Positions 1-64,000 of a DNA stretch of 64,000 nucleotides are shown piece after piece. The DNA is from an uncultured Acidimicrobiales bacterium. Its GTDB lineage: Bacteria; Actinomycetota; Acidimicrobiia; Acidimicrobiales; SHLQ01. Position 1 is the first letter of the stretch; each line of letters begins with the position of its first letter. Position numbers and translations under genes: made by a program. The stretch is taken from contig CAKZVC010000008.1 of assembly GCA_937922235.1 (NCBI GenBank), forward strand, positions 1 through 64,000. Reading direction: 5' to 3'. The notes below the pieces were generated by a model, which searched no databases, was not told the DNA's origin, and was given only the letters and a program-made list of their open reading frames with translations.

Positions 1-569
1 GCGAACACCGTGTTGGCCGGGCCGTACCAACGGCCGTGGAAGTCGGCGATGTCGGCAGAGTTCATCGCGTCGATCGTGTCGGTCTCGCCCAGGACCTCAC
101 GCCCGAGCGGATGGTCGGCAAAGAGGCTTTCGTAGAGCGCGATGTGTACGACGTCGTCGGGCGTGTCGAACGCTGCCACGAGCTCTTCGTTGATGACTTG
201 CCGTTCGGCATCGACGTCGGATGAGCGCAGCGCTGGACGGCGCAGAACATCACACAGCAGATCCGACGCCATCTTGCGAGACGTCGCGGGTACTCGGGCG
301 TAGAACGCCGTGTGCTCTCGTGACGTGAACGCGTTCATGTCACCACCGACGCCGTCGATGGCCTCGGCAACCGAACGAGCCGAGCGGTCTTCGGTGCCCT
401 TAAAGAGCAGGTGCTCGAGGAAGTGAGAGACGCCTGACTTGTCGGAGGTCTCGTCACGGGATCCAACGGCAAACCAGGCCCCGATTGCGGCACTGCGAGA
501 ACCCGAAACAGGTTCCGTGACGATCCGTAGACCGTTGTCGAGTGTGGTTTTCTGTACGGGATCAGACAT
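1..569 (-). CDS. M16 family zinc metallopeptidase (insulinase-like), 3' end cut by window edge
   Basis: This is the N-terminal half of an M16 peptidase; the gene runs off the left edge after about 189 residues. The inverted zinc motif HFLEH is at residues 49-53, and the third zinc ligand is the glutamate of NEEL at about residue 129, the usual 76 residues later, so the catalytic half looks intact. M16B enzymes of this size act on peptides or signal sequences; the substrate here is unknown. The gene lies downstream of pnp on the same strand, which is the common actinobacterial order rpsO-pnp-M16. The intrinsic terminator at 671-700 separates it from pnp, so it probably has its own promoter. 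The start at 569 gives MSDPVQKTTLDNGLR, a typical family N-terminus. Confidence 0.93.
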   Translation of the reverse strand, partial: MSDPVQKTTLDNGLRIVTEPVSGSRSAAIGAWFAVGSRDETSDKSGVSHFLEHLLFKGTEDRSARSVAEAIDGVGGDMNAFTSREHTAFYARVPATSRKMASDLLCDVLRRPALRSSDVDAERQVINEELVAAFDTPDDVVHIALYESLFADHPLGREVLGETDTIDAMNSADIADFHGRWYGPANTVF

Positions 570-670
570 GGGCTCGTCGTAGCGTAGACATACCGGTGCC
601 ATCTTGCGTGAATCTGTGAGGTCTGGTAGGCCTCAGCCGCCCATCAGCCATCACAGATCGCCAAAACGAC

Positions 671-700
671 AAGAGGCCCCCGATCACTCGAGGGCCTCTC
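671..700 (-). terminator. Intrinsic terminator downstream of pnp
   Basis: A perfect 8-bp GC-rich stem (AGAGGCCC / GGGCCTCT) is followed on the minus strand by TGTCGTTTT. It lies about 75 bp past the pnp stop and before the M16 peptidase gene. Confidence 0.8.
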
Positions 701-722
701 TTCGTTGTTCTTAGCCGGCGAG

Positions 723-778
723 TTCCGAGCCCCTAGACGAGAAACTCGGGTAACTGAAGTCCGCCAGGGCCGAAATTA
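723..778 (-). repeat. Family B 3'-end element after pnp
   Basis: Immediately after the pnp stop, the minus strand carries a GCCCTGGCGG core, then CCGAGTTTCTCG and a CTCGG return arm. The same block recurs after the lipoprotein gene (4141-4203) and plsX (60520-60590). Here the arms CGGTAA and TTACCCG enclose the core, so the pnp stop codon TAA is part of a stem. Confidence 0.6.
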
Positions 779-3226
779 CCGGCGACGTCCGCGTCCACCG
801 CGGTTCGTCTTTGGTGCTGGACCAAGATCGCCGAGGTCTTCAGCGAGTGACGCATCGAAGCTGTCCTCGAACGAGGCGACCTCACGGTCATCGCTCTTGG
901 AGCTGCCACCACGATCACTGGAGCCAGAGTCGCGGCCACCACGGTCGCGGTTACGTCCGCCACCGTCACGTCCACCACGGTCGCGGCCACCGCCACCACC
1001 GCTGTCACGAGAGCCACGGTCGCTGCCACCATCGTCACTGGATCCACCGTCGTCGTCGCCACCGCCATCAGCGGTTGGACGCAACGAGATCTTGCCGTTC
1101 GGATCGATGTCTTCGACCTTGACCTCGATGTCGTCGCCGAGGCTGAGCACGTCTTCGACCTTGTCGATGCGCTTGCCGCCACCGAGCTTCGAGATGTGCA
1201 CGAGGCCGTCACGTCCGGGAAGGATGTTGACGAACGCACCGAACTTGGTGATGTTCACAACCTTGCCCTGGTAGACCTCGCCAACCTCTGCGGTTGGAGG
1301 ATCGAGGATGAGGCGGATCTGACGCTCGCCCTCTTCGACCTTGGCCTTGTCAGACGATGCAACCGACACGATGCCGACCATGCCGTCGTCGTCGACAGAG
1401 ATGTCGGCGCCGGTCTCGGCCTGGATGGCGTTGATGACCTTGCCCTTCGGTCCAATAACCTCGCCGATCTTGTCGATCGGGATTTCGAAGGAAACGATCT
1501 TCGGAGCGGTCGGGCCAACCTCGTCACGTGGAGCAGGGATGGCTTCGGTCATGTTCGCAAGGATTTTCAGACGTGCGTCCTTGGCCTGGTTCAGCGCGTT
1601 CGCAAGAACGTCAGCTGGGATGCCGTCGATCTTGGTGTCGAGCTGAAGCGCAGTCACGAAGTCGGCGGTGCCGGTGACCTTGAAGTCCATGTCGCCCATG
1701 GCGTCCTCTGCACCGAGGATGTCGGTGAGGGTGATGTACTTGTCGTCCATCTTGACGAGGCCCATTGCAATACCGGCAACAGGTGCCTTGATCGGCACGC
1801 CAGCGTCCATCAGCGAGAGGGTCGATGAGCACACCGACGCCATCGAGGACGAACCGTTCGATCCAAGAACCTCAGAGACAAGACGGAGGGTGTACGGGAA
1901 CTCTTCCATCGGCGGAATACCCGGGAACACTGCACGCTCGGCGAGCGCTCCGTGGCCGATCTCACGACGCTTTGGTCCACGCATGAAGCCCGGCTCGCCG
2001 GTGCAGAACGGTGGGAAGTTGTAGTGGTGCATGTAACGCTTGCGATCGATCGGGTCGATGCCATCGATCATCTGGTCCATGCGTCCCATGCCCAACGTCG
2101 TGATGTTCATGACCTGGGTTTCGCCACGCTGGAACAAGCCAGAACCGTGAGCGGTTGGGATGAGGTCGACCTCAGACGAAACCGGGCGAAGGTCAGCGGT
2201 GCCACGACCGTCGATGCGGAGGCCCTCTTCGACGATGCGCTTGCGGACTGCGGCCTTCTTGACCGACTGGAATGCCTGACTGATCGCACTTCCCTCTTCA
2301 GGGAACTGCGCAGCAAGTGCTTCCTTGATTTCGTCCTTGAGTGCGTTCTCGGCACCCTGGCGCTCCATCTTGTCCTTGATGGTCTGGGTTGCAGCGATCT
2401 TGTCGCCGTAGCCCGACTCGACAGCCGAGAGGATCTCTGGGCTGTAGTCGCCGAGGACTGGGAAGTCCATCTTCTCTGGAGCGCCGACCTTCTCGAGGAG
2501 CTGTTCCTGGAGCTCGATGGCCTGGCGGATCCACTTCTTCGATGCATCAAGGCCACCAGCGAGGGTGGTCTCGTCGACGACTGGGCCGCCTGCTTCGTGA
2601 ACGCCCCAGGTCTTGTCGGTGCCACCGGCTTCAACCATCATGACGGCGACATCGTCGTCATCGAGAAGACGACCAGCAACGACCATCTCGAAGGTCGACT
2701 CGGCGCTCTCCTGGTAGGTCGGGTGAGGAATCCACTCACCGTCGACGGTGTACGCAATGCGAACAGCGCCGATCGGCGACTCGAACGGGATGCGGGAAAT
2801 GATCAGTGCGGCTGACGCTGCGTTGATCGCAAGAACGTCGTAGGGGTTCTCCATGTCGGCGCCAAAGATGGTGCCGACGATGTGAACGTCGTTGCGGAAT
2901 CCGTCTGGGAAGTTCGGACGGAGGGGACGGTCGGTGAGACGGTCAACGAGGATTGCGGCCTCGCTGGCACGGCCTTCACGACGGAAGAACGATCCGGGGA
3001 TCTTGCCAGCTGCGTAGCTGCGCTCTTCCATGTCGACGGTCAATGGGAAAAAGCTTGCGCCATCGCGTGGCTTATCGCTTGAAGTTGCGGTCACAAGGAC
3101 CATGGTGTTGCCCAGCTGGGCAAGTACTGCGCCGTCGGCAAGACCAGCAAGCTGGCCCGTTTCGAACGACATAATCTTGTCAGGCGCGCCCATAACGGCG
3201 TCGCTGACGGAATGTTTCTCAGCCAT
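776..3226 (-). CDS. pnp: Polyribonucleotide nucleotidyltransferase (PNPase)
   Basis: PNPase is the phosphorolytic 3'-5' exoribonuclease and polymerase of the RNA degradosome. The 816 residues contain two RNase PH-like domains (about 15-230 and 335-560), joined by the helical linker, then a KH domain (about 585-640, with GPKGK at 592-596) and an S1 domain (about 648-716). The last 95 residues form a low-complexity Gly/Arg/Asp/Ser tail rich in RGG and RDRGG, longer than in most PNPases and probably an extra RNA-binding region. AAGGAG precedes the ATG by 9 bases. The gene lies downstream of rpsO, and a ladder of hairpins fills the spacer, in line with the known autoregulation of pnp mRNA at its leader. 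Confidence 0.98.
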   Translation of the reverse strand: MAEKHSVSDAVMGAPDKIMSFETGQLAGLADGAVLAQLGNTMVLVTATSSDKPRDGASFFPLTVDMEERSYAAGKIPGSFFRREGRASEAAILVDRLTDRPLRPNFPDGFRNDVHIVGTIFGADMENPYDVLAINAASAALIISRIPFESPIGAVRIAYTVDGEWIPHPTYQESAESTFEMVVAGRLLDDDDVAVMMVEAGGTDKTWGVHEAGGPVVDETTLAGGLDASKKWIRQAIELQEQLLEKVGAPEKMDFPVLGDYSPEILSAVESGYGDKIAATQTIKDKMERQGAENALKDEIKEALAAQFPEEGSAISQAFQSVKKAAVRKRIVEEGLRIDGRGTADLRPVSSEVDLIPTAHGSGLFQRGETQVMNITTLGMGRMDQMIDGIDPIDRKRYMHHYNFPPFCTGEPGFMRGPKRREIGHGALAERAVFPGIPPMEEFPYTLRLVSEVLGSNGSSSMASVCSSTLSLMDAGVPIKAPVAGIAMGLVKMDDKYITLTDILGAEDAMGDMDFKVTGTADFVTALQLDTKIDGIPADVLANALNQAKDARLKILANMTEAIPAPRDEVGPTAPKIVSFEIPIDKIGEVIGPKGKVINAIQAETGADISVDDDGMVGIVSVASSDKAKVEEGERQIRLILDPPTAEVGEVYQGKVVNITKFGAFVNILPGRDGLVHISKLGGGKRIDKVEDVLSLGDDIEVKVEDIDPNGKISLRPTADGGGDDDGGSSDDGGSDRGSRDSGGGGGRDRGGRDGGGRNRDRGGRDSGSSDRGGSSKSDDREVASFEDSFDASLAEDLGDLGPAPKTNRGGRGRRR

Positions 3227-3402
3227 GAATTGGCTTCTCCTTCACCCGAAGAAAGCTTCGGGTTGTATGGCCCGGCACCTTGCCGGACTAGTCGAGCCGA
3301 CCTTCGGCTCGATTCGTTGCTGTGAGCCGTAGCTCACGGTTTCCCGGCCGTAGCCGGAATCCAGGGTTTCCCTGGTCTTTCTGTATCCCAGGGGTTTCCC
3401 GG
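3227..3402 (-). promoter_or_regulatory. Ladder of seven short hairpins in the pnp leader
   Basis: The rpsO-pnp spacer holds consecutive small palindromes at 3245-3262, 3272-3286, 3293-3311, 3322-3337, 3345-3358, 3361-3375 and a weaker one at 3387-3402. On the minus strand the loops occur in neighbouring pairs: AAA/AAA, TACG/TACG, AGG/AGG, and finally CTTT next to the pnp ribosome binding site. UACG is a UNCG-type stable tetraloop. Stems are 5-8 bp and mostly perfect. The last hairpin ends directly before the pnp Shine-Dalgarno sequence. No gene is visible in the 302-bp spacer. Confidence 0.7.
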
Positions 3403-3495
3403 AATCAGATCCTTACACCTACGGTCGGCCCGTGGTGTTCATGTGTGAGGAAATCTCGGCGGTACTGCAGCAGAGACTTCGCCCACACGCGAAAG

Positions 3496-3517
3496 CGAGC
3501 GGCCGCTGGGCCGCTCG
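3496..3517 (-). terminator. Hairpin after rpsO, probable terminator or processing site
   Basis: The stem CGAGCGGCC / GGCCGCTCG lies 11 bases beyond the rpsO stop and is followed on the minus strand by CTTTCG. The weak U-run suggests partial termination or an RNase III-type processing site between rpsO and pnp, as is known for this gene pair in other bacteria. Confidence 0.55.
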
Positions 3518-3528
3518 TTCCGTACTCG

Positions 3529-3810
3529 TTACCGGCGAATGCCGAGGTGTGCGATCAGATCGCGATATCGCTCGACGTTATTGTTCATAACGTAATCGAG
3601 GAGTCGACGACGCTGACCTACCAGCATCAGGAGTCCACGACGGCTGTGGTGATCTTTCTTGTGATCCTTCAGGTGCTCGGTGAGGTGTGAGATACGTGCG
3701 GTAAGCAGCGCTATCTGAACCTCGGGAGAACCAGTGTCGTCTTCAGCAAGACCAAAGGCCTTGCGGACACTTGCCATCGTTTCTTCTTTTGGTGGGAGTA
3801 CAGAATCCAT
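3529..3810 (-). CDS. rpsO: 30S ribosomal protein S15
   Basis: S15 binds 16S rRNA early in assembly of the 30S platform. The 93 residues contain the hallmark [25 protein letters not shown] and the C-terminal LGIRR. An upstream start would be possible in frame, but 3810 is chosen because AAGGAAG sits 4 bases before this ATG and the length fits the family (about 89 residues). It precedes pnp, separated by structured RNA. The spacer upstream holds tandem hairpin repeats instead of an obvious promoter consensus. Confidence 0.97.
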
Positions 3811-3960
3811 GTGTCTTCCTTGGGTGTAGGACCCTGCCCCGTTCGCCGCGCTCGAAACTCGAAGCACGAGGCTTCGGATTCCCAACTCGAACTACAGAGC
3901 GGACGCCCGCGAATTGCGGACTCATAAAGACTAACGCCAACCCACGAATTTCCGCACTGT

Positions 3961-4078
3961 TGCGCTGGGACTCCCGCCCAGGTTTGCGCTGGGACTTCCG
4001 CCCAGGTTTGCGCTGGGACTTCCGCCCAGGTTTGCGCTGGGACTTCCGCCCAGGTTTGCGCTGGGACTTCCGCCCAGA
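3961..4078. repeat. Five tandem 24-bp units, each a family C hairpin
   Basis: Units start at 3961, 3985, 4009, 4033 and 4057. Each contains the inverted repeat CTGGG-ACTTCCG-CCCAG; the first has ACTCCCG in the loop. Adjacent units are otherwise nearly identical, indicating recent amplification. There are no spacers, so it is not a CRISPR array. It lies upstream of rpsO in the 392-bp lipoprotein-rpsO spacer, where no gene is seen. Confidence 0.85.
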
Positions 4079-4126
4079 CCCGCGGACACCGACATGGTCG
4101 TCCGCTCCGCTCCCTCCCCATAGCGC
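4057..4126 (+). repeat. Family C long element (hairpin plus conserved 3' segment)
   Basis: The last tandem unit continues into a segment with CGCGGACACCGAC, ATGGTCGT and CGCTCCGCTCCCTCCCC. This matches 60211-60282 closely, and 24851-24916 in the opposite orientation. The hairpin loop ACTTCCG is shared while the stem bases differ between loci in a compensatory way. Confidence 0.7.
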
Positions 4127-4140
4127 TTTCCCACAGCGAT

Positions 4141-4203
4141 GTTTCGAGGCCCCAGGCGAGAAACTCGGCTGAGCCGATACCCCGCCAGGGCTGAACCAAT
4201 ACC
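4141..4203 (-). repeat. Family B 3'-end element after the lipoprotein gene
   Basis: The minus strand right after the lipoprotein stop reads GGTATTGGTTCAGCC, a GCCCTGGCGGG core, GGTATCGGCTCAGCC (an imperfect direct repeat of the first block), then CCGAGTTTCTCG and CTCGAAACATCGC. Core and flank match the copies after pnp and plsX. Confidence 0.6.
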
Positions 4204-4718
4204 TATATGTTCGCGCCTTCCAGGTCGCCCGTGAGTTTGTCGCCGGCGTTCTCGCCCGTGAGGTAACACATGATGCTTGGGTTGTCATCAGCTGACCACG
4301 ACTCCTCGGTCGGGGTCAAGAACCCGCCGTAGATCACCGAGTTGTCGTAGTCGACGCCGACGAAGTTCGTGAAGTGGTCACCCGAGCACGCTTCGTCGGC
4401 GAGGCTGTCCATATCGAGCGGGAAGCCGTCGTCCTTCGACAAGTTGACCCGGGCGTAGACCTGGCCGTCGTGTTCACCATCGCAGGGAACCGCGACGAGC
4501 TCGAACACGAACCCCTCAGCATCATCGTTCTCTTCGTCGTTGAAGCAGTCACCGGGCAGCAGCTTGTCGGGGTCAACGCTCTTCGGCTCCAACACGTTGC
4601 CTTCCGCATCACGCGGAATTTCGGTCGAAAGGGCTTCGGCGACCTGGCTACAGCCAGTTAGCGCAACCGCCAGCACCGACACGGCAAGTCCTCGCCGTAG
4701 TAGTCCGTTACTACTCAT
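4203..4718 (-). CDS. Secreted lipoprotein with septum-formation-like domain
   Basis: The 171-residue product starts with an arginine-containing n-region, a hydrophobic stretch and the lipobox LTGC (Cys22), so it should be anchored to the outer face of the membrane. The mature part is acidic. It contains GDCF, then VPCDGEHDGQV, and two later cysteines, a layout seen in the 'septum formation' domain of actinobacterial membrane proteins (GDCF, then a cysteine-x-x-x-histidine segment). The assignment rests on this pattern only. It lies 66 bp downstream of an unrecognised membrane-protein gene on the same strand and may be cotranscribed with it. A family B element follows its stop. Confidence 0.6.
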   Translation of the reverse strand: MSSNGLLRRGLAVSVLAVALTGCSQVAEALSTEIPRDAEGNVLEPKSVDPDKLLPGDCFNDEENDDAEGFVFELVAVPCDGEHDGQVYARVNLSKDDGFPLDMDSLADEACSGDHFTNFVGVDYDNSVIYGGFLTPTEESWSADDNPSIMCYLTGENAGDKLTGDLEGANI

Positions 4719-4784
4719 GATCTTCTCCCCGCCGTGCGCACCATGCGCGCTGCCCCATAGGAATCGGCCTGTAGACGAGCTCGC

Positions 4785-5888
4785 TTAAGCGAATGGCTCG
4801 AGGGGTGGATTTCGCGAGCCTGCGGTTCCGTACGAGGCGCTGTCGAGATCGTCGTGAACCTCGACCTGGCCAAGCTGTGCGAGCTGTTTCCATTCGTTGC
4901 GTAGCACGTCGACAGCCTGCCCTGCGCCACCGGCGTTGCCGTCAAGAATCACTGCATGATCGACTCGTGCTACCACGAGTTCGAGGGGCTGGTTCTCGTC
5001 GACCTCTTTTGGCATGACAAGCGGTGCAAGTTCGCTGTACTCGGGGTCGCCTTCCGTCACGAGCCTTACCTTTGCGGACAGGCGGGCGATCATGGGTGTA
5101 CCGGTTTCGAACGCAGCGAAGGTGAACGCCACATCGGTCAACGAAGCTGACGACGCACCGGTCGGGGCGCCTGCATAGCAAAAGCGATTCGGATGGATGA
5201 TTCGGAGTCGATCTCTGGCCTGAACTTCCTCCCGGATCCGAGTCGACGCTTCCTGCTCGCTGATGAGGAGCAGCGAATGGTCGACTCGCAGCGACTCTTC
5301 TGCTGCACGAGGAATATGGGTGTAGGTGCCTCGCTGCGTCCACGTGTAGTCGTGGAAGGGAAGTCGACAACCTGCGTCGTGCAATGCCAAGAGCTCATTG
5401 CGAATCTCTGGAGGAATGCTCCGGTCGTAGCGCTTTTCGAAGTTTCGACCGGCATCAAACCCAAGCAGGCCGAGCCCTCCGGCAACACCGACCCCAACGC
5501 CAACGTGTTTGAGCAGCTCGAGGCCAAATCCGGGAACGCTGCCGACCAACCAGGAGCCGACGATCACGATCCATCCGCTGAGCAAAAGAAGCGCCGTGAT
5601 GACGTTCGCATGCTTGACCGTGTTGGTCACAGCGAAGATCGGTCCAAGCACTGCCCCAATGCACGCACCAGTCAGGGCACCGATTGCGCTACCGATGATC
5701 CCGACGATGGCGCCGCCCACGTTGCCGGCCGCAGCTTCTGAGAATGTGGAAAAGACACCAAACGCCCAGCTCGCCAGGAGGCCCGCCCGCGCACCAGAGC
5801 GAATTCCGCTCCCGAACGCACGACCTAGCGACATCTCCGTCCAATCCCGGCCACCCGATGCGACCTCCGCTCCGGAAGTATCGGCCAA
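4785..5888 (-). CDS. Unrecognised membrane protein with cytoplasmic C-terminal domain
   Basis: I do not recognise this 367-residue protein. Residues about 25-160 are Gly/Ala-rich and hydrophobic with perhaps four membrane segments, including a glycine-zipper-like stretch with repeated GxxxG spacing. The remaining 200 residues are soluble and mixed alpha/beta in character, with many charged residues and no motif I can name. The coding frame is strongly favoured by composition and by its uninterrupted length. It lies upstream of the lipoprotein gene (66 bp gap) on the same strand. The region ahead of its start carries two copies of a palindromic repeat. Confidence 0.6.
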   Translation of the reverse strand: MADTSGAEVASGGRDWTEMSLGRAFGSGIRSGARAGLLASWAFGVFSTFSEAAAGNVGGAIVGIIGSAIGALTGACIGAVLGPIFAVTNTVKHANVITALLLLSGWIVIVGSWLVGSVPGFGLELLKHVGVGVGVAGGLGLLGFDAGRNFEKRYDRSIPPEIRNELLALHDAGCRLPFHDYTWTQRGTYTHIPRAAEESLRVDHSLLLISEQEASTRIREEVQARDRLRIIHPNRFCYAGAPTGASSASLTDVAFTFAAFETGTPMIARLSAKVRLVTEGDPEYSELAPLVMPKEVDENQPLELVVARVDHAVILDGNAGGAGQAVDVLRNEWKQLAQLGQVEVHDDLDSASYGTAGSRNPPLEPFA

Positions 5889-5934
5889 GAATCAGCCGCG
5901 CTGTAGGCGCCCATCTCGTCCCCCACGATGGATA

Positions 5935-6022
5935 GGAACCTGGCACCTTTTTCCAAATAGGTACCACGTTCCTTTGGGCGACTTGGAACCTGGCACCTTT
6001 TTCCAAATAGGTACCACGTTCC
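5935..6022. repeat. Two direct copies of a 38-bp imperfect palindrome
   Basis: Copies at 5935-5972 and 5985-6022 are identical across 38 bp. Each is an imperfect hairpin with arms GGAACCTGGCACCT and AGGTACCACGTTCC (12 of 14 positions pair) around TTTTCCAAAT. Period is 50 bp. It lies between ribF and the membrane-protein gene; the 228-bp spacer shows no gene. Confidence 0.8.
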
Positions 6023-6116
6023 TTTGGCGAATCGCCATCCCATCATCGACGCTGTCGCGCGCTGCTTTCAAGAAAGGTGGACAGGTTCGTCTTCGGGGAC
6101 AGCGAGTGTGATTCGG

Positions 6117-7067
6117 CTATGGCAAGAGGCGGCGGGTTTCGGCGATGTCGGCGTCGAGCTGGGATTTGAGCTCGTCGATGCCGTTGAATCGGCGTTCGCT
6201 TCGCAGGAAATGCAGGAACTGGACCTTGGCCAGCTGACCGTAGAGATCGCCCGATTCGCCTTCCGCCGGAAAATCGAGCAGGTGTGCTTCGAGGACCGCG
6301 GTGTCGGCGTTGTCGTAGAAGGTTGGGCGGACTCCTACGTTGACCGCCGCTGCATATTCGGTTCCATCGGGACGGATGTAGCGGCAGGCGTACACGCCGT
6401 TTGCCGGCCGGGCCAGGTCTTCGGGCCACGGAACGTTGGCGGTTGGGAACCCGATCGTGCGGCCGCGCTGATCGCCCTTGACCACCTCGCCCCACATTTC
6501 GAAGGGACGCCCGAGCATGGTGGCGGCACCTTCGACGTCGCCGCCGACAAGAGCTCGACGGATCGCCGTGGACGAGACAGGTTCGGTTGCGGTTTCGGTG
6601 CGGCGAATGAGCTCGAGTCCTTCGACATCGAAACCGTGTGCCTCGCCTTGTGATTCGAGGAACGCAACGGTGCCTTCGCGGCCCTTACCGAAGTTGAAAT
6701 CGGAACCGACGAGAATTTCCTTCGCACCAAGCCGATCGACGAACACGTCATCGACGAATTCTGCAGCTGTAGTGGAGGCGCGGTCGGCATCGAACTCGAT
6801 GACGTAGACGACGTCGACGCCGAGCGACTCGAGAAGCTCGAGCTTGCGAGGAAGGCGGGTCAACAGCTTCGGCGCCGACTCGGGGCGAACCACCGTGGCG
6901 GGGTGCACGTCGAAGGTGACAACCGCCGACGCCACTCCCCTGTCGTTCGCCCGGCGAATGACCTCGCCAATCACGGTCTGGTGACCGCGATGCACACCGT
7001 CGAACGCGCCGGTGGTGAGGACGCAGCCATCGACGCGCTGATCGTCGCTGTCTCGGATGATCTTCAC
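6117..7067 (-). CDS. ribF: Bifunctional riboflavin kinase / FAD synthetase
   Basis: RibF phosphorylates riboflavin to FMN and then adenylylates it to FAD in the cytoplasm. The 316-residue protein has an N-terminal nucleotidyltransferase domain with GAFDGVHRGHQ (the HxGH-type site) and a C-terminal flavokinase domain with GRTIGFPTANV and a metal-binding PTAN. Length is normal. It overlaps truB by 4 bp (stop/start overlap), so the two are translationally coupled, as in most actinobacteria. It is the last gene of the rimP-to-ribF operon. Confidence 0.97.
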   Translation of the reverse strand: MKIIRDSDDQRVDGCVLTTGAFDGVHRGHQTVIGEVIRRANDRGVASAVVTFDVHPATVVRPESAPKLLTRLPRKLELLESLGVDVVYVIEFDADRASTTAAEFVDDVFVDRLGAKEILVGSDFNFGKGREGTVAFLESQGEAHGFDVEGLELIRRTETATEPVSSTAIRRALVGGDVEGAATMLGRPFEMWGEVVKGDQRGRTIGFPTANVPWPEDLARPANGVYACRYIRPDGTEYAAAVNVGVRPTFYDNADTAVLEAHLLDFPAEGESGDLYGQLAKVQFLHFLRSERRFNGIDELKSQLDADIAETRRLLP

Positions 7068-7978
7068 GACTGGTCCTTCTCCGAGACGGTCTTGGGCGGG
7101 GGTTCAGCGAGGACGACTGCTGGCTTGATCGTGCCGCTCTTGTGGGGTTCGTATACGGCGAGCAGTTCACCAACGCTGTCGACCAAAGGGTACGGGCCGT
7201 CGCCGGTGGCCCCAATTCGGGCGGCGGGAAATACGCGACCGTAGCGAACGTCGGTGGCCACGTCATCAGCTACTTCGATCAGGCCGAGGTCGGCAACGAA
7301 CTCTGCCGCTGGGCGAAGTTCGACGGTCTCGAGTGGAGCCGCCATGTCGTCGGTGAATGAGCCAATGGCGGTCCGGCGAAGCCCATGCAGATGTGCCCCT
7401 CCCCCAAGCGCGGTGCCGAGGTCGGCGGCAAGCGAGCGAATGTAGGTGCCCGCCGAGCATTCGACCGTGCAGCGCAGCGTCATTGGGTCGTCGGTTGCTT
7501 CCAAGTCGAATCGGTAGACGGTTACCGGTACGGCCTTGCGTTCGATCTCGATGCCCTCGCGGGCAAGCTCGTGCAGTCGTTTGCCGTCGACCTTCTTCGC
7601 GCTGACCATCGGTGGGATCTGATCGATTGCTCCTGTCAGTGCCGATGCAGCAGCTCGCGCTGCCTCGATATCGATCGGATCCATCTCGTGCGTGGTCGTG
7701 ACCACACCGGTTGAGTCGAGCGAGTCGGTCTCGGATCCGAACCGGATCTCACCGGTGTAGGCCTTTGGGACACCGTCGAGGAAGCGAAGTACACGGGTGG
7801 CTTTGCCGACCCCAAGGAGCAGCACGCCGGTGGCGTCCGGGTCGAGCGTTCCCGAGTGGCCGACCTTGCGCGTCTTGAACACCCCGCGAGCCTTCGCTAC
7901 GACATCGTGCGACGTCCATCCACGCGGCTTATCAACGATGGCGAAACCGGTCGGACCGGTATCGCGCTTCTTGCCCAC
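7064..7978 (-). CDS. truB: tRNA pseudouridine-55 synthase
   Basis: TruB converts U55 to pseudouridine in the T-loop of tRNA. The catalytic aspartate lies in HSGTLDPDATGVLLLG near the N-terminus, after KPRGWTSHDVV; the later YTGEIRFG and GTYIRSLAADLG motifs are also present. 304 residues is the normal length including a C-terminal PUA-like domain. It starts 2 bases after the rbfA stop and overlaps ribF by 4 bp, in a tight operon. Confidence 0.97.
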   Translation of the reverse strand: MGKKRDTGPTGFAIVDKPRGWTSHDVVAKARGVFKTRKVGHSGTLDPDATGVLLLGVGKATRVLRFLDGVPKAYTGEIRFGSETDSLDSTGVVTTTHEMDPIDIEAARAAASALTGAIDQIPPMVSAKKVDGKRLHELAREGIEIERKAVPVTVYRFDLEATDDPMTLRCTVECSAGTYIRSLAADLGTALGGGAHLHGLRRTAIGSFTDDMAAPLETVELRPAAEFVADLGLIEVADDVATDVRYGRVFPAARIGATGDGPYPLVDSVGELLAVYEPHKSGTIKPAVVLAEPPPKTVSEKDQS

Positions 7979-7980
7979 GG

Positions 7981-8400
7981 CTACTCCTCCTCGTCGGAGG
8001 CTTCCGGATTCCCCGGGCGGGCTCGATCTGCGGCGAGCAGCTCTTCGATTCGGTTGGCCTCTCGTAGCTGTGCGTCTGGTTCAAAGCTCAGCGGAGGCGT
8101 CCGACGAAGTGTGGTCTGACGCCCGATCGCACCCTGCAGACGTTTGCGGTGTTCTTCAAACACCGCAACGAGCGCTTGTTCATCGTCGGCGTCACCAAGC
8201 GCTGCGGTAAACGACACGATTGCGCGATCGAGGCTGCGGTCGGTCTTGACATGAGTGACACTCACCCAATCGAGACGTTCATCGTCGATGCGGGTGAGTT
8301 CCTCAGAGATGATCTCGCGAAGCAGCTCGTTCAAACGCGAGCTTCGCTGAGCTCCCGGATCGCGGCGATTGCCTTGCACATGACGACGACGTGAACTCAT
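7981..8400 (-). CDS. rbfA: 30S ribosome-binding factor A
   Basis: RbfA is a KH-fold factor that matures the 16S 5' end and the 30S subunit, notably in the cold. The 139 residues include RLNELLREIISEELTRIDDER near the N-terminus and the KH-like helix ending in GRQTTLRRTPPLSFEPD. Both are typical. It lies between the DUF503 gene (10 bp upstream) and truB (2 bp downstream), the standard order. Confidence 0.95.
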   Translation of the reverse strand: MSSRRRHVQGNRRDPGAQRSSRLNELLREIISEELTRIDDERLDWVSVTHVKTDRSLDRAIVSFTAALGDADDEQALVAVFEEHRKRLQGAIGRQTTLRRTPPLSFEPDAQLREANRIEELLAADRARPGNPEASDEEE

Positions 8401-8410
8401 GACTCAGCAC

Positions 8411-8701
8411 TCATCCTTCTAGTTCCATCCAGGTTCGATCGGCAGCCACAACCTCGAGGTCGGGTCGGCTCCAGACAAGCCGCTCGGCTTCGTCCATGAT
8501 CTCGGTTGCTTGACGAGGCGTACCGGACACCACAACTACCCCGAGCCGTGCGCTCTGCAGCACATCGTTGTCGGCAACTTCAGACACGCTGACGCCAAGC
8601 TTCGGGAGACGATCGATGATCGGACGGACCATCGATCGCTTCTCCTTCAGCGTCTGTACCTGCGGAAATCGCAGACGTAGATCGAGGGCAAGCACATGCA
8701 T
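8411..8701 (-). CDS. ylxP: DUF503 family protein (YlxP)
   Basis: This 96-residue protein matches the YlxP/DUF503 pattern: an opening beta strand, then TLKEKRSMVRPIIDRL, VSVSEVADNDVLQSARLG and a closing VVAADR segment. Its biochemical role is not firmly established; the gene almost always sits between infB and rbfA, implying a ribosome or translation link. It begins 8 bp after infB and ends 10 bp before rbfA. Confidence 0.9.
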   Translation of the reverse strand: MHVLALDLRLRFPQVQTLKEKRSMVRPIIDRLPKLGVSVSEVADNDVLQSARLGVVVVSGTPRQATEIMDEAERLVWSRPDLEVVAADRTWMELEG

Positions 8702-8709
8702 GCTTCGAA

Positions 8710-11526
8710 CTAGCCCGTGATCGTGCGAGCGATCTCTCGTTCTTCGTAGGTCTCGATGATGTCGCCATCACGGAGGTCCTGGAAGTCCGACAAGCCAATG
8801 CCGCATTCGTAGCCGGCAGCAACTTCCTTGGCGTCGTCCTTAAAGCGGCGAAGCGATTTGATCTCGCCCTTCCACAGGATGTTGCCTTCGCGGATGAAGC
8901 GGACCTTGGAGCCTCGGGTGATGACACCGTTGAGCACGTAGCAACCAGCGATCTTGCCGATCTTTGGCACTCCGAAGATCTCGCGAACTTCGGCGTCGCC
9001 GGTGACGACCTCTTCGTACTCGGGTGCGAGCATGCCGATCATTGCTGACTCGACTTCTTCGAGGAGCTTGTAGATGATCTCGTACGTACGGATCTCTACA
9101 CCCTCAGCGTCAGCGCTGGCACGGGCCTTGCGGTCCGGGCGAACGTTGAAGCCAATGATCGTGGCGTTCGATGCCGACGCAAGTGCGATGTCGTTGTCGG
9201 TGATTCCACCAACACCACGGTGCACGAACGTTGGCTTGACCTCTGGCGTCTCGAGCTTGCGAAGCGAGTCGGTGACTGCTTCGAGCGAGCCGTTGACGTC
9301 GGCCTTGATGATCAGGTTCAGGTTCGCAGCTTCGCCACGCTGAATCTGTTCGAAGATGTCTTCGAGACGAGCGCCGCCGCTGGTTGCCGAAGCATCGCGA
9401 CCAAGGCTCGACTGACGATGCCAGTGCTCACGAGTGTCGGCGACCTTGGAGGCAACCTTCTCGCTCGGCGCAATGTTGAACTCGTTGCCGGCTTCGGCAA
9501 CGTCGCTCAGACCAAGCACCTGGACTGGTGTCGATGGGCCAGCGGTCTTGACGCTTTCGCCCTTGTCGTTGATAAGAGCACGGATGCGACCCCACGCTGC
9601 GCCGGAGACCATCGGGTCGCCGACCTTGAGCGTGCCCTCCTGCACAAGGACCGTGGCAACGGGGCCACGACCAATGTCGAGGTTGGCTTCGAGGACAACA
9701 CCGGTTGCACGATCGTCAGGGTTCGCACGGAGATCTTCGATCTCGGCGACCAAGATGATGTGGTCGAGGAGCTCATCGATGCCGATGTTCTGAAGCGCCG
9801 AAATCTCTTGGGTGATCGTGTCGCCGCCGTACGCCTCAGGGATGAGGTCGTGCTCGGAAAGCTGCGTGAGCACTCGAGCTGGGTTGGCGTTCTCGCGGTC
9901 GATCTTGTTGATCGCCACGATGATTGGGACATCGGCTGCCTTGGCGTGGTTTAGCGCTTCGATCGTCTGCGGCATCATTCCGTCGTCAGCTGCAACAACA
10001 AGCACGACAATGTCGGTTGCCTTTGCACCGCGGGAACGCATGGCGGTGAACGCCTCGTGACCCGGGGTATCGATGAACGTCAGCGTGTGATCGTTGCGAA
10101 CCGTCTGGTACGCCCCAATGTGCTGGGTGATACCGCCGGCTTCGCCATCGATGACGTTTGCCTTGCGGATCTGGTCGAGCAGCTTGGTCTTACCGTGATC
10201 GACGTGACCCATGATCGTGATGACCGGTGGGCGAATCGGCGTGTCGTCGTCGCTCTCCTCATCATCAGCGTCTTCGATGCCGAGCATCTTGCGGAGCTCA
10301 ACTTCTTGCTCTTCACCAGGATCGACGAGCTTGATGTCAGCGCCGAGCTCGTCAGCAAACTTGTTAATGAGCTCATCGCTAAGGGATTGGGTGGCCGTAA
10401 CCATCTCGCCCTGCTGCATCATGAACTTCACAACATCAGCAACCGTACGGTTGAACTTTGGACCGAGATCGAGCGGAGTGATTGCGCGTTCAATGACAAC
10501 AGTGCCGGTTGGGACTGGAGCGTCTTCGGAGCTGTAGCTCGGAACGTTCATTGGCTGAAGTTCTTCGCGGTTGCGACGACGCTTTCCGCGACGCTTTGGT
10601 GGGCGACGTCCGGCTGGACCGCCGGGACGACCGCCTCCACCGGGACGACCTCCGCCTCCACCAGGAGGACCACCAGCACCAGGAACAGTGCGCGGGCCGC
10701 CACCAGGACGGTTGCCGCCGCCGCTTCGAGGAGGACCACCGCTGTAGCCACCAGGGCGCGCTCCACCAGGACCACCGGTTGGTCCGCCGCGGCGAACACC
10801 CGGAGGTGGCGGGATTGGCTTACCGGACTGCGAACGAGGCGGTCCAGGAGGTGGTGGGATTGGCTTACCGGACTGCGAACGAGGACCCGCAGGTGGGGTT
10901 CCCGGAGGTGGACCACCAGCAGGAGGTCCGTCCTTCTTTGGATCACTGCCGATCGATGGCGCGGGAGGCGCAGCCTCGGCAGTAGGCGCCTCGTCGGGCT
11001 TCGGAGCAGGCTTCGGCGTTGCCGTTGGCGGCGGCGGAACCGGGCCATCGGCAACCGGGCGGCGCTCACGCTTGGACGACACGGGGCCCTTTGGCATCTC
11101 CATGTCGCTATCGAGCTCGACCGCAGGAGCCTCGGCAACCACTGGCTCCGGGGCTTCGACTGGCTCCTCAACCGACGCTGGGGCTTCGACCTCAGCTGGA
11201 GCTTCGACCGGAGCAGGTGGCTCCTCAGCTACCGGCTCGGCCTTCTTTGCAGCTGCCTTCTTCTTGGCAGGCGGCTTCTTGGAGGAGACGGGTGCAGGCT
11301 TTTCAGCCTTCACTTCCTCTTCCTTCGGCTTCTCCTCTTCGGGAGCTACCTCACGGATGAGTCCTTCACGGTCGGCCTTACGGCGGACACGGTCAGCCTG
11401 GGCATCGACGATGCTCGACGAGTGGCTCTTTGCCCCGATCCCGAGCGCGTCACAGAGTTCCAGGGTCTCAGCGTTGCTGAGCCCCAATTCTCGTGCGAGT
11501 TCGTAGACGCGAATCTTTGCTGCCAA
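8710..11526 (-). CDS. infB: Translation initiation factor IF-2
   Basis: IF-2 is the GTPase that brings initiator tRNA to the 30S subunit. The GTPase domain shows [16 protein letters not shown] and NKID in order, followed by domains II-IV. I place the start at the TTG at 11526 ([16 protein letters not shown]), which matches the conserved IF2 N-terminus; an in-frame GTG at 11562 lacks similarity. The first 330 residues are a Pro/Gly/Ala/Glu-rich extension. A recent internal duplication there doubles [13 protein letters not shown] (DNA about 10800-10890). No ylxR gene lies between nusA and infB, unlike many actinobacteria. Confidence 0.96.
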
Positions 11527-11588
11527 TGGGTTCTTTCGTTGTGGAGTTGCGAGACCACACACAGTGTGATCAGCACAACAGCTTATGC

Positions 11589-12767
11589 CTATTCTTCTTC
11601 AGAGGCGCTATCTGCAGCGTTAGCTTCGTCACCCGCATCGGCCTCAGCCAGGGGTTCCTCGTCATCAACTGCTTCTGTCCAGTCCTCAGCTGACATGGCG
11701 TCGCCGCCGTCTGCTGGCTTCCAAACCTGTTCGCCGGATTCTGGGTCGACGACCCATTCACCTTCCGCCCAATCGACATCGCCGTAGGCTTCTTCTTGCG
11801 CGAGCTGTGATTCGCTCTTGATGTCGACGCGCCAGCCGGTGAGGCGGGCGGCGAGACGAGCGTTCTGGCCTTCCTTGCCAATCGCCAGCGACAGCTGGAA
11901 ATCGGGAACGATGACCTCGGCGGTGCCGGTTTCTTCGATGATACGAACTTCCTTCACCTTTGCCGGTGAAAGCGCCTTCATGACGAAGTCAGGAAGGTCG
12001 TCGGAGAAGGGAACGATGTCGATCTTCTCGCCACGGAGTTCGGTTACGACCTGGCGAACACGAGCGCCACGTGCACCAACGCATGCGCCGACCGGATCGA
12101 CATTGGAGTCGTTCGAGTAGACGGCGATCTTGGTGCGGTGTCCCGGTTCGCGTGCACATGCACGGATTTCGACGATGCCGTCGGCGATCTCGGGAACTTC
12201 GAGCTCAAACAAGCGACGAACCAAACCGGGGTGGGTACGGCTGACGACGATCTGCGGGCCCTTTGCGGTCTTGCGAACCTCGACGATGTAGGCCTTGAGG
12301 CGTGCGTTTGGCTCGGGGCGCTCGAACATGACCTGCTCCGACTGCGGAAGCAACGCCTCAACACGACCGAGGTCGAGGAGGGTGTAGCGAGCGTCGGTCT
12401 GCTGGATCATGCCGGTGACGATGTCGCCTTCGCGGCCTGCGTACTCTTCGTACTTGAGCTCGCGCTCAGCTTCACGAATGCGCTGCGTCATTACCTGACG
12501 AGCCGTCTGGGCCGCGATACGGCCGAAGTTCTCAGGGGTTACGTCGTACTCTTCACCGATTGGGTTGTAGTCCTCGTCGGTTTCCTGGGCCATGACACGG
12601 ATGTCCATGGACTCAGGGTCGATGGTGACCCACGCATAGTCTTCGGCGTCGGGCATCCGCTTGTAGGCCGACTCGAGGGCGTCGGCGAGGGCTGCGAACA
12701 GCGCGTCGACAGAGATTCCCTTGTCACGTGCGAGCGCTTGGAGAGCTTCGAGCATCTCGGCATTCAT
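11589..12767 (-). CDS. nusA: Transcription termination/antitermination factor NusA
   Basis: NusA binds RNA polymerase and modulates pausing, termination and rRNA antitermination. The 392 residues contain the N-terminal RNAP-binding domain, S1 (about 125-195), KH1 (GACVGARGARVRQV) and KH2 (LAIGKEGQNARLAARLTGW). An acidic tail of about 50 residues follows KH2, without the C-terminal repeats of enterobacterial NusA. Its start overlaps the rimP stop by 4 bp, so the two are coupled. Confidence 0.97.
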   Translation of the reverse strand: MNAEMLEALQALARDKGISVDALFAALADALESAYKRMPDAEDYAWVTIDPESMDIRVMAQETDEDYNPIGEEYDVTPENFGRIAAQTARQVMTQRIREAERELKYEEYAGREGDIVTGMIQQTDARYTLLDLGRVEALLPQSEQVMFERPEPNARLKAYIVEVRKTAKGPQIVVSRTHPGLVRRLFELEVPEIADGIVEIRACAREPGHRTKIAVYSNDSNVDPVGACVGARGARVRQVVTELRGEKIDIVPFSDDLPDFVMKALSPAKVKEVRIIEETGTAEVIVPDFQLSLAIGKEGQNARLAARLTGWRVDIKSESQLAQEEAYGDVDWAEGEWVVDPESGEQVWKPADGGDAMSAEDWTEAVDDEEPLAEADAGDEANAADSASEEE

Positions 12768-13336
12768 GCTGGCTGGCCTTTCTTGGTGTTCTTCTTTGCG
12801 TTCTGGGGGTTCTTGCCGCCCTTTTTGGGCGTTGGTCCCCAGTCAAAGATCGTTCGAGCACTGCGGATCTCGCCGTAGCGAAGTGTGCGTGTCTCGGTTT
12901 CGTTCTCGATGGTGATTCCGTACTCGTCGGCGCTCGTGAGTTCACCGTCTACTCGGCGTTCGCCAGGAACGTCGGGCATGGTTTTGACGGTGATCTGTTC
13001 ACCGACCGAGCGGCGGAAGTGGTCGGGCTTCTTGAGGGGACGTTCGACACCTGGGCTGGTGACTTCCATGGTGAAGCGTCCGGGAATTGGGTCTTCGGCA
13101 TCGATCATGCGCGACACGGCCTTGGTAACTTCGACCAGCGTTTGGCTGTTGAGGCCGCCGGGTTCGTCAACGATGACCTTGAGCACGCCATTGTTCATAT
13201 CGACGTCGACAAGTTCGCAGTGGAAATCGTCGGCGATTGGCTCGATTAGCGCGGTGACCTTGGTGACGAGAGCGCTCGGCGCCGCGCCCAACTTGTGCTG
13301 GTCGCCCGATTCGGTCTTGTTCTTGTTACTGCTCAT
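12764..13336 (-). CDS. rimP: Ribosome maturation factor RimP
   Basis: RimP assists 30S maturation. The 190-residue product includes ELVDVDMNNG, LKVIVDEPGG and TSPGVERPLKKPDHF, the most conserved family segment. A lysine-rich tail ends the protein. I chose the ATG at 13336, because GGAGGTG lies 3 bases before it and a GTG six bases upstream overlaps that ribosome binding site. It opens the operon rimP-nusA-infB-ylxP-rbfA-truB-ribF; the terminator at 13438-13459 isolates it from the gene upstream. Confidence 0.95.
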   Translation of the reverse strand: MSSNKNKTESGDQHKLGAAPSALVTKVTALIEPIADDFHCELVDVDMNNGVLKVIVDEPGGLNSQTLVEVTKAVSRMIDAEDPIPGRFTMEVTSPGVERPLKKPDHFRRSVGEQITVKTMPDVPGERRVDGELTSADEYGITIENETETRTLRYGEIRSARTIFDWGPTPKKGGKNPQNAKKNTKKGQPA

Positions 13337-13437
13337 GTTCACCTCCGACCGTCATATTCACGTGCCAAAAAAATCGCTGTATTGCGTGCAAATACCCTGC
13401 TCTTCGCCGGACCAAAGTGGCCCAACAAATAGCAAAA

Positions 13438-13459
13438 GCGTGGACTCGAAAGCCCACGC
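13438..13459 (-). terminator. Intrinsic terminator upstream of the rimP operon
   Basis: On the minus strand GCGTGG...CCACGC forms a 6-bp stem with a 10-base loop, followed by TTTTGC. It ends transcription from the small membrane-protein gene (13524-14006) and marks the rimP operon as a separate unit. Confidence 0.7.
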
Positions 13460-13523
13460 TCGCGAGTGCAGGCGTAAACGGCCCGTATTTGCGTGCGATC
13501 AAACTCTAGCGGGTTCGACCCGA

Positions 13524-14006
13524 CTACGGCACTGTTTGGGAAACTGCTTTCGCGAACGACTCGTGGACGCCGCTAATGCGGACATCGCTTCCCTGCCGTT
13601 CGAGCTGTGGTTCAACCGCGTTTGCGGTCCGTTCCGCCCACAAATCGACGAGGTGAATGGCGACGGCAACGGCCAATATCGCGGCGGCGAGCAATCCGTT
13701 ACGGAACGCAACCACGACCCCGGCAGCTGTGACGATCGATGCGAGGCCTCGTCCTTTGATGTGGATGTTCTTGCGTCTCGACCACTTAGTGAAGATCTCC
13801 TCGCTCAACGGCACTCGGACAACCGGTGCCCGCCACTTGGTGAGCGACCGTCCGACCCGCAGCGGAATCGCGCCGTCGGCAGCATGACCAGTGATCGCGC
13901 AGATCGCTGGCAGACCTTGCGTAGCGATCGCCAGCGGCACGACGACCGATGCACCGTCGACGTCGTCGGGCTGACCGTGTGCGTCATCTGATGGCGATGA
14001 CGACAT
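13524..14006 (-). CDS. Small membrane protein of unknown function next to ispG
   Basis: I cannot name this 160-residue protein. Residues 1-20 are acidic and polar. A central soluble part follows with ICAITGHAAD and then KWRAPVVRVPLSEEIF, which may be a cofactor or metal site around the single cysteine, but this is speculative. One or two hydrophobic segments (about 95-125) follow, then a short tail. The start ATG lies 2 bp after the ispG stop, so the two genes are probably cotranscribed, and the terminator at 13438-13459 ends the unit. Confidence 0.65.
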   Translation of the reverse strand: MSSSPSDDAHGQPDDVDGASVVVPLAIATQGLPAICAITGHAADGAIPLRVGRSLTKWRAPVVRVPLSEEIFTKWSRRKNIHIKGRGLASIVTAAGVVVAFRNGLLAAAILAVAVAIHLVDLWAERTANAVEPQLERQGSDVRISGVHESFAKAVSQTVP

Positions 14007-14008
14007 AG

Positions 14009-15232
14009 CTAACGCTTGCGGATCAGATCGATGGCGGTCTCGGATGCGTTTGCATCTTCGCCACGCTCGTCGAGGTTGCGGGCCCGGTCTTCTTCTGCTG
14101 CTTTGCGGGCAGCACCGCGGGTTGACTCAGCACGGGCCATCGTGGCTTCCACACCTTCTTCGTGGAGGTACATCGCCCATTCGACCAGAGTGTCGACCAT
14201 CTCGTCTTCTGGCACAACAGCGACGTTCACGCCCTTGACGAAGAGGTGGCCACGTTTGTTGCCGGCGGCGATGCCGAGGTCGGCGTCTCGGGCTTCGCCC
14301 GGGCCGTTCACGACGCAGCCCATCACGGCGACCTGTAGTGGAATCTCTTTGTCTTCGAAGGCCTTCACCGCATCTTCGGCCACCTTGTAGACGTCGATCT
14401 CGGCACGGCCACAGCTTGGGCACGCAATGAGGTCGACGTTCTTTCGTTCACGCAGGCCCAGTGCTTCGAGCAGCGTTCGTCCTGCTTTGACCTCGAGCAC
14501 AGGGTCGGCGGTGAGCGAGTAGCGAATGGTGTCGCCAATGCCTTCCGCCAAGAGAGCGCCGATGCCAGCAGTGGCCTTGATGGTGCCGGCTGGAGGCGGC
14601 CCAGCTTCGGTTACTCCGAGGTGGAGCGGGTAGTCGGTGACCTCTGATAGCTGACGGTAGGCCTCGATCATGAGGGGCACGCTCGACGCCTTCACCGAGA
14701 TCTTCACCAGGTCGAAGCCGACCTCATCAAAGTAGCTGACCTCGCGCAACGCAGATTCGACCATCGCCTCGGGGGTTACGCCCTTTTCTTCGTCGTAGAG
14801 CGACGAATCGAGCGAACCACCATTAACGCCAATCCGGATCGGCACGTTGCGGTCTTTGGCTTCTTGAGCGATCGTCTTGATCTTGGTTGGGTCGGTGATG
14901 TTGCCCGGGTTCAGACGCAGACAGTGCACGCCAGCGTCGAGCGCAGCAAGGGCCATGCGGTGGCTGTTGTGCACGTCGGCGACGATCGGCACCGGCGAAC
15001 GGGGCACGATGCGAGCCAACCCTTCGGCGGCTTCGGGCTTGTTGCAGGTGCAGCGCACGATGTCGGCGCCAGCTGCGGCTAGGGCGTAGATCTGCTGCAG
15101 TGTCGCTTCATGGTCGGCCGTCTTGGTGATCGTCATCGACTGGACGGTGATGGGCGCTCCCCCACCGACCGGCACGTTGCCGACCATGATCTGCTTAGTG
15201 TCCTTGCGGGGAAATACTCCGTCGAATTGCAT
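14009..15232 (-). CDS. ispG: 4-hydroxy-3-methylbut-2-en-1-yl diphosphate synthase (flavodoxin/ferredoxin)
   Basis: IspG carries out the penultimate step of the MEP isoprenoid pathway, converting MEcPP to HMBPP with a [4Fe-4S] cluster. The cluster cysteines are visible in CPSCGR and GCVVNGPGE, and the TIM-barrel N-terminal half has VQSMTITKTAD. Length is 407 residues including a charged 45-residue tail. It follows rseP and dxr, so two MEP-pathway enzymes are linked, as in other actinobacteria. Confidence 0.97.
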   Translation of the reverse strand: MQFDGVFPRKDTKQIMVGNVPVGGGAPITVQSMTITKTADHEATLQQIYALAAAGADIVRCTCNKPEAAEGLARIVPRSPVPIVADVHNSHRMALAALDAGVHCLRLNPGNITDPTKIKTIAQEAKDRNVPIRIGVNGGSLDSSLYDEEKGVTPEAMVESALREVSYFDEVGFDLVKISVKASSVPLMIEAYRQLSEVTDYPLHLGVTEAGPPPAGTIKATAGIGALLAEGIGDTIRYSLTADPVLEVKAGRTLLEALGLRERKNVDLIACPSCGRAEIDVYKVAEDAVKAFEDKEIPLQVAVMGCVVNGPGEARDADLGIAAGNKRGHLFVKGVNVAVVPEDEMVDTLVEWAMYLHEEGVEATMARAESTRGAARKAAEEDRARNLDERGEDANASETAIDLIRKR

Positions 15233-15261
15233 GTGTCGTCGTCGTGTCCCTCGTTGGCGAA

Positions 15262-16887
15262 CTAGCTCGGAATGACTATGGGATCGATGACATCGCGCAC
15301 CATGGCGATCCCTCCGATGAGCATAAACAACATGATCACCGCGTAGGTGACCGGTAGGAGCTTTGCTGCGTCTGCGTAGTAGCGCTCGCCGCCGAACGAA
15401 CGGATTCGTTCGTACGTCGCCATCACCATGTGTCCGCCGTCGAGTGGCAGCATCGGCAATGCATTAAGGATGCCGAACGACAAGTTGATCAACAGCAGGA
15501 AGCCAACGACCTCAGCCCAGCCGGTGTCGACGAGCTGACGGGCAATGCGCACCGCGCCAATGATCGAGACGAGGCGGTTCTCGTCGACCGAGATTGGCCG
15601 GAGCTCGGTGAGGTCGGAGCCCGCAGAGATCTCGGGCTCGACGTCGGTTTCCGAGGAGAAGCCGAACAGACCGAGGACGCCTGCTCGAGTGGCAAGACGC
15701 TTTGGCATTTCGACGGCGATGAGCGACGTGGTTTCCCAAACAATCTCGGCGCTACCGGTTGCCGAGTCGAGAACTGGACGAGCCTCACGGAAGTCCTCAC
15801 GGCCAATGCCAAGGAACCCTCGGGCGGCAACCACTGGGTCTTGCTCGAGACGGTTGATCGTGATGAGTTCTGTGTGAAGCTCACGTCCATAGACGACTTC
15901 GACCTCGACCTGCCCGCCGACGAAAGGCTGAGCTGCTTCCAGGAACTCTTCGTAGGTCGTGACCGGAGTGCCGCCAACGGACCGAACCATGTCGCCGTCG
16001 TAGAGACCGGAGATGCGATCGATGGGCTTTCCATTTTCATCGAGAACGAAGATCTTCTTGCCGTCGAGGCCCGTTTCGTGCTCGCCTCTCTTGCCAAGTT
16101 GTCGAACAAACCCGGCACCCCTGTCGGTCAATACTTCGCCAAGGACGGTGGGGATCGTCTCGTCGTTGTAGTCAGATCCAAAGACCGAGTCGCCGTTGCC
16201 GTCGAGGGTTGGGCGTGCGATGACAACATCGACTTCTTGACCGCGGTTGCTCGACACAACCTCTGCGAGTTGTGTGAAGTTTGCGGTTGTGTCGCCGCCG
16301 ATCGAGACGATGCGATCGCCTTCTTCGACACCGATTGTTTCGGCGGCGCCGAATGGCACGACCTGCCCGACCTCCCACTCCGTCTCGGAGGCTTGGCCAA
16401 TGGTGAAGAGCAAGCCAAATCCGAGCACGAGTGCGATTGCGAAATGTGAGAGCGGTCCTGCAGCGATCGTGAGCATGCGCTTATGCCACGACGCTTGACG
16501 GTAGGTGCGTGGCTCATCCTCGGGGTCGACGTCTTCGAGGTTGTTCATACCGACGATGCGAACGTACGCACCGGCAGGGATTGCTTTGAGTCCGTAGGTG
16601 ACTTCGCCACGTTTGAACGCGAAGACTCGTGGTCCGAATCCAATGAAGTACTCGGTGACCTTCATGCCCGACCACTTCGCCACGCTGTAGTGGCCGAACT
16701 CGTGGATCATCAAGAAGATGACGAAAGCCCCGACGATGACGAGCAGCTGCCATCCGCCGATGAACGCGAGGAAGCCAAGAAGGGCAAAAAGCCCGACCAT
16801 TCGCGGGGCATTGAATCCGAGTTCTTCTTCGGGTTCGACCGGGGCGCGCAACGCTGCCTCGATGGGGCGATCTTGGAGGTCAGTCAT
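15262..16887 (-). CDS. rseP: Site-2 intramembrane zinc protease (RseP/RIP family)
   Basis: RIP-type S2P proteases cleave anti-sigma factors or signal-peptide remnants within the membrane. The zinc site HEFGH is inside the first membrane segment, and the second catalytic motif LPLDGGH lies in the C-terminal membrane core. Between them are two PDZ-like regions (about 170-330). The 541-residue length is above the 400-450 usual, mostly from an enlarged periplasmic region. It lies 3 bp downstream of dxr and 29 bp upstream of ispG, the standard dxr-rseP-ispG order. Confidence 0.95.
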   Translation of the reverse strand: MTDLQDRPIEAALRAPVEPEEELGFNAPRMVGLFALLGFLAFIGGWQLLVIVGAFVIFLMIHEFGHYSVAKWSGMKVTEYFIGFGPRVFAFKRGEVTYGLKAIPAGAYVRIVGMNNLEDVDPEDEPRTYRQASWHKRMLTIAAGPLSHFAIALVLGFGLLFTIGQASETEWEVGQVVPFGAAETIGVEEGDRIVSIGGDTTANFTQLAEVVSSNRGQEVDVVIARPTLDGNGDSVFGSDYNDETIPTVLGEVLTDRGAGFVRQLGKRGEHETGLDGKKIFVLDENGKPIDRISGLYDGDMVRSVGGTPVTTYEEFLEAAQPFVGGQVEVEVVYGRELHTELITINRLEQDPVVAARGFLGIGREDFREARPVLDSATGSAEIVWETTSLIAVEMPKRLATRAGVLGLFGFSSETDVEPEISAGSDLTELRPISVDENRLVSIIGAVRIARQLVDTGWAEVVGFLLLINLSFGILNALPMLPLDGGHMVMATYERIRSFGGERYYADAAKLLPVTYAVIMLFMLIGGIAMVRDVIDPIVIPS

Positions 16888-16890
16888 TCG

Positions 16891-18060
16891 TTATAGGTTC
16901 CCACGGATATGTGTCCAGGTGGCTTCGCGTGCCCGGTTGTCGGCGTCGAGTACGGCCTCGAGTGAGTCAGCGGGCGCACCGTCGTGCTGTAGAAGCAACG
17001 CATGGTTTACATCGGCTATTCCGGTCCACGGAATAAGCCCCTCAAGAAATGCTTCAACGGCTACTTCGTTGGCTGCACTTAGCCACGCAGGTGCAGTGCC
17101 GCCTTGGCGCCCGGCTTCGAACGCAAGGTCGAGGCATGGGAACGCGTCTCGGTCTGGTGGTTCGAACTCGAGTGTCATGGCTTGTGACCAATCCATCTCG
17201 CCGTACGGCACATCGAACCGTTCGGGATAGGTGAGCGCATAGGCCATGCACAGCCGCATGTCGGGCTGGGATAGCTGGGCAATGGTCGAGCCGTCGGTGT
17301 ACGCCACCATCGAGTGCACGATCGACTGGGGATGCACCACCACATCGATGTTGTCGTACGGAGTTCCGTAGAGCTCGTGGGCTTCGATGACCTCGAGTCC
17401 CTTGTTCATGAGCGTCGACGAATCGATGGTGATTTTCGGACCCATCGACCACGTCGGATGCGCCAGGGCGTTCTCGACGGTGACGCTTGCCAAGTCAGCT
17501 TTGCTGCGACCCCGGAACGGTCCACCCGACGCCGTGAGCACGAGGCGGTCAACGCCCTGGCCGTCTTCGGTGGCACGGAGGCATTGGTGGAGCGCGCAGT
17601 GCTCGGAGTCAACGGGGAGGAGCTCGGCTCCTGGCGTTAGACGAGCCTTCTGCACGATTGGGCCGGCGGCGATAAGCGATTCTTTGTTCGCGAGGCCGAG
17701 GCGCTTGCCGTGTTCGAGGGCTGACAGCGTCACGGCCAGGCCTGCGAAACCCACGACGCCGTTGATGGTGACGTCGGCAGTCGAGCTTGCAGCGCGCAAG
17801 CCCTCGTCACCCGTCAGGATCTCGGGCGGAGATGCCAGGTTGAGCCCAGCGATCGCCGCTTGCGCATCGGCGACTCGATCGACGTTGGTAACGACGACGA
17901 CCTCGGGCTCGAACTCGGCGACCTGTTCGACAAGGACCTCAACGGACGATCCAACACCAAGCGCCTGCACATCAAAGCGCCCGTCCGATGACCGCACAAT
18001 GTCGAGGGTCTGCGTACCAATAGACCCCGTCGAACCCATCACCGAAACAGAAGTAGCCAC
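16891..18060 (-). CDS. dxr: 1-deoxy-D-xylulose 5-phosphate reductoisomerase
   Basis: DXR makes MEP from DXP with NADPH, the first committed step of the MEP pathway. The N-terminal NADPH motif GSTGSIGTQTL is followed by GLANKESLIAAG and LPVDSEHCALHQCL, then LTASGGPFRG, all typical. I place the start at GTG 18060, giving the usual MATSVSVMGSTGSIG; an in-frame TTG at 18084 would add eight residues and sits in GGGGAGGGG that looks like the ribosome binding region. The upstream 550 bp is filled with repeats, so the promoter must lie inside or among them. Confidence 0.96.
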   Translation of the reverse strand: MATSVSVMGSTGSIGTQTLDIVRSSDGRFDVQALGVGSSVEVLVEQVAEFEPEVVVVTNVDRVADAQAAIAGLNLASPPEILTGDEGLRAASSTADVTINGVVGFAGLAVTLSALEHGKRLGLANKESLIAAGPIVQKARLTPGAELLPVDSEHCALHQCLRATEDGQGVDRLVLTASGGPFRGRSKADLASVTVENALAHPTWSMGPKITIDSSTLMNKGLEVIEAHELYGTPYDNIDVVVHPQSIVHSMVAYTDGSTIAQLSQPDMRLCMAYALTYPERFDVPYGEMDWSQAMTLEFEPPDRDAFPCLDLAFEAGRQGGTAPAWLSAANEVAVEAFLEGLIPWTGIADVNHALLLQHDGAPADSLEAVLDADNRAREATWTHIRGNL

Positions 18061-18407
18061 ACCCGCATCGTACCCCTCCCCCAATTGGGGTCAGGCCTCA
18101 ACAACTAACAAGTAATCAGCGGGGTCAGGCCTCAACAACTAACAAGTCCCAGCGAGATCGTTGATTGTGCAGGGTTTCCACAAACGCGCCAGAAATCGAG
18201 CACGGCAAGCCTCAAACCCCTCGGCGAACGCCCGAGCCTGTTCTGGAAGGGTTTTCGACCCACTTGTTAGTTGTTGAGGCCTGACCCCAAGCCCAACTTG
18301 TTAGTTGTTGAGGCTCGACCCCACTACCGGGTGGCAAAATCGCGGCCTGAGCTCGAAGCTGCGGAGCCGGTTCGAGCTGACGCGGCCTCCGGCCAGCAAT
18401 CGAACGC
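18061..18407. repeat. dxr-cdsA spacer, part 1: four copies of a 27-bp repeat plus a degraded family A copy
   Basis: A 27-bp unit, starting GGGGTCAGGCCTCAAC and ending CTAACAAGT, occurs directly at 18087-18113 and 18121-18147, and inverted at 18262-18288 and 18296-18322 (one transposition difference in the last). The two pairs face each other across 114 bp and could fold into a long hairpin. 18323-18407 holds a degraded family A copy with the remnant GCCGCGATTTTGCCACC on the minus strand. No gene is seen. Confidence 0.8.
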
Positions 18408-18521
18408 CGCCTCGGGCGCCCAGGCTGCGTGCCGCTTGAACGCTCCCCGAAGGGAGTGACATTGCTTCAGGACCGTGCCGCCAAAATCGGCGACGAAGTC
18501 GCTGGCGGCTAAGGCCTGAAG
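18408..18521 (-). repeat. Family A element, stacked copy not abutting a gene
   Basis: On the minus strand, arms CTTCAGG / CCTGAAG (18515-18521 and 18465-18471) enclose GCCGCC-AGCGACTTCGTCGC-CGATTTT-GGCGGC. The tail then shows hairpins CTCCCTTCGGGGAG, GCGT-loop-ACGC and GCC-CGA-GGC. Same architecture as the gene-end copies, but placed directly behind the cdsA copy. Confidence 0.75.
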
Positions 18522-18618
18522 CCTCCGTGGCGCTTGAACGGCCCCCGGAGGGGACGTGATGTCTGATCGTGCAGGTGGCAAAATCGCGGCGGAGCCGCTG
18601 CCACCGAAACGATCAGAC
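18522..18618 (-). repeat. Family A 3'-end element containing the cdsA stop codon
   Basis: Palindrome 18561-18618: arms GTCTGATCGT and ACGATCAGAC, extended inward by GGTGGC / GCCACC, enclose AGCGGCTCCGCCGC-GATTTT. The cdsA stop TGA (18613-18615) lies inside the outer arm. The tail 18522-18555 has CCCCTCCGGGG and CCGT-TCAAGCGCC-ACGG hairpins and is truncated where the next copy begins. Confidence 0.85.
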
Positions 18619-20280
18619 TTTGTAGAAGACTGCTTCGGCGAAGTAGAAGACGGCTGGCAGGACGAACAGGAGTGCGTCGAAGCGGTCGAGGAATCCACCG
18701 TGTCCTGGGAGGATCGATCCCATGTCCTTGATGCCGAGATCTCGCTTGAGGAGCGATTCGCTTAGGTCACCAAGTGGCGCCACAACGGCGCCGATGAGTC
18801 CGAGGATCGCAGCTTCGCGGTAGCCACCAAGCGATTCGAACGGCTCCATCAGGTCGCGGAGCACGCCCATGAACACGATCGAGGCAACAAAGCTGGCGAT
18901 CGCTCCACCGATAAGACCTTCGACGGTCTTGTTGGGGCTCACTGCAGCGAGCGGGGTTCGACCGAAGCTTCGGCCGGCAAAGAATGCACCGACGTCGTAG
19001 CCAACCGTCACGATGATCGCTGCGAGCAGAAGCCCAGTGCCGTCATCGCCGTTGATTCCCCAGCGGTTTGCAATCTCGAGACTGGCGGCGCCGAAGCTGC
19101 CGAGCACGCCGATGTAGGCAACGCCGAGCAAGGTGACACCCAGGTTCATCACGGGCATCTCGGTAGACACGCCAGACAGGAACCACAGCAGGCCGAAGAT
19201 CACCGACAACGCCATGACGAGTGCGACCGCTTGGGTGCCGCGGAAGTACACCGCTAGCGGAAGGGAGATCGATGCGGCCAATCCGAGCAGCGTTGCGGGC
19301 TGGTATCCAGCGACCCGGAGGGCGTTGTAGAACTCGCCCGCTGAAAGAGCGACGATGACCACGATGAGCAGAAGCGCCAGGAGTGGGCCGATAGTGAGCG
19401 CCACGATTGCGATGCCGAGCAGCGCCACACCGGTGATGATGCGGGACTGCATGTCGCTCCCGGTACCGATTTCTTCGCCGAAGTCTTCGGCGGCGAACTC
19501 GTTCTGGTCGTCGTAGGTGAAGAAGCGTTCGCCCGAGTCCGCACCGATCTGCACCATTGCTGGTTCGTCGGGTGCTGGAGCTGGACCAGGGTCCCATGCC
19601 TCGGGTTGTGGGGCGGACTCGCCTTCGCCCCACGACGGAGCTGAAGCTGACAGATCGGACCAGGCTTCGAGGTCGTCTTCGTCGCCAGGTTCGACGTCGA
19701 GCGCAATCGCCTCGCCGGTTGGGGTGTCTTCGGAGATAGAGACAGAATCGTTTGCTGCTGGAGTCGTCCAGTCATCAAGCGAAGCCGTCTTGGGCTCGTC
19801 GTCGATATCGAGTGAGCTCGGATCATCTCCGGCGTCGCCGAACACGCTGCTCGTGCTGCCAGAGTCGCCAAACACACTATTGGACGGGCCGTCCGCATCG
19901 CCGATGATCACGGTGTCAAGGCCCGGATCCTCTGGCAGATCGGGAATGTCGGCCGCTTCGAGCGCTTCCGTTGCGTCGCCGACCTTGTCGCCAAAGCCGC
20001 CAACGTCGGGGGCATCGAGATCGGGCTCGTCACTGTCGATGCCGCCGAGAGGAAGCTCGGGTTCGGCATCACCGAAGACCGAGCTCGACTCGGGAAGGTC
20101 GATGGCGTCACCGAAGACCGAGCTCGAGTCGGGCAGCTCGTCGCCGGCATCGCTGAAGACTGAGCTCGCTTCGGGCAGCTCGTCGCTGTCACCAAAAACT
20201 GAGCGCGAGCCAAGATCTGGTTCGTCACCAAAGACTGAGCGGCTCGCGCCGTCGTCTTCGTGTTCGTTGTCGTTATCCAC
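18613..20280 (-). CDS. cdsA: Phosphatidate cytidylyltransferase with long acidic N-terminal extension
   Basis: CdsA makes CDP-diacylglycerol from phosphatidate and CTP in the inner membrane. The last 270 residues carry about eight membrane segments and the family signature SLLKRDLGIKDMGS...PGHGGFLDRFD. Upstream lies an unusual acidic, disordered region of about 280 residues with seven repeats of SVFGD (one is SVFSD), spaced 10-14 residues apart, several followed by xxxLPxSS. I chose GTG 20280 because GGAGGA sits 7 bases before it; an upstream TTG at 20328 abuts the frr stop but has no site. frr is directly upstream. A family A palindrome contains the stop codon. Confidence 0.93.
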   Translation of the reverse strand: MDNDNEHEDDGASRSVFGDEPDLGSRSVFGDSDELPEASSVFSDAGDELPDSSSVFGDAIDLPESSSVFGDAEPELPLGGIDSDEPDLDAPDVGGFGDKVGDATEALEAADIPDLPEDPGLDTVIIGDADGPSNSVFGDSGSTSSVFGDAGDDPSSLDIDDEPKTASLDDWTTPAANDSVSISEDTPTGEAIALDVEPGDEDDLEAWSDLSASAPSWGEGESAPQPEAWDPGPAPAPDEPAMVQIGADSGERFFTYDDQNEFAAEDFGEEIGTGSDMQSRIITGVALLGIAIVALTIGPLLALLLIVVIVALSAGEFYNALRVAGYQPATLLGLAASISLPLAVYFRGTQAVALVMALSVIFGLLWFLSGVSTEMPVMNLGVTLLGVAYIGVLGSFGAASLEIANRWGINGDDGTGLLLAAIIVTVGYDVGAFFAGRSFGRTPLAAVSPNKTVEGLIGGAIASFVASIVFMGVLRDLMEPFESLGGYREAAILGLIGAVVAPLGDLSESLLKRDLGIKDMGSILPGHGGFLDRFDALLFVLPAVFYFAEAVFYKV

Positions 20281-20328
20281 GCCAGATTCCTCCACGCAGC
20301 GAGAGTAGTTGCTGGACTTCCCCAGCAA

Positions 20329-20886
20329 CTAAACCTCGAGCAGTTCCTTTTCCTTGGCATCGCGAGCAGCGTCAATGCTGTTCTCGCTTGATTTCGTGTG
20401 GTCGTCGAGCGTCTTCTCAGCGCGCTCGATGTCGTCTTCGCCCACGCCGTCGATCTCGTCGAGGTCCTTGCGGGCAGAACGACGGAATCCGCGGATCTTG
20501 CCCTTGCCATCTTCGGCCATGCCGTTGATGAGCTTGACCATGTCTTTACGGCGTTCCTCGGTAAGCGGCGGGAACGACAGGCGAAGGGTTCGGCCATCGC
20601 TCGTCGGCGACAGGCCGAGGTCGGAGTTACGGATGGCCCGCTCGATCGCTTCGACGTTGCCGAGATCGTGCGGGTTGATAATCAGTGAGCGAGCTTCGGG
20701 AACCGAGAAAGTCGCAAGTTCCTGCAGCGTCATGGGGACGCCATAGGCCTCGACCTGCAGCTTCTCGATGAACGACGAGCTGGCACGCCCGGTACGGATC
20801 GTGGCCATTTCTTTGCGCGTGTGGCTCACGGCGCCTTCCATCTTGGACGCGGCGTCCTCGATGACCATGTCGATCATTTCACTCAT
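20329..20886 (-). CDS. frr: Ribosome recycling factor
   Basis: RRF splits post-termination ribosomes together with EF-G. The 185 residues show IRTGRASSSFIEKLQVEAYG and PLTEERRKDMVKLI, the two most conserved segments. GGAG lies 8 bases before the ATG. It sits 81 bp downstream of pyrH and ahead of cdsA, the usual actinobacterial order. Confidence 0.97.
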   Translation of the reverse strand: MSEMIDMVIEDAASKMEGAVSHTRKEMATIRTGRASSSFIEKLQVEAYGVPMTLQELATFSVPEARSLIINPHDLGNVEAIERAIRNSDLGLSPTSDGRTLRLSFPPLTEERRKDMVKLINGMAEDGKGKIRGFRRSARKDLDEIDGVGEDDIERAEKTLDDHTKSSENSIDAARDAKEKELLEV

Positions 20887-20967
20887 CTCAACAGCTCCAA
20901 CTCGCGGGTCGTGTCATTCTTGCCCATCAGCAGCCCACTCGGCTACTTGATGGCATCAATCTCGGGG

Positions 20968-21708
20968 TCAGCTCTGAACGAGCGTTCCGACAGACTCGCC
21001 CCGCAGGATCTTTTGTACGTTGTCCTCGCCCATCAAATCGAACATCACGATCGGCAGTTCGTTGTCCATGCACAGGGTGAGTGCTGTGGAGTCCATTGCC
21101 TTGAGGCCCTTCTGGAGAACCTCGATGTGGGTGACTTCATCGATCTTGGTGGCGGAGGGATCGAGCTTTGGGTCTGCGGTGTAAATGCCGCCAAGGCCCG
21201 AGTGTGTGCCCTTCATCATGACGCCAGCTTCGATTTCGACAGCACGAAGCGCCGCGGCCGTGTCGGTGGTGAAGAATGGGTTTCCAGATCCGCCAGCGAA
21301 GACCACGATGCGGTCTTTCTCGAGATGACGTATAGCGCGGCGCCGAATGTACGGCTCGGCTACCTGAGCCATATGGATTGCGCTCATGACCCGGGTTGGC
21401 TGGCCGCGTCGCTCGAGCCGATCCTGCAGCGCCAAGGCGTTAATGACTGTGGCTAGCATGCCCATGTAGTCAGCCTGCGAACGATCCATGCCAGCGCCTG
21501 CGCCAGCTTGCCCACGCCAGATGTTTCCAGCGCCGACCACAATGCCAACGCTCACATCGAAGGCCTCACGAACGGCCACGATGTTGTTGGCGATCGATTG
21601 GACGGTGTCGCCGTCGATCTGCGCCTCAGGCGTCGCAAAGGCTTCACCTGACACTTTCAGCAAAATCCGCCCCCACCGAGGAGTTTCTTTGCTGTTCGTG
21701 TCTGACAT
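20968..21708 (-). CDS. pyrH: UMP kinase
   Basis: PyrH phosphorylates UMP to UDP; bacterial UMP kinases are hexameric amino-acid-kinase-fold enzymes. The 246-residue protein shows LLKVSGEAF near the N-terminus, VVGAGNIWRG, DYMGMLATVINALAL and the GLGGIYTADPK nucleotide segment. Length is normal. It lies 65 bp downstream of tsf. Confidence 0.97.
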   Translation of the reverse strand: MSDTNSKETPRWGRILLKVSGEAFATPEAQIDGDTVQSIANNIVAVREAFDVSVGIVVGAGNIWRGQAGAGAGMDRSQADYMGMLATVINALALQDRLERRGQPTRVMSAIHMAQVAEPYIRRRAIRHLEKDRIVVFAGGSGNPFFTTDTAAALRAVEIEAGVMMKGTHSGLGGIYTADPKLDPSATKIDEVTHIEVLQKGLKAMDSTALTLCMDNELPIVMFDLMGEDNVQKILRGESVGTLVQS

Positions 21709-21773
21709 GTGGTGACGCTCCTATGCGGGGGATTGATTCGTGCGGGTCTCCGGGGAGGCCCGCACCTGTGAGG

Positions 21774-22565
21774 TTAGCTTCCCAGGAATGCCTGGTGGAA
21801 CGCAACGATGCTGCCGCCGTCGAGCGAGTCGCCCACGGAGGTCTTGTCGCCGTTCAGGCCCTGCTCGAGGAGCACCTGCTCGCCGAACCAGCGTGAGAGC
21901 TTGCCGTCCACGATCTTGTCGATCATGTCTTCTGGCTTGCCTTCAGCGCGGGTGAGCTCGACGAGGGTCTCTCGTTCGGTTGCCGCAATCGCCGGGTCGA
22001 TCTCGTCACGGGACAGACCAAGCGGCTTTGCGAATGCGATGTGAAGAGCAACCTCGTGGAGACGACCAGCTTCGACGCCGGAGCCTTCAACGATGACGGC
22101 GTTCACGCCGCGACCGTCCTGCTTGTGCAGGTAGGTGTCGAGCAGGTTGCCCTCAGCGGCTTCGACGCGAGTGACGAGACCAAGCTCGATGTTTTCCTTC
22201 TTGGTGATCTGAAGCTCTTCGATTGCTGCCTGGTGGTTCGCAGCAGCATCGGCGCCGTTGGCAAGCACGTCGGCCACCATGGCGTCGAGCACAGCAATGA
22301 ACTCTTCAGACTTCGCCGCGAAGTCGGTCTCGCTCTTGAGGTGCACGATGGCGGCTGCGCCATCGGCCTCGAGAAGCGAAACGGCGCCTTCGGCGTTGTC
22401 GCGATCGCTACGGGTTGCGGCCTTAGCAAGGCCCTTCTCGCGAAGGATCTTGCGGGCTTCGTCGGCGTCACCGTCTGCTTCGGTGAGGGCCTTCTTTGCG
22501 TCCATCATGCCGGCGCCCGTGGCGTCACGGAGGGCCTTGATGTCCGCTACAGAGATATCTGCCAT
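21774..22565 (-). CDS. tsf: Translation elongation factor Ts
   Basis: EF-Ts exchanges GDP for GTP on EF-Tu. The N-terminal UBA-like region ALRDATGAGMMDAKKAL and the core TDFAAKSEEF / HVALHIAF-like segments are present. At 263 residues it is a little short, because the second half of the dimerisation core is reduced, as in many actinobacteria. It lies downstream of rpsB across a 179-bp spacer with tandem repeats. Confidence 0.96.
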   Translation of the reverse strand: MADISVADIKALRDATGAGMMDAKKALTEADGDADEARKILREKGLAKAATRSDRDNAEGAVSLLEADGAAAIVHLKSETDFAAKSEEFIAVLDAMVADVLANGADAAANHQAAIEELQITKKENIELGLVTRVEAAEGNLLDTYLHKQDGRGVNAVIVEGSGVEAGRLHEVALHIAFAKPLGLSRDEIDPAIAATERETLVELTRAEGKPEDMIDKIVDGKLSRWFGEQVLLEQGLNGDKTSVGDSLDGGSIVAFHQAFLGS

Positions 22566-22590
22566 GTCAGTTCAACTTTCACTTCTAGGT

Positions 22591-22735
22591 CTGTAGGTAG
22601 TCGTGGGATCTCGGCGGGTGCGAAATCTGTAGGTAATCGTGGGATCTCGGCGGGTGCGAAATCTGTAGGTAGTCGTGCGATCTCGGCGGGTGCGAAATCT
22701 GTAGGTAGTCGTGGGATCTCGGCGGAAGTCCGAGA
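22591..22735. repeat. 36-bp tandem repeat (3.7 units) ending in a family C hairpin, between rpsB and tsf
   Basis: Units start at 22591, 22627, 22663 and 22699, each opening CTGTAGGTAGTCGTGGGATC and continuing TCGGCGGGTGCGAAAT with one or two substitutions. The last diverges into a perfect family C hairpin (22717-22735), reading TCTCGG-ACTTCCG-CCGAGA on the minus strand. The array begins ten bases after the rpsB stop and lies inside the rpsB-tsf transcript. There are no spacers, so it is not CRISPR. Confidence 0.85.
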
Positions 22736-22744
22736 AAACAACAG

Positions 22745-23956
22745 CTACTTGCCGGCTTCGGTGTAGCCAGCTGCGGTTGCTGCCTCAGGGGTGCTGAACC
22801 AGATCTCGGCGACCGTCTGCTCGTACCAACGTCCACCAGGCTGGTGGAACTTCAATGAGTCAGCGTTGCCCTTGATCTCGAAGCCTGCTGGCATCGAGCC
22901 GTCCTCGTTTGCGGCGTGGGCGCCGTCAGGAAGGTCGGCGGCGGCTGCTGGTGCTGCCTCTGCGGCTGCAGGAGCTGCGGCCTCTTCTGCTGGAGCTGCG
23001 GCCTCTTCTGCTGCAGGGGCAGCTTCTTCGGCGGGCGCTGCTTCTTCGGCGGCTGCGTCCTTGGCCGCTTCCTTTGCCTCAGCTGCTGCTTCCTTTTCGG
23101 AGGCGATGCGAGCTTCACGCTCGGCGGCTGCACTTGCAGCTGCGGCGCGAGCCTCAGCCTGCTTGGCGTCGTGAGCTGCCTGCTCTTCAGCAGTACGGGC
23201 AGCGGGTGCGGCCGGAGCTGCAGGAGCGGCGTCGGCTTCGACAGGAACGCCAGCCATTTCGGCCTTCTTCGCACGGATGAAACGGCCCTCGAGCACGGCG
23301 TCAGAGATGACACGGCACATGAGCTCGCCAGCGCGGATTGCGTCGTCGTTGCCAGGAATGACGTACTGCACAAGGTCAGGGTCGCAGTTGGTGTCGACGA
23401 CCGCAACAAGTGGCAGACCGAGCTTGTTCGCTTCGGTTACTGCGGTGTGCTCGAGCTTGGTGTCGAGAACGAAGACTGCGTTTGGCGCCTTGGTGAGGTT
23501 GCGGATACCACCGAGGTTGCGCTCGAGCTTGGTGAGCTCACGAGTGATCATGAGCGCTTCCTTCTTCGGCATCGCGTCGAGCTCGCCCGATTCGCGCATG
23601 CGCTCGTATTCCTTCATCTTCGCAACGCGCTTGGAGATGGTCTGGAAGTTGGTGAGCATGCCACCGAGCCAACGCTGGTTGACGTAGGGCATGCCGCACT
23701 TGTCGGCGTAGCTCTGGATCGAGTCCTGAGCCTGGCGCTTGGTGCCGACGAAGAGAATCGTGCCGCCGTTTGCGGTGAGGTCACGAACGTACGTGTAGGC
23801 ATCTTCGAGACGGTTCAACGTTTGGTTGAGGTCGATGATGTAGATGCCGTTGCGCTCGCCGTGGATGAAACGCTTCATCTTCGGGTTCCAGCGACGGGTC
23901 TGATGACCGAAGTGAACGCCCGCGTCGAGCAACTGCTTCATGGAGATGACTGCCAT
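22745..23956 (-). CDS. rpsB: 30S ribosomal protein S2 with C-terminal extension and 'sunset'-like domain
   Basis: Residues 1-235 are a complete S2: [44 protein letters not shown] and VDTNCDPD. The remaining 170 residues are unusual: about 110 residues of Ala/Glu-rich, probably helical or disordered sequence, then a small domain of about 45 residues with [15 protein letters not shown], then [16 protein letters not shown], resembling the 'sunset' domain of actinobacterial proteins. Normal S2 is 230-280 residues. The 222-bp upstream spacer holds the terminator of the M23-like gene and no gene. Confidence 0.95.
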
Positions 23957-24135
23957 TGTCTAACCTTCCCTGCGGTTTCGATGGACGGGTAGCTCAGGCG
24001 CCGGGGGCGACCGCAGACGAGCTAGCCGGGAATCTCTCGCCGATCACATGGCTGCGATCGTTGGGCAGATTTTGCCCAGAGCAAGGCTATCGGGATCGCT
24101 CCGGCTTCCGCGCCCCATCTCTCCCTGGGATTTCT

Positions 24136-24170
24136 GCCCCGTTTCGGACCCACCAGGTCTGAAACGGGGC
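24136..24170 (-). terminator. Strong hairpin terminator after the M23-like gene
   Basis: A 14-bp stem with one mismatch (GCCCCGTTTC... / ...GAAACGGGGC) begins 9 bases beyond the gene's stop. No clear U-run follows on the minus strand, but the stem is long. It separates the gene from rpsB. Confidence 0.65.
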
Positions 24171-24178
24171 ACAGATCT

Positions 24179-24682
24179 TCAGTCGGGTGTCGCGACCAGG
24201 CGGACGACGACTTTGTAATGCACGAAAAGCGACTCGGGGTCGATGTAGGTGCCGTTGCGTCGGGCGGTGAAGTGCATGGTGTGACCGGCCGTCGCTATGC
24301 GCTGTCCCTTTGTCACGCGCTCCCCTGTCGACACCTCGACCGAGTCGACGAAGCCAACCGTTGTTCGTAGCGACGGGCTGTGTCGGATCGTAACGAAGAG
24401 GTGTCCGCCTACTTGTCCGCTGAACGTGACCGTGCCCGCTGCCGACGCGCGAACGGTCTGGCCGGGCGTCGTGTCGTATTCGAGCCCGCGGTTGCCAGGC
24501 GCGTACGGGCCTGCGGGCGGGCGGAACGGGTCGATGATTGGAGCATCGACCGGCGGATCGTGAAGGTCAGGCGGCACCTGTTGACTGGGCGCTGGTCGGG
24601 ACGCGGCGACGTCAGCGCCAAGCGCAGAGGTCACGCTGAGGACGATCAGTGCAAGGGCAATAGCAACGGCAAGACGCTGCAT
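24179..24682 (-). CDS. Secreted M23-like (LytM fold) protein with altered zinc ligands
   Basis: The 167-residue product has a signal peptide (about 1-23) and a LytM/M23 domain: PGNRGLEYDTTPGQTVRASAAG-type core, TIRHSPSLRTTVGF, then HTMHFTARRNGTYIDP. Canonical M23 enzymes use HxxxD and HxH to bind zinc. Here the first histidine is asparagine and the aspartate is glutamate (NRGLE), although the later histidines remain. It may be a non-enzymatic cell-wall binding or regulator protein, like degenerate LytM domains that activate amidases. An M23 gene next to rpsB is common in actinobacteria. Confidence 0.8.
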   Translation of the reverse strand: MQRLAVAIALALIVLSVTSALGADVAASRPAPSQQVPPDLHDPPVDAPIIDPFRPPAGPYAPGNRGLEYDTTPGQTVRASAAGTVTFSGQVGGHLFVTIRHSPSLRTTVGFVDSVEVSTGERVTKGQRIATAGHTMHFTARRNGTYIDPESLFVHYKVVVRLVATPD

Positions 24683-24765
24683 CGGGGAACTCCCAATCGA
24701 AAGAAACGACAGGGGGAAGTACCAAAACGCTACCTGTCAGCTCCCCGATCCCACCAACCGGGAGA

Positions 24766-24810
24766 TTTGTGAAGGATTTGGACCCTGTCAGGTACCTTTT
24801 CCTTCACAAA
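24766..24810. repeat. 45-bp palindrome between the M23-like gene and the sigma gene
   Basis: Arms TTTGTGAAGGA / TCCTTCACAAA are perfect (11 bp) and enclose an inner near-palindrome GGACCCTGTCAGGTACC. The GGTACCTTTTCC piece resembles the repeats at 5935-6022. It may also terminate transcription. Confidence 0.6.
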
Positions 24811-24828
24811 AACGTGGGGGCTCGGATG

Positions 24829-24916
24829 TGGGCGGAAGTCCCAGCGAAACAGGGAGCGGAGCTCGCGTAGCGACCATGTCGGGTTCCGCGGATCTGGGCG
24901 GAAGTCCCAGCGAAAC
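24829..24916 (-). repeat. Family C hairpins abutting the sigma-factor stop codon
   Basis: On the minus strand, TTTCGCTGGGACTTCCGCCC follows the sigma stop directly, then GATCCGCGG, a segment ending CTCCGCTCCC, and a second GTTTCGCTGGGACTTCCG hairpin (24829-24850). The stem is CTGGG/CCCAG with loop ACTTCCG. Confidence 0.7.
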
Positions 24917-25695
24917 TATGCCGGGCTGTACTCGTTTGCGGCGAGGCGGCTTCGGAGGCGCAAGACTGACTTGGTGTGGATCTGGCAGACACGGCTCTCG
25001 GTTACACCGAGGACGGTTCCGATCTCGGCCAGGGTCAGACCTTCGTAGTAGTACAACGTCAGAACGATCTTCTCTCGTTCGCTCATGCCGTTGATCGACT
25101 CAGCGAGGAGCTGACGCATCTCTTCGATCTCGAAGCTGCCCACTGGGCCAGCTTGCTTGTCAGGAATCGTGTCGCCGAGCGTCATCGAGTCGCCGCGTTC
25201 CCCACCTGAGAGCATTTCGTCGAGAGCGACGACACCTACAAAGGAGATCTTGGTGAGCATCGTCTCGAGCTCGTCGGTGCTGATGTCGAGGGCGTCGGCA
25301 AGTTCTTCGTCGGATGGCGCACGGCCGAGCTTGGCTTCGAGCTTGGCGTTTGCCTGTTCGATTCGCTTTGCCTTGCTGCGGACTGAACGGGGAACCCAGT
25401 CCATCGAGCGAAGCTCATCGAGCATTGCGCCCTTGATGCGCGATATTGCGTACGTTTCGAACTTGTAGCCACGACCCGGATCGAACTTGTCGATGGCGTC
25501 GATCAAGCCAAAGATGCCGTACGAGACAAGATCGGCTTGTTCAACGTTCTGCGGAAGGCCAGCAGCGACTCGTGATGCCACGTACTTCACCAATGGCGAG
25601 TAGTGAACAATCAGCTGATCGCGCACCTCGCGGGTCGGCTTCTTCGTGTAATCACGCCACAAGCCTTCGGCGCGTAGTTTTTCTTGTTCGTCCAC
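24916..25695 (-). CDS. whiG: RNA polymerase sigma-28-type factor (WhiG/FliA family)
   Basis: An alternative sigma-70 factor of 259 residues with regions 2 ([22 protein letters not shown]), 3 and 4 ([23 protein letters not shown], then [14 protein letters not shown]). In Streptomyces WhiG in this locus triggers sporulation; in flagellated relatives the same family drives flagellar genes. No flagellar gene is in the window, so the regulon here is unknown. I chose GTG 25695, preceded by AGGGGA at 9 bases and matching the family length; an in-frame extension reaches well into xerC. It lies 32 bp downstream of xerC. A family C repeat starts at its stop codon. Confidence 0.93.
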
Positions 25696-25727
25696 GTTTT
25701 TCGATCCCCTGGCTGTTTGCCGCCGTG

Positions 25728-26624
25728 TTACGCCCTCGGATGACTCGACCGATGTACGCGCTGTAAGCGTTCTTTGCTCACATGCGTGTAGATCTGTGTG
25801 GTCGAGAGATCTGAGTGGCCCAACAACTCCTGCACCGTGCGTAGATCGGCACCTCCGTCCAAAAGATGAGTAGCAAACGTATGTCTTAATGCATGTGGGT
25901 GTGTGGGTGTTGGTGATCGCCGGTCGAGAATTCGCCGAACATCTCGTGGGCCGAGTCGGTTTCCCCGTTGGTTCACGAAGAGTGGTGTTACTTCGTCGGC
26001 ACCAGTGCCTGCCTCGACATCGAGCCCCTTCTGCTCCTCGACATGGGCAGCGATTGCCTCGATCGCCGGAGCGCTGAGCGGGACAATCCGTTCCTTCTCG
26101 CCTTTGCCCCACACTCGAACGGTGCCTGCCTGCGGGTCGACCGAGTCAGAGTTGAGGTCGCAAACCTCGCTAACGCGAAGTCCCGAGCCATATAACAATT
26201 CGAGTACTGCATCGTCACGCTTGCGACGAGGCGATTCATCATCTGCCTCAGCGCGGGCCGAGGGGTCGTCGCCGAGTAGTTCACCCAACTGACGATCGGT
26301 GAGGATGTCCGGCAAGTGAGCTCGTGCCGACGGTGTGGAGAGACCGATCGTGGGGTCATCGTCAACCAGGCCATCGATGCGGGCCCACCGAAAGAACCGT
26401 CGGATGGCGCTCATCTTGCGGGCGATTGTGCGGCGGGCGTATTGCTTTTGGTCGAGGTACGCCAAATAGCGGCGAACCACTCGTCGATCGATCGCGGTGA
26501 TCGAGGAAACGCCGGCTTCGGTCGCCCATTCGCCGAAGGCGTTGAGGTCGCGGGCGTAGACGCTTGCGGTTGCCGGGCTTACCCCGGTCAACGACTTGGC
26601 AAACGCCTCGATGTGCTCGATCAC
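25728..26624 (-). CDS. xerC: Tyrosine site-specific recombinase (XerC/XerD family)
   Basis: Xer recombinases resolve chromosome dimers at dif with FtsK. The catalytic set is complete: R in [10 protein letters not shown] in the [10 protein letters not shown] beta hairpin, HxxR in [11 protein letters not shown] in LGHSD and the nucleophile Y in IYTHV. I place the start at GTG 26624, which gives the usual N-terminus and 298 residues; the open frame extends to 26759, but that region overlaps the start of the divergent catalase-like gene. XerC and XerD cannot be told apart by eye. Confidence 0.92.
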
Positions 26625-26757
26625 GGGTTCGACGGTAGCCCGAACCAACCTCGTTTCGAGGGAGCCACCAGTAGCTGCGTACCTCGCCCCAACGTGCGAC
26701 AATACGGCATGTCCATATTGATGGGAGCCGTCTGCCGAGTTCCCAGGGGCCGTTAGC

Positions 26758-27675
26758 ATGCCGCCCCTCGCTTCCCGATCATTCCGCGAACCCGACGGCT
26801 ATGTGCAGTGGTCGGCCGACGAAAAGGCCGAATGGCTTTGGTCTCGCCTCATTCTGGGAACAGCGCACGACCGGACAGCATTGCCGTCACTCGAATTGCC
26901 GTTCCGCACATCCCCGTTGACCGAAGCCGGAATTGTCCTACGTCGATCCGAACTTGAGAAGGCCCTCACCCGGGTCTCCGATGTCATGGAGCCGGGACGA
27001 CCCAAGGTGATTCATGCGCGAGGGGCAGTTGCCCGAGTCTCACTCGTCCCATCGGCAGAATCGCCGTTCACCGGCCTGTTGTCGTCTGGGCTACTCGGTG
27101 GGGCTCACGGGCTCATCAGGGTGTCGATGGTCGCTCGAGTTTTTGGCGATGCGGCATACACCCCGGCAATTGCGCTGAAGCTCTTGATCGACGGTTCACC
27201 TTCGGCTGATGTGCTTGCAATGAACCACACCGTTGGACAAGGCCGCGACTTCAACCCGTTTGCAAACACGATGACCAACGACCTGTCCAATGCCCATAAC
27301 GAGCTCCGGACAGCCCAACGAGTCATGTCGGTGCTGTTTCGGCGGGTTTCTCGACAGCCTCGCCGAATGGTCTCGACACATCTTGCTTCGCAGACGAACA
27401 ACGGCGTGGTGGTCGATACCCCTCACAGTCCCGACCGACTCATCTTTCGTCCAACGACCGGCGCGGCGGCATCGTTTACCGACAAGGCCGGGGTCGACTT
27501 CCGATTGGTGCTTTCCGAACTCGAACCCGGAACGACTCTTTTCGAGATCGACGGTGTTGTTGGTTCGAAGACTCACCCTGTTGGTTCGTTGAGAATGGAG
27601 AGCGGCTTTGTGTCGAGCGATGGTGGAGACAGGTTGTTCTTCCGACACGTTCACGATCCGAGCGATCGCCGCTGA
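26758..27675 (+). CDS. Catalase-like haem-fold protein, possible fatty-acid hydroperoxide-processing enzyme
   Basis: This 305-residue protein resembles the compact catalase-related family. VIHARG (distal His86) is followed by RVSMVARVFG (121-130) and AIALKLLIDG (138-146), matching catalase RFSTV and FAVKFYT blocks, then Asn156 in AMNHT; the His-Asn spacing of 70 is close to the 73 of catalases. The proximal haem tyrosine is not recognisable; the C-terminus has DRLFFRHVHDPSD where full catalases have RLFSYxDTHRH. Catalase-related proteins fused to lipoxygenases in corals and cyanobacteria turn fatty-acid hydroperoxides into allene oxides. It converges on the lipase-lipoxygenase gene, stops only 8 bp apart. 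AGGGG precedes the ATG by about 10 bases. Confidence 0.6.
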   Translation: MPPLASRSFREPDGYVQWSADEKAEWLWSRLILGTAHDRTALPSLELPFRTSPLTEAGIVLRRSELEKALTRVSDVMEPGRPKVIHARGAVARVSLVPSAESPFTGLLSSGLLGGAHGLIRVSMVARVFGDAAYTPAIALKLLIDGSPSADVLAMNHTVGQGRDFNPFANTMTNDLSNAHNELRTAQRVMSVLFRRVSRQPRRMVSTHLASQTNNGVVVDTPHSPDRLIFRPTTGAAASFTDKAGVDFRLVLSELEPGTTLFEIDGVVGSKTHPVGSLRMESGFVSSDGGDRLFFRHVHDPSDRR

Positions 27676-27683
27676 CCGGCCCG

Positions 27684-30600
27684 CTAGAAGCTGATCGACG
27701 CTTCCCAGTGGCGGGGCTGCATTCGGCCGAAGCGAACTGACCGAGTCCGGTTTCGCTCCTCAAGTTCGAGGTCGAGGCGGGTAAGCGCCGACTGGAGCTC
27801 ATGCACTGCGTCGGAGAGCTGGGGCTCATCGATCCAACGTTCTGGCGTAATCCGAAGGAGGTTGTTGCCGCCAACGTTGAAGCGACTGGCATCGCTTGCT
27901 TGGTCCATGAGGAAGACATCGTTCATGGTTGGGGCAGGAATCGGGCGATCGAGTCTGCCCTCACCGACAGCCTCGGCAAGACGCTCAAGGTTGGTGATGG
28001 CCTTGTCATTCGGATCGTCGGAGCGAAGGATTGGCGACAGGTCACCACACACTTCGTGCACAACATTGTTGTACAGGAACGAGCTCAAGATCTCGACGAG
28101 CAGGGTTCGGTCGAGCGGGGTTTCGCGTGCATCAAAGTTGGGGATGAGCATGCCGATCGTGCGGTACCAAATGTCGAGGTGATCATCATTTCGGACGGCC
28201 TCATCATCGAGACCAATGGCATCGAGGTAGTTGCTGACACACTCGACGAACTCGGGCCAGATCCGCCGAGCATCCTCTGCATATGGGTGGCCGGTGATCT
28301 CGTCGAGGCCTCTCGCCGCAATGTCCTCGACGGGGTTCCACGAGTCGAAGCTGAATGTGTCTATTCGGTTTCGCAGGAGTGTGGCTGCCGCGTCGCCAGT
28401 CACAAACCCAGACGCTACGAAGTAACTACTTGGCACAAAGAACGCCTGGTACGCGAAATCGTTGACCTGAAGCGTGCCGTAGCTGAAGAAGTGCATGAAG
28501 GGTCGCAGCGGATGCCAGGTCGGCAGGCTAAACGCGCCCAGCGCAAAGGCTTGACCAACAATGAAATGCACTTCGAGTAGGTGCCGCAAGAATGGAACTA
28601 CGCGAATGTCGGCAGCGTTCACTACTCGTTTTGCGCGGTCCCAGGTGGGGTCGTTCGGGCGATGCGTAAACCGCCCGATGTCGATCTGGCGAGGGCGAAG
28701 CTCTCCGTCCTGCACGTCAAAGGTTGCCGCGATCCGAGGGAGCACCCCGTCGAACAGGTCGCCAAAGTCGAGAACGAAGCCATCATCTTCTTTGCGTAGG
28801 TCGAACGGGTTCGGCCCCTGGAGCCGGAGTCGGACGAACGTGTCGTCGTTGGTTGGTTCCGACCAGCCATCTTCGGGCGGAACAAATGCGGTCCTCCACG
28901 GCGACTCCGGATGCCAGGGCACGTCCTTTCGAATGGGTGAACGGGCGTAGCCAGCAAAGCCGAGCTTTCCTAGGCCGTAGTACTTTGCCTTGTAGATCAG
29001 CGGCAGTTGGCCTTCGGCCGGGATCGATTCTGGCACCATGAGTTCTTTGGGCAACCATTCGAGGCCCTTGTAGTGCCCGCACGCTCGGACCAGTTTCGGC
29101 ATGCCGCTGATCGGCGGAACACGTCGCCGGTAGCTCGACTCCGCGCCCTCGTGAACAGTCCGGCGATGCACCGTTCGCATCGCGAGAATTGCCTTCACCC
29201 GCAACACATCTCGGGGTTCGACCTCGGGCCCGCTCGCGAGGGCCACGTCGCGGCCGTTGTCGTCGGGCTGGGCAGCCACGCGCCGATACGTTCCGAGCGC
29301 TCTTGCCAAACGTCGATCGTTCAGGACTTCACCAATCGGCCAGCCATTCGTGACCCCCTCACGGACGACGAACCACCGGCGCAAGTAGGTCTCGGCAGAG
29401 CCAGGTTGCACGCTGTGAATCCGCGCTACTTGAGCAGCGAGGTCGTCCAGCGAGCTGGACGCGGCCGTCATACGCTCGATCACCCGTCGGCTTCGCCGCT
29501 TTCGTTCAGCCGGTGGTTTGGTCCACGGAACTTTGTAGGAGCTCGCTTCACGAATCGCCGATGCGACGATGTCGGAGAGAAGCCTGTCAGCCTCCTCGTC
29601 GACATCGAAGAGGTCTGCCAACTCAAGACCTTTCGTTGTTGCCACATGCAGTGCAGTTCCGAGGTCGTCGAAGTCTTGCCACGGTTGGTGCTGAGCAATG
29701 GCGGGATCAAGCGGCTGCCGTTGCCAATGCAACTCGTCGATCAGGGCTCGCCTGGTCACGCCGACTTCGTGGTTGACGGGTCCTACCCGCCCATTCTCGA
29801 GACGAACTGGCATGCCGACATGTTCGTTCGCCGGGAATTCAGGAATCGGGTCTCCGTGGATCCAGATACGTCGCGCTGCCACCCGAGGCGAAAGCACCCG
29901 TGCAAAGGCGGCATCTCCAGACTTTTGGGCCCCGAACGTCGTGAGGTGGATGTGGTCGAGGGGCCAGGCTTTCAGACTCTCGGGTAGAGCGCTGCGAACG
30001 GACCCGACGCTCAACGCAGACGCGAGTTGCACAGCGAGCGCACCGCCGAGGCTGTGGCCGGTGATGTGCAGTGTTTGTGGCGGACGGCCTCGCCGGCGCG
30101 CAATGTCTTCGAGGCAATACACCAGGGTGCCCAACGACGCGAGAACCGAATCGCGAAGGCCGAGAGTGACGCGCCCGTCCGGCGAGATTCGTTGGTCGGC
30201 GACCGTCTGGAGAAATTCCATATCGGTCACCCAATCAGGGTTGCCGGCCTCGGCAACGAAGCCCTGATATGCAGCTCTGTAGGCATCACCACTTTGACTT
30301 CCGCGGAACGCAACGTGCACCTCGTAGCCGTCGGCGGTGGCCTGATCGAGCACAAGACCGAGGAGGCTCCATGCGGGTGGGCGTCCGTCGAACGAACCGG
30401 TCGCCCCCTCGAAGCCGTAGAGATACTTGCTAGCGCTTGCCCTTCGATGGTCTGTCTGGTGGGCGAAGTAGGGGTCTGCTGGTTGCCCGTGGCGAAGAGT
30501 CTGATACTCGGCAATTGTCGTCTGAGCGATATCTCCAACGACCGAGTCGTGCGACTGCATTAGTCGGTGACGGGTTCCATCGTTCGTAATGACGGCACGA

Positions 30601-30890
30601 TTCGGGTCGACTCGGCTGTAGTTGGTGAGTACTGGATCAAGTTCGGGGTTCGTTGCCCAGCCGCGAGTCGAGCCAGGCCCGCGAAGGTGGGCGACCCCAG
30701 TGACAGCGTTGTGAACCAGTGCCATGACGTTGTCTCGCCGACGCGACCCCGGACGGGCCCATTCCTCGTAGAACGGGTCGAGGGGCCAGATAAGCGACTG
30801 GTTGTAGAGCTGGTAGGCGAGAACACAGAGATCAAACGAGTACAGGTCGCTCGCAACCGGAGCTGCGCCTACTGCCGACGAGACATCCAC
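27684..30890 (-). CDS. Fusion of class 3 lipase and lipoxygenase
   Basis: The 1068-residue protein has two enzymes. Residues about 150-375 are a class 3 lipase with GHSLGG (nucleophile Ser280) and VHVAFRGSQSGD upstream. Residues about 600-1068 are a lipoxygenase: DDTFVRLRLQGPNP (682-695), iron ligands H770 and H775 in RHLLEVHF, HPLRPFMHFFSYGTLQVN (793-810), and the third ligand H945 in VVHEVCGD. The C-terminal SISF parallels the plant SISI, whose terminal Ile carboxylate binds iron; here the last residue is Phe. No signal peptide is seen. I chose GTG 30890, 7 bp after the MFS stop; the open frame continues upstream but overlaps the MFS gene. Predicted role: free polyunsaturated acyl chains and oxygenate them. 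Confidence 0.82.
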   Translation of the reverse strand: MDVSSAVGAAPVASDLYSFDLCVLAYQLYNQSLIWPLDPFYEEWARPGSRRRDNVMALVHNAVTGVAHLRGPGSTRGWATNPELDPVLTNYSRVDPNRAVITNDGTRHRLMQSHDSVVGDIAQTTIAEYQTLRHGQPADPYFAHQTDHRRASASKYLYGFEGATGSFDGRPPAWSLLGLVLDQATADGYEVHVAFRGSQSGDAYRAAYQGFVAEAGNPDWVTDMEFLQTVADQRISPDGRVTLGLRDSVLASLGTLVYCLEDIARRRGRPPQTLHITGHSLGGALAVQLASALSVGSVRSALPESLKAWPLDHIHLTTFGAQKSGDAAFARVLSPRVAARRIWIHGDPIPEFPANEHVGMPVRLENGRVGPVNHEVGVTRRALIDELHWQRQPLDPAIAQHQPWQDFDDLGTALHVATTKGLELADLFDVDEEADRLLSDIVASAIREASSYKVPWTKPPAERKRRSRRVIERMTAASSSLDDLAAQVARIHSVQPGSAETYLRRWFVVREGVTNGWPIGEVLNDRRLARALGTYRRVAAQPDDNGRDVALASGPEVEPRDVLRVKAILAMRTVHRRTVHEGAESSYRRRVPPISGMPKLVRACGHYKGLEWLPKELMVPESIPAEGQLPLIYKAKYYGLGKLGFAGYARSPIRKDVPWHPESPWRTAFVPPEDGWSEPTNDDTFVRLRLQGPNPFDLRKEDDGFVLDFGDLFDGVLPRIAATFDVQDGELRPRQIDIGRFTHRPNDPTWDRAKRVVNAADIRVVPFLRHLLEVHFIVGQAFALGAFSLPTWHPLRPFMHFFSYGTLQVNDFAYQAFFVPSSYFVASGFVTGDAAATLLRNRIDTFSFDSWNPVEDIAARGLDEITGHPYAEDARRIWPEFVECVSNYLDAIGLDDEAVRNDDHLDIWYRTIGMLIPNFDARETPLDRTLLVEILSSFLYNNVVHEVCGDLSPILRSDDPNDKAITNLERLAEAVGEGRLDRPIPAPTMNDVFLMDQASDASRFNVGGNNLLRITPERWIDEPQLSDAVHELQSALTRLDLELEERNRTRSVRFGRMQPRHWEASISF

Positions 30891-30897
30891 GATGCCG

Positions 30898-32589
30898 CTA
30901 TTCGTCCCGCTCGCCGGAAGACAAGGGGAGGTCTGGAATATGGACCTCGCGATCGCCGAACTCCATCTCGGAAATCGTTCCCCACATGAGCTGGCGGGCC
31001 GAGTCGTGCGACGCAATAGCTCGCAAGAACGACTCCTGATCGATCGCGAGCAACGTCGAGGCCTCGGTTGAGGTAACTGTTGCCGTCCGTTCAACGTCGG
31101 CAAGAAGAGCCACCTCGCCGAACGATCCACCCCGGTTGATTGTCCGAACGAACTCGCCGTCCATGACGACGTCAAACGCCCCATTCATCACGGCAAAGAA
31201 TCGGTCGCCCGCTTCGCCTTCAGCAATAACTGTCGTGTCTGGGTCGATCTCGACCACTTCGGCCTGACGAGCCACCGTTTCGAGGGTCATCGGCGGTAGC
31301 GGAGTGAATGCCGGCACCTTCCGAAGCAGACCCATCTCAACAATGGGCACGGTGGCACTCGACTCGGCATTGCGAACCGACCGGAACGAACCAATCAGCA
31401 TCAGAACGTACGCAACGGCGAACACGCCGAGCGTCAATGCTGGCCCAGAAATGGCCAGCGTTACCTGTGCGACGATCGATCCGACCAGAATTCCGATGCC
31501 CGAACCGAACTCCATGAGCGCAAAGACACTACCGACCGTGTCATCGTCGGCGGAGCGCTGAAGCAGCGCACGAGAGACCACCACCACAACGAAGCGGGCC
31601 GCACCCAGAATCGGCATGCCGATGAGCAGCGGGGTAATCGATGCGGCCGAGCCTGCAAGAATCACGGCGAGAGCTCCGACAACCAGCCCGCATACGAGCA
31701 AGCCAGCAGAAAGCGCTACGGCCAGCCGGTTCGCACGATGGGCGAGCGAGCTCAACACGACGGCGCCGACCGCCCCTGCGCCAAAAAATGTCGTCAACAG
31801 GCTCGATGCGGCTTCATCTAGGCCAAGCGTTTCGAGGGCGATGACAACGAACAGAATGTCGAGGGCTCCGACCATTCCGTACTGGAACATGATGAGACCA
31901 ATGAGCGCCAGCAACCCGCCACGCGCCCGCAGTTGTTTGAATGGAGCGGTAACGACCTCGCTCAATGACGGCGCCTCGACGGCCGCCATCCGCGAGGATC
32001 GGCCCGCCGCCCGGTCGACGAATTGAAGGCCAGCCGCAAAGGCAAGCGCAAGTCCGAACCCCACCAACACCGCCCCTGGACCGCCGATGAGCATCAGGCC
32101 GGTCGATGCCAACGGCCCGAGCAGTGCCGCTGAACTATCTGAGTGGCCGACCCACAGGTTGGCGGTGGTGAGCTGCCGCGGTCGTTCGCACAGCAAGGGA
32201 ACCAGAATGGCTTGCGACGGCCGGAGCATCGTAAAGATCGACAATGTGAGCGACGAGCCGAACAGAACGACCACCAACGACCACTCGCCAAGAGCGGCGA
32301 CACCGGCGAGAAGACAGCCGATCGCCTGGACGACGAGCGAGATGAGACGTGCGGTGTTCGGTTGCAGTCGGGATACCGCTAATCCCGCCAGCGGCGAGGC
32401 CACAACGGTGATCGCGAGAAGAGAGATCGAGGCGAGTCCCGTCGCCGGTGCGCCTCCCCGCTGAAAGGCATACACGAAGACGGCAATGTACACCGCCCAC
32501 TCAGCTGCAGCGGAGAGAAAGTGGCCAAGAACGAGCCTGCGCAATGGCCCCGTCCAGGCGTCATCAACCCCACTCGCCCCGCTCACCAT
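30898..32589 (-). CDS. MFS-like membrane protein with C-terminal cyclic-nucleotide-binding domain
   Basis: The 563-residue product has about 12 hydrophobic segments in MFS arrangement (residues about 15-410), followed by a cNMP-binding domain (about 425-540). The phosphate-binding cassette GGSFGEVALLADVERTATV keeps the FGE and RTATV residues that contact the cyclic nucleotide, so binding of cAMP or cGMP is plausible. It is probably a transporter gated by cyclic nucleotide; the substrate is unknown. It follows the cyclase gene by 46 bp and precedes the lipase-lipoxygenase gene by 7 bp on the same strand, so exporting a lipid product is an attractive but untested idea. Confidence 0.85.
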   Translation of the reverse strand: MVSGASGVDDAWTGPLRRLVLGHFLSAAAEWAVYIAVFVYAFQRGGAPATGLASISLLAITVVASPLAGLAVSRLQPNTARLISLVVQAIGCLLAGVAALGEWSLVVVLFGSSLTLSIFTMLRPSQAILVPLLCERPRQLTTANLWVGHSDSSAALLGPLASTGLMLIGGPGAVLVGFGLALAFAAGLQFVDRAAGRSSRMAAVEAPSLSEVVTAPFKQLRARGGLLALIGLIMFQYGMVGALDILFVVIALETLGLDEAASSLLTTFFGAGAVGAVVLSSLAHRANRLAVALSAGLLVCGLVVGALAVILAGSAASITPLLIGMPILGAARFVVVVVSRALLQRSADDDTVGSVFALMEFGSGIGILVGSIVAQVTLAISGPALTLGVFAVAYVLMLIGSFRSVRNAESSATVPIVEMGLLRKVPAFTPLPPMTLETVARQAEVVEIDPDTTVIAEGEAGDRFFAVMNGAFDVVMDGEFVRTINRGGSFGEVALLADVERTATVTSTEASTLLAIDQESFLRAIASHDSARQLMWGTISEMEFGDREVHIPDLPLSSGERDE

Positions 32590-32635
32590 CGGCGAAACGT
32601 AACACGCCTATTCCGCTATGAACAACCGGAGACGC

Positions 32636-35350
32636 CTATGGCGCCGCCTCGGCCGCAGCAACCTCATCGAGCCATCGCACTGCCCGCTGACCGGCCTCGT
32701 TGATCGACCAACCATCGCCCACTGCGATCGCGGCTGACATGCTGTCGCCCAACACCGATTCGACCGTCTGCCGAATCTCGCGACGGGGACGGTGCCCGTT
32801 GCTCACCATCGCCCCGAACAACGCTGCCCCGTCATCTGGCCTGCCGGCGCGACAGAGCACGACCGAGGCCGCTCCCAGCAGATGGCTTGCCCCGACCAAG
32901 TAGTGCTTGTCCATCGTGGCTCGGATCTCTGTGGCCGTCGTGGCTGCAGCCTCATGCACCGATTCGGTGAGTGACGCGAAATGAACGACAAGCCCGTTGA
33001 GAAGATGGCTGATGAGATGGTTTTCCGTGAGCGACTTCGCCATGGCGAGGCCGCGATGAATCGACTCGTTCGCGGTTGGGGTGTCCAGCAGCAGATTCGA
33101 TACGGCGCGGGCCCAGTATCCAATCGTCATTGCGCTTGCGCTTCCCGTCGCCTCGGCTTCGCGGACAGCAATGCGGGCCATCTCGACAGCGTCCGAACTC
33201 GGAGCGAGCAGACAAAGATGGAAGCTACGAAGTCCCAGCCCGGCGATTCGTTTTTCTTTTGACCGGTCGCTGGGGTACGAGAGCAAGTCGTCGGTTGCCT
33301 TGTCCGTGAGTTCAGGGTCGAAGGTGTTGTTGAGCCCAACCGATGCCAACGTTGTGGAGGCGAGACCTGTCGGATCCGATGGATCGAGCTGCAAGCTCCT
33401 TTGCGCCGAGCGTTGTGAGTCGTTATCGGCACTGAGGTATTGGCCAATCGATCGCACAGCCCAGAGGTCCGCATTGTCCGCCGCATCGGGGAGTTCGAGC
33501 AGCTGTTTGGCCCATGCGAAGATCTCCATCCGCATCGATAGCGTGGCGAACCACGCAAGATCGACCACCACCTCGGCAGCGTCCCCGGGCATCTCCGTGC
33601 TCACCAGATGTTCGAAAGCCACTCGAATGTTGTCGCTATCGGAATCGATCCGGGTCCAAATTTCAGCCTCAGCGGAGGTCATCAGGTTTCGCCCGCATTC
33701 ACTTGCGAAGTCGCTGTAGTACTTGGCATGTGCGACCGAAAGATCGTGGATGATCGGACGGCCCAGTTGCTCACTGCGTTGGCGAAGCCTCTCGATGCCG
33801 AACTGACGGATCGTCTCCAACATCGAGAACCGAATATCGCCCTGCCCCGGACGGTTGTTCACGAGCGAGAGCTCAACCAAGTGGGTCAGGTCGTCGAGCA
33901 ACGTCACGTCATCGTCGATGGCGAGAATCGCTGACGCTGCCTCAAGCGTGAACCCGCCAGAGAAAATGCACAATCGTTCAAGAACCTGCTGCTGCCGATC
34001 ATCGAGCTGATCCACGCTCCACGCCACGGTGGAATGCAGCTGGCCGTTCTCTGAACCGGCCGTTGTTCCCAGAACACGCTGGCCGCGTGAAAGCCCTTCG
34101 AGAAGACGGTCCGGCGTCAGGATTCGGAGGCGGGCTGCGGCGAGCTCGAGTGCAAGCGGGATGCCATCAAGTCGCCGACAAATCTCTCGAAGAGTCGCTT
34201 CGTCGGAGGCCATGTCGAATGCTGGATCCCGTTCGATGGCCCGTTCGATGAGTAGCTCGATCGCGTCGGAATCGGTGGGGAGAGGGTCGAGGTTCAGGCG
34301 CTGTTCGCCTGCCAAGTCGAGGGGCTCTCGAGAGGTGACCAAGACCGTCGGGCCGTCGACCGAGAGTACGCGCTCAACGATCGCTCTGACTGCTGGCTTT
34401 ACGTGTTCGCAATTGTCGAGAAGAACGAGGACATCTCGTCGTTCCACAAAGTTCACAATGCTCGACGAGAGGTCATGTCCCGGTTGGCGACGAGCACCCA
34501 GCGCCTCAGCGAGTGCGGCGAGCACGCTCGCCTCGATGTTCGGGCTTTCGGCCGCTATCGGGCTGAGCGGGCAGTACACGACTCCGTCAGCGAAATCTGA
34601 ACTCCGAGCACGAGCTGCAGCGACGGCCAGTCGCGTCTTTCCCATTCCGCCCAAGCCAACTACCGAAGTCAGCCTACGGTCCTGGAGAAACGCCTGAAGT
34701 CGACGCATTTCGAGCTCTCGCCCGATGAGGCGACCTCCTTCTGGAGGCAGCGCGCTGCCAGCAAGCGTGCGACGGATTCGGAGAGGGCGGTCGTCGACGA
34801 TCAACCCATCGGCTTCTACAAGAAACACGCGCTCCTGGCCACAACCCCTCAGTTGAGCAACGCCACAGTCAACGAACCCAAATTCAGCGTTTGATGATTC
34901 TGCTTGTGTGACGACGGCAGTAGTCACCGCGATCTGGTCGCCGTTTGCAACGTCCGCAACGCGCGCTGCCCGATTGATTACCCCGCCGTAGTAGTCATCG
35001 CCATCAGGTTGCGCTGGACCTGAGTGAAGCCCGATCCGGACGCGCATTCGTTCTTCACCATTCCAACTCTCCTGCTGGAACTGCTTCTGCATCGCGACTG
35101 CAGCGGCGAGGGCATCGGCTGGCGTCGTAAAGACGGACTTCACCCCATCGCCAGTGTGCTTGATCAGCACGCCACCGTTGGCACGCGTGAGCTCCATCGC
35201 AACACGGTCGTGATAGTGGAGCGCAACCCTTGTTTCGCGGGGACGTCGTTCCCACGCCGCCGAACTCTCTTCGAGATCGGTGAACAAGAATGTCACGTTG
35301 CCGGCCGGGAGGTCGGGGGAATTGGCTGGACGATCACTGACCCTGCTCAT
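32636..35350 (-). CDS. Class III adenylate/guanylate cyclase fused to NB-ARC-type ATPase (signal-transduction ATPase)
   Basis: The 904-residue protein begins with a class III cyclase domain: FLFTDLEES (metal Asp25), HTGDGVKSVF (Asp68) and GGVINRAARV (Asn126, Arg130), so the catalytic residues look complete. Next is an NB-ARC/AAA-like ATPase with GLGGMGKTRLA (P-loop about 232-241), a VLVLLDNCEH Walker B, and GIPLALELAAARL. The rest is an alpha-solenoid-like region without a clear DNA-binding domain. Start: ATG 35350, giving a short leader before the cyclase; an in-frame ATG at 35404 is possible. It probably senses a ligand and makes cAMP, and is the first gene of the probable operon with the cNMP-binding MFS protein and the lipase-lipoxygenase. 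Confidence 0.85.
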   Translation of the reverse strand: MSRVSDRPANSPDLPAGNVTFLFTDLEESSAAWERRPRETRVALHYHDRVAMELTRANGGVLIKHTGDGVKSVFTTPADALAAAVAMQKQFQQESWNGEERMRVRIGLHSGPAQPDGDDYYGGVINRAARVADVANGDQIAVTTAVVTQAESSNAEFGFVDCGVAQLRGCGQERVFLVEADGLIVDDRPLRIRRTLAGSALPPEGGRLIGRELEMRRLQAFLQDRRLTSVVGLGGMGKTRLAVAAARARSSDFADGVVYCPLSPIAAESPNIEASVLAALAEALGARRQPGHDLSSSIVNFVERRDVLVLLDNCEHVKPAVRAIVERVLSVDGPTVLVTSREPLDLAGEQRLNLDPLPTDSDAIELLIERAIERDPAFDMASDEATLREICRRLDGIPLALELAAARLRILTPDRLLEGLSRGQRVLGTTAGSENGQLHSTVAWSVDQLDDRQQQVLERLCIFSGGFTLEAASAILAIDDDVTLLDDLTHLVELSLVNNRPGQGDIRFSMLETIRQFGIERLRQRSEQLGRPIIHDLSVAHAKYYSDFASECGRNLMTSAEAEIWTRIDSDSDNIRVAFEHLVSTEMPGDAAEVVVDLAWFATLSMRMEIFAWAKQLLELPDAADNADLWAVRSIGQYLSADNDSQRSAQRSLQLDPSDPTGLASTTLASVGLNNTFDPELTDKATDDLLSYPSDRSKEKRIAGLGLRSFHLCLLAPSSDAVEMARIAVREAEATGSASAMTIGYWARAVSNLLLDTPTANESIHRGLAMAKSLTENHLISHLLNGLVVHFASLTESVHEAAATTATEIRATMDKHYLVGASHLLGAASVVLCRAGRPDDGAALFGAMVSNGHRPRREIRQTVESVLGDSMSAAIAVGDGWSINEAGQRAVRWLDEVAAAEAAP

Positions 35351-35479
35351 GCAGCTCGAATGACCCCTCGTAGAGCAAGGCCACGGTCTCGAACGTTCAT
35401 ACATCCCCCGCACATCTCGTCCAACGTCAAGAGTAGGCATAGTACGGCCGTTCCGCCCCAACCCGAACCCCCTGGTGCT

Positions 35480-36580
35480 CTACCGCAATCGCTCTATCCA
35501 CGGCCCCGAACGACTGCAGAGCCCAACTGCCACGAGCTGCTCAATCTCGATGGCGATTTCGCTCGGGCTGAGAGGCACTCGGGTGCACAGTTGGTCGAAC
35601 GTCTGAGCAGTCCACCCAATCGCATCGAGCACAGCTGAGCTCACGCCAGATGGATCGGTCGGGTCGAGCGGCGCTGGTGGAACGTGGCCGATCATCGCCA
35701 GCACATCGTCAGCTCCCAGGATTGGCAGTGCCCCGTCGGCGAGAAGCTGGTTTGTCCCAGTTGCTGAGTTGGAGGTGATCGGCCCAGGTACTGCTCCGAC
35801 GGGTACGTCACGAAGCTGCGCCTCGTCGACGGTGAGCAACGAACCTCCCTTCTCGTGCGACTCGACCACGATGACTGCATCGGACAAGGCCGCGATGATC
35901 CGGTTGCGAGCCGGAAAGCGCCACTTCTCGGGCCCGATACCTGGCGGGGTTTCGCTGAGAAGCGTTCCTTCTGCGGCGACCTGCGCCCAGAGCTTTGCGT
36001 TGCTTCTCGGGTAGATGATGTCGAGTCCGCTCCCAACGACCCCGATCGGTCGCCCTCGATGCTCCGACGTTGCTGATAGCGCACCGTGATGGGCTTGAGC
36101 ATCGATACCGAGCGCTAGCCCGGAGACGACGTGGACTCCGGCATTGGCGAGTGCAGCTCCGATCTCGAACGCGCAGCGCTTGCCATAGGAAGAGCACTGG
36201 CGGGTGCCAACAATGCCCACCGTCGGGCCCTGCTTCAGCCGCTCGCCGAGCGAGAACAACAGCTGCGGCGGCTCGATGTCGTTCTCAAGCCGCTCGGGGT
36301 AGCTCGAAGATCCAAGCTCGGAAACGGTTACACCAAGGGCGTCAATCGCCGCCCAGTGCTCGGGGATAGACAGTGCGCTGGCCGCAGATCGCCACTTGGC
36401 GATGCGATCGGCTGTCACCGTGTCGATACCTAGGGGCTTGCCCGAGCGCAGCCGTTCCCATGCCGCAGCCGCGTCGTGGTGCTCGAGAATCTGCGAGAGT
36501 CGGGCGGGTCCCATGCCAGGCAGGCTCAACAGCGCCACGATCCATGCCTCGTACGGGAGGTCGTCAGTGCGTGTGTTCAT
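35480..36580 (-). CDS. dprA: DNA processing protein DprA/Smf
   Basis: DprA loads RecA on incoming single-stranded DNA in natural transformation; homologues occur also in bacteria not known to be competent. The 366-residue protein shows VGIVGTRQCSSYG, VVSGLALGIDAQAHHGAL, GSGLDIIYPR and RFPARNRIIAALSDAVIVVE, plus a C-terminal winged-helix-like region. The ATG at 36580 overlaps the comM stop (ATGA), so the two are translationally coupled. In other actinobacteria dprA is adjacent to whiG, whereas here an accessory island follows it. Confidence 0.96.
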   Translation of the reverse strand: MNTRTDDLPYEAWIVALLSLPGMGPARLSQILEHHDAAAAWERLRSGKPLGIDTVTADRIAKWRSAASALSIPEHWAAIDALGVTVSELGSSSYPERLENDIEPPQLLFSLGERLKQGPTVGIVGTRQCSSYGKRCAFEIGAALANAGVHVVSGLALGIDAQAHHGALSATSEHRGRPIGVVGSGLDIIYPRSNAKLWAQVAAEGTLLSETPPGIGPEKWRFPARNRIIAALSDAVIVVESHEKGGSLLTVDEAQLRDVPVGAVPGPITSNSATGTNQLLADGALPILGADDVLAMIGHVPPAPLDPTDPSGVSSAVLDAIGWTAQTFDQLCTRVPLSPSEIAIEIEQLVAVGLCSRSGPWIERLR

Positions 36581-38082
36581 CGGCCGAATCCAAACGGGTC
36601 GACGCGAAGAGACATCGCCAGGCACAGCTGCTCGACAGTAACGGTGTCCTCGCCACTGTCTTCGATGTCGGCGATGGTGCGGGCGACGGCGCGGACACGA
36701 CCGACCCCTCGAGCCGACAACCTGCCTTGCTCGACCGCCGAGGTGAGGATCGACCGTGCGCCTTCGGACAACGGCGCAACGTGGTCGAGCGCCGACTGGT
36801 CGAGTGCTCCGTTGACGCACCCGGAGCGGGCGAGTGCCCGCTGGCGTGCCGCAGCGACACGCTCGGCAACCTCGCTGCTGCTCTCACCAGATGGCACCCC
36901 AAACAACTCCGCTGCGTCAGGCCGCTGCACCCCAATACGCAGATCGAACCGGTCGAGCAATGGCCCAGAAACTCTTCGGTGATACCGAGAACGCGACGCG
37001 TCGCTACAGCGACATGCTCCCGGAGCACCCGACTCCCCGCACGGGCATGGGTTCATGGATGCCACCAACAAGACGTCGGCCGGGTAGCGAGCCGTGCTGT
37101 GTGCTCGGCTCACCCGCACCACGCGCTCCTCGAGTGGCTGACGCAGACCATCGAGCGCTCCGGGTCCGAACTCGCCCAACTCATCGAGAAACAGCACGCC
37201 ACGATGCGCTAGGGAGATCTCGCCTGGACGCATCAGCTTGGCCCCACCGCCGACGAGCGACACGGCTGAGGCGCTGTGATGCGGAGCTCGGAACGGCGCA
37301 TCGATGATCGGGATTTGGCCTGCTCGAAGCTCACCCGCCGCCGAGTGAATCCGGGTCACGTCGAGGGCGTCGCGTTCGTTGAGATCGGGCAGCAAGCCTG
37401 GGAGGCGCTTAGCGAGCATGGTCTTACCCGCCCCCGGCGGGCCGACCATCAACAAGTGGTGACCGCCTGCAGCGGCAAGCGAGAGCGCGAGCTTGCCGGT
37501 GTGCTGACCACGGATGTCGCGGATGTCGAGCGGCTCGCGACGAATTGTTGGCGGGCTCACCTCTGGCGGGTCGGGCCAGGGTTCTTCACTGTTCAAACAC
37601 GCAATCAACCGGCCAAGGGTTGCAACCGGGCGAACCTCGTGTTGGAGCAGGCTGAGCTCGGCGCTGTTGTCGACAGATGCCACAATCGCCGGGGCTTCGA
37701 TGGCATCCCCCATGGGCAGGGCGCCGCGAAGCCCACGGATGGAGCCGTCCAGGCCGAGCTCCCCGAGGAACCCGAGCTTCTCAATTCGAACCACGTCGAC
37801 TCGGCCAAGGGCGCACAAGACGCCGACCGCGATCGCGAGATCAAGGCTGGGCCCGTTCTTCTTCAGATCGCTCGGCGCGAGGTTGACGGTGATTTTCTTG
37901 TTCGGCCACTCCTCTCCTGCAGATAAGAAGGCGGCCCGCACCCGGTCGCGGGCTTCACGACATGACGCGTCGGGTAGGCCGACGATATTGAACGCGGGTA
38001 TGCCGTTCACGACGTGCACTTCGACGTCGACCGGGTAGCCGCGGACACCGCTTATGGTGGCGGACTGCACGATGGCAAGCAT
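36577..38082 (-). CDS. comM: YifB/ComM-type Mg-chelatase-like AAA ATPase
   Basis: ComM is a hexameric helicase that extends branch migration during natural transformation. The 501 residues have an N-terminal Lon-like substrate domain (LAIVQSATISGVRGYPVDVE; KITVNLAPSDLKKNGPSLDLA), then the AAA core with VGPPGAGKTMLAKRLPGLLP, VLFLDELGEF and MNPCPCG. ATG 38082 gives the family N-terminus and has GGAG upstream; the open frame runs further but without similarity. It is followed by dprA with a 4-bp overlap. Confidence 0.96.
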   Translation of the reverse strand: MLAIVQSATISGVRGYPVDVEVHVVNGIPAFNIVGLPDASCREARDRVRAAFLSAGEEWPNKKITVNLAPSDLKKNGPSLDLAIAVGVLCALGRVDVVRIEKLGFLGELGLDGSIRGLRGALPMGDAIEAPAIVASVDNSAELSLLQHEVRPVATLGRLIACLNSEEPWPDPPEVSPPTIRREPLDIRDIRGQHTGKLALSLAAAGGHHLLMVGPPGAGKTMLAKRLPGLLPDLNERDALDVTRIHSAAGELRAGQIPIIDAPFRAPHHSASAVSLVGGGAKLMRPGEISLAHRGVLFLDELGEFGPGALDGLRQPLEERVVRVSRAHSTARYPADVLLVASMNPCPCGESGAPGACRCSDASRSRYHRRVSGPLLDRFDLRIGVQRPDAAELFGVPSGESSSEVAERVAAARQRALARSGCVNGALDQSALDHVAPLSEGARSILTSAVEQGRLSARGVGRVRAVARTIADIEDSGEDTVTVEQLCLAMSLRVDPFGFGR

Positions 38083-38397
38083 GTTGTTTCTCCAGAAGAT
38101 GGCGATCTCCGGAGTGGCTTTCTCGGTAGCCAAACGAACCGTGCCAGCAACCTACCAACGCGGTGTGACAGCAACTTCTCGACAGCTACTTCTCGACACT
38201 TCCGGTCGAGATCCGCGGAAACCACCATGGTCGCTCCGCGAGCTTCGCCTCCGCGCTGGCGATGGCCGCGCGCCGGCAAACACCGCCCCCGGCGCCCAGG
38301 CTGCGTGCCGCTTGAACGCTCCCTCCCCTCAACCGAATGACCATCAGGGTCAGACCCCAACGGCCGCGCTCTTGGCAATGGCGCCGCGCCGGCAAAC
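38083..38397. repeat. comM-GNAT spacer, proximal part: family C hairpin, solitary family A tail and REP-like palindrome
   Basis: 38191-38211 is a family C hairpin with a different stem, CTCGAC-ACTTCCG-GTCGAG, followed by ATCCGCGGAAACC and ATGGTCGCTCCGCGAGC. 38286-38330 is a family A tail (GCCCCCGGCGCCCAGGC, then GCGT-type hairpin) without its palindrome. 38347-38358 is GGGTCAGACCCC, a palindromic core also found at 60328-60443. No gene is seen. Confidence 0.7.
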
Positions 38398-38512
38398 ACC
38401 GCCTCCGGCGCCCAGCCTCCGTGGCGCTTGAACGGCCCCCAGAGGGAAGACAGGCTCTGACTGGAAGGAGGCAGAATCGCGGCGGAGCCGCTGCCTCCTT
38501 CGCAGTCAGAGC
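38398..38512 (-). repeat. Family A 3'-end element containing the GNAT gene stop codon
   Basis: Palindrome 38454-38512: arms GCTCTGACTG and CAGTCAGAGC, extended by AAGGAGGCA / TGCCTCCTT, enclose GCGGCTCCGCCGC-GATTC. The stop TGA (38506-38508) is within the arm. The tail 38398-38453 holds CCCTCTGGGGG, CCGT-loop-ACGG and GCC-GGA-GGC hairpins. Confidence 0.85.
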
Positions 38513-38976
38513 TTCTTTTCGAACCAGTGGTGGGCGTAGGGCTCGTTGTTGAAGTCATCGATCTCGTGATAGCCGAGGCGCTTGTACATGGCGATGGCCT
38601 CGGTGAGTGTCTTGTTTGTGTCGAGCCGCACGACCGATGCCCGATCGCCCGCCTGGCGTTCAATCTCGGCCATGAGCGTTGAGGCCACTCCCCTGCCCCG
38701 CACGGTTGAGCTCACCCACACACGCTTCACCTCGGCGGTGTCGTCGCCGGGAAACTTCAGCCCGGCGCAGCCCACCGGCTCGCCATCAGCTCGCGCCACG
38801 AGCAGCAGTCCGTTTGGTTCTTGGAACGCCCCGGCATCGGGGGCGCTCGAGGCCCCGGGGTCGAATCCAGCATCGAAACGGTCAGCGAGCTCGTCGAAGT
38901 ACGACTGAAGACAGAACTGCGCATCGGTCGAGAATGGGTCGGTGATCTCGATCGTGATGTTCAGGCGGCCGGACAT
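38506..38976 (-). CDS. GNAT family N-acetyltransferase
   Basis: The 156-residue protein has the GNAT core: LLLVARADGEPVGCAGLKF (strand 4), VKRVWVSSTVRGRGVASTLM with the acetyl-CoA-binding RGRGVA loop, and AIAMYKRLGYHEIDDF near the end. The substrate cannot be inferred; small GNATs of this type often acetylate amines, antibiotics or protein N-termini. It lies 9 bp downstream of the RTX/VanY protein gene and its stop codon sits inside a family A palindrome. Confidence 0.9.
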   Translation of the reverse strand: MSGRLNITIEITDPFSTDAQFCLQSYFDELADRFDAGFDPGASSAPDAGAFQEPNGLLLVARADGEPVGCAGLKFPGDDTAEVKRVWVSSTVRGRGVASTLMAEIERQAGDRASVVRLDTNKTLTEAIAMYKRLGYHEIDDFNNEPYAHHWFEKKL

Positions 38977-38985
38977 CGCCTCAGG

Positions 38986-40800
38986 TTAGTTGCCCGTGGT
39001 GCTGAAGTGCCACGGCTCGGATGGCAGGTTGATGAAACCAAACCTGCCAGCGTTCGCCGCAAGCCAGATGAAGGCCGGGTCGTCTCGGCTGATGACCAGT
39101 CGGCCTTCATTCGTGAAGTCGATCGCCAGACCGACCTCATGTTGTGACTGGCCTGGCCGTGCAGTCGGCGGGCTGCATTGACTCGCAGGCATCTCAAAGA
39201 TGGCAAAGTCGCTCGTGCCGCAGTTCTTCTTGCGCAGTTCGATCTGACGCTGAGGATCACGGAAACCACCGCCCGACAGAGACAACCCTGCGTCATCGGC
39301 GGCGGCTAGCAGCGCTTCGACCTGCTCGGCGATCACTTGGTTCACTTCGATGCCGCGCACTTCGACGATCGCGATGTCGGGCAACTGTCGAGTTGGAACG
39401 GGATCGTCGTCCGGTTCGGCCACAACCGGAGCCTCTTCAACTTCGTCGGGAACAACCTCAGGCTCCACGACAAGTGGGAAGACGAAGTCGTAGATGCTGA
39501 TCGAGCGTTCCTCGTCGGCGATCTGACGGTTCTCATCGACCGATATCCGCGTCGGGACACCGAGTTCATCGAACTCGGCGTCGACCTCGATGGCGAGCCC
39601 ATCGAGCAGCTCACCAAGTTCGGCCAGGCGCTCGTCGATGGTCGTGTCGCTGCCGGGCCAGACGGCTGAGCCGGGTTCGAGGGGCTCTGCAGTAGCAACG
39701 CCATCCACAACGCTCACCCGCATCTCCAGGATGAGCGGACAGAAGCACGTCGTCTTCGTGGTGTAGGTGTAGGTCGACAGTCCGGCTGCTTCCCAGCGGA
39801 CTAGGGCAGCCTCGTAGTCGGCCCGTAGTTCGTCTCGAAGGCCGACTTCGGCAATCCCCAGCGTCCCTCCTTCGGCATTGTCGATTCGCGACGGAAGACC
39901 GTGCACGAGGTCGTAGCTGACCTTGCGCCCGCTGGCCTCGGCATCTGCGGCCACGTCGAAGAGCTCAGCGGCCGTGAAGGCGGGCGTGCCAAACGACGCC
40001 TTGGCAGTCTCGCCCGTGACATGGATGGTTTCAGCGAACGCCGAGACGCCACAGTCGTCTGGGTCGGGGCAGGGCTTGGTGATCGTGAGCTCGTAAACAA
40101 ACTCGTTGTTGCCGTTGAGCGCCCACAGCTGGCCAGCGACGGCAACGGGCCGGTCATCTCCGCCACGTCCGAACTCGCAGTTGATGCCATTGGTCTTGAC
40201 GAAGCTGTCGGCACAGATGTCGGCGTCCGGGCCGCCACGGAGCTTGTCGTTGCCTGCTCCGCCGCGAAGGATGTCGTCACCGGGACCGCCCCAGAGGGTG
40301 TCGTTTCCTCCGGCACCTCGTTCGATGTCGTTGCCGTTTCCGCCGCGGAGGACGTCGGCTCCATTGCCGCCTGCCAACGTGTCTCCCCCATTTCCGCCTC
40401 GAAGGACGTCATCGCCTGGGCCACCTACAAGTTGGTCGGGATCATTACCGCCGCGAAGTTCGTCGTTTCCTGGGCCACCGAAGAGCGTGTCGGTGCCGTC
40501 GCCGCCAACCATGCGGTCATTGCCCTTGCCGCCAAGGAGCTTGTCGATGCCGGAACCGCCGAGCAGTTCGTCGTCTCCGTCAAGTCCGTAGATGACGTCG
40601 TCGCCGCCGAGGCCGCAGATGACCTCGTCACCACTCGTGCCCACAAGCACGTCCGGGCCGTCTGTGCCGACGATGTCGCAGCGCTTTGGCGCTGTGTCTG
40701 CGGAAGCTGGAACTGCGAGGAGCGCGCCGATCAGCACGAAGACGGCTACGAGCGCTGTTGAGGATCGCAGTGGCGAGCGTGTTGGACGAATTTCGTGCAT
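38986..40800 (-). CDS. Secreted protein with RTX calcium-binding repeats and C-terminal M15 (VanY-like) peptidase domain
   Basis: The 604-residue product starts with a signal peptide (about 1-35, ending VPASADT). Residues about 45-200 are GGxGxDxLx nonapeptide repeats that form calcium-binding beta rolls. A central domain (about 290-430) includes TYTYTTKTTCFCP, similar to the DUF6174 pattern. Residues about 490-604 carry SQHEVGLAIDF and EPWHFS, the zinc ligands of M15B D-Ala-D-Ala carboxypeptidases. It should be an extracellular peptidoglycan hydrolase needing calcium. I chose ATG 40800, with GGGAAG five bases upstream. Confidence 0.85.
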   Translation of the reverse strand: MHEIRPTRSPLRSSTALVAVFVLIGALLAVPASADTAPKRCDIVGTDGPDVLVGTSGDEVICGLGGDDVIYGLDGDDELLGGSGIDKLLGGKGNDRMVGGDGTDTLFGGPGNDELRGGNDPDQLVGGPGDDVLRGGNGGDTLAGGNGADVLRGGNGNDIERGAGGNDTLWGGPGDDILRGGAGNDKLRGGPDADICADSFVKTNGINCEFGRGGDDRPVAVAGQLWALNGNNEFVYELTITKPCPDPDDCGVSAFAETIHVTGETAKASFGTPAFTAAELFDVAADAEASGRKVSYDLVHGLPSRIDNAEGGTLGIAEVGLRDELRADYEAALVRWEAAGLSTYTYTTKTTCFCPLILEMRVSVVDGVATAEPLEPGSAVWPGSDTTIDERLAELGELLDGLAIEVDAEFDELGVPTRISVDENRQIADEERSISIYDFVFPLVVEPEVVPDEVEEAPVVAEPDDDPVPTRQLPDIAIVEVRGIEVNQVIAEQVEALLAAADDAGLSLSGGGFRDPQRQIELRKKNCGTSDFAIFEMPASQCSPPTARPGQSQHEVGLAIDFTNEGRLVISRDDPAFIWLAANAGRFGFINLPSEPWHFSTTGN

Positions 40801-40880
40801 ATGACTTCCCGTCAGCCGCCCGGCCTCGGGCGAGCGTAGCAACACCTCTGCACTCACGGGTGTCATCGGTGACGGTAGGC

Positions 40881-41213
40881 CTAGAGGATCTCTCGGGTAA
40901 AGCGAACGACGGCGTCGATCTCGTCGCTTGTGAGCTTTGTGCCAAATGTAGGCATGCGCTTGCGGCCCCGTTCGACGACCTCGCGCTGCTCGTCATCGGA
41001 GAGCCGGTCCTCGATGAGCTGCAAGCTCAGCCCAATCCCGCCGCCGCCGTCTTGACCATGGCATCGGGCGCAGTGCGCCTTGTAGATCTCGAAGCCCTCG
41101 ACAATTTGCTCGTCAGCATCGTCGGGTAGAACCACTTCGGTTCCACCGCAGGCACTAAGCACTGCTGAGAAGGCACAGAACAGTCCAAGGAGCAGACGTC
41201 GTTGAAGTGGCAC
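40881..41213 (-). CDS. Lipoprotein monohaem cytochrome c
   Basis: A 110-residue protein with an N-terminal hydrophobic segment and lipobox LSAC, so membrane-anchored outside. One CARCHG haem motif and a later MPTF methionine (sixth ligand) fit a class I cytochrome c. It probably moves electrons at the outer membrane face. I placed the start at GTG 41213, which gives the signal sequence; the open frame continues upstream without meaning. It diverges from the small gene at 41235, starts 21 bp apart. Confidence 0.88.
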   Translation of the reverse strand: MPLQRRLLLGLFCAFSAVLSACGGTEVVLPDDADEQIVEGFEIYKAHCARCHGQDGGGGIGLSLQLIEDRLSDDEQREVVERGRKRMPTFGTKLTSDEIDAVVRFTREIL

Positions 41214-41234
41214 ACGCCCACCATACTGAGAGCT

Positions 41235-41351
41235 ATGGGGCTTGACCCGACCAGACAGCATCGCAAAACGCCGTTCGACTATTTCTTTGTCGCCGCGTCG
41301 GTAATTGCCGCCCTTGCTCTGCTGTTTTGGGCGCTCGGGTTCTTTAGCTAG
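41235..41351 (+). CDS. Small single-pass membrane protein (38 residues)
   Basis: A short frame [18 protein letters not shown] followed by a hydrophobic segment ending in [17 protein letters not shown] lies 3 bases before the ATG, weak but usable. Basic N-terminus then one membrane helix suggests an inner-membrane micro-protein. It starts 21 bp from the divergent cytochrome c gene and its stop overlaps the yraN stop by a few bases, so it fills the space exactly. Coding status is plausible, not proven. Confidence 0.45.
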
Positions 41352-41692
41352 AACGCTCCCTCGAGCACGTCGACCTGGCGGCCGGTGACCGCAACGACGT
41401 CGAAGCGCAGCTCTTGACGCCGTCGGCGTTGCTCGCCGAGCCACGCCATCGCCAGCCGACGGACCCGAGCCTGCTTATCTGCATTGACCGCAGTTGCCGG
41501 GCTGCCAAAGCGGCCTGACGACCGAGTCTTCACCTCAACGAAGGCAACCGTTCCTCGACGGCCAACCACCAAATCAAGCTCGCCTCGACCGCTTCGCCAG
41601 TTCTGATCGAGGACGATCCAGCCTCGTTGTTCGTACCATCGAGCTGCCAGTGCCTCGCCTTGCCGCCCAAGTTCTTGTCGTGCATATGTCAT
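41348..41692 (-). CDS. yraN: UPF0102 family endonuclease-like protein (YraN)
   Basis: The 114-residue protein shows the family motifs [27 protein letters not shown] and [15 protein letters not shown], a Holliday-junction-resolvase/restriction-endonuclease fold with a D...ExK active site. Its biological role is not settled. It is usually next to comM-dprA; here the RTX, GNAT and cytochrome genes are interposed. ATG 41692 gives [13 protein letters not shown], the standard start. Confidence 0.93.
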
Positions 41693-41737
41693 GACCGAGA
41701 CAGTACGAAGGGGGTGTGACACGATCCCGATGCAGGG

Positions 41738-42037
41738 TCAGCGGTTGACGATTAACCGCGCCATATTCATGGTCATCGCAAGGATGCCAATGAGGAACAG
41801 AATGCCCCGCAGTCCCCCGGCAGTTCCGTCTGGCAGGAAGATGAAGCTCAACGTGTAGAGCACGAACGCAACGACACCGAGGAGCTGCATCTGGAACCAA
41901 CGGTTCGAGGTGGCCATATCTCGCAGGTAACTGCCGGGAAGCTGCTTCACCAGATCACGTCGACGAATGAGCAGCACGAAGACCTTCACGGCGCGAAACA
42001 TCCGCTTGAGGAGGTAGTAGACGAAGACGAATTGCAT
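41738..42037 (-). CDS. Small membrane protein with two helices, coupled to a TPR gene
   Basis: A 99-residue protein: a basic segment MQFVFVYYLLKRMFRAVKVF, then LLGVVAFVLYTLSFIFL and ILFLIGILAMTMNMARL, two membrane helices. I do not recognise a family. The ATG overlaps the TPR gene stop by one base (TGATG), so the two are translationally coupled and their products probably act together at the membrane. Confidence 0.75.
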   Translation of the reverse strand: MQFVFVYYLLKRMFRAVKVFVLLIRRRDLVKQLPGSYLRDMATSNRWFQMQLLGVVAFVLYTLSFIFLPDGTAGGLRGILFLIGILAMTMNMARLIVNR

Positions 42038-42789
42038 CAGGTCGCCCGAATCACGCCGATGACGATGGCACAGAGAAAGGATAGGAACAGCATCAACCAC
42101 AGCAGGTCGGACATAAAGCCGATGACGATGTCGTCGAGTTGTTGGCGGGCGTTCTTGTTGGTTGGATCGAGCGCAATCACCGACTGAACTAGCGCAAGGG
42201 CGTTGGCCTTGTCTCCACCGGCGGACACCGAATCGGCCAAGTTTTGTTTCGCCGTCGAGTTCAGCGGGTCGATCTCGAGAGCCTTCTCATACGAGAGGCG
42301 GGCGTTCTTCTTGTCGTCGTGGAGGTTCCAATACACCGTGCCCATGGCGTTCCAGTTGGCGGCATTGTCGGGGTCGAGTTTGATCGCTTCGAGCGCAGCT
42401 TCGTACCCCTGGTTTCCGACCTCCTTCTTCTTGCCGTAGTAGGCCAACGTCTCTGCGAGGCGACGGTGGGCCCGTGCCTGGTTTGGCGCCATAGTCACGT
42501 ATTGCCGGGCGTATGCGATCGCATTGTCCTTCTGGCCGGCCCGGCCAGCTGCGATGGCCGCCACGTCGAACCCACCCGGACGGTCGGGGGCCAGCGCGAT
42601 GCCCCGCTGGGCCGACGCCAGCGCTTCGCCGTTGTTCGTTCCGAGAAGGCTCCATGCCAACATCACGTGGGCCCAACTGTTCTCGGGTTCTTTGGCAACC
42701 GCCTGACTCGCCAACGCCGCAGCTTCGTCATTGCGGCCCAGGTCGAGCGCGGCCTGTGCCCGATCAAGAAGCGTCCCCGCATCACTCAT
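42037..42789 (-). CDS. TPR-repeat protein with C-terminal membrane anchor
   Basis: The 250 residues carry about five tetratricopeptide repeats (for example WAHVMLAWSLLGTNNGEAL and WNAMGTVYWNLHDDKKNARL) and a hydrophobic C-terminal segment (LLWLMLFLSFLCAIVIGVI) that should anchor it to the membrane. TPR domains bind partner proteins; the partner is unknown, perhaps the next gene's product. Start ATG 42789 follows GGG. It lies 47 bp upstream of the terminator of rplS on the same strand. Confidence 0.85.
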   Translation of the reverse strand: MSDAGTLLDRAQAALDLGRNDEAAALASQAVAKEPENSWAHVMLAWSLLGTNNGEALASAQRGIALAPDRPGGFDVAAIAAGRAGQKDNAIAYARQYVTMAPNQARAHRRLAETLAYYGKKKEVGNQGYEAALEAIKLDPDNAANWNAMGTVYWNLHDDKKNARLSYEKALEIDPLNSTAKQNLADSVSAGGDKANALALVQSVIALDPTNKNARQQLDDIVIGFMSDLLWLMLFLSFLCAIVIGVIRAT

Positions 42790-42845
42790 CCCGTGAACAC
42801 TAGGCCACACACGCTGCCCCGTGAGGCTCTGACCCAAAACGCAAA

Positions 42846-42879
42846 GAACGCCTCCCCAACCGAAGTTGGAGAGGCGTTC
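42846..42879 (-). terminator. Terminator after rplS
   Basis: Stem GAACGCCTC-TCCAAC... with loop TTCG and return GTTGGGGAGGCGTTC, then TTTGCGTTTT on the minus strand. 15 bp with one mismatch, 12 bases past the rplS stop; the best intrinsic terminator in the window. Confidence 0.93.
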
Positions 42880-42891
42880 GATGAAGAGAAC

Positions 42892-43239
42892 TTAGAAGTC
42901 GCGCTTCTCGCGGACCTTTGCGGCCTTACCGACGCGGTCACGCAGGTAGTAGAGCTTCGCACGGCGAACATCGCCGACGGTCATGAACTCGATCTTCGAG
43001 ATGATTGGCGAGTGCAGTGGGAACGTACGCTCGACGCCCACGCCTTCGCTCAGCTTGCGGACGGTGAACGACTCGGTGATGCCCGATCCGCGGCGTGCAA
43101 TAACGACGCCTTCGAAGATCTGGACACGTTCCTTGTTGCCCTCGACGACGCGGACGTGCACCTTGAGGGTGTCGCCTGCTTTGAAATGAGGGATGTCGTC
43201 GCGAAGACTCTTCTTGTCGACAAGATCGGTGATGTTCAT
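42892..43239 (-). CDS. rplS: 50S ribosomal protein L19
   Basis: L19 sits at the 30S-50S interface. The 115-residue protein has [47 protein letters not shown] and [14 protein letters not shown], all standard. ATG 43239 gives [15 protein letters not shown], the usual start, although the frame continues upstream. It is downstream of a TY-Chap gene and followed by a strong terminator. Confidence 0.97.
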
Positions 43240-43332
43240 TCGCGGTGCTCCTGCGTTCCGAATGGCCTTAGGCCAGCCGCCAATCTTACGGCCATTGCCT
43301 CCACGCGCCAACTGCGTGAGAAGAACTTGTGA

Positions 43333-43357
43333 CGAATGAGGGACTGTCCCTAATTCG
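43333..43357. repeat. Isolated palindrome in the rplS leader
   Basis: CGAATGAGGGAC-T-GTCCCTAATTCG, a 25-bp inverted repeat with one mismatch, between rplS and the TY-Chap gene. The core AGGGACTGTCCCT resembles the GGGGCCTGTCCCC copies at 57958-58131. Confidence 0.6.
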
Positions 43358-43366
43358 CCACTCAGG

Positions 43367-43771
43367 TTAGAAGACTGCGGAGACTTCGACGTCGGCGGGG
43401 TTTGCCTTGTAGATATCGCGGATCGTGCGGATGATTCCAGACGCCACGGCTGCCTGGTCGACCGGTGCGGTCCAATCCCAGTAGAAGGTGCCCCATGATG
43501 AGGAAGCCACCGAGAAACCAACGGCGATGACCGCTCGTTCGTCTCGAACAGTCAGGCGATTGCCGCCCTCGAGCTCGTCGTTACCAGCAGCAGCCAAGCG
43601 GAGCTGCCCGTCGTTGAGACGGTGCGCTTCGATGTGTTGACCAGTGTGTGGGATACGAACCGACACTGATGACGTTTCCTCTGCCAACAGACCGCGCAAG
43701 CTCTCGGTCAACGAAGTCGACACGTCGTCCCAGGTTTGGGTCCCGGTTGCAAGCTGCAGTTCGGTAGGCAT
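43367..43771 (-). CDS. TY-Chap-like (secretion-chaperone-fold) protein
   Basis: A 134-residue soluble protein. The middle and end ([15 protein letters not shown], then [26 protein letters not shown]) have the pattern of actinobacterial TY-Chap domains, which share the fold of type III secretion chaperones. Function is unknown and no secretion system is nearby. Start ATG 43771 is preferred over GTG/ATG codons just upstream because its product begins MPTELQLAT. It lies between trmD and rplS. Confidence 0.55.
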
Positions 43772-43841
43772 GCCAATCCATCGGCACAACCAACTGCGAC
43801 ATAAGCCTTTTGGCCTATGCCCCTAGCAACGTTCTCAGGAG

Positions 43842-44582
43842 CTACTCGTCGAGTTCGTCGAGGAGTTTCTGTTCGTCCTCGGTGAGTCCGCCGCGGGCTT
43901 CGATGAGATCGGGGCGGCGTTCGAGCGTGCGCTTCAGCGACATGGCGTGGCGCCACCGGTCGACCGCACCGTGGTTTCCTGAGCGAAGCACCGGTGGCAC
44001 TTCGACGCCTTCGAACTCGGCCGGGCGGGTGTAATGCGGGTATTCAAGAAGACCGTTCGAGAACGACTCTTCGGCAATCGAGTCGGCATTACCCAGCACG
44101 CCAGGCACAAGCCGAACTGTGGCTTCGATGATGATCGCAGCGGCGACCTCTCCCCCGGCAAGCACAAAGTCGCCGATCGAGATCTCGCGGTCGACGTAGG
44201 TGTCGAGGATGCGCTGGTCGATGCCTTCGTAGCGGCCGCACAGCAGCGAGAAGCCATCGCCTTCGGCCAGCTCATGAGCGATCGATTGGTCGAACCGTTC
44301 GCCCGATGCGCTCAGCGCAATGAGCGGCCGAGGTGGTTCGGCTGCGGTGATCGATGCAGCGAGGATGTCGGGGCGCATGACCATGCCCGCTCCCCCGCCA
44401 AACGGGCTGTCGTCGACGCTTTTGTGCACGTCGGTGGCGTGATCGCGTGGGTCGTGCAATCGCAGGTCGAGGTGACCGTTGTTCCGGGCTCGGCCGATGA
44501 TGCTCGTCGAGAGGGCGCCGTCGACGAGCTCGGGGAAAACGCTGAACACGTCGATGCGAAGCGAACGGTCGGGGGCGCTCAT
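43842..44582 (-). CDS. trmD: tRNA (guanine-37-N1)-methyltransferase
   Basis: TrmD uses SAM to make m1G37, preventing +1 frameshifting. The 246-residue SPOUT protein has RIDVFSVFPEL, DDSPFGGGAGMVM, LLCGRYEGIDQRI and ISIGDFVLAGGE, the trefoil-knot motifs. It overlaps rimM by 4 bp, in the usual rpsP-khpA-rimM-trmD-rplS operon. Confidence 0.97.
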   Translation of the reverse strand: MSAPDRSLRIDVFSVFPELVDGALSTSIIGRARNNGHLDLRLHDPRDHATDVHKSVDDSPFGGGAGMVMRPDILAASITAAEPPRPLIALSASGERFDQSIAHELAEGDGFSLLCGRYEGIDQRILDTYVDREISIGDFVLAGGEVAAAIIIEATVRLVPGVLGNADSIAEESFSNGLLEYPHYTRPAEFEGVEVPPVLRSGNHGAVDRWRHAMSLKRTLERRPDLIEARGGLTEDEQKLLDELDE

Positions 44583-45073
44583 TCGATATCGAACAATCCG
44601 TCAGGCGTGTCGACGAAGAGCTTGGCAGGCGTGTCGCCGTCGGCTGATTCGAACCCAGCCACAAAGATCGCTGGCACGAGCGCACCGGTATCGAGCACGA
44701 ACAGGTCGCTGGCAGGGTTGGCTTCGACTTCGACGACGGTGCCCCGCTCGACGTCGTCGTGGTCGATGACCACAGCGCCGATGACTTCGTGTACCCACAG
44801 TTCGTCGGGGTCGTCGATGGGTTCGGCTCGGAGCTCGGTGCCCCGGAGCTCGTCGGCATCTTCGCGGCTCGTAACGCCGTCGAAGAGCACCAGGAAGTCG
44901 GCATCCTTTGGGCGGGATGCCTTGACGACGAGCTCGCGCTCGCCTGCGACAAGAACAGCACCTTTGGCAACTCGTTCGTCGCGGTTCGTGCTTAAACGCA
45001 CGACGACCTCACCCTTCAGCCCATGGGCTTTCCGGATGTGGCCGACGGTAAGTAGATCGTCGGTGTCAGTCAT
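44579..45073 (-). CDS. rimM: Ribosome maturation factor RimM
   Basis: RimM binds S19 and helps assemble the 30S head. The 164 residues show VGHIRKAHGLKGEVVVR, then DELRGTEL and LWVHEVIGAVV of the PRC-barrel half. It overlaps trmD by 4 bp and follows khpA by 24 bp. Confidence 0.96.
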   Translation of the reverse strand: MTDTDDLLTVGHIRKAHGLKGEVVVRLSTNRDERVAKGAVLVAGERELVVKASRPKDADFLVLFDGVTSREDADELRGTELRAEPIDDPDELWVHEVIGAVVIDHDDVERGTVVEVEANPASDLFVLDTGALVPAIFVAGFESADGDTPAKLFVDTPDGLFDIE

Positions 45074-45097
45074 AGCGACAGAGACACCAGTTGTCTG

Positions 45098-45451
45098 TTA
45101 ATCGAGGAATTCGATGTCGACTTCAACGCCGTCACGTGCAGCTGCGGCACGGGTGAGCGTGCGGATCGCGTTTGCGACGCGGCCACGGCGGCCGATGACG
45201 CGTCCCATGTCGTCGGGTCCGACACGGACCTCGAGCTGAAGGGTCCGCTTGGAGTCGTTGACGCCAACTTCGACAGCGTCCTGATCCTGTACGAGTGACG
45301 AAACGATGTACTCGAGTACTGCGGTTGCAGTGGGCACGTCGGCTGCGGTTGCGCCGCCGTCATCGGTTTCTACCTCGTCGACCTCAACTGCGTCTTCTAC
45401 TTCTTCAACTACCTCGTCGGCAGCAGTGTCTTCGGCAGTGTCATCGCTCAT
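45098..45451 (-). CDS. khpA: KH domain RNA-binding protein (KhpA/YlqC) with acidic N-terminal extension
   Basis: KhpA binds RNA with KhpB and affects cell division and translation in Gram-positive bacteria. The C-terminal 80 residues hold the KH domain with the GRVIGRRGRVANAIRTL loop-helix. The first 40 residues are strongly acidic and not found in typical 75-80-residue KhpA proteins. The start overlaps the rpsP stop by 4 bp. Confidence 0.94.
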   Translation of the reverse strand: MSDDTAEDTAADEVVEEVEDAVEVDEVETDDGGATAADVPTATAVLEYIVSSLVQDQDAVEVGVNDSKRTLQLEVRVGPDDMGRVIGRRGRVANAIRTLTRAAAARDGVEVDIEFLD

Positions 45452-45951
45452 GCGTCTGAGTCCTCAGCAGGCGCTTCTTCAGCTGCAGCCTCTTCGGCTG
45501 GTGCCTCTGCTGCCGTCTCCTCAGCAGTGTCGGCTGCCTCAGCTGCTGGTGCATCGTCAGAAGCCTCGGCCTCTGGTGCGTCCTCTGCAGCTTCTTCAGC
45601 CGGTGCTTCTACAGCCTTTGGTGGCTTCGCAGGAGCAGGTGCGGTGTAGCCCTTGTTCGGGGTTGGCGCTGGGGTTGGTGGGATCTCCGGAGCGACACCG
45701 GTGAACTCTTCCCATGCACCCGAGATCTTGAGAAGCTTGGCGACACGCTCGGTTGGCTGAGCGCCGTGCTTGAGCCAGTGAACGGCCTTCTCGTTATCGA
45801 TTTCGATGACGGACGGGTCTTGACGGGGCTGGTAGGTGCCCACGATCTCGATGAACCGACCATTACGTGGGGAACGCGAGTCCGCAGCGACAACGCGGTA
45901 CGTCGGTTGCTTCTTCTTGCCCATTCGCATCAAACGAAGCTTTACAGCCAC
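45448..45951 (-). CDS. rpsP: 30S ribosomal protein S16 with Ala/Glu-rich tail
   Basis: Residues 1-85 are S16: KLRLMRMGKKKQPTYRVV, RNGRFIEIVGTY and WLKHGAQPTE. The remaining 80 residues are a low-complexity Pro/Ala/Glu tail, probably disordered; normal S16 is 80-90 residues. First gene of the rpsP-khpA-rimM-trmD unit. The upstream gap contains an imperfect operator-like palindrome. Confidence 0.96.
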   Translation of the reverse strand: MAVKLRLMRMGKKKQPTYRVVAADSRSPRNGRFIEIVGTYQPRQDPSVIEIDNEKAVHWLKHGAQPTERVAKLLKISGAWEEFTGVAPEIPPTPAPTPNKGYTAPAPAKPPKAVEAPAEEAAEDAPEAEASDDAPAAEAADTAEETAAEAPAEEAAAEEAPAEDSDA

Positions 45952-45995
45952 AACAAATCCTCTTCTTTGGAGCCTCGGAGACAGTTGAGACTCGA

Positions 45996-46012
45996 CCGAT
46001 AGATGCTATCGG
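45996..46012. promoter_or_regulatory. 17-bp palindrome between rpsP and rtcA
   Basis: CCGATAG-ATG-CTATCGG, perfect 7-bp arms, in the divergent intergenic region 45952-46091. It could be an operator or an RNA hairpin in the rpsP leader. No -10/-35 assignment is made. Confidence 0.4.
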
Positions 46013-46091
46013 CACCCGTTGACTATGCGACAACTGAAACCCAACTCGCTGTTGAGAGTGTTGTCACGTGTTGTTCCGGCACACTGAGCAG

Positions 46092-47147
46092 ATGTCGATC
46101 ATGACGATCGATGGTTCCGAAGGCGAGGGCGGCGGGCAGATTCTCCGTTCGTCCATGGCGTTGGCGGTGCTGTCGAACACTCCAATCACCATTACCAACA
46201 TCCGTGCTGGCCGGAAGAAGCCAGGCTTGAAGCGTCAACATCTGACGTCGATTCGCGCCGCGGCCGAGGTCTGCGCGGGAACGCTCGCGGGCGACGAGCA
46301 GAACTCGAGCGAGGTTTCGTTCACGCCGGGGCCGATTTCTCCAGGCACGTACTACTTCAGCGTCGGGACAGCGGGCAGCTCGACGTTGGTCCTCCAAACG
46401 GTGCTGCCGATTCTGCTGATGGCCGACGGACCCTCGACGGTCGTCGTCGAAGGCGGCACTCACAACGACATGGCTCCCCCGTTCGACTTCCTCGATCGAT
46501 GCTTTCTGCCGTTCGTGCGTCACATGGGCGCAACGGTCGATCTGACGCTCGAACAGCATGGGTTCTACCCTGCCGGCGGCGGAAAGGTCATCGCCCACAT
46601 AACGCCCGCCCCACTCGCCGGTTTCGACCTGATCGAGCGCGGCGAACGAGTGGCGTGCCGTGCAGAAGCTCTGGTCTCGCGAATGCCCGTCGACATTGGC
46701 GAACGGCAGATGAAGACCATCGCCCGCCTCATGCGCCAGGTGCCGGCCGAGAACACGACGGTCACCGAGGTGCGCTCCCCCGGGCCCGGCACGGTGAGCA
46801 TGATCGAGATGGAATTCGAACACACCACTGAGCTCGTCATGGCCGTCGGACGGAAGGGTGTCGCGTCAGAGAAGGTCGCCAAAGCTGCGGTGAAGGAGGC
46901 GAATGCGTACCTCGATGGCGACGCGCCCGTTGGGCCACATCTTGCCGATCAGCTCATGATGCCGCTCGCGCTGAGTGCAGCGTTCGGCGACCCAACGACC
47001 AAGCGGGGAGGGTCGTTCCGAACGGGCGAGCTCACCGATCACTCGACCACGCACATCGACATCATCAGCCGGTTCTTGCCCGTTGATTTTGCGGTCGTGT
47101 CGAATGATGACGACACGTTCACCGTGGCGGTTTCATCCCGCCCGTAA
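46092..47147 (+). CDS. rtcA: RNA 3'-terminal phosphate cyclase
   Basis: RtcA uses ATP to convert RNA 3'-phosphates to 2',3'-cyclic phosphates. The 351-residue protein begins MTIDGSEGEGGGQILRSSMAL (after two extra codons), the family signature, then GLKRQHLTSIRAA, and ends with GELTDHSTTHIDIISRF, with the conserved histidine region. It is alone, without RtcB or RtcR beside it, and lies on the opposite strand between rpsP and ffh, which are usually adjacent. Start ATG 46092 is chosen; MTIDGSEG at 46101 is an alternative. Confidence 0.94.
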   Translation: MSIMTIDGSEGEGGGQILRSSMALAVLSNTPITITNIRAGRKKPGLKRQHLTSIRAAAEVCAGTLAGDEQNSSEVSFTPGPISPGTYYFSVGTAGSSTLVLQTVLPILLMADGPSTVVVEGGTHNDMAPPFDFLDRCFLPFVRHMGATVDLTLEQHGFYPAGGGKVIAHITPAPLAGFDLIERGERVACRAEALVSRMPVDIGERQMKTIARLMRQVPAENTTVTEVRSPGPGTVSMIEMEFEHTTELVMAVGRKGVASEKVAKAAVKEANAYLDGDAPVGPHLADQLMMPLALSAAFGDPTTKRGGSFRTGELTDHSTTHIDIISRFLPVDFAVVSNDDDTFTVAVSSRP

Positions 47148-47151
47148 CGGC

Positions 47152-48606
47152 CTACTCATCGTCGGGCTGAGGCAGTCCGGGAAGACGCAAGCTGCTGATC
47201 TCGTCGAGGCTCTCGTTCATCAGCACGCTCGGATCGGCCATTGGTGCCGGACCCTTGGAGGTTGTGCGGCCGCCGCGACGCTTCTTCTTCTTATTCTTGC
47301 GGCCTTTGCCCTTGGCCTTCGGTGGGGCCATGCCGAACTTCTTCATCATCTTCTGCATCTCGTTGAACTGCGTGACGAGAGCGGAAACGTCTTGTGGCTT
47401 CATGCCCGAGCCAGCAGCGATACGGCCGCGGCGGGAGGCATCGATGATCGACGGGTTGGCACGTTCTTCGGTGGTCATCGAGCGGATGATCGCCTCGAGA
47501 CGGTCGACCTGCTTGTCCTCGATCTCGACGTCGCGGACTTCCTTCGGCATGCCGGGAAGCATGCCGATGATGCTGCCGAGCGAGCCCATCTTCTTGATCT
47601 GCTGCATTTGCTGCAGAAAGTCGTCGAGGGTGAACGTGCCTTCGATGAGGCGTTGGGCTGCTTCTTCGGCCTCTTCCTCTTCGAATGCGGCTTCGGCCTT
47701 CTCGATGAGCGTTTCGATGTCGCCCATGCCGAGGATGCGGCTGGCGAGACGATCGGGGTAGAAGGTTTCGAACTCGTCGATCTTCTCGCCGGTAGAAGCG
47801 AAGGCGATCGGCCGGCCGACAACTTCCTTGACCGACAGCGCCGCACCACCGCGGGCGTCGCCGTCGAGCTTGGTGAGGATGACACCGTCGAGGGCGAGAG
47901 TGTTGTGGAACGATTCGGCAACGGTGACCGCATCCTGACCGGTCATCGCATCGATGACGAGGAACGTGTACTGCGGGTCGAGCACCTCGGAGATCTGGCG
48001 GACCTCCTCCATGAGCTCTTCATCTATGGCGAGACGGCCGGCGGTGTCGCAGATGATGACGTCGCGGCCGGTGTTCTTGGCTTCTTCGAGCGAGGCGCGG
48101 GCAACGGAGACCGGGTCGGTGGCTTCGGAGAAGACCGGAACGTCGATCTGCTTACCGAGCGTGCGAAGCTGCTCGACCGCGGCCGGACGTGCGAGGTCGG
48201 CGCCGACCATGAGCACGTTGCGACCCTGCGACTTGAACAAGTTTGCGAGCTTGGCGGTGTTCGTCGTCTTACCCGAACCCTGCAAACCAGCCATCAGCAC
48301 GATGGTTGGCGGCTTCGCAGCGAAGGTGACCTGCATGGCCTCGCCGCCGAGGCTCTCGGTGAGCTCCTCGAGGACGATCTTGACGATCTGCTGGCTTGGG
48401 TTAAGGGCCTTGGAGAGCTCATCGCCCACCGCACGTTCGCGAATGCGTCCAACGAGGCTCTTGACGACCTCGAAGTTCACATCAGCTTCGAGCAGTGCCA
48501 GGCGGATCTCGCGGAGCGCTTCGTCGACATCGGATTCGCTGAGCTTGCCCTTGCCACGGAGCTTGCCGAAGATGCCATCGAAGCGGTCGGTGAGGGTATC
48601 GAACAT
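47152..48606 (-). CDS. ffh: Signal recognition particle protein Ffh
   Basis: Ffh is the GTPase of SRP that delivers nascent membrane proteins. The NG domain has GLQGSGKTTNTAKL, DTAGRLAIDEEL and TKLDGDARGGAAL; the methionine-rich M domain follows (about 310-440) with LLPGMPKEVRDV-like sequence. 484 residues. Its stop lies 4 bp from the convergent rtcA stop. ftsY, the receptor gene, is nearby beyond a secreted-protein gene. Confidence 0.97.
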   Translation of the reverse strand: MFDTLTDRFDGIFGKLRGKGKLSESDVDEALREIRLALLEADVNFEVVKSLVGRIRERAVGDELSKALNPSQQIVKIVLEELTESLGGEAMQVTFAAKPPTIVLMAGLQGSGKTTNTAKLANLFKSQGRNVLMVGADLARPAAVEQLRTLGKQIDVPVFSEATDPVSVARASLEEAKNTGRDVIICDTAGRLAIDEELMEEVRQISEVLDPQYTFLVIDAMTGQDAVTVAESFHNTLALDGVILTKLDGDARGGAALSVKEVVGRPIAFASTGEKIDEFETFYPDRLASRILGMGDIETLIEKAEAAFEEEEAEEAAQRLIEGTFTLDDFLQQMQQIKKMGSLGSIIGMLPGMPKEVRDVEIEDKQVDRLEAIIRSMTTEERANPSIIDASRRGRIAAGSGMKPQDVSALVTQFNEMQKMMKKFGMAPPKAKGKGRKNKKKKRRGGRTTSKGPAPMADPSVLMNESLDEISSLRLPGLPQPDDE

Positions 48607-48910
48607 GGTTTTCCTGTGTATTCCATCCCCGGCACTCTCCCCAGCCCGGCGGAAGGGACGGGGATGATGCGGGCTATTCGGTCGTGTGTCTCGCTAAGCC
48701 AGCGATCTGGCCAAAAGAGTGCAGATGGTGTCTAGTCGGCAGCAGTCGTGAAGGACATAGCAATACCGGCGAACACCGTATTCCTTACTCAGGCATCAGT
48801 CTGCCAGCCAGCGGCCTCAATACGAACGACACGGCGGGCGAATCATGTGGCGACCCGAGTCCGGAAGTCGTCTCACGTACCCTATTGCTACACAGACCTG
48901 ATGGGTGACG
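48607..48910. other. ffh / secreted-protein spacer, 304 bp, no gene seen
   Basis: Between the divergent starts of ffh and the hypothetical gene. Contains CATCCCCGGCACTCTCCCC and a GGGGATG return, which may form a weak hairpin, but no repeat family member, tRNA or SRP-RNA tetraloop motif. Promoters for both genes are expected here. Confidence 0.5.
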
Positions 48911-49699
48911 ATGTCGAATCGATTGGCTGGAGTATTGATAGGGGCTTGCCTTATCGGCGCCTCGGCGTACTTCTTGTTCCAAGGCAATGATTCGGCGCCG
49001 ACACCAGATCCTGAACAACATCTGTTGGTCCCGTCGACGTCGTCCTCGATCGAAGCCGGCCAGGTAGCGGAAAGCAAGACGCCGATCGAACCCGTCATCG
49101 CTCCGATTCTCCTCGCCGAGTATGACGGCCGTTGCTGCGCCGAGATCGCGATCCTTGCGAACAAGCAAACCATTCGGAGCGAAAACGAGCCCGAACTGAA
49201 GTACTTCGATCTCACCGGGGCGGAAGTGACCGACCTGGACGGAGTCTTCTTGGATGACGTCATTGCGGGGACGCTCCTTACCCACAACCCCAGCCCTCCC
49301 AAGCTCCGAGGCTTCGAATCGTTCAACGACCCGCATCTCGAGCTGCCAGACGGGAGAGTCCTCGTGCGGGGATCGCTCAATGCCGACAAAGAAGTCGAGT
49401 CGACCGGCAGGCGCATTAACTTGCCCGAGGGCGCCACCGTCGAACCATGGTCGAGTTCGGATCCACCGGTCCGTCTATTTGTCTACGACCCAGCCGACGA
49501 GAGCTTCGTGGCCATAAGCCACTTCCCCGAGCTACGGGACTTCTCTACAGCCGTTTCAGAGAGCCGCGGCCCGGATGCCATCTTCGACATCCACGTAGTT
49601 CCAGGAACCCCATTCGTCGTCTATACATCGGGTCGAGGCGGCGCTGCATACAGCATTCCGTTCGAGTCATATCTCGCCGAGATTCCGACGCGGCGTTAG
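48911..49699 (+). CDS. Unrecognised secreted or membrane-anchored protein
   Basis: I do not recognise this 262-residue protein. Residues about 5-25 form one hydrophobic signal/anchor (LAGVLIGACLIGASAYFLF), then a Pro/Ser/Thr-rich linker. The rest is soluble with a CCAEIAILANKQ segment and several acidic beta-like stretches. ATG 48911 gives a good signal; a GTG six bases upstream is possible. It sits alone on the plus strand between ffh and ftsY, with its stop about 30 bp from the ftsY stop. Confidence 0.6.
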   Translation: MSNRLAGVLIGACLIGASAYFLFQGNDSAPTPDPEQHLLVPSTSSSIEAGQVAESKTPIEPVIAPILLAEYDGRCCAEIAILANKQTIRSENEPELKYFDLTGAEVTDLDGVFLDDVIAGTLLTHNPSPPKLRGFESFNDPHLELPDGRVLVRGSLNADKEVESTGRRINLPEGATVEPWSSSDPPVRLFVYDPADESFVAISHFPELRDFSTAVSESRGPDAIFDIHVVPGTPFVVYTSGRGGAAYSIPFESYLAEIPTRR

Positions 49700-49728
49700 C
49701 CGAGTTGACCTGGCGCCGTAGTTCGTAG

Positions 49729-50895
49729 CTAGTTCGTATCGAAGAGGGCGTCGACAAAGTCGTCGGCGTTGAACTCGATGAGGTCGTGCTGGCCTTCGCC
49801 GAGGCCAACGAGCTTGACCGGGATGCCGAGCTCGTTCTGGACCGCAACGACAATGCCACCCTTGGCCGAGCCGTCGAGCTTGGTGAGCACAACACCGGTG
49901 AGATCGGCAGCTTCGGTGAACTGGCGAGCCTGAATGAGCCCGTTCTGGCCCGTGGTTGCGTCGATGACGAGGAGCGTCTCGGTGACAGTGCCTGCACCCT
50001 TCTCGGCAACACGACGAACCTTGGAGAGCTCGTTCATGAGGTTGGTCTTGGTGTGCAGACGGCCCGCAGTATCGGCGAGAACGATCTCGGCACCGTTGGC
50101 AGCTGCGCTCTCCACGGCATCGAAGATCACCGATGACGGGTCGCCGCCTTCGGCTCCACGAACGATGTCGGCGCCGGCACGTTCGGCCCACATGGTGAGC
50201 TGCTCGGCAGCTGCGGCACGGAACGTATCGCCTGCAGCAAGGGTGATCTTGCGGCCGTTGGCCACCTCCCGGCTGGCGATCTTGCCGATGGTCGTGGTCT
50301 TGCCCACGCCGTTGACGCCAACGAACAGCCAAACGGACGGGTCGCCGCCTTCGGCGAGGGTGAGGTCTTGGCCACCTAGGCGAGACTTCATCTCGTCCTT
50401 GACGAGCTCGATGAGCGCTGCGCCGTCTTTCACGCCTTCGTCGTCGGCTTTGGTGCGGACGGTTTCGAGGATCTCGGTGGTCGACTTGATTCCAACGTCG
50501 GCTCGGATGAGCGCTTCTTCGAGCTCGTCCCAGGTTTCGGCGTTGACATCACCGCGGGAGATGACCGAGCTGAGGTAGCCCGACATGGTGGTGCGGGCTT
50601 TGCCCAGACGTTCGCGGAAGGTAGCGGGCTTGGCTTCGGGCTCGGGCTCAACCTCGACGAGTGGCTCGTCTTCGACCTCAACCGGCGCGTCGACGTCGAC
50701 GCCGGTGTCAGCCCCTTCGACGGTCACGGGCTCCTTGGCCTTCGGCTTGGTCAGAATCGAATCTGCCTCGTCGGTGACCTTGGGGTCGAGCGTTGGCATG
50801 TGATCGGTGCCGCGTCCACGAAGGAGGGCAAAGCCAGTACCGCCAACAACGAGCACGGCGAGAACGATCAAGACGATCAGAAGCACAGGATCCAT
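49729..50895 (-). CDS. ftsY: Signal recognition particle receptor FtsY
   Basis: FtsY docks SRP-ribosome complexes at the membrane. The N-terminus has one membrane helix (PVLLIVLIVLAVLVVGGTGF), as in actinobacteria, then an acidic linker, then the NG domain with GVNGVGKTTTIGKI, DTAGRLHTKTNL and TKLDGSAKGG. 388 residues. It is followed by the hypothetical plus-strand gene and preceded by PhyH. In many actinobacteria ftsY follows smc; here PhyH and a two-component system are interposed. Confidence 0.97.
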   Translation of the reverse strand: MDPVLLIVLIVLAVLVVGGTGFALLRGRGTDHMPTLDPKVTDEADSILTKPKAKEPVTVEGADTGVDVDAPVEVEDEPLVEVEPEPEAKPATFRERLGKARTTMSGYLSSVISRGDVNAETWDELEEALIRADVGIKSTTEILETVRTKADDEGVKDGAALIELVKDEMKSRLGGQDLTLAEGGDPSVWLFVGVNGVGKTTTIGKIASREVANGRKITLAAGDTFRAAAAEQLTMWAERAGADIVRGAEGGDPSSVIFDAVESAAANGAEIVLADTAGRLHTKTNLMNELSKVRRVAEKGAGTVTETLLVIDATTGQNGLIQARQFTEAADLTGVVLTKLDGSAKGGIVVAVQNELGIPVKLVGLGEGQHDLIEFNADDFVDALFDTN

Positions 50896-50934
50896 AGCCG
50901 AATCATCCTAGGCCCCGCTTGCGAGGCATCGGCG

Positions 50935-51552
50935 CTACGCCGAACGCCACACCAGTTGGAGTGCGGGACGATCGGCATCGCTCTGGTTCTTTGTTCCCGA
51001 GTGAAGGAGGTGTCCGGAGAACACGAACGCCGACCCGGCCGTGCCGGTCAGGGCGATCTCGTCTGCGTGGCTATCGAGCGACCCCGCCTGGCGTTGCAAG
51101 TCGAGGCGACGATGGCTTCCGGGCACGAGTCGAGTCGATCCGTTACGTTCGGTGAAGTCGGTGAGCGCCACGATTGCCGTGGCCACGCGGTCGGGCCCGT
51201 TGTCGAGTTTCGGCACGTCATCGGCGTGCAGCTTCTGCTCACCGAACCCTGGTTGTGGCGCCCGAAACGACACATCGGTTTGCATGAACTGCGGTCCGAT
51301 GATGCTGGTTACCGCTTCGATGAGACGAGGGAGCTCGAGCACCTCAGCAACCGCGGAACTGCGATCGGCGAGCTGAGCGAGGTGGCGCGTGCCCTGGGCA
51401 ATGCGATCTCGAGCGTGACGTTGGGCGGGAGGCATCTCCAGGAGTGCCTCGCATTCGGCGAGCACACGTTCACGCAGGGCGTCGTCGAGGAGGCCGTCAA
51501 GAACCACAAATCCCCGTTCAGGGCTGAAGGTTGCTGGCCAATCCATAGCCAA
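50935..51552 (-). CDS. Phytanoyl-CoA dioxygenase (PhyH) family protein
   Basis: An Fe(II)/2-oxoglutarate oxygenase of 205 residues. The iron motif HxD is in KLHADDVPKLDN, the distal histidine in SGHLLHSG, and the 2-oxoglutarate arginine probably in the final LVWRSA-like segment. Substrate unknown; family members hydroxylate acyl-CoAs or natural-product intermediates. It is upstream of ftsY by 39 bp on the same strand. It is shorter than many PhyH proteins (about 250-300). Confidence 0.85.
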   Translation of the reverse strand: MAMDWPATFSPERGFVVLDGLLDDALRERVLAECEALLEMPPAQRHARDRIAQGTRHLAQLADRSSAVAEVLELPRLIEAVTSIIGPQFMQTDVSFRAPQPGFGEQKLHADDVPKLDNGPDRVATAIVALTDFTERNGSTRLVPGSHRRLDLQRQAGSLDSHADEIALTGTAGSAFVFSGHLLHSGTKNQSDADRPALQLVWRSA

Positions 51553-51571
51553 ACGCTAGCCGAGCGTATTT

Positions 51572-51624
51572 GTCAGGAGCTGGCGCCCGAGGAAGGACGG
51601 CTCACCGGGCACCATGCTCCTGAC
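51572..51624. repeat. Inverted repeat in the PhyH-HK gap
   Basis: Arms GTCAGGAGC (51572-51580) and GCTCCTGAC (51616-51624), 9 bp perfect with a 35-base loop. Could act as a terminator or operator. The rest of the 174-bp gap shows nothing else. Confidence 0.35.
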
Positions 51625-51726
51625 TGTGTCCACATCGGTGAGGCGGAGGGGAGAATCCTCACCGGATGGCTCGTTACGAAACGAACCTATTCGAGGCGAT
51701 GTAAAGCCCTTGTAAACACGCCTGCG

Positions 51727-53145
51727 TCAGTCGGACGACAGGCTGGCTGGGTGGGGGAAATCGAAGTCGCTCTGCCGCATTGGCGAAGCTGCTTGGGTGT
51801 CTTCGTCCTCGCCAGGTTCTTGAGCGAACGGCGAATGAACGGCACCGAGGCGAGGGAGCCAGATGACAAACGTCGACCCCTCCCCCAGCTCAGATTCGAC
51901 TCGAACCGTTCCGCCATGTGTTTCGGCGATCTGCTTCACGATTGCGAGGCCCAGCCCGGAGCGACCATCTCGCTTCATCGTACCGGTGTTGTCGCCACGC
52001 CAGAGTCGACGGAACACACGCTGCTGATCGCTGACCGAAAGGCCAGGGCCCTGATCCTGCACACCCATCCAGACCCAGTCTTCAACTTCGCCCGCCCGAA
52101 TCGAGATGCTGCTGTCTTCGGGAGCAAGGCGGATGGCGTTTGCGAGAAGGTTCGCAAGTGCCCGTCGCAGCGCAACTGGATCGCCTTCGACCAGAAGCTC
52201 AGGTTCGGTGGCGGCAACGAGCGACACGCCGTCTTTCGCTGCAGGAATTTCGAACTCTTCGCCAACGTGGCTGACGACCGCGGCCACGTCGACAACCTCG
52301 ACACTGGATGACCGAGTCTCGGCCCTGGCGTGGTCGAGAAGCTCGTCGACAAGTGTGGTCATCCGGTCGGCCGAGCGAGACACCACAGCGCCGGCTTTGC
52401 GCAGGTCGTCGACCGATGCGTTGTCGTCACCAAGGGTTACTTCGAGGTTGGTCTTGATCACCGCCAACGGATTTCGCAGCTCGTGCGAAGCTTCATGAAT
52501 GAAGCGTGTCTGCGCGCTAAAGGCCATATCGAGCCGGTCGAGCATGTCGTCGAAGGTGCCCGCCAATTGGCCGAGCTCGTCGTCGGGGCCCGACAGGTTG
52601 ATGCGTCTGGTGAGGTCGGTGGCGTTGATCGATCTGGCCACCGCGGTTATTCGTTCGATCGGTTGCAACACGATGCCAGCCACATACCAACCAACGGCGA
52701 GGCTGGCAAAGAACAACAGCGCGAGAGCTGCGAACGAGTAGCGCCGGAGCACGCCGAGTGCCTGCCTGTCGACTTCGGCCTCGAACTCTTCAAGCGTCTT
52801 GACATCGATGTCGAGTTCGCCAGCAGGATCGACGGTGCGGCTGAGCTCAGCGCCACTGATGTCGTAGTCGAGCCCGACCTCATCGAGAATTGTGCGTCCG
52901 ATCTCTCGGCTGAGCCCGGCGTACAAACCACCAACAACGACTGCGGCAAGGCCGAACAACAGCACCGAATACAGCAGTGCGAGGCGAAAGCGGATCGACC
53001 CAAAGATCGACGGCAAGTAGCGGTCGGTGTCGAGCCCGGCGCTCATTGGACGACGAACCGGGCGTTGCTGGCGGGCCGCCTCTACCTCAGGCGGGCGGAA
53101 GTCTCCGGTGATGCCTCCGGGGTCGGGTCGATGCGGCGCAGTCAC
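51727..53145 (-). CDS. Sensor histidine kinase
   Basis: The 472-residue membrane kinase has two membrane helices (about 48-70 and 150-170) around an extracytoplasmic sensor of about 80 residues, a HAMP segment, the phospho-acceptor HEASHELRNPLAV, N box LANLLANAIRLAP, and G boxes DQGPGLS and GRSGLGLAIV. The signal is unknown. GTG 53145 follows the response-regulator stop directly (TAGGTG), so they form one operon and a two-component pair. A disordered proline/arginine-rich leader precedes the first helix. Confidence 0.95.
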   Translation of the reverse strand: MTAPHRPDPGGITGDFRPPEVEAARQQRPVRRPMSAGLDTDRYLPSIFGSIRFRLALLYSVLLFGLAAVVVGGLYAGLSREIGRTILDEVGLDYDISGAELSRTVDPAGELDIDVKTLEEFEAEVDRQALGVLRRYSFAALALLFFASLAVGWYVAGIVLQPIERITAVARSINATDLTRRINLSGPDDELGQLAGTFDDMLDRLDMAFSAQTRFIHEASHELRNPLAVIKTNLEVTLGDDNASVDDLRKAGAVVSRSADRMTTLVDELLDHARAETRSSSVEVVDVAAVVSHVGEEFEIPAAKDGVSLVAATEPELLVEGDPVALRRALANLLANAIRLAPEDSSISIRAGEVEDWVWMGVQDQGPGLSVSDQQRVFRRLWRGDNTGTMKRDGRSGLGLAIVKQIAETHGGTVRVESELGEGSTFVIWLPRLGAVHSPFAQEPGEDEDTQAASPMRQSDFDFPHPASLSSD

Positions 53146-53832
53146 CTACGACTCCACCCGATCGAGCAGACGATAGCCCGAACCGATAACGGTTTCGATG
53201 AGCTCGTCTCCGTTGGTGTGTAGCTTGCGGCGAAGCGTTCCGACGGTGACACGAACCGTGTTGGTAAACGGGTCGGCGTTCTCATCCCACACGTGTTCGA
53301 GCAGATGCTCCTGACTGAGCACATGACCAGCATGGGTCATGAAGTAGCGCAGCAGGGCAAACTCCTTTGGCGTGAGGTCGAGGACCTCGCCGTGTTTGGT
53401 CGCCTCGTGACGAGCCGTGTCGAGTTCAAGCGGGCCAACCGAAAGCACCGATGAGGTTTGATCAACATCACGCCGGAGCAGCACTCGGATTCGAGCTGAC
53501 AGCTCGCCGAACGCGAATGGTTTAACGAGGTAGTCGTCGGCTCCGCTATCGAGGCCGAGGATGCGCTCGTCAACGGCGTCGCGAGCCGTCAGCATGAGCA
53601 CTCGGGGAGCGCCGCCCTCGGGCGGGTTGGCCCGAAGCCGAGTGCACACCTCAAGCCCGTCCATGTCGGGCATGGTCAGATCAAGGCAAAGGAGGTCATA
53701 CGGCTGAAACGACAGTCGGTCGAGCGCTTCGATTCCGCCATTGACAACATCGACGGCGTACCCCTCGCGCCGGAGCCCAGTGGCTACGGCATCCGCCAGA
53801 TCGACTTCGTCATCTACAACAAGAATTCGCAC
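53146..53832 (-). CDS. OmpR/PhoB-family response regulator
   Basis: The 228-residue protein has a receiver with DDEVD acidic pair, the phosphorylation Asp in LCLDLTMPDMDGL, conserved T/K in LTARD and YLVKPF, then a winged-helix DNA-binding domain (LTPKEFALLRYFMTHAG; VRVTVGTLRRKL). It controls genes with its partner kinase, which starts right after its stop. No target operator was identified. Confidence 0.96.
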   Translation of the reverse strand: MRILVVDDEVDLADAVATGLRREGYAVDVVNGGIEALDRLSFQPYDLLCLDLTMPDMDGLEVCTRLRANPPEGGAPRVLMLTARDAVDERILGLDSGADDYLVKPFAFGELSARIRVLLRRDVDQTSSVLSVGPLELDTARHEATKHGEVLDLTPKEFALLRYFMTHAGHVLSQEHLLEHVWDENADPFTNTVRVTVGTLRRKLHTNGDELIETVIGSGYRLLDRVES

Positions 53833-53900
53833 AAGGCCAACAGTACCTGAGGCGCCACCGCACCTCCTGGCGCCTACGACCTAGCTCGCAATCTCCGATG

Positions 53901-54023
53901 ACCGCCTCCGGCGCCCAGCCTCCGTGGCGCTTGAACGGCCCCCGGAGGGGACGGCAAGAAGTAGTTCGAACCCGGAGCAGTCAAAATCAGGCGAAGCCTG
54001 ACTGCGGAGGCTTCGGACTACTT
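53901..54023 (-). repeat. Family A 3'-end element containing the smc stop codon
   Basis: Palindrome 53959-54023: arms AAGTAGT and ACTACTT, then inner pairs CGAA/TTCG and GCAGTC/GACTGC, enclose AGGCTTCGCCT-GATTTT. Stop TAG is 54018-54020, inside the arm. The tail 53901-53953 has CCCCTCCGGGG, CCGT-loop-ACGG and GCC-GGA-GGC hairpins. No gene is seen in the 185-bp gap. Confidence 0.85.
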
Positions 54024-57000
54024 GACGAGTGAGTCGGCGAGGGCTTCGTCTCGCTTGGCGCCGGTGCCGAAGTTTCGTTCGACCTCGGACCGTTCGCTGA
54101 CGACCTTCGACGAACCACCTGGCTCCATGGTGACGCCGTACAACGAGTCGGCGCTTTCCATGGTCCGCTTCTGGTGCGACACGATGATGAGCTGTGCCTC
54201 GGTGCGGAACTCTTCGACCAGGCTCAGGAAGCGGTGAAGGTTGACGTCATCGAGCGCAGCTTCGACTTCATCCATCACGTAGAACGGCGACGGACGGCTG
54301 CGGAACACGGCAAACAGGAATGCGAGTGCCGTGAGCGAACGCTCACCACCAGACAGCAACGACAGCTTCTTCACGTTCTTACCCGAAGGCTTTGCGCTGA
54401 CCTCGATACCGGTCTCGAGCAAGTTGTCGGGGTCGGTGAGGCGAAGTGAGCCCTTGCCACCGGGGAACAGACGCTCGAACAGCGTCGTGAAGTTGTCGGC
54501 CACATCGGCATACGCCGATGCAAAGACGGTGACGATTTCTTCGTCAATCGCTTTGATGACCTTGTTGAGCTCACGTCGAGTCGAGCGGATGTCGTCGAGC
54601 TGGCCGTTGAGGAACTCGTGACGCTCCTGGAGCGCTTCGAACTCTTGAAGCGCCAGCGGGTTGATCGGCCCCATGAGCTTGAGGTCACGCTCGAGCTCAC
54701 GAGCTCGGGCTGCGGGGGTGACGTTCTCGGGGAGCTCTGGCTGGGCGGCGTTGAGAGCCGTGTTCGGGTCGACATCGAGATCGCGACGCATCATCTCGGT
54801 AGTCGTCTCGAGACGAAGGCGGGTTTCGGCCTCGTCGATTTCGATGCGGTTCGTCTTCTCGGCCAGCTCGCGCAGCTCAACCTCAGTGGTTGAGCGGGTC
54901 GAACGCATGGCGTCAAGCTTTTCGGTGAGCTCGCGAACCATTGCCGACTGCTCACGCCGCTCTTCACGACGAGCCTCGAGGTGAACGTTGAGATCGCCGA
55001 TCGTTGCGGCGAGCACTACCTGGACACGCTTGGCCAAGGCTTCGGTGCGATCGAGGATGACCCGCTTGCCTTCGGCTTCGGTCTGTTCGACTGCGAGACG
55101 TTCGAGGCGGTCTTGCACTTCGCCGAGGCGGCGACGCAGTACGCCGCGGCGCTCTTCGAGCGATGCTGTGCGGACTTCGACATCACGACGCTTCTGCACG
55201 AGCACGTTGCCGCGGTCGTTGAGCACCTTGCGGGTCTCTTCGAGCTCGCGGTTTCGCTCGGCGGACTGCACCTCTGCAGACTCGAGGCCAGGTAGAAGTG
55301 CTTCGAGTTCGCCTGCTCGGCTCGACTCGCGATCAAATCGGATCTCGAGCTCGCCATGTTGGGTTGTAAGCGCGTCTTGCTCGATCGTGATCTGGCGAAC
55401 CTGAGCGTCAATCTGGTGAAGGGCTTCAGTGGTTGAGGTGAGGTCGGCGTCGTTCGAGTCGAGCGAAGCCGACGCTGCCTTGTCAGCGGCCACGAGCGAT
55501 TCGAGCTCGGTCGTTGACGCGACCAGGTCGGCATCGCAACGGTCGCGGTTGGCAGCTGCGTCGGCGGACGCGGCGATCGCCTCGTCGAGGGCAGCCTGGG
55601 TTGCCCCGACACCGCTGGTGCCGATGCGCCATAGTCCACCACCGATCCGGTCGCCGGACTTGGTCACGACCACACGGCCGGACTCGACCGAACGGTCGAG
55701 CGCAGTGCGCCAGTCAGCGTCGACTGCGTCGATGTCGGACAACAAGCGTCCGAGCACGCCGCTGACATCGCTGCGCAACGGCTTGACGTGGTTAAGGACC
55801 GAATTCTCGTTTGGAAGTGCCGGCGGCAACATGGGGTCGAGGGCGATGACCGCTCCGCTCCCCCGGCCTTGCTCGAAGAGCTCGAGAGCTCGGCGGCCTG
55901 CATCGCTGTTCTCAACGACCACAGCGGAGAGCGCTTCGCCAAGCGCTGCTTCGACGGCATCTTCCCAACCGGGCGCAATCGCGACCACGTCGAGCAACGT
56001 GCCGATGAGGCCTTCAGCATCACTCAACGCATCGGCGCCAGCGGCTGCACGTGCCGAGTCGAGTGCTTCGGTGAGCGCCGAGACCCGGGCTTCGGCCGAA
56101 CGGCAAACAGCATCGGCTTCAGCGCGCTCTTCGCGAAGCGCAGCAATGCGCTCTTGCGCTGCCTGATGAGCCGTGGCGGCAACGTCGGCTGCGGTGACTA
56201 GTTCTTCTTCGAGTTGGACTGCGGTGTCGAGCTTCTCGCGCTCGGCGAGGGTGCGCTCGTCAAGTGAGCTCTTTCGAGCGTCGAGTGCGGTGGTGCGCTC
56301 GGCGATCTTGGCCAGTTCCTTCTCGGCGGCGGCGATCGAGTTACGCAGCGCAGCGAGCTCGCCACGAACCTCGGCGGCACGTCCAGCGGCTGCAGCTTCA
56401 GCGCCCTCGCCCGACATGGACGTAAGCGCCATCTCGAATGACGATCGGTCCTCGGACAGGCTGGCTTCTGCCCGAACAAGCTCGTCGTGTTCTGGTGTCA
56501 TTGCCTCGACGTTGGCGTCGACTTCGATGAGCTGTTCGCCGAGCTGGGCTGCTTCAGCGCGCAACGCTGCCACAACGTCGCCGTCGATAGTGGCCTGACG
56601 CTCGCGGGCGATGCCCTTGAGACGCTCGCCAAGCAAGTCTTCGGCACCGCTGGCACGTTGGCTCAGACCTTCGAGACGGGCCAATGCATCGCCAAGGTCG
56701 ACGGCGCCCTGGGCTGACAGATCGCTCTCGATCGCCATGATGTCGGTGTCGAGCGTCGACAGCATCGAACGGAGCTCTCGGTCGCGAGCAGCGAAGTCGC
56801 GGCGATTCTGCGAGTGGCTTTCCATCTTCTTGCGAAGCGTGGCCACCTGGCGGCCGGCAAGCCAGACCTGACAGGCGTGAAGCTCAGCAACAACATCGCC
56901 GTGACGGCGAGCAGCGTCGGCCTGCTTCTCGAGCGGACGGAGCTGGCGGCGAACTTCCCGGAGCAGATCTTGGATACGGGTGAGGTTCGCTTCGGTTGCG

Positions 57001-57545
57001 ACGAGGCGTCGCTGGGCCTTCTCACGACGCTTGCGGAACTTGAGAACACCCGCGGCTTCTTCGATGATGAGGCGACGCTCCTCTGGGCGAGCGTTGAGGA
57101 CGGCGTCGATCTGCCCCTGACTGATGATGACGTGCTGACTGCGGCCAACACCCGAGTCGCTGAGCATCTCCTGGATGTCGAGCAAGCGACACGGCACACC
57201 GTTGAGTAGGTATTCGCTGTCGCCGGAACGGAACAAGGTTCGACTGATCTCGACTTCGGAGAACTCGGTAAGGAGTTCACCATCGGAGTTGTCGATCTTG
57301 AGGGTGACCTGAGCCCTTCCGAGCGCCGGACGGTTTGACGTGCCGGCGAAGATGACGTCGTCCATCTTGGTGGAGCGGACCGACTTCGGGGCCTGAGCGC
57401 CAAGCACCCAAGCTATTGCGTCGACGACGTTCGACTTGCCACTTCCGTTCGGCCCGACAACCACGGTGACACCGGGTTCGAGGCTGAGGTCAACCGAGTC
57501 CGCAAAGGACTTGAAGCCCTTCATGGTGAGCGATTTCAAATACAC
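54018..57545 (-). CDS. smc: Chromosome segregation protein SMC
   Basis: SMC is the condensin ATPase that organises the nucleoid. The 1175 residues include the N-terminal Walker A GPNGSGKSNVVDAIAW, long coiled coils, a hinge (about 510-660), and the C-terminal signature LSGGERSLTALAFLFAVF with Walker B PFYVMDEVEAALDDVN. Complete. It lies downstream of the mutM-like/rnc group, as in other actinobacteria, separated here by a repeat-rich spacer and a small plus-strand gene. A family A palindrome holds the stop codon. Confidence 0.97.
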   Translation of the reverse strand: MYLKSLTMKGFKSFADSVDLSLEPGVTVVVGPNGSGKSNVVDAIAWVLGAQAPKSVRSTKMDDVIFAGTSNRPALGRAQVTLKIDNSDGELLTEFSEVEISRTLFRSGDSEYLLNGVPCRLLDIQEMLSDSGVGRSQHVIISQGQIDAVLNARPEERRLIIEEAAGVLKFRKRREKAQRRLVATEANLTRIQDLLREVRRQLRPLEKQADAARRHGDVVAELHACQVWLAGRQVATLRKKMESHSQNRRDFAARDRELRSMLSTLDTDIMAIESDLSAQGAVDLGDALARLEGLSQRASGAEDLLGERLKGIARERQATIDGDVVAALRAEAAQLGEQLIEVDANVEAMTPEHDELVRAEASLSEDRSSFEMALTSMSGEGAEAAAAGRAAEVRGELAALRNSIAAAEKELAKIAERTTALDARKSSLDERTLAEREKLDTAVQLEEELVTAADVAATAHQAAQERIAALREERAEADAVCRSAEARVSALTEALDSARAAAGADALSDAEGLIGTLLDVVAIAPGWEDAVEAALGEALSAVVVENSDAGRRALELFEQGRGSGAVIALDPMLPPALPNENSVLNHVKPLRSDVSGVLGRLLSDIDAVDADWRTALDRSVESGRVVVTKSGDRIGGGLWRIGTSGVGATQAALDEAIAASADAAANRDRCDADLVASTTELESLVAADKAASASLDSNDADLTSTTEALHQIDAQVRQITIEQDALTTQHGELEIRFDRESSRAGELEALLPGLESAEVQSAERNRELEETRKVLNDRGNVLVQKRRDVEVRTASLEERRGVLRRRLGEVQDRLERLAVEQTEAEGKRVILDRTEALAKRVQVVLAATIGDLNVHLEARREERREQSAMVRELTEKLDAMRSTRSTTEVELRELAEKTNRIEIDEAETRLRLETTTEMMRRDLDVDPNTALNAAQPELPENVTPAARARELERDLKLMGPINPLALQEFEALQERHEFLNGQLDDIRSTRRELNKVIKAIDEEIVTVFASAYADVADNFTTLFERLFPGGKGSLRLTDPDNLLETGIEVSAKPSGKNVKKLSLLSGGERSLTALAFLFAVFRSRPSPFYVMDEVEAALDDVNLHRFLSLVEEFRTEAQLIIVSHQKRTMESADSLYGVTMEPGGSSKVVSERSEVERNFGTGAKRDEALADSLVK

Positions 57546-57713
57546 AGAGATCTCCTGGGCGCGCGGAGCATTGCGCCGTCTCCCAGGACAGTAGCGCGAG
57601 AAATGACATCCACGTAATTCGGGCCAGCCTCTGCTACGCGAACACCCAATCTGGGGCCAGCCCCCTGTTCAGCGACCGATTCGATCGAATCTGCTGACGC
57701 CTATGGTGAGTCC

Positions 57714-57956
57714 ATGGCTCGCCCGAACCACCGAGGCTGGATCGTTCTCGACAGCTACAGCTCCCTCGACGGACTGTTCTGCGTCGACATATTTGAGCAC
57801 CCACAAGGTGGATTCGGGTTCGAACACCTGCGCAGCGACCCCGAAGACCACGGCCGGTGGACCGCAATCGGCGGCTTCTCAAGCACTCGCTACGACACCA
57901 AGGAAGCAGCCCTCACCCAAGCCCAAACAGCAATCCCCTGGTTCACCCCAACATAA
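57714..57956 (+). CDS. Small hypothetical protein (80 residues)
   Basis: A soluble 80-residue protein rich in aromatic residues (SYSSLDGLFCVDIFEHPQGG, then FGFEHLRSDPEDHGRW). I do not know the family. GGTGAG lies upstream of the ATG. Composition and codon use look like a real gene, but it lies alone on the plus strand, immediately followed by palindromic repeats. Possibly a recent arrival. Confidence 0.5.
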   Translation: MARPNHRGWIVLDSYSSLDGLFCVDIFEHPQGGFGFEHLRSDPEDHGRWTAIGGFSSTRYDTKEAALTQAQTAIPWFTPT

Positions 57957-58206
57957 AGGGGCCTGTCCCCATAAAGACGACCAGGTGGGGCCTGTCCCCA
58001 ACGATTCGCCGTTGAAATCTCACCGATGACGCCAGCCCGCCTCGGAACAATCGCTGCGCTACCCCAGCAAACTCAACGATTTCACCAACGGGGCCTGTCC
58101 CCATAAACGCGTCTTTACGGGGACAGGCCCCATAAAAATCCCGAGCCACCACAAAACAGACTGCGCCTCGGGCGCCCAGCCTCTCGGGCTGCCACAAAAC
58201 AAACTG
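57957..58206. repeat. smc/mutM-like spacer: four GGGGCCTGTCCCC palindromes and partial family A tails
   Basis: GGGGCCTGTCCCC at 57958-57970, 57987-57999 and 58090-58102, and inverted at 58119-58131. The last two form a 42-bp hairpin with arms GGGGCCTGTCCCC-A-TAAA / TTTA-C-GGGGACAGGCCCC. 58161-58206 holds truncated family A tail pieces (CGCCTCGGGCGCCCAGCC). No gene is seen. Confidence 0.75.
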
Positions 58207-58324
58207 CGCCTCGGGCGCCCAGCCCTGCGTGGCGCTTGAACGCTCCCCCTGAAAGGGAGCTTGGAAGGTTTGATCAAAGCAGCAAAAATCAGCGGCGGAG
58301 CCGCTTGCTGCTTAGATCAAACCT
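58207..58324 (-). repeat. Family A 3'-end element containing the mutM-like stop codon
   Basis: Palindrome 58266-58324: arms AGGTTTGATC and GATCAAACCT, extended by AAGCAGCAA / TTGCTGCTT, enclose GCGGCTCCGCCGC-TGATTTT; 19 of 20 positions pair. Stop TGA (58317-58319) lies in the arm. Tail 58207-58260: CTCCCTTTCAGGGGGAG, GCGT-loop-ACGC and GCC-CGA-GGC hairpins. Confidence 0.88.
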
Positions 58325-59150
58325 GCGTCTCGCAGAAGTAGGTCCACTCGCCCTTGAACTTGGCGCGTTGGATTGGGGTTCGGGAGCGGGGGCTGAGGTC
58401 GCCGTCCTTGCCGAACACCTGCAGGTGCTGTTCAAAGATTCCCGGCTCGCCGAACACATCAGCCCATGGCCGATCTTCGAGCGTGGTGCCGCGGTACTTG
58501 ATGACGTTGTGAAGCGTCTCCACAAGCGAACGGTAGAGGCGGCGGACTTCCTGGGTCGACAGTGTGGTCGACTGGCGGTCGTAGCGCAGGCCAGCGTCGA
58601 ACAGCACCTCATCGGCGTACATCGAACCGATCCCGACGAGCGCCTTGCCGTCGATCAGGAGTTCCTTGAGCGTGGTTGGGTGAGCCTCGATCAGATCACG
58701 GAACGCAAGCCATGACAGCGGCGTGTCGATGGGGTCGATCGCCGGGTCGTTGAGCTGCTTGAACTCGCTCATGATGTCGTCCTTGGGCACGACCGCGATT
58801 TCGCCAGTGCCGTCAGGGTCAACGAACCGAAGTTGGCCGCCCTGGGTAAAGGTAATGACGACCTCGGTGCCCTTCTCTTCCTTGTCCTTGTTGGCGTTAC
58901 GGCGCAGCATGCCGTTGCCCATCTTGACGACAAGAATGTCCTCGCTGTCGAGCGGGAACAAGATGTAGTCGGCCTGGCGAACAACGCCGGCGATCTTCAC
59001 ACCCTCGAGCTGGCTGGAGAAACTCTTACGGTTCTTGTAGCGGGGCAGCACGGTCATCCCGGCCGCTGACGCTTCTTTGACTTTCCGACCAACGACCTCG
59101 CGCTCAAGATCGCGCTTGATCATTTCAAGTTCGGGTAGTTCAGCTTTCAT
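58317..59150 (-). CDS. Fpg/Nei-family protein lacking the catalytic proline and zinc finger
   Basis: The 277-residue protein has the Fpg fold: LPELEMIKRDLEREVVGR, then LLIDGKALVGIGSMYADEVLFDAG (the H2TH region) and a C-terminal DRPWADVFG...TPIQR. Active Fpg needs Pro1-Glu2 after Met removal (MPELPE). Here the N-terminus is MKAELPE: Met-Lys is not processed and there is no proline. The beta-hairpin lysine (RRGKY) is replaced (RQADY), and three of four zinc cysteines are lost (SPRSRTP, FCETQ). It cannot be a normal formamidopyrimidine glycosylase; it may bind DNA without cleaving or use another nucleophile. The start is certain (GGAGG at 5 bases, 4-bp overlap with rnc). Confidence 0.9.
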   Translation of the reverse strand: MKAELPELEMIKRDLEREVVGRKVKEASAAGMTVLPRYKNRKSFSSQLEGVKIAGVVRQADYILFPLDSEDILVVKMGNGMLRRNANKDKEEKGTEVVITFTQGGQLRFVDPDGTGEIAVVPKDDIMSEFKQLNDPAIDPIDTPLSWLAFRDLIEAHPTTLKELLIDGKALVGIGSMYADEVLFDAGLRYDRQSTTLSTQEVRRLYRSLVETLHNVIKYRGTTLEDRPWADVFGEPGIFEQHLQVFGKDGDLSPRSRTPIQRAKFKGEWTYFCETQV

Positions 59151-59908
59151 TGTTCCTCCGCGGCATCAGGGGGTGCCGCTTCACCAGTTTCGCCGGAGTT
59201 CGACGAGGTCCCCGCATCGAGCAGCGCAAGCGCGGCTTGAGCTGCTTGTTGTTGAGCTTGTTTCTTTGAAGTTCCGTGTCCTTCGCCAACAGTCTCGCCC
59301 ACAGAGACGATTGACACGAATTGCCGGCCATGATCTGGTCCGGTCGCTGTCATTTCATAGTGCGGAGCGGGCATCGAATTCACTGCCGCATACTCCTGTA
59401 ATCGTGTCTTAAAGTCTCGTTCCCCTGGGGTTATCTGTGCTTCATCGGCACGATCTCGTAACAGGTGTAGTACCACATCTCGTGCCGCAGTCCAGCCGCC
59501 GTCCAAGAAAACTGCTGCGAATGTGGCCTCGGTGGCATCCGCGAGAATCGAGTCTTTGTTGCGCCCACCAGACAGTTCTTCACCCTTACCCAAGAACAGC
59601 AAGTCGCCGAGCTTGAGCGAGCGGCCAATGGCCGCAAGGCTGGCTGTGCTGACGACCTCGGCACGCGCTTTGGCCAGGTCACCTTCGGCTTGTTCGGGCC
59701 GGTTCGTGTACAGCGACTCGGTAATCGACATACCGAGCACAGCATCGCCAAGAAACTCGAGCCGTTCGTTCGACGTCCGGCCGGCGTTCTCGGCGCACCA
59801 TGATCGGTGCGTCAGGGCATGGTCGAGCAAGCCTGTGTCGGAGAAGACGTATCCGAGTGCGTCGTAGAGCTCTCGGTAGTTCTCGTCCGTGCGGGCAGGG
59901 TCAGCCAA
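59147..59908 (-). CDS. rnc: Ribonuclease III
   Basis: RNase III cuts double-stranded RNA in rRNA and mRNA processing. The 253 residues have the signature NERLEFLGDAVLG, ADATEATFAAVFLDGGW, and a dsRNA-binding domain (about 165-235, SKKQAQQQAAQAAL). Overlaps acpP by 8 bp and the mutM-like gene by 4 bp. It would be the natural partner for the pnp leader hairpins and palindromes in this window. Confidence 0.97.
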   Translation of the reverse strand: MADPARTDENYRELYDALGYVFSDTGLLDHALTHRSWCAENAGRTSNERLEFLGDAVLGMSITESLYTNRPEQAEGDLAKARAEVVSTASLAAIGRSLKLGDLLFLGKGEELSGGRNKDSILADATEATFAAVFLDGGWTAARDVVLHLLRDRADEAQITPGERDFKTRLQEYAAVNSMPAPHYEMTATGPDHGRQFVSIVSVGETVGEGHGTSKKQAQQQAAQAALALLDAGTSSNSGETGEAAPPDAAEEQ

Positions 59909-60170
59909 GTCGACCGACGACGTAATCGGCTGCGTCGCGTACGGTCTTCAAGTCATCAAGGTCGTCATCTTCGATGCGCATTTCGATACCGCGCTCGCCG
60001 AGTTCTTCTTCGATGGCCTCGACCAGTTCGATCAACGCAAGCGAGTCGGCATCGAGGTCGTCCTGGAACGAATCGCCCTCGCCGATGTCGGCTGGTTCAA
60101 TCTCAAGGATCTCTGCAAGACGGTTCTTGATGATTCCAAGAACATCGTCACGCCCAATTGTGTCTGACAC
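59901..60170 (-). CDS. acpP: Acyl carrier protein
   Basis: ACP carries growing acyl chains in fatty-acid synthesis. The 89-residue acidic protein has the phosphopantetheine site Ser43 in DADSLALIEL and the usual helix 1 (IIKNRLAEILEI). It overlaps rnc by 8 bp and follows plsX, typical order. A family C repeat lies immediately upstream (60211-60282). Confidence 0.96.
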   Translation of the reverse strand: MSDTIGRDDVLGIIKNRLAEILEIEPADIGEGDSFQDDLDADSLALIELVEAIEEELGERGIEMRIEDDDLDDLKTVRDAADYVVGRLG

Positions 60171-60519
60171 GTCGCACTCCCGTAGCTGCTACGCGCTGCA
60201 CTGTAGTCTGTTTCGCTCGGACTTCCGCCGAGATCCGCGGCCACCGACGTGGTCGTACGCTCCGCTCCCTCCCCCACAGCGCAATCACAAGCGGCGTTAG
60301 CGGCGTCCGCAACAAATGATCGCGTCCAATAGGGTCAGACCCTCGACGACGCGATGGGCCGCTCTCCGCGTCGTGCGGTTAGGCCCTATTCTGTTGCACG
60401 AGGGCTCTCGAACAGTTTTGGGGTCAGACCCTCAAACCGTTCGAAGGCTCGGCCTGAGAAGTGCAAACAGGTCGACGTTTCGAGCCCCACGCCGGCCTTG
60501 AGCGCTTTCACCTAGCGAT
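60171..60519. repeat. acpP-plsX spacer: family C element and two long palindromes
   Basis: 60211-60282 is a long family C element (hairpin CTCGG-ACTTCCG-CCGAG, then CCGCGGCCACCGACG and CGCTCCGCTCCCTCCCC). 60328-60353 with 60367-60390 forms a large imperfect hairpin (AATAGGG... and ...ACGACGCG arms), and 60409-60443 is a 35-bp palindrome with core GGGTC-A-GACCC and outer arms CGAAC/GTTCG. No gene is seen in the 412-bp spacer. Confidence 0.75.
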
Positions 60520-60590
60520 GTTTGAAGCGTCAGCGGCAAACTCGGGTTCGGGGAAGCCCGCCAGGGCTGAGCCGATACCTCGTCAGAGGT
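60520..60590 (-). repeat. Family B 3'-end element after plsX
   Basis: On the minus strand: CCTC-TGA-CGAGG includes the plsX stop in a small hairpin, then GGTATCGGCTCAGCCCTGG, CCCGAGTTTGCCG and CTTCAAACATCGC, matching the copies after pnp and the lipoprotein gene. Confidence 0.55.
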
Positions 60591-61572
60591 GAGTCGAAAC
60601 GGCGTCCGCAAGCTTGTCGACGAGGTTGGCTTCAACCATTTCGGCGGCGACGGAGATGGCGTTGACCATGGCTTCGTCGCCACTCGAGCCGTGGCTGATA
60701 ATGCACGGGCCCTTCGTTCCCAGCAGCATTGCGCCGCCGTAGGTGTCGGCGTTGAAGCGCTGGTAGAGCGGCAGCAGGGCCGGAAGGAGCTGCTCGGACG
60801 CGGCCTCGGCTTCGGGAGTTGACTCGAATGCTTCGAGCAGCGCGCTGATGATGTTCTTCGCACAACCTTCGAGCGTCTTCAGGGCAACGTTGCCGGTGAA
60901 GCCGTCGGTGACAACGACGTCGGCTTCTTCGCCCATGAGGTCGCGACCTTCGACGTTGCCGATGAACTCGGCTCCGTTAGCTGCCCAATCGACGGCATCG
61001 AGGAGACCCCAGGCCTCTTTCACGAGCGGCGAGCCTTTGCCGGCTTCTTCGCCGATCGAGAGCAAACCGACGCGAGGCTTGTCGACGCCGAAACGTTCGC
61101 GCGCAAACACGGCGCCCATCTGGCCGAACTGCACCAGCCACTCGGCCTTGCATTCGGCGTTCGCACCAGCGTCGAGCAGCACCGTTGGCGTGCCGCTCGG
61201 GCCTGGGATGGCGGTGGCGATTGCGGGGCGCGAGACGCCTTTGATGCGGCCGGTGCGAAGCAAGGCACTGGCCATTGTGGCGCCGGTGTTACCAGCGCTC
61301 ACCATTGCTGAGGCGTTGCCATCACGAACAGCCTCAGCTGCACGGACGAGCGACGAGTCCTTCATGTTCCGGACGCTTGCACCCGGGTCGGCGTCCATCG
61401 CAATGACTTCGGACGCTTCAATTACGGGCAGGTCACCAACATCGCCCATTTTGTCGGCACGCCCGACAAGGACAACGGGAATGCCGCGCTCTTCAACCGC
61501 TCGGCGAGCGCCGGCGATGATCGCTGATGGGGCGTTGTCGCCCCCCATTGCATCAACGGCAATGGGCAACAT
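60583..61572 (-). CDS. plsX: Phosphate acyltransferase PlsX
   Basis: PlsX makes acyl-phosphate from acyl-ACP for phospholipid synthesis. The 329-residue protein shows LPIAVDAMGGDNAP at the start, SAGNTGATMASALL, LDAGANAECKAEWLVQFG and DGFTGNVALKTLEG. ATG 61572 has GAGGG upstream. It lies 14 bp downstream of rpmF and upstream of acpP, the classic rpmF-plsX-acpP grouping. Confidence 0.96.
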   Translation of the reverse strand: MLPIAVDAMGGDNAPSAIIAGARRAVEERGIPVVLVGRADKMGDVGDLPVIEASEVIAMDADPGASVRNMKDSSLVRAAEAVRDGNASAMVSAGNTGATMASALLRTGRIKGVSRPAIATAIPGPSGTPTVLLDAGANAECKAEWLVQFGQMGAVFARERFGVDKPRVGLLSIGEEAGKGSPLVKEAWGLLDAVDWAANGAEFIGNVEGRDLMGEEADVVVTDGFTGNVALKTLEGCAKNIISALLEAFESTPEAEAASEQLLPALLPLYQRFNADTYGGAMLLGTKGPCIISHGSSGDEAMVNAISVAAEMVEANLVDKLADAVSTHL

Positions 61573-61586
61573 GTTCGAGCCCTCGA

Positions 61587-61766
61587 TCAGTCGACTTCGA
61601 TGGCCTGGCGACCGGCGTAGTGGCCACAGTTGTTGCACACGGTGTGCGGACGCTTAGCAGCGCTGCACTGTGGGCAGTTCGAGCGGCCGGTTGCGCGAAT
61701 TCGCCATGCCGATGCCTTGCGGCTGCGGCTCTTGGACTTGGAGGTCTTCTTCTTTGGAACTGCCAT
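61587..61766 (-). CDS. rpmF: 50S ribosomal protein L32
   Basis: A 59-residue basic protein: MAVPKKKTSKSKSRSRKAS, then a zinc ribbon CPQC...CNNC (four cysteines intact), so the zinc-dependent form. It follows the DUF177 gene by 57 bp and precedes plsX by 14 bp, the usual cluster. Confidence 0.96.
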   Translation of the reverse strand: MAVPKKKTSKSKSRSRKASAWRIRATGRSNCPQCSAAKRPHTVCNNCGHYAGRQAIEVD

Positions 61767-61823
61767 GACGTCACCCTGATGAGAGAACTAGTAGTTGTCG
61801 CCAAAGCGGTTGGCGCACAAGCG

Positions 61824-62414
61824 CTACAGCGTATCTGGTTCTTCTAGGTCTTCATCAAACGTGAGGCCAGACAATGCCGCCCAACGCGGATCCATTGCGG
61901 GCTCGTCGTCTTCCTCAGCTTCGTCCTCGTCCACGGGCGCCGTTGTCGGAAAGCGTTCGGGGTCGGCGCCGTCACAGTCCTCACGGCATAGCGGGGTCAG
62001 CGGCAGGGCGAGCATGAGCTCCTCGCGGACAACTTCGCCAACATCAACAACGTCACCGTCGATCGCATACGCGTCGGCGTCCTCGCTGGCCTTGTGTGCC
62101 GGAAGGAACGGCGCATTGAGGTCGAGCTCGACCGATTCGATGACCGGATCGAGGCACCGGCGGCACTCCCCCTCCCACGTCGAGGTCACCTTCGCCCGAA
62201 CTTCGATTCCCGAAAGCGTCGTGTCAGCCGAGCCAACAACAACGATCTTCGAACCGTCAGGAATCCGACTGGTCGTGATCTCCATGCCCTTCGCCGTAAC
62301 CGTCGCGTCGATCGGGATCGACGTATCGTTCGTCGACCGCCGTTTGAGCTCAGCGAGGTTCTGACGTTGACTCAGGCGCGCGACATTGATGCGAAGCGCA
62401 GACCAGTCGCTCAC
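61824..62414 (-). CDS. yceD: DUF177 family protein (YceD-like)
   Basis: A 196-residue protein with the DUF177 pattern: AKVTSTWEGECRRCLDPVIESVELDL, DGDVVDVGEVVREELMLALP and C-terminal CREDCDG, where the paired cysteines may bind metal. Function is not firmly established; homologues are tied to 23S rRNA or ribosome assembly. Normal position before rpmF. Its start overlaps the SepIVA-like gene stop by 4 bp. Confidence 0.92.
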   Translation of the reverse strand: MSDWSALRINVARLSQRQNLAELKRRSTNDTSIPIDATVTAKGMEITTSRIPDGSKIVVVGSADTTLSGIEVRAKVTSTWEGECRRCLDPVIESVELDLNAPFLPAHKASEDADAYAIDGDVVDVGEVVREELMLALPLTPLCREDCDGADPERFPTTAPVDEDEAEEDDEPAMDPRWAALSGLTFDEDLEEPDTL

Positions 62415-63067
62415 GAGAAGTCTTGATCGAAGACCGGGGCACGCTCTTCGGCGACGACAACCGGCTCTGGCTCTTGGGTCAAGTCGATCGGCGCGGTTCC
62501 CTGGAGACGGGTACGTCCGGTGACAACGACCGTTCGAGTCCGGTCGAGCACATCTTGGAGCGACGCCAGGCGGGCATCGCAGAAGTCTTCGGTTTCACGA
62601 CGCATCAGGCGAGCCTGTGCTTCAGCATCGGCAATGATCCGCTGCGCTCGTTGCTCGGCCGACTTGACGACTTCAGTGCGTTCGACCATCCGCTCGGCGC
62701 GAGATCGAGCAATGTTCGTGATTTCGTCACCTTCACGGCGAACACTGGCGAGATACTCCTGGCGCTCCCGCAGCAGCCAGCGGGCTTCGCGAAGCTCCTG
62801 GGGAAGGCGTTCGATGGCCTCGTGAAGAATGTCAAGCACGGGATCGGCGTCGATCTTGACCGCAGTCGAGAGTGGCACGGGGCGGGCGGTTTCGATGATC
62901 TCCATCGCCTCGGCCAACAGCTCGTGAACTTCGGGCACCTGGTGACGAGGCGCGGCGGGTTGTTGACGTCGCTCGGCCTCTTCGTAGTGCGCTTGAGGCG
63001 GCGCGTGGTTGTCAGCGAACGGGTCGATCGGTTCGCTGTCATCGGTGAAAACGCTGTGTGAGCTCAT
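62411..63067 (-). CDS. DivIVA-like coiled-coil protein (SepIVA-like)
   Basis: The 218-residue protein is mainly a long coiled coil (about 70-185: ILHEAIERLPQELREARWLL, RAERMVERTEVVKSAEQRAQ) between acidic disordered ends. In mycobacteria the gene next to the DUF177 gene is sepIVA, a DivIVA-type septation factor; position and shape agree, though sequence alone is weak evidence. Overlaps coaD and the DUF177 gene by 4 bp each. Confidence 0.7.
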   Translation of the reverse strand: MSSHSVFTDDSEPIDPFADNHAPPQAHYEEAERRQQPAAPRHQVPEVHELLAEAMEIIETARPVPLSTAVKIDADPVLDILHEAIERLPQELREARWLLRERQEYLASVRREGDEITNIARSRAERMVERTEVVKSAEQRAQRIIADAEAQARLMRRETEDFCDARLASLQDVLDRTRTVVVTGRTRLQGTAPIDLTQEPEPVVVAEERAPVFDQDFS

Positions 63068-63543
63068 GATGAGTGCTTCTCCCGCAATACCCGCTGAGCG
63101 GGCTCTGGAATCATCGACGAAACATTGCCGCCGAAGCGTGAAATCTCTCGAATAAGACGTGATGCCAAGAATGAACGTGACGACGCTGAAGGGATAAACA
63201 GCGTTTGCACTCCAGAAATTGCCTTGTTCATCTGTGCCATTTGAAGCTCGGACTCGAAATCGCTCACGGCCCGAAGGCCCTTCACGATGAAGTCGGCCTC
63301 GAGCTCCTGCGCCAAATCCACAACCAGCGACGAGAACATCGTGATCGTGACGTTGTCGAGGTGCGCAAACGTCTCTTTGAGCACAGCTTCGCGCTCCTCG
63401 AGTCTCAGCAATGGTTCGCCCTTTGAGGGGTTCCGCATAGCCGCGACGATGACTTTGTCGAACAACCCTGCGGCTGTTTCGACGATTTCGACGTGTCCGT
63501 TATGTACCGGATCGAACGATCCTGGGTACAGCACGGTCGTCAC
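63064..63543 (-). CDS. coaD: Phosphopantetheine adenylyltransferase
   Basis: CoaD adenylates 4'-phosphopantetheine in coenzyme A synthesis. The 159 residues have YPGSFDPVHNGH, DFIVKGLRAVSDFE and ASSRSFLASRLIREI. GTG 63543 overlaps the rsmD stop (GTGA), so the two are coupled; a longer frame upstream has no similarity. Confidence 0.96.
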   Translation of the reverse strand: MTTVLYPGSFDPVHNGHVEIVETAAGLFDKVIVAAMRNPSKGEPLLRLEEREAVLKETFAHLDNVTITMFSSLVVDLAQELEADFIVKGLRAVSDFESELQMAQMNKAISGVQTLFIPSASSRSFLASRLIREISRFGGNVSSMIPEPAQRVLREKHSS

Positions 63544-64000
63544 TGGGCGAATCCTTGTCTGGCGAACACGGTCACCACGGTAGTCCCATACGTCTTCTCG
63601 CGAACGACATCCCACCGCGGATGCTGTTCGACGGTGTCTCCGGCCTCGGCCACAAGCCAGCGGCTCTCGACGGTATCGAGCAACGATTTCCAGCTGTCGT
63701 CGGCGTACGGCGGGTCGGCCAAGACGACATCGAACTTCATGTTTGACTGGTCAACCCAGGTCACGACGTCAGCTTGGATGACCGTCGCGCGGTCGGTGTA
63801 ACCGAGGTTCTCGAGGTTGTTGCGGATGCACTCAACCGCTCGACGGTCTTGCTCGACGAACGTGCAATGACGGGCTCCGCGTGACAGCGCTTCGATGCCA
63901 AGCGCACCGCAACCGGCATACAGGTCGAGGATCGCGGAGTCCTCGGTTGCCTTGAGACTGAACAACATGTTGAAGATCGACTCACGCACGCGGTCCGACG
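63540..64000 (-). CDS. rsmD: 16S rRNA (guanine-966-N2)-methyltransferase RsmD, 5' end cut by window edge
   Basis: RsmD methylates G966 of 16S rRNA. The visible C-terminal 153 residues include DRVRESIFNMLF, the SAM motif LDLYAGCGALGIEALSRGA and the catalytic ADPPYADDS. The gene continues beyond position 64000. It overlaps coaD by 4 bp, the usual pair. Confidence 0.95.
   Translation of the reverse strand, partial: SDRVRESIFNMLFSLKATEDSAILDLYAGCGALGIEALSRGARHCTFVEQDRRAVECIRNNLENLGYTDRATVIQADVVTWVDQSNMKFDVVLADPPYADDSWKSLLDTVESRWLVAEAGDTVEQHPRWDVVREKTYGTTVVTVFARQGFAQ

Follow-up and report, generated by a model that had tools for sequence, protein, structure and literature searches.

How does a palindrome that takes in the stop codon of a gene come to carry arms that are unlike those at the next gene and yet pair with one another? 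The question is raised by positions 18408–18618 of the window (the whole stretch of 64,000 nucleotides analyzed here, part of the 4.4-Mb, 118-contig genome G000 of an uncultured Acidimicrobiales bacterium), where a sequence-only reading had placed one of four such gene ends and had offered two explanations, a mobile element whose right arm is made by copying the gene end and a structured 3′-UTR RNA.

Gene-end palindromes in the window and their common plan

An inverted-repeat scan returned 13 inverted repeats in the window, as against 2–7 in ten shuffles, and recovered perfect 10-bp arms at 18561–18618, 38454–38512 and 58266–58324, while the fourth pair, at 53959–54023, is broken up by internal loops and was read directly. 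All four palindromes are thereby confirmed, at the ends of genes assigned by Pfam to CTP_transf_1 (cdsA), Acetyltransf_1, SMC_N and Fapy_DNA_glyco. Read 5′ to 3′ on the gene strand, the element measures approximately 125 bp and comprises a left arm (P1, usually with the stop codon), an internal loop, an inner stem (P2), usually one A, and a small hairpin P3 (mostly GCGGC-TCC-GCCGC or GCGAC-TYC-GTCGC), followed by a bulge of GATTTT or a variant, P2′, a loop, P1′ and a conserved tail of about 60 nt, in which a C-run/G-run hairpin precedes SCGTTCANNCGSCACGSAGSC and CGCC-NGA-GGCG. The proposed plan of inner stem, A, GC hairpin and GATTTT bulge is thus seen across copies, with variants; P1 and P2 vary in sequence from copy to copy, and conservation is seen in the loop of P3, in the bulge and in the tail. 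Taking the end of the longest open frame nearby, with frames picked mechanically, 76 of 91 copies have the stop codon between −16 and +5 relative to the first position of P2.

Every copy in the window is on the minus strand, and the full ones end minus-strand genes, save the second member of a tandem. This tandem occupies 18408–18618, which had been taken for a single cdsA copy: the palindrome is real, and the region holds the cdsA copy (18502–18618), its tail shortened, and a complete second copy (18404–18519) nested in that tail. In the cdsA copy the left P1 arm GTCTGATCG (18610–18618), which includes the TGA that ends the CTP_transf_1 gene (ORF 18613–20328), pairs with the right arm CGATCAGAC (18561–18569, from the inverted-repeat scan) around an inner hairpin (18574–18605) made up of P2, A, P3 GCGGC-TCC-GCCGC, the GATTTT bulge and P2′. 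Its tail (18521–18553) consists of parts 1 and 2 (18543–18553 and 18521–18541), ends after ...CACGGAGGC and lacks the remainder, the third tail hairpin at 18408–18419 being part of the second copy. The latter is the top match listed (112.7 bits), and its arms, CTTCAGG/CCTGAAG, recur at three other loci (L011, L012 and L038). The GNAT-gene copy (38396–38512) pairs 38503–38512 with 38454–38463 around an inner hairpin at 38464–38501, with its tail at 38400–38446, and a tail-only copy lies at 38284–38319 (model match 38280–38359, 43 bits). In the smc copy (53899–54023), P1 joins 54009–54023 to 53959–53973, with the inner hairpin at 53977–54005 and the tail at 53903–53950; in the Fpg/MutM-gene copy (58203–58324) the corresponding positions are 58315–58324 with 58266–58275, 58277–58313 and 58207–58259. 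The window also contains a bare palindrome, TAGTTGCTGG/CCAGCAACTA, at 20306–20331, at the stop end of the minus-strand ORF 20329–20886 and without core or tail, and, at 3960–4079 and 22590–22725, tandem repeats with periods of 24 bp (TTGCGCTGGGACTTCCGCCCAGGT) and 36 bp.

Distribution, mobility and orthologous gene ends

Further copies were sought with a covariance model built on 28 copies from G000, matches being counted at E ≤ 0.01. The model found 45 copies in G000 and 14–47 in five sister species (G005 47, G007 42, G010 38, G009 29 and G004 14), counts that, with 150 candidates scored in each genome, are possibly lower bounds. The other five members of the genus gave 3 (G006), 2 (G001), 2 (G002) and, for G003 (96% complete) and G008 (67% complete), 0 matches. 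Three of eight genomes scanned from the same family yielded one or two matches, the best at 53 bits, and nine scanned genomes of other genera yielded 0; a genome-contig scan with cdsA returned three MAG loci, from uncultured Acidimicrobiales. As patterns, the core gave 24 hits in G000 (reversed control 0) and the tail, with at most 2 mismatches, 34 (control 0). The element family is real and is absent from the RNA library searched: at gathering scores Rfam assigned 0 families to the window, and 12 loci gave five hits, every one below gathering score. Literature searches, in a library from which most subscription journals are missing, turned up no account of such a family in the papers they listed. 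Simple gene-specific terminators are rejected as a full explanation, given that the core is almost always accompanied by the conserved tail (for 20 or more of the 24 core hits in G000), as is a viral or plasmid origin, one exact tail pattern giving 0 matches in viral_contigs and one 261-base query no match in plasmids.

For the comparisons that follow, 110 of 130 model matches were taken, low-scoring ones being left out, which with window positions 18502–18615 made 111 copies. An unambiguous core in 91 of these served the arm-pairing and stop-position tests, and 94 distinct 59-nt windows served the analysis of tail covariation. Mismatches were counted in 97 distinct hairpins of 123 entries (the 111 and 12 from later loci), after removal of those with no recognizable core, a weak stem or a duplicate.

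Orthologous gene ends were then compared for presence and absence. The stretches preceding 15 G000 copies were sought in six species, and 65 matching gene ends were fetched and judged, 3 of them cut by contig ends and 62 informative; the sole orthologous end found for the GNAT gene was cut. By pattern on the gene strand, 55 of the 62 lack tail and core and 7 show one or both. Model scans agree with two exceptions, the L013 gene in G005 (one of the 7), which is unconfirmed, and the L026 gene in G010 (one of the 55), where part of a tail lies on the opposite strand. The G009 orthologues at L023 and L031 carry the tail without the hairpin. With 55 of 62 ends empty, copies therefore come and go. 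The right arm is lacking in nearly all empty alleles, and empty alleles that already hold both arms are not the rule: perfect palindromes of at least 9 bp occur at 4 of the 55 empty ends, compared with 2.5% of 275 shuffles, and over all 55 ends the longest perfect palindromes are much like those in shuffled sequence. Of these four, two belong to another repeat and a further one is a bare palindrome at cdsA in G009 (L177), perfect over 13 bp across the cdsA stop, with a TCC loop and without the bulge; here the empty allele does have a palindrome overlapping its stop.

The copies L011, L012, L038 and window 18404 share 72–83 aligned bases at 93–99% identity, arms included. Since four copies with the same arms stand at four places, hairpin and tail can move together. 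Long direct repeats flank few of the 111 copies (34 bp at L014, 46 bp at L019, and the tandem copies), and target duplication, judged by direct repeats of at least 14 bp, is not general among them. At L014 the 34 bp of gene end are directly repeated behind the tail and, in the frame read, a new TGA stop falls within the hairpin core. The G000 element at L019 is flanked by two direct 46-bp copies of a sequence resembling a palindromic repeat, GTGAAGGATTTGGACCCTG..., which also lies at 24766–24810 of the window.

No mobilizing enzyme was found among the candidates searched for. Y1 transposase genes occur in 11 of 11 genus genomes searched, 44 in all, and mobilization by RAYT finds no support at the 20 of these 44 loci that were fetched, which hold 0 model matches to the element. 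At 8 of the 20 (L230, L236, L237, L238, L239, L241, L243 and L245), GGGGTCAGACCC- or GGGGACAGGCCCC-type palindromes lie nearby; these are likely the REPs of this genus, and a GGGGACAGGCCCC-type palindrome is also present at 58090–58131 of the window. Reverse transcriptase was rejected as a candidate; it was found in 4 of 11 genomes, two of which hold 0 and 3 copies.

By their upstream sequence, copies from two to four species could be assigned to the same gene. At the Fpg gene the outer arm around AGGTTT/AAACCT is common to four species, and the inner stems differ among G000, G004 and the G007/G010 pair; at another gene (L017/L127/L076/L146), four species have three quite different hairpins. 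Of ten G007/G010 pairs, eight have hairpins of 0.91–1.00 identity beside coding flanks of 0.90–0.96, so that rewriting of the hairpin is not constant, the hairpin in these eight being about as conserved as the coding flank. The L118/L097 hairpins are identical. The hairpin identity of L091/L094 is 0.61, and the 0.50 of L076/L146 is an artifact of a repeat inserted in the tail, the hairpins being identical; this other repeat (GTTTCGAGCCCCTAGGCGAGAAACTCGGTTAGTGAGCGGAGCGAACGG) sits within the tail of L146 (G010) and is absent in L076 (G007). In two pairs of copies from sister species (L091/L094 and L216/L167) the entire hairpin has been rewritten together with its stop codon. G007 and G010 have an unusual tail start in common at the L022 gene but differ in stop codon and both arms; L117 (G007) and L094 (G010), at genes not linked as orthologues, share a hairpin including its TAG stop.

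Pairing, compensatory change and strand

Pairing was scored as contiguous Watson–Crick P1 pairs, an overly loose earlier score having given means of 10.4 for own and 7.1 for permuted arms. At least 6 such pairs are found in 46 of 91 copies and at least 7 in 33 of 91, against means of 2.5 (maximum 7) and 1.1 (maximum 5) in 200 right-arm permutations. Own arms thus pair far beyond permuted arms, and the statement that arms are unlike between loci yet paired within holds. In a 28-copy alignment 97.3% of cells pair, compared with 82.5% after shuffling and 28–53% when slid by 1–3 columns, where the control favors the structure because the latter was partly derived from the same alignment; both sides have changed in 88 cells, versus 24.7 when shuffled. 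The six outer P2 pairs (columns 14–19) show both-side changes in 55 cells, one-side changes in 0, and 10 unpaired cells; since 0 cells differ on one side, these pairs contain no G-U. Synonymous codon differences between L033 and L126 (TTA/CTT and TTG/CTG, frame read by eye) are mirrored in the right arm, and in L116/L147 a perfect stem and an interrupted one differ at two neighboring positions. In G009, L088 and L087 have an identical inner hairpin at two genes, and its outer arms conform to the respective gene, in one case with a single mismatch. Mismatches persist in some hairpins (L123, L110).

The tail covaries as well. For the SCGT/ACGS pair the proposed covariation is real (G-C 47, C-G 34, T-A 5, T-G 2 and other 6 in 94 tail windows), and a second covarying helix, GSC/GSC, absent from the sequence-only reading, counts C-G 64, G-C 28, T-G 1 and C-A 1. 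The pairs with the highest mutual information in these windows, −1/15 and 10/18, sit in two helices that overlap pseudoknot-fashion. The one-base linker between these looks too short for simultaneous pairing, so alternative folds or recognition by a protein are possible. Tail positions 0–5, 11–14, 16–17, 19, 24–27, 29 and 31–34 have one base in at least 89 of 94 windows, a near-invariance that suggests recognition. The two covarying pairs show no strand preference (T-G 3, A-C or C-A 5).

In stems found by Watson–Crick scoring only, isolated mismatches read on the gene strand comprise 6 G-T and 24 A-C of 88 (p = 0.0014), the other 58 being neither. When three flanking pairs are required the counts are 2 and 14 (p = 0.004), and with four 0 and 7 (p = 0.016); these sets overlap and the p values ignore kinship of the copies. 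P3 alone has 2 G-T and 8 A-C. Mutation bias is an unlikely cause of the A-C excess: coding flanks, confounded by codon usage, contain 170 A/G and 255 C/T differences, and tails show G>A and C>T in 8 and 12 cases, each out of 847. The G-T deficit and the improbability of a mutational cause leave two possibilities, restoration of pairing at the DNA level or folding of the opposite strand. We rank DNA-level restoration higher because the double changes without one-sided intermediates, L116/L147 and L033/L126 fit template switching. As a whole, the match between the arms has more the look of DNA copied back onto itself than of an RNA whose pairing is maintained by selection.

Origin of the arms and relation to known systems

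The reading that we tentatively favor, at somewhat less than an even chance, is a dispersed REP/MITE-like element that sits on stop codons and in which template switching copies and lengthens the palindrome, so that the arms become gene-specific. With a copy at a gene end, DNA synthesis would fold back on the palindrome and copy one arm onto the other; this fold-back copying, that is template switching or quasi-palindrome correction, would mend mismatches and extend the palindrome outwards. Copying of the coding side onto the right arm would be tolerated, and copying in the other direction would replace the last codons and the stop and survive only where the protein end is dispensable. The gene-specific arms would then be a by-product of replication, and the conserved tail is probably the part recognized by a putative mobilizing enzyme. 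The bare 13-bp palindrome over the cdsA stop in G009 and the inner hairpin shared by L088 and L087, with its gene-following outer arms, count in favor of this explanation, as do the units shared by L011, L012, L038 and window 18404 and the 55 of 62 empty sites. Monttinen and Loytynoja 2022 (PMC8794818) describe template switching that makes and mends stems by reverse-complement copying, leaving perfect stems and multi-base compensatory changes, as here; the hairpins there belong to rRNA and microRNA genes, whereas ours form a repeat family that straddles stop codons and frequently includes coding sequence in an arm. By itself, template switching leaves the excess of A-C over G-T (24 to 6) unexplained, and whole-hairpin replacement (L091/L094, L216/L167) needs conversion from another copy, L117 being one donor-like copy in its resemblance to L094, or a fresh insertion. 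Also counting against this explanation are the eight G007/G010 pairs whose hairpins match their coding flanks in conservation, the mismatches that persist at L123 and L110, the near-chance agreement of right arms with orthologous empty ends and the lack of a mobilizing enzyme among the candidates searched for; the direction of arm copying could not be polarized.

Copying coupled to insertion, in which the element would prime on the gene end, fold back and leave an inverted copy on the far side in one step, strikes us as rather unlikely. It would suit the one inner hairpin with target-specific outer arms (L087/L088), the missing right arm of nearly all empty alleles, and the native gene ends found inverted in the right arms of L027 (8 nt, empty G009 end), L022 (7 nt, G004) and smc (6 nt, G007). 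By eye, the paired gene end looks native at smc, L009, L013, L022, L023, L026 and L027, not native at cdsA, L010, L021, L031 and L037, and could not be judged at L034 and L025; at cdsA, L021, L037 and L014 it is unlike that of empty relatives. However, in 57 blind comparisons of right arms with orthologous empty ends the mean match was 5.0 nt, versus 4.7 for non-orthologous ends, and matches of at least 7 nt arose in 3 of 57 as against 25 of 741, L026 of the three being out of register. This near-zero excess counts against simple one-way copying of the ancestral gene end. Moreover, L011, L012, L038 and window 18404 extend by eye at most 1 base pair onto their targets, and the reverse transcriptase domain PF00078 was not found in the incomplete genomes G000, G005, G007 and G009. 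Of the proposed mobile element that copies the gene end, mobility is supported (55 of 62 ends empty, four shared sites), and copying upon insertion would be a further, conjectural step.

We consider it unlikely that the element is a structured RNA at the mRNA 3′ end, a terminator, stabilizer or translation brake kept paired by compensatory selection. Its placement at stop codons (76/91), a P3 hairpin followed by GATTTT in the manner of a short terminator, and the covarying tail with its near-invariant positions would all agree with such a role, as would the finding reported in PMC12306157 that REPs within 15 nt of a stop codon lower translation. The wobble tolerance of a structured mRNA element is, however, not seen on the transcribed strand, where G-T falls below A-C (6 to 24, p = 0.0014), the opposite of what selection on RNA predicts, and this G-U deficit disfavors the 3′-UTR RNA of the sequence-only reading; in addition, 55 of 62 orthologous ends do without the element and G003, at 96% completeness, has no match.

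A functional structure on the opposite strand, either folded single-stranded DNA or antisense RNA, is doubtful. Sense A-C becomes G-T or G-U there, so that wobble would be tolerated on that strand (24 to 6 in stems, 8 to 2 in P3), and mutation bias is an unlikely source of this imbalance. The numbers are small, though, the copies are related, 58 of 88 mismatches are of neither type, the covarying tail pairs lack a strand preference, and no enzyme is tied to opposite-strand folding. Equally doubtful is a new kind of mobile DNA that would fold as the single strand opposite the gene, land on stops and copy the end of the host gene into its outer arm. Integron attC sites combine variable pairing arms, a gene-end position and bottom-strand folding. 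The present element is like attC in the first two and may be so in the third; attC sites have conserved box triplets, none of which were noticed by eye at stem ends here, and the host genes here include smc and cdsA.

Among the closest known systems are two kinds of small repeat. Like REP/BIME repeats (RAYT, Y1), the element is a short, intergenic palindromic repeat in tens of copies or more, some just past stop codons and sometimes in tandem, and its many dispersed copies (14–47 in six genomes) are as expected for REP/RAYT. In REPs, however, the palindrome is conserved, whereas here the arms are gene-specific and no palindromic core is common to all copies. The 20 of 44 Y1 loci fetched have 0 element matches, other repeats flanking 8 of them. 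Like non-autonomous MITEs, the element is small, apparently non-coding, dispersed and hairpin-forming, without an enzyme of its own seen, and is present or absent at orthologous sites (55 of 62 without tail or core); MITEs differ in having constant terminal inverted repeats, where our outer arms vary by site, and target-site duplication, which is not general here among 111 copies for repeats of at least 14 bp. What would be new is an unusual way of making arms in small dispersed repeats. If the insertion reading is true, this would be a mode of transposition new to us. If the template-switch reading is true, the element would provide a natural record of quasi-palindrome copying in bacteria, to which several species each contribute dozens of loci and in which coding sequence serves as the reference arm. 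It would also show that strong covariation, normally accepted as proof that an RNA is functional, does not require selection on that RNA.
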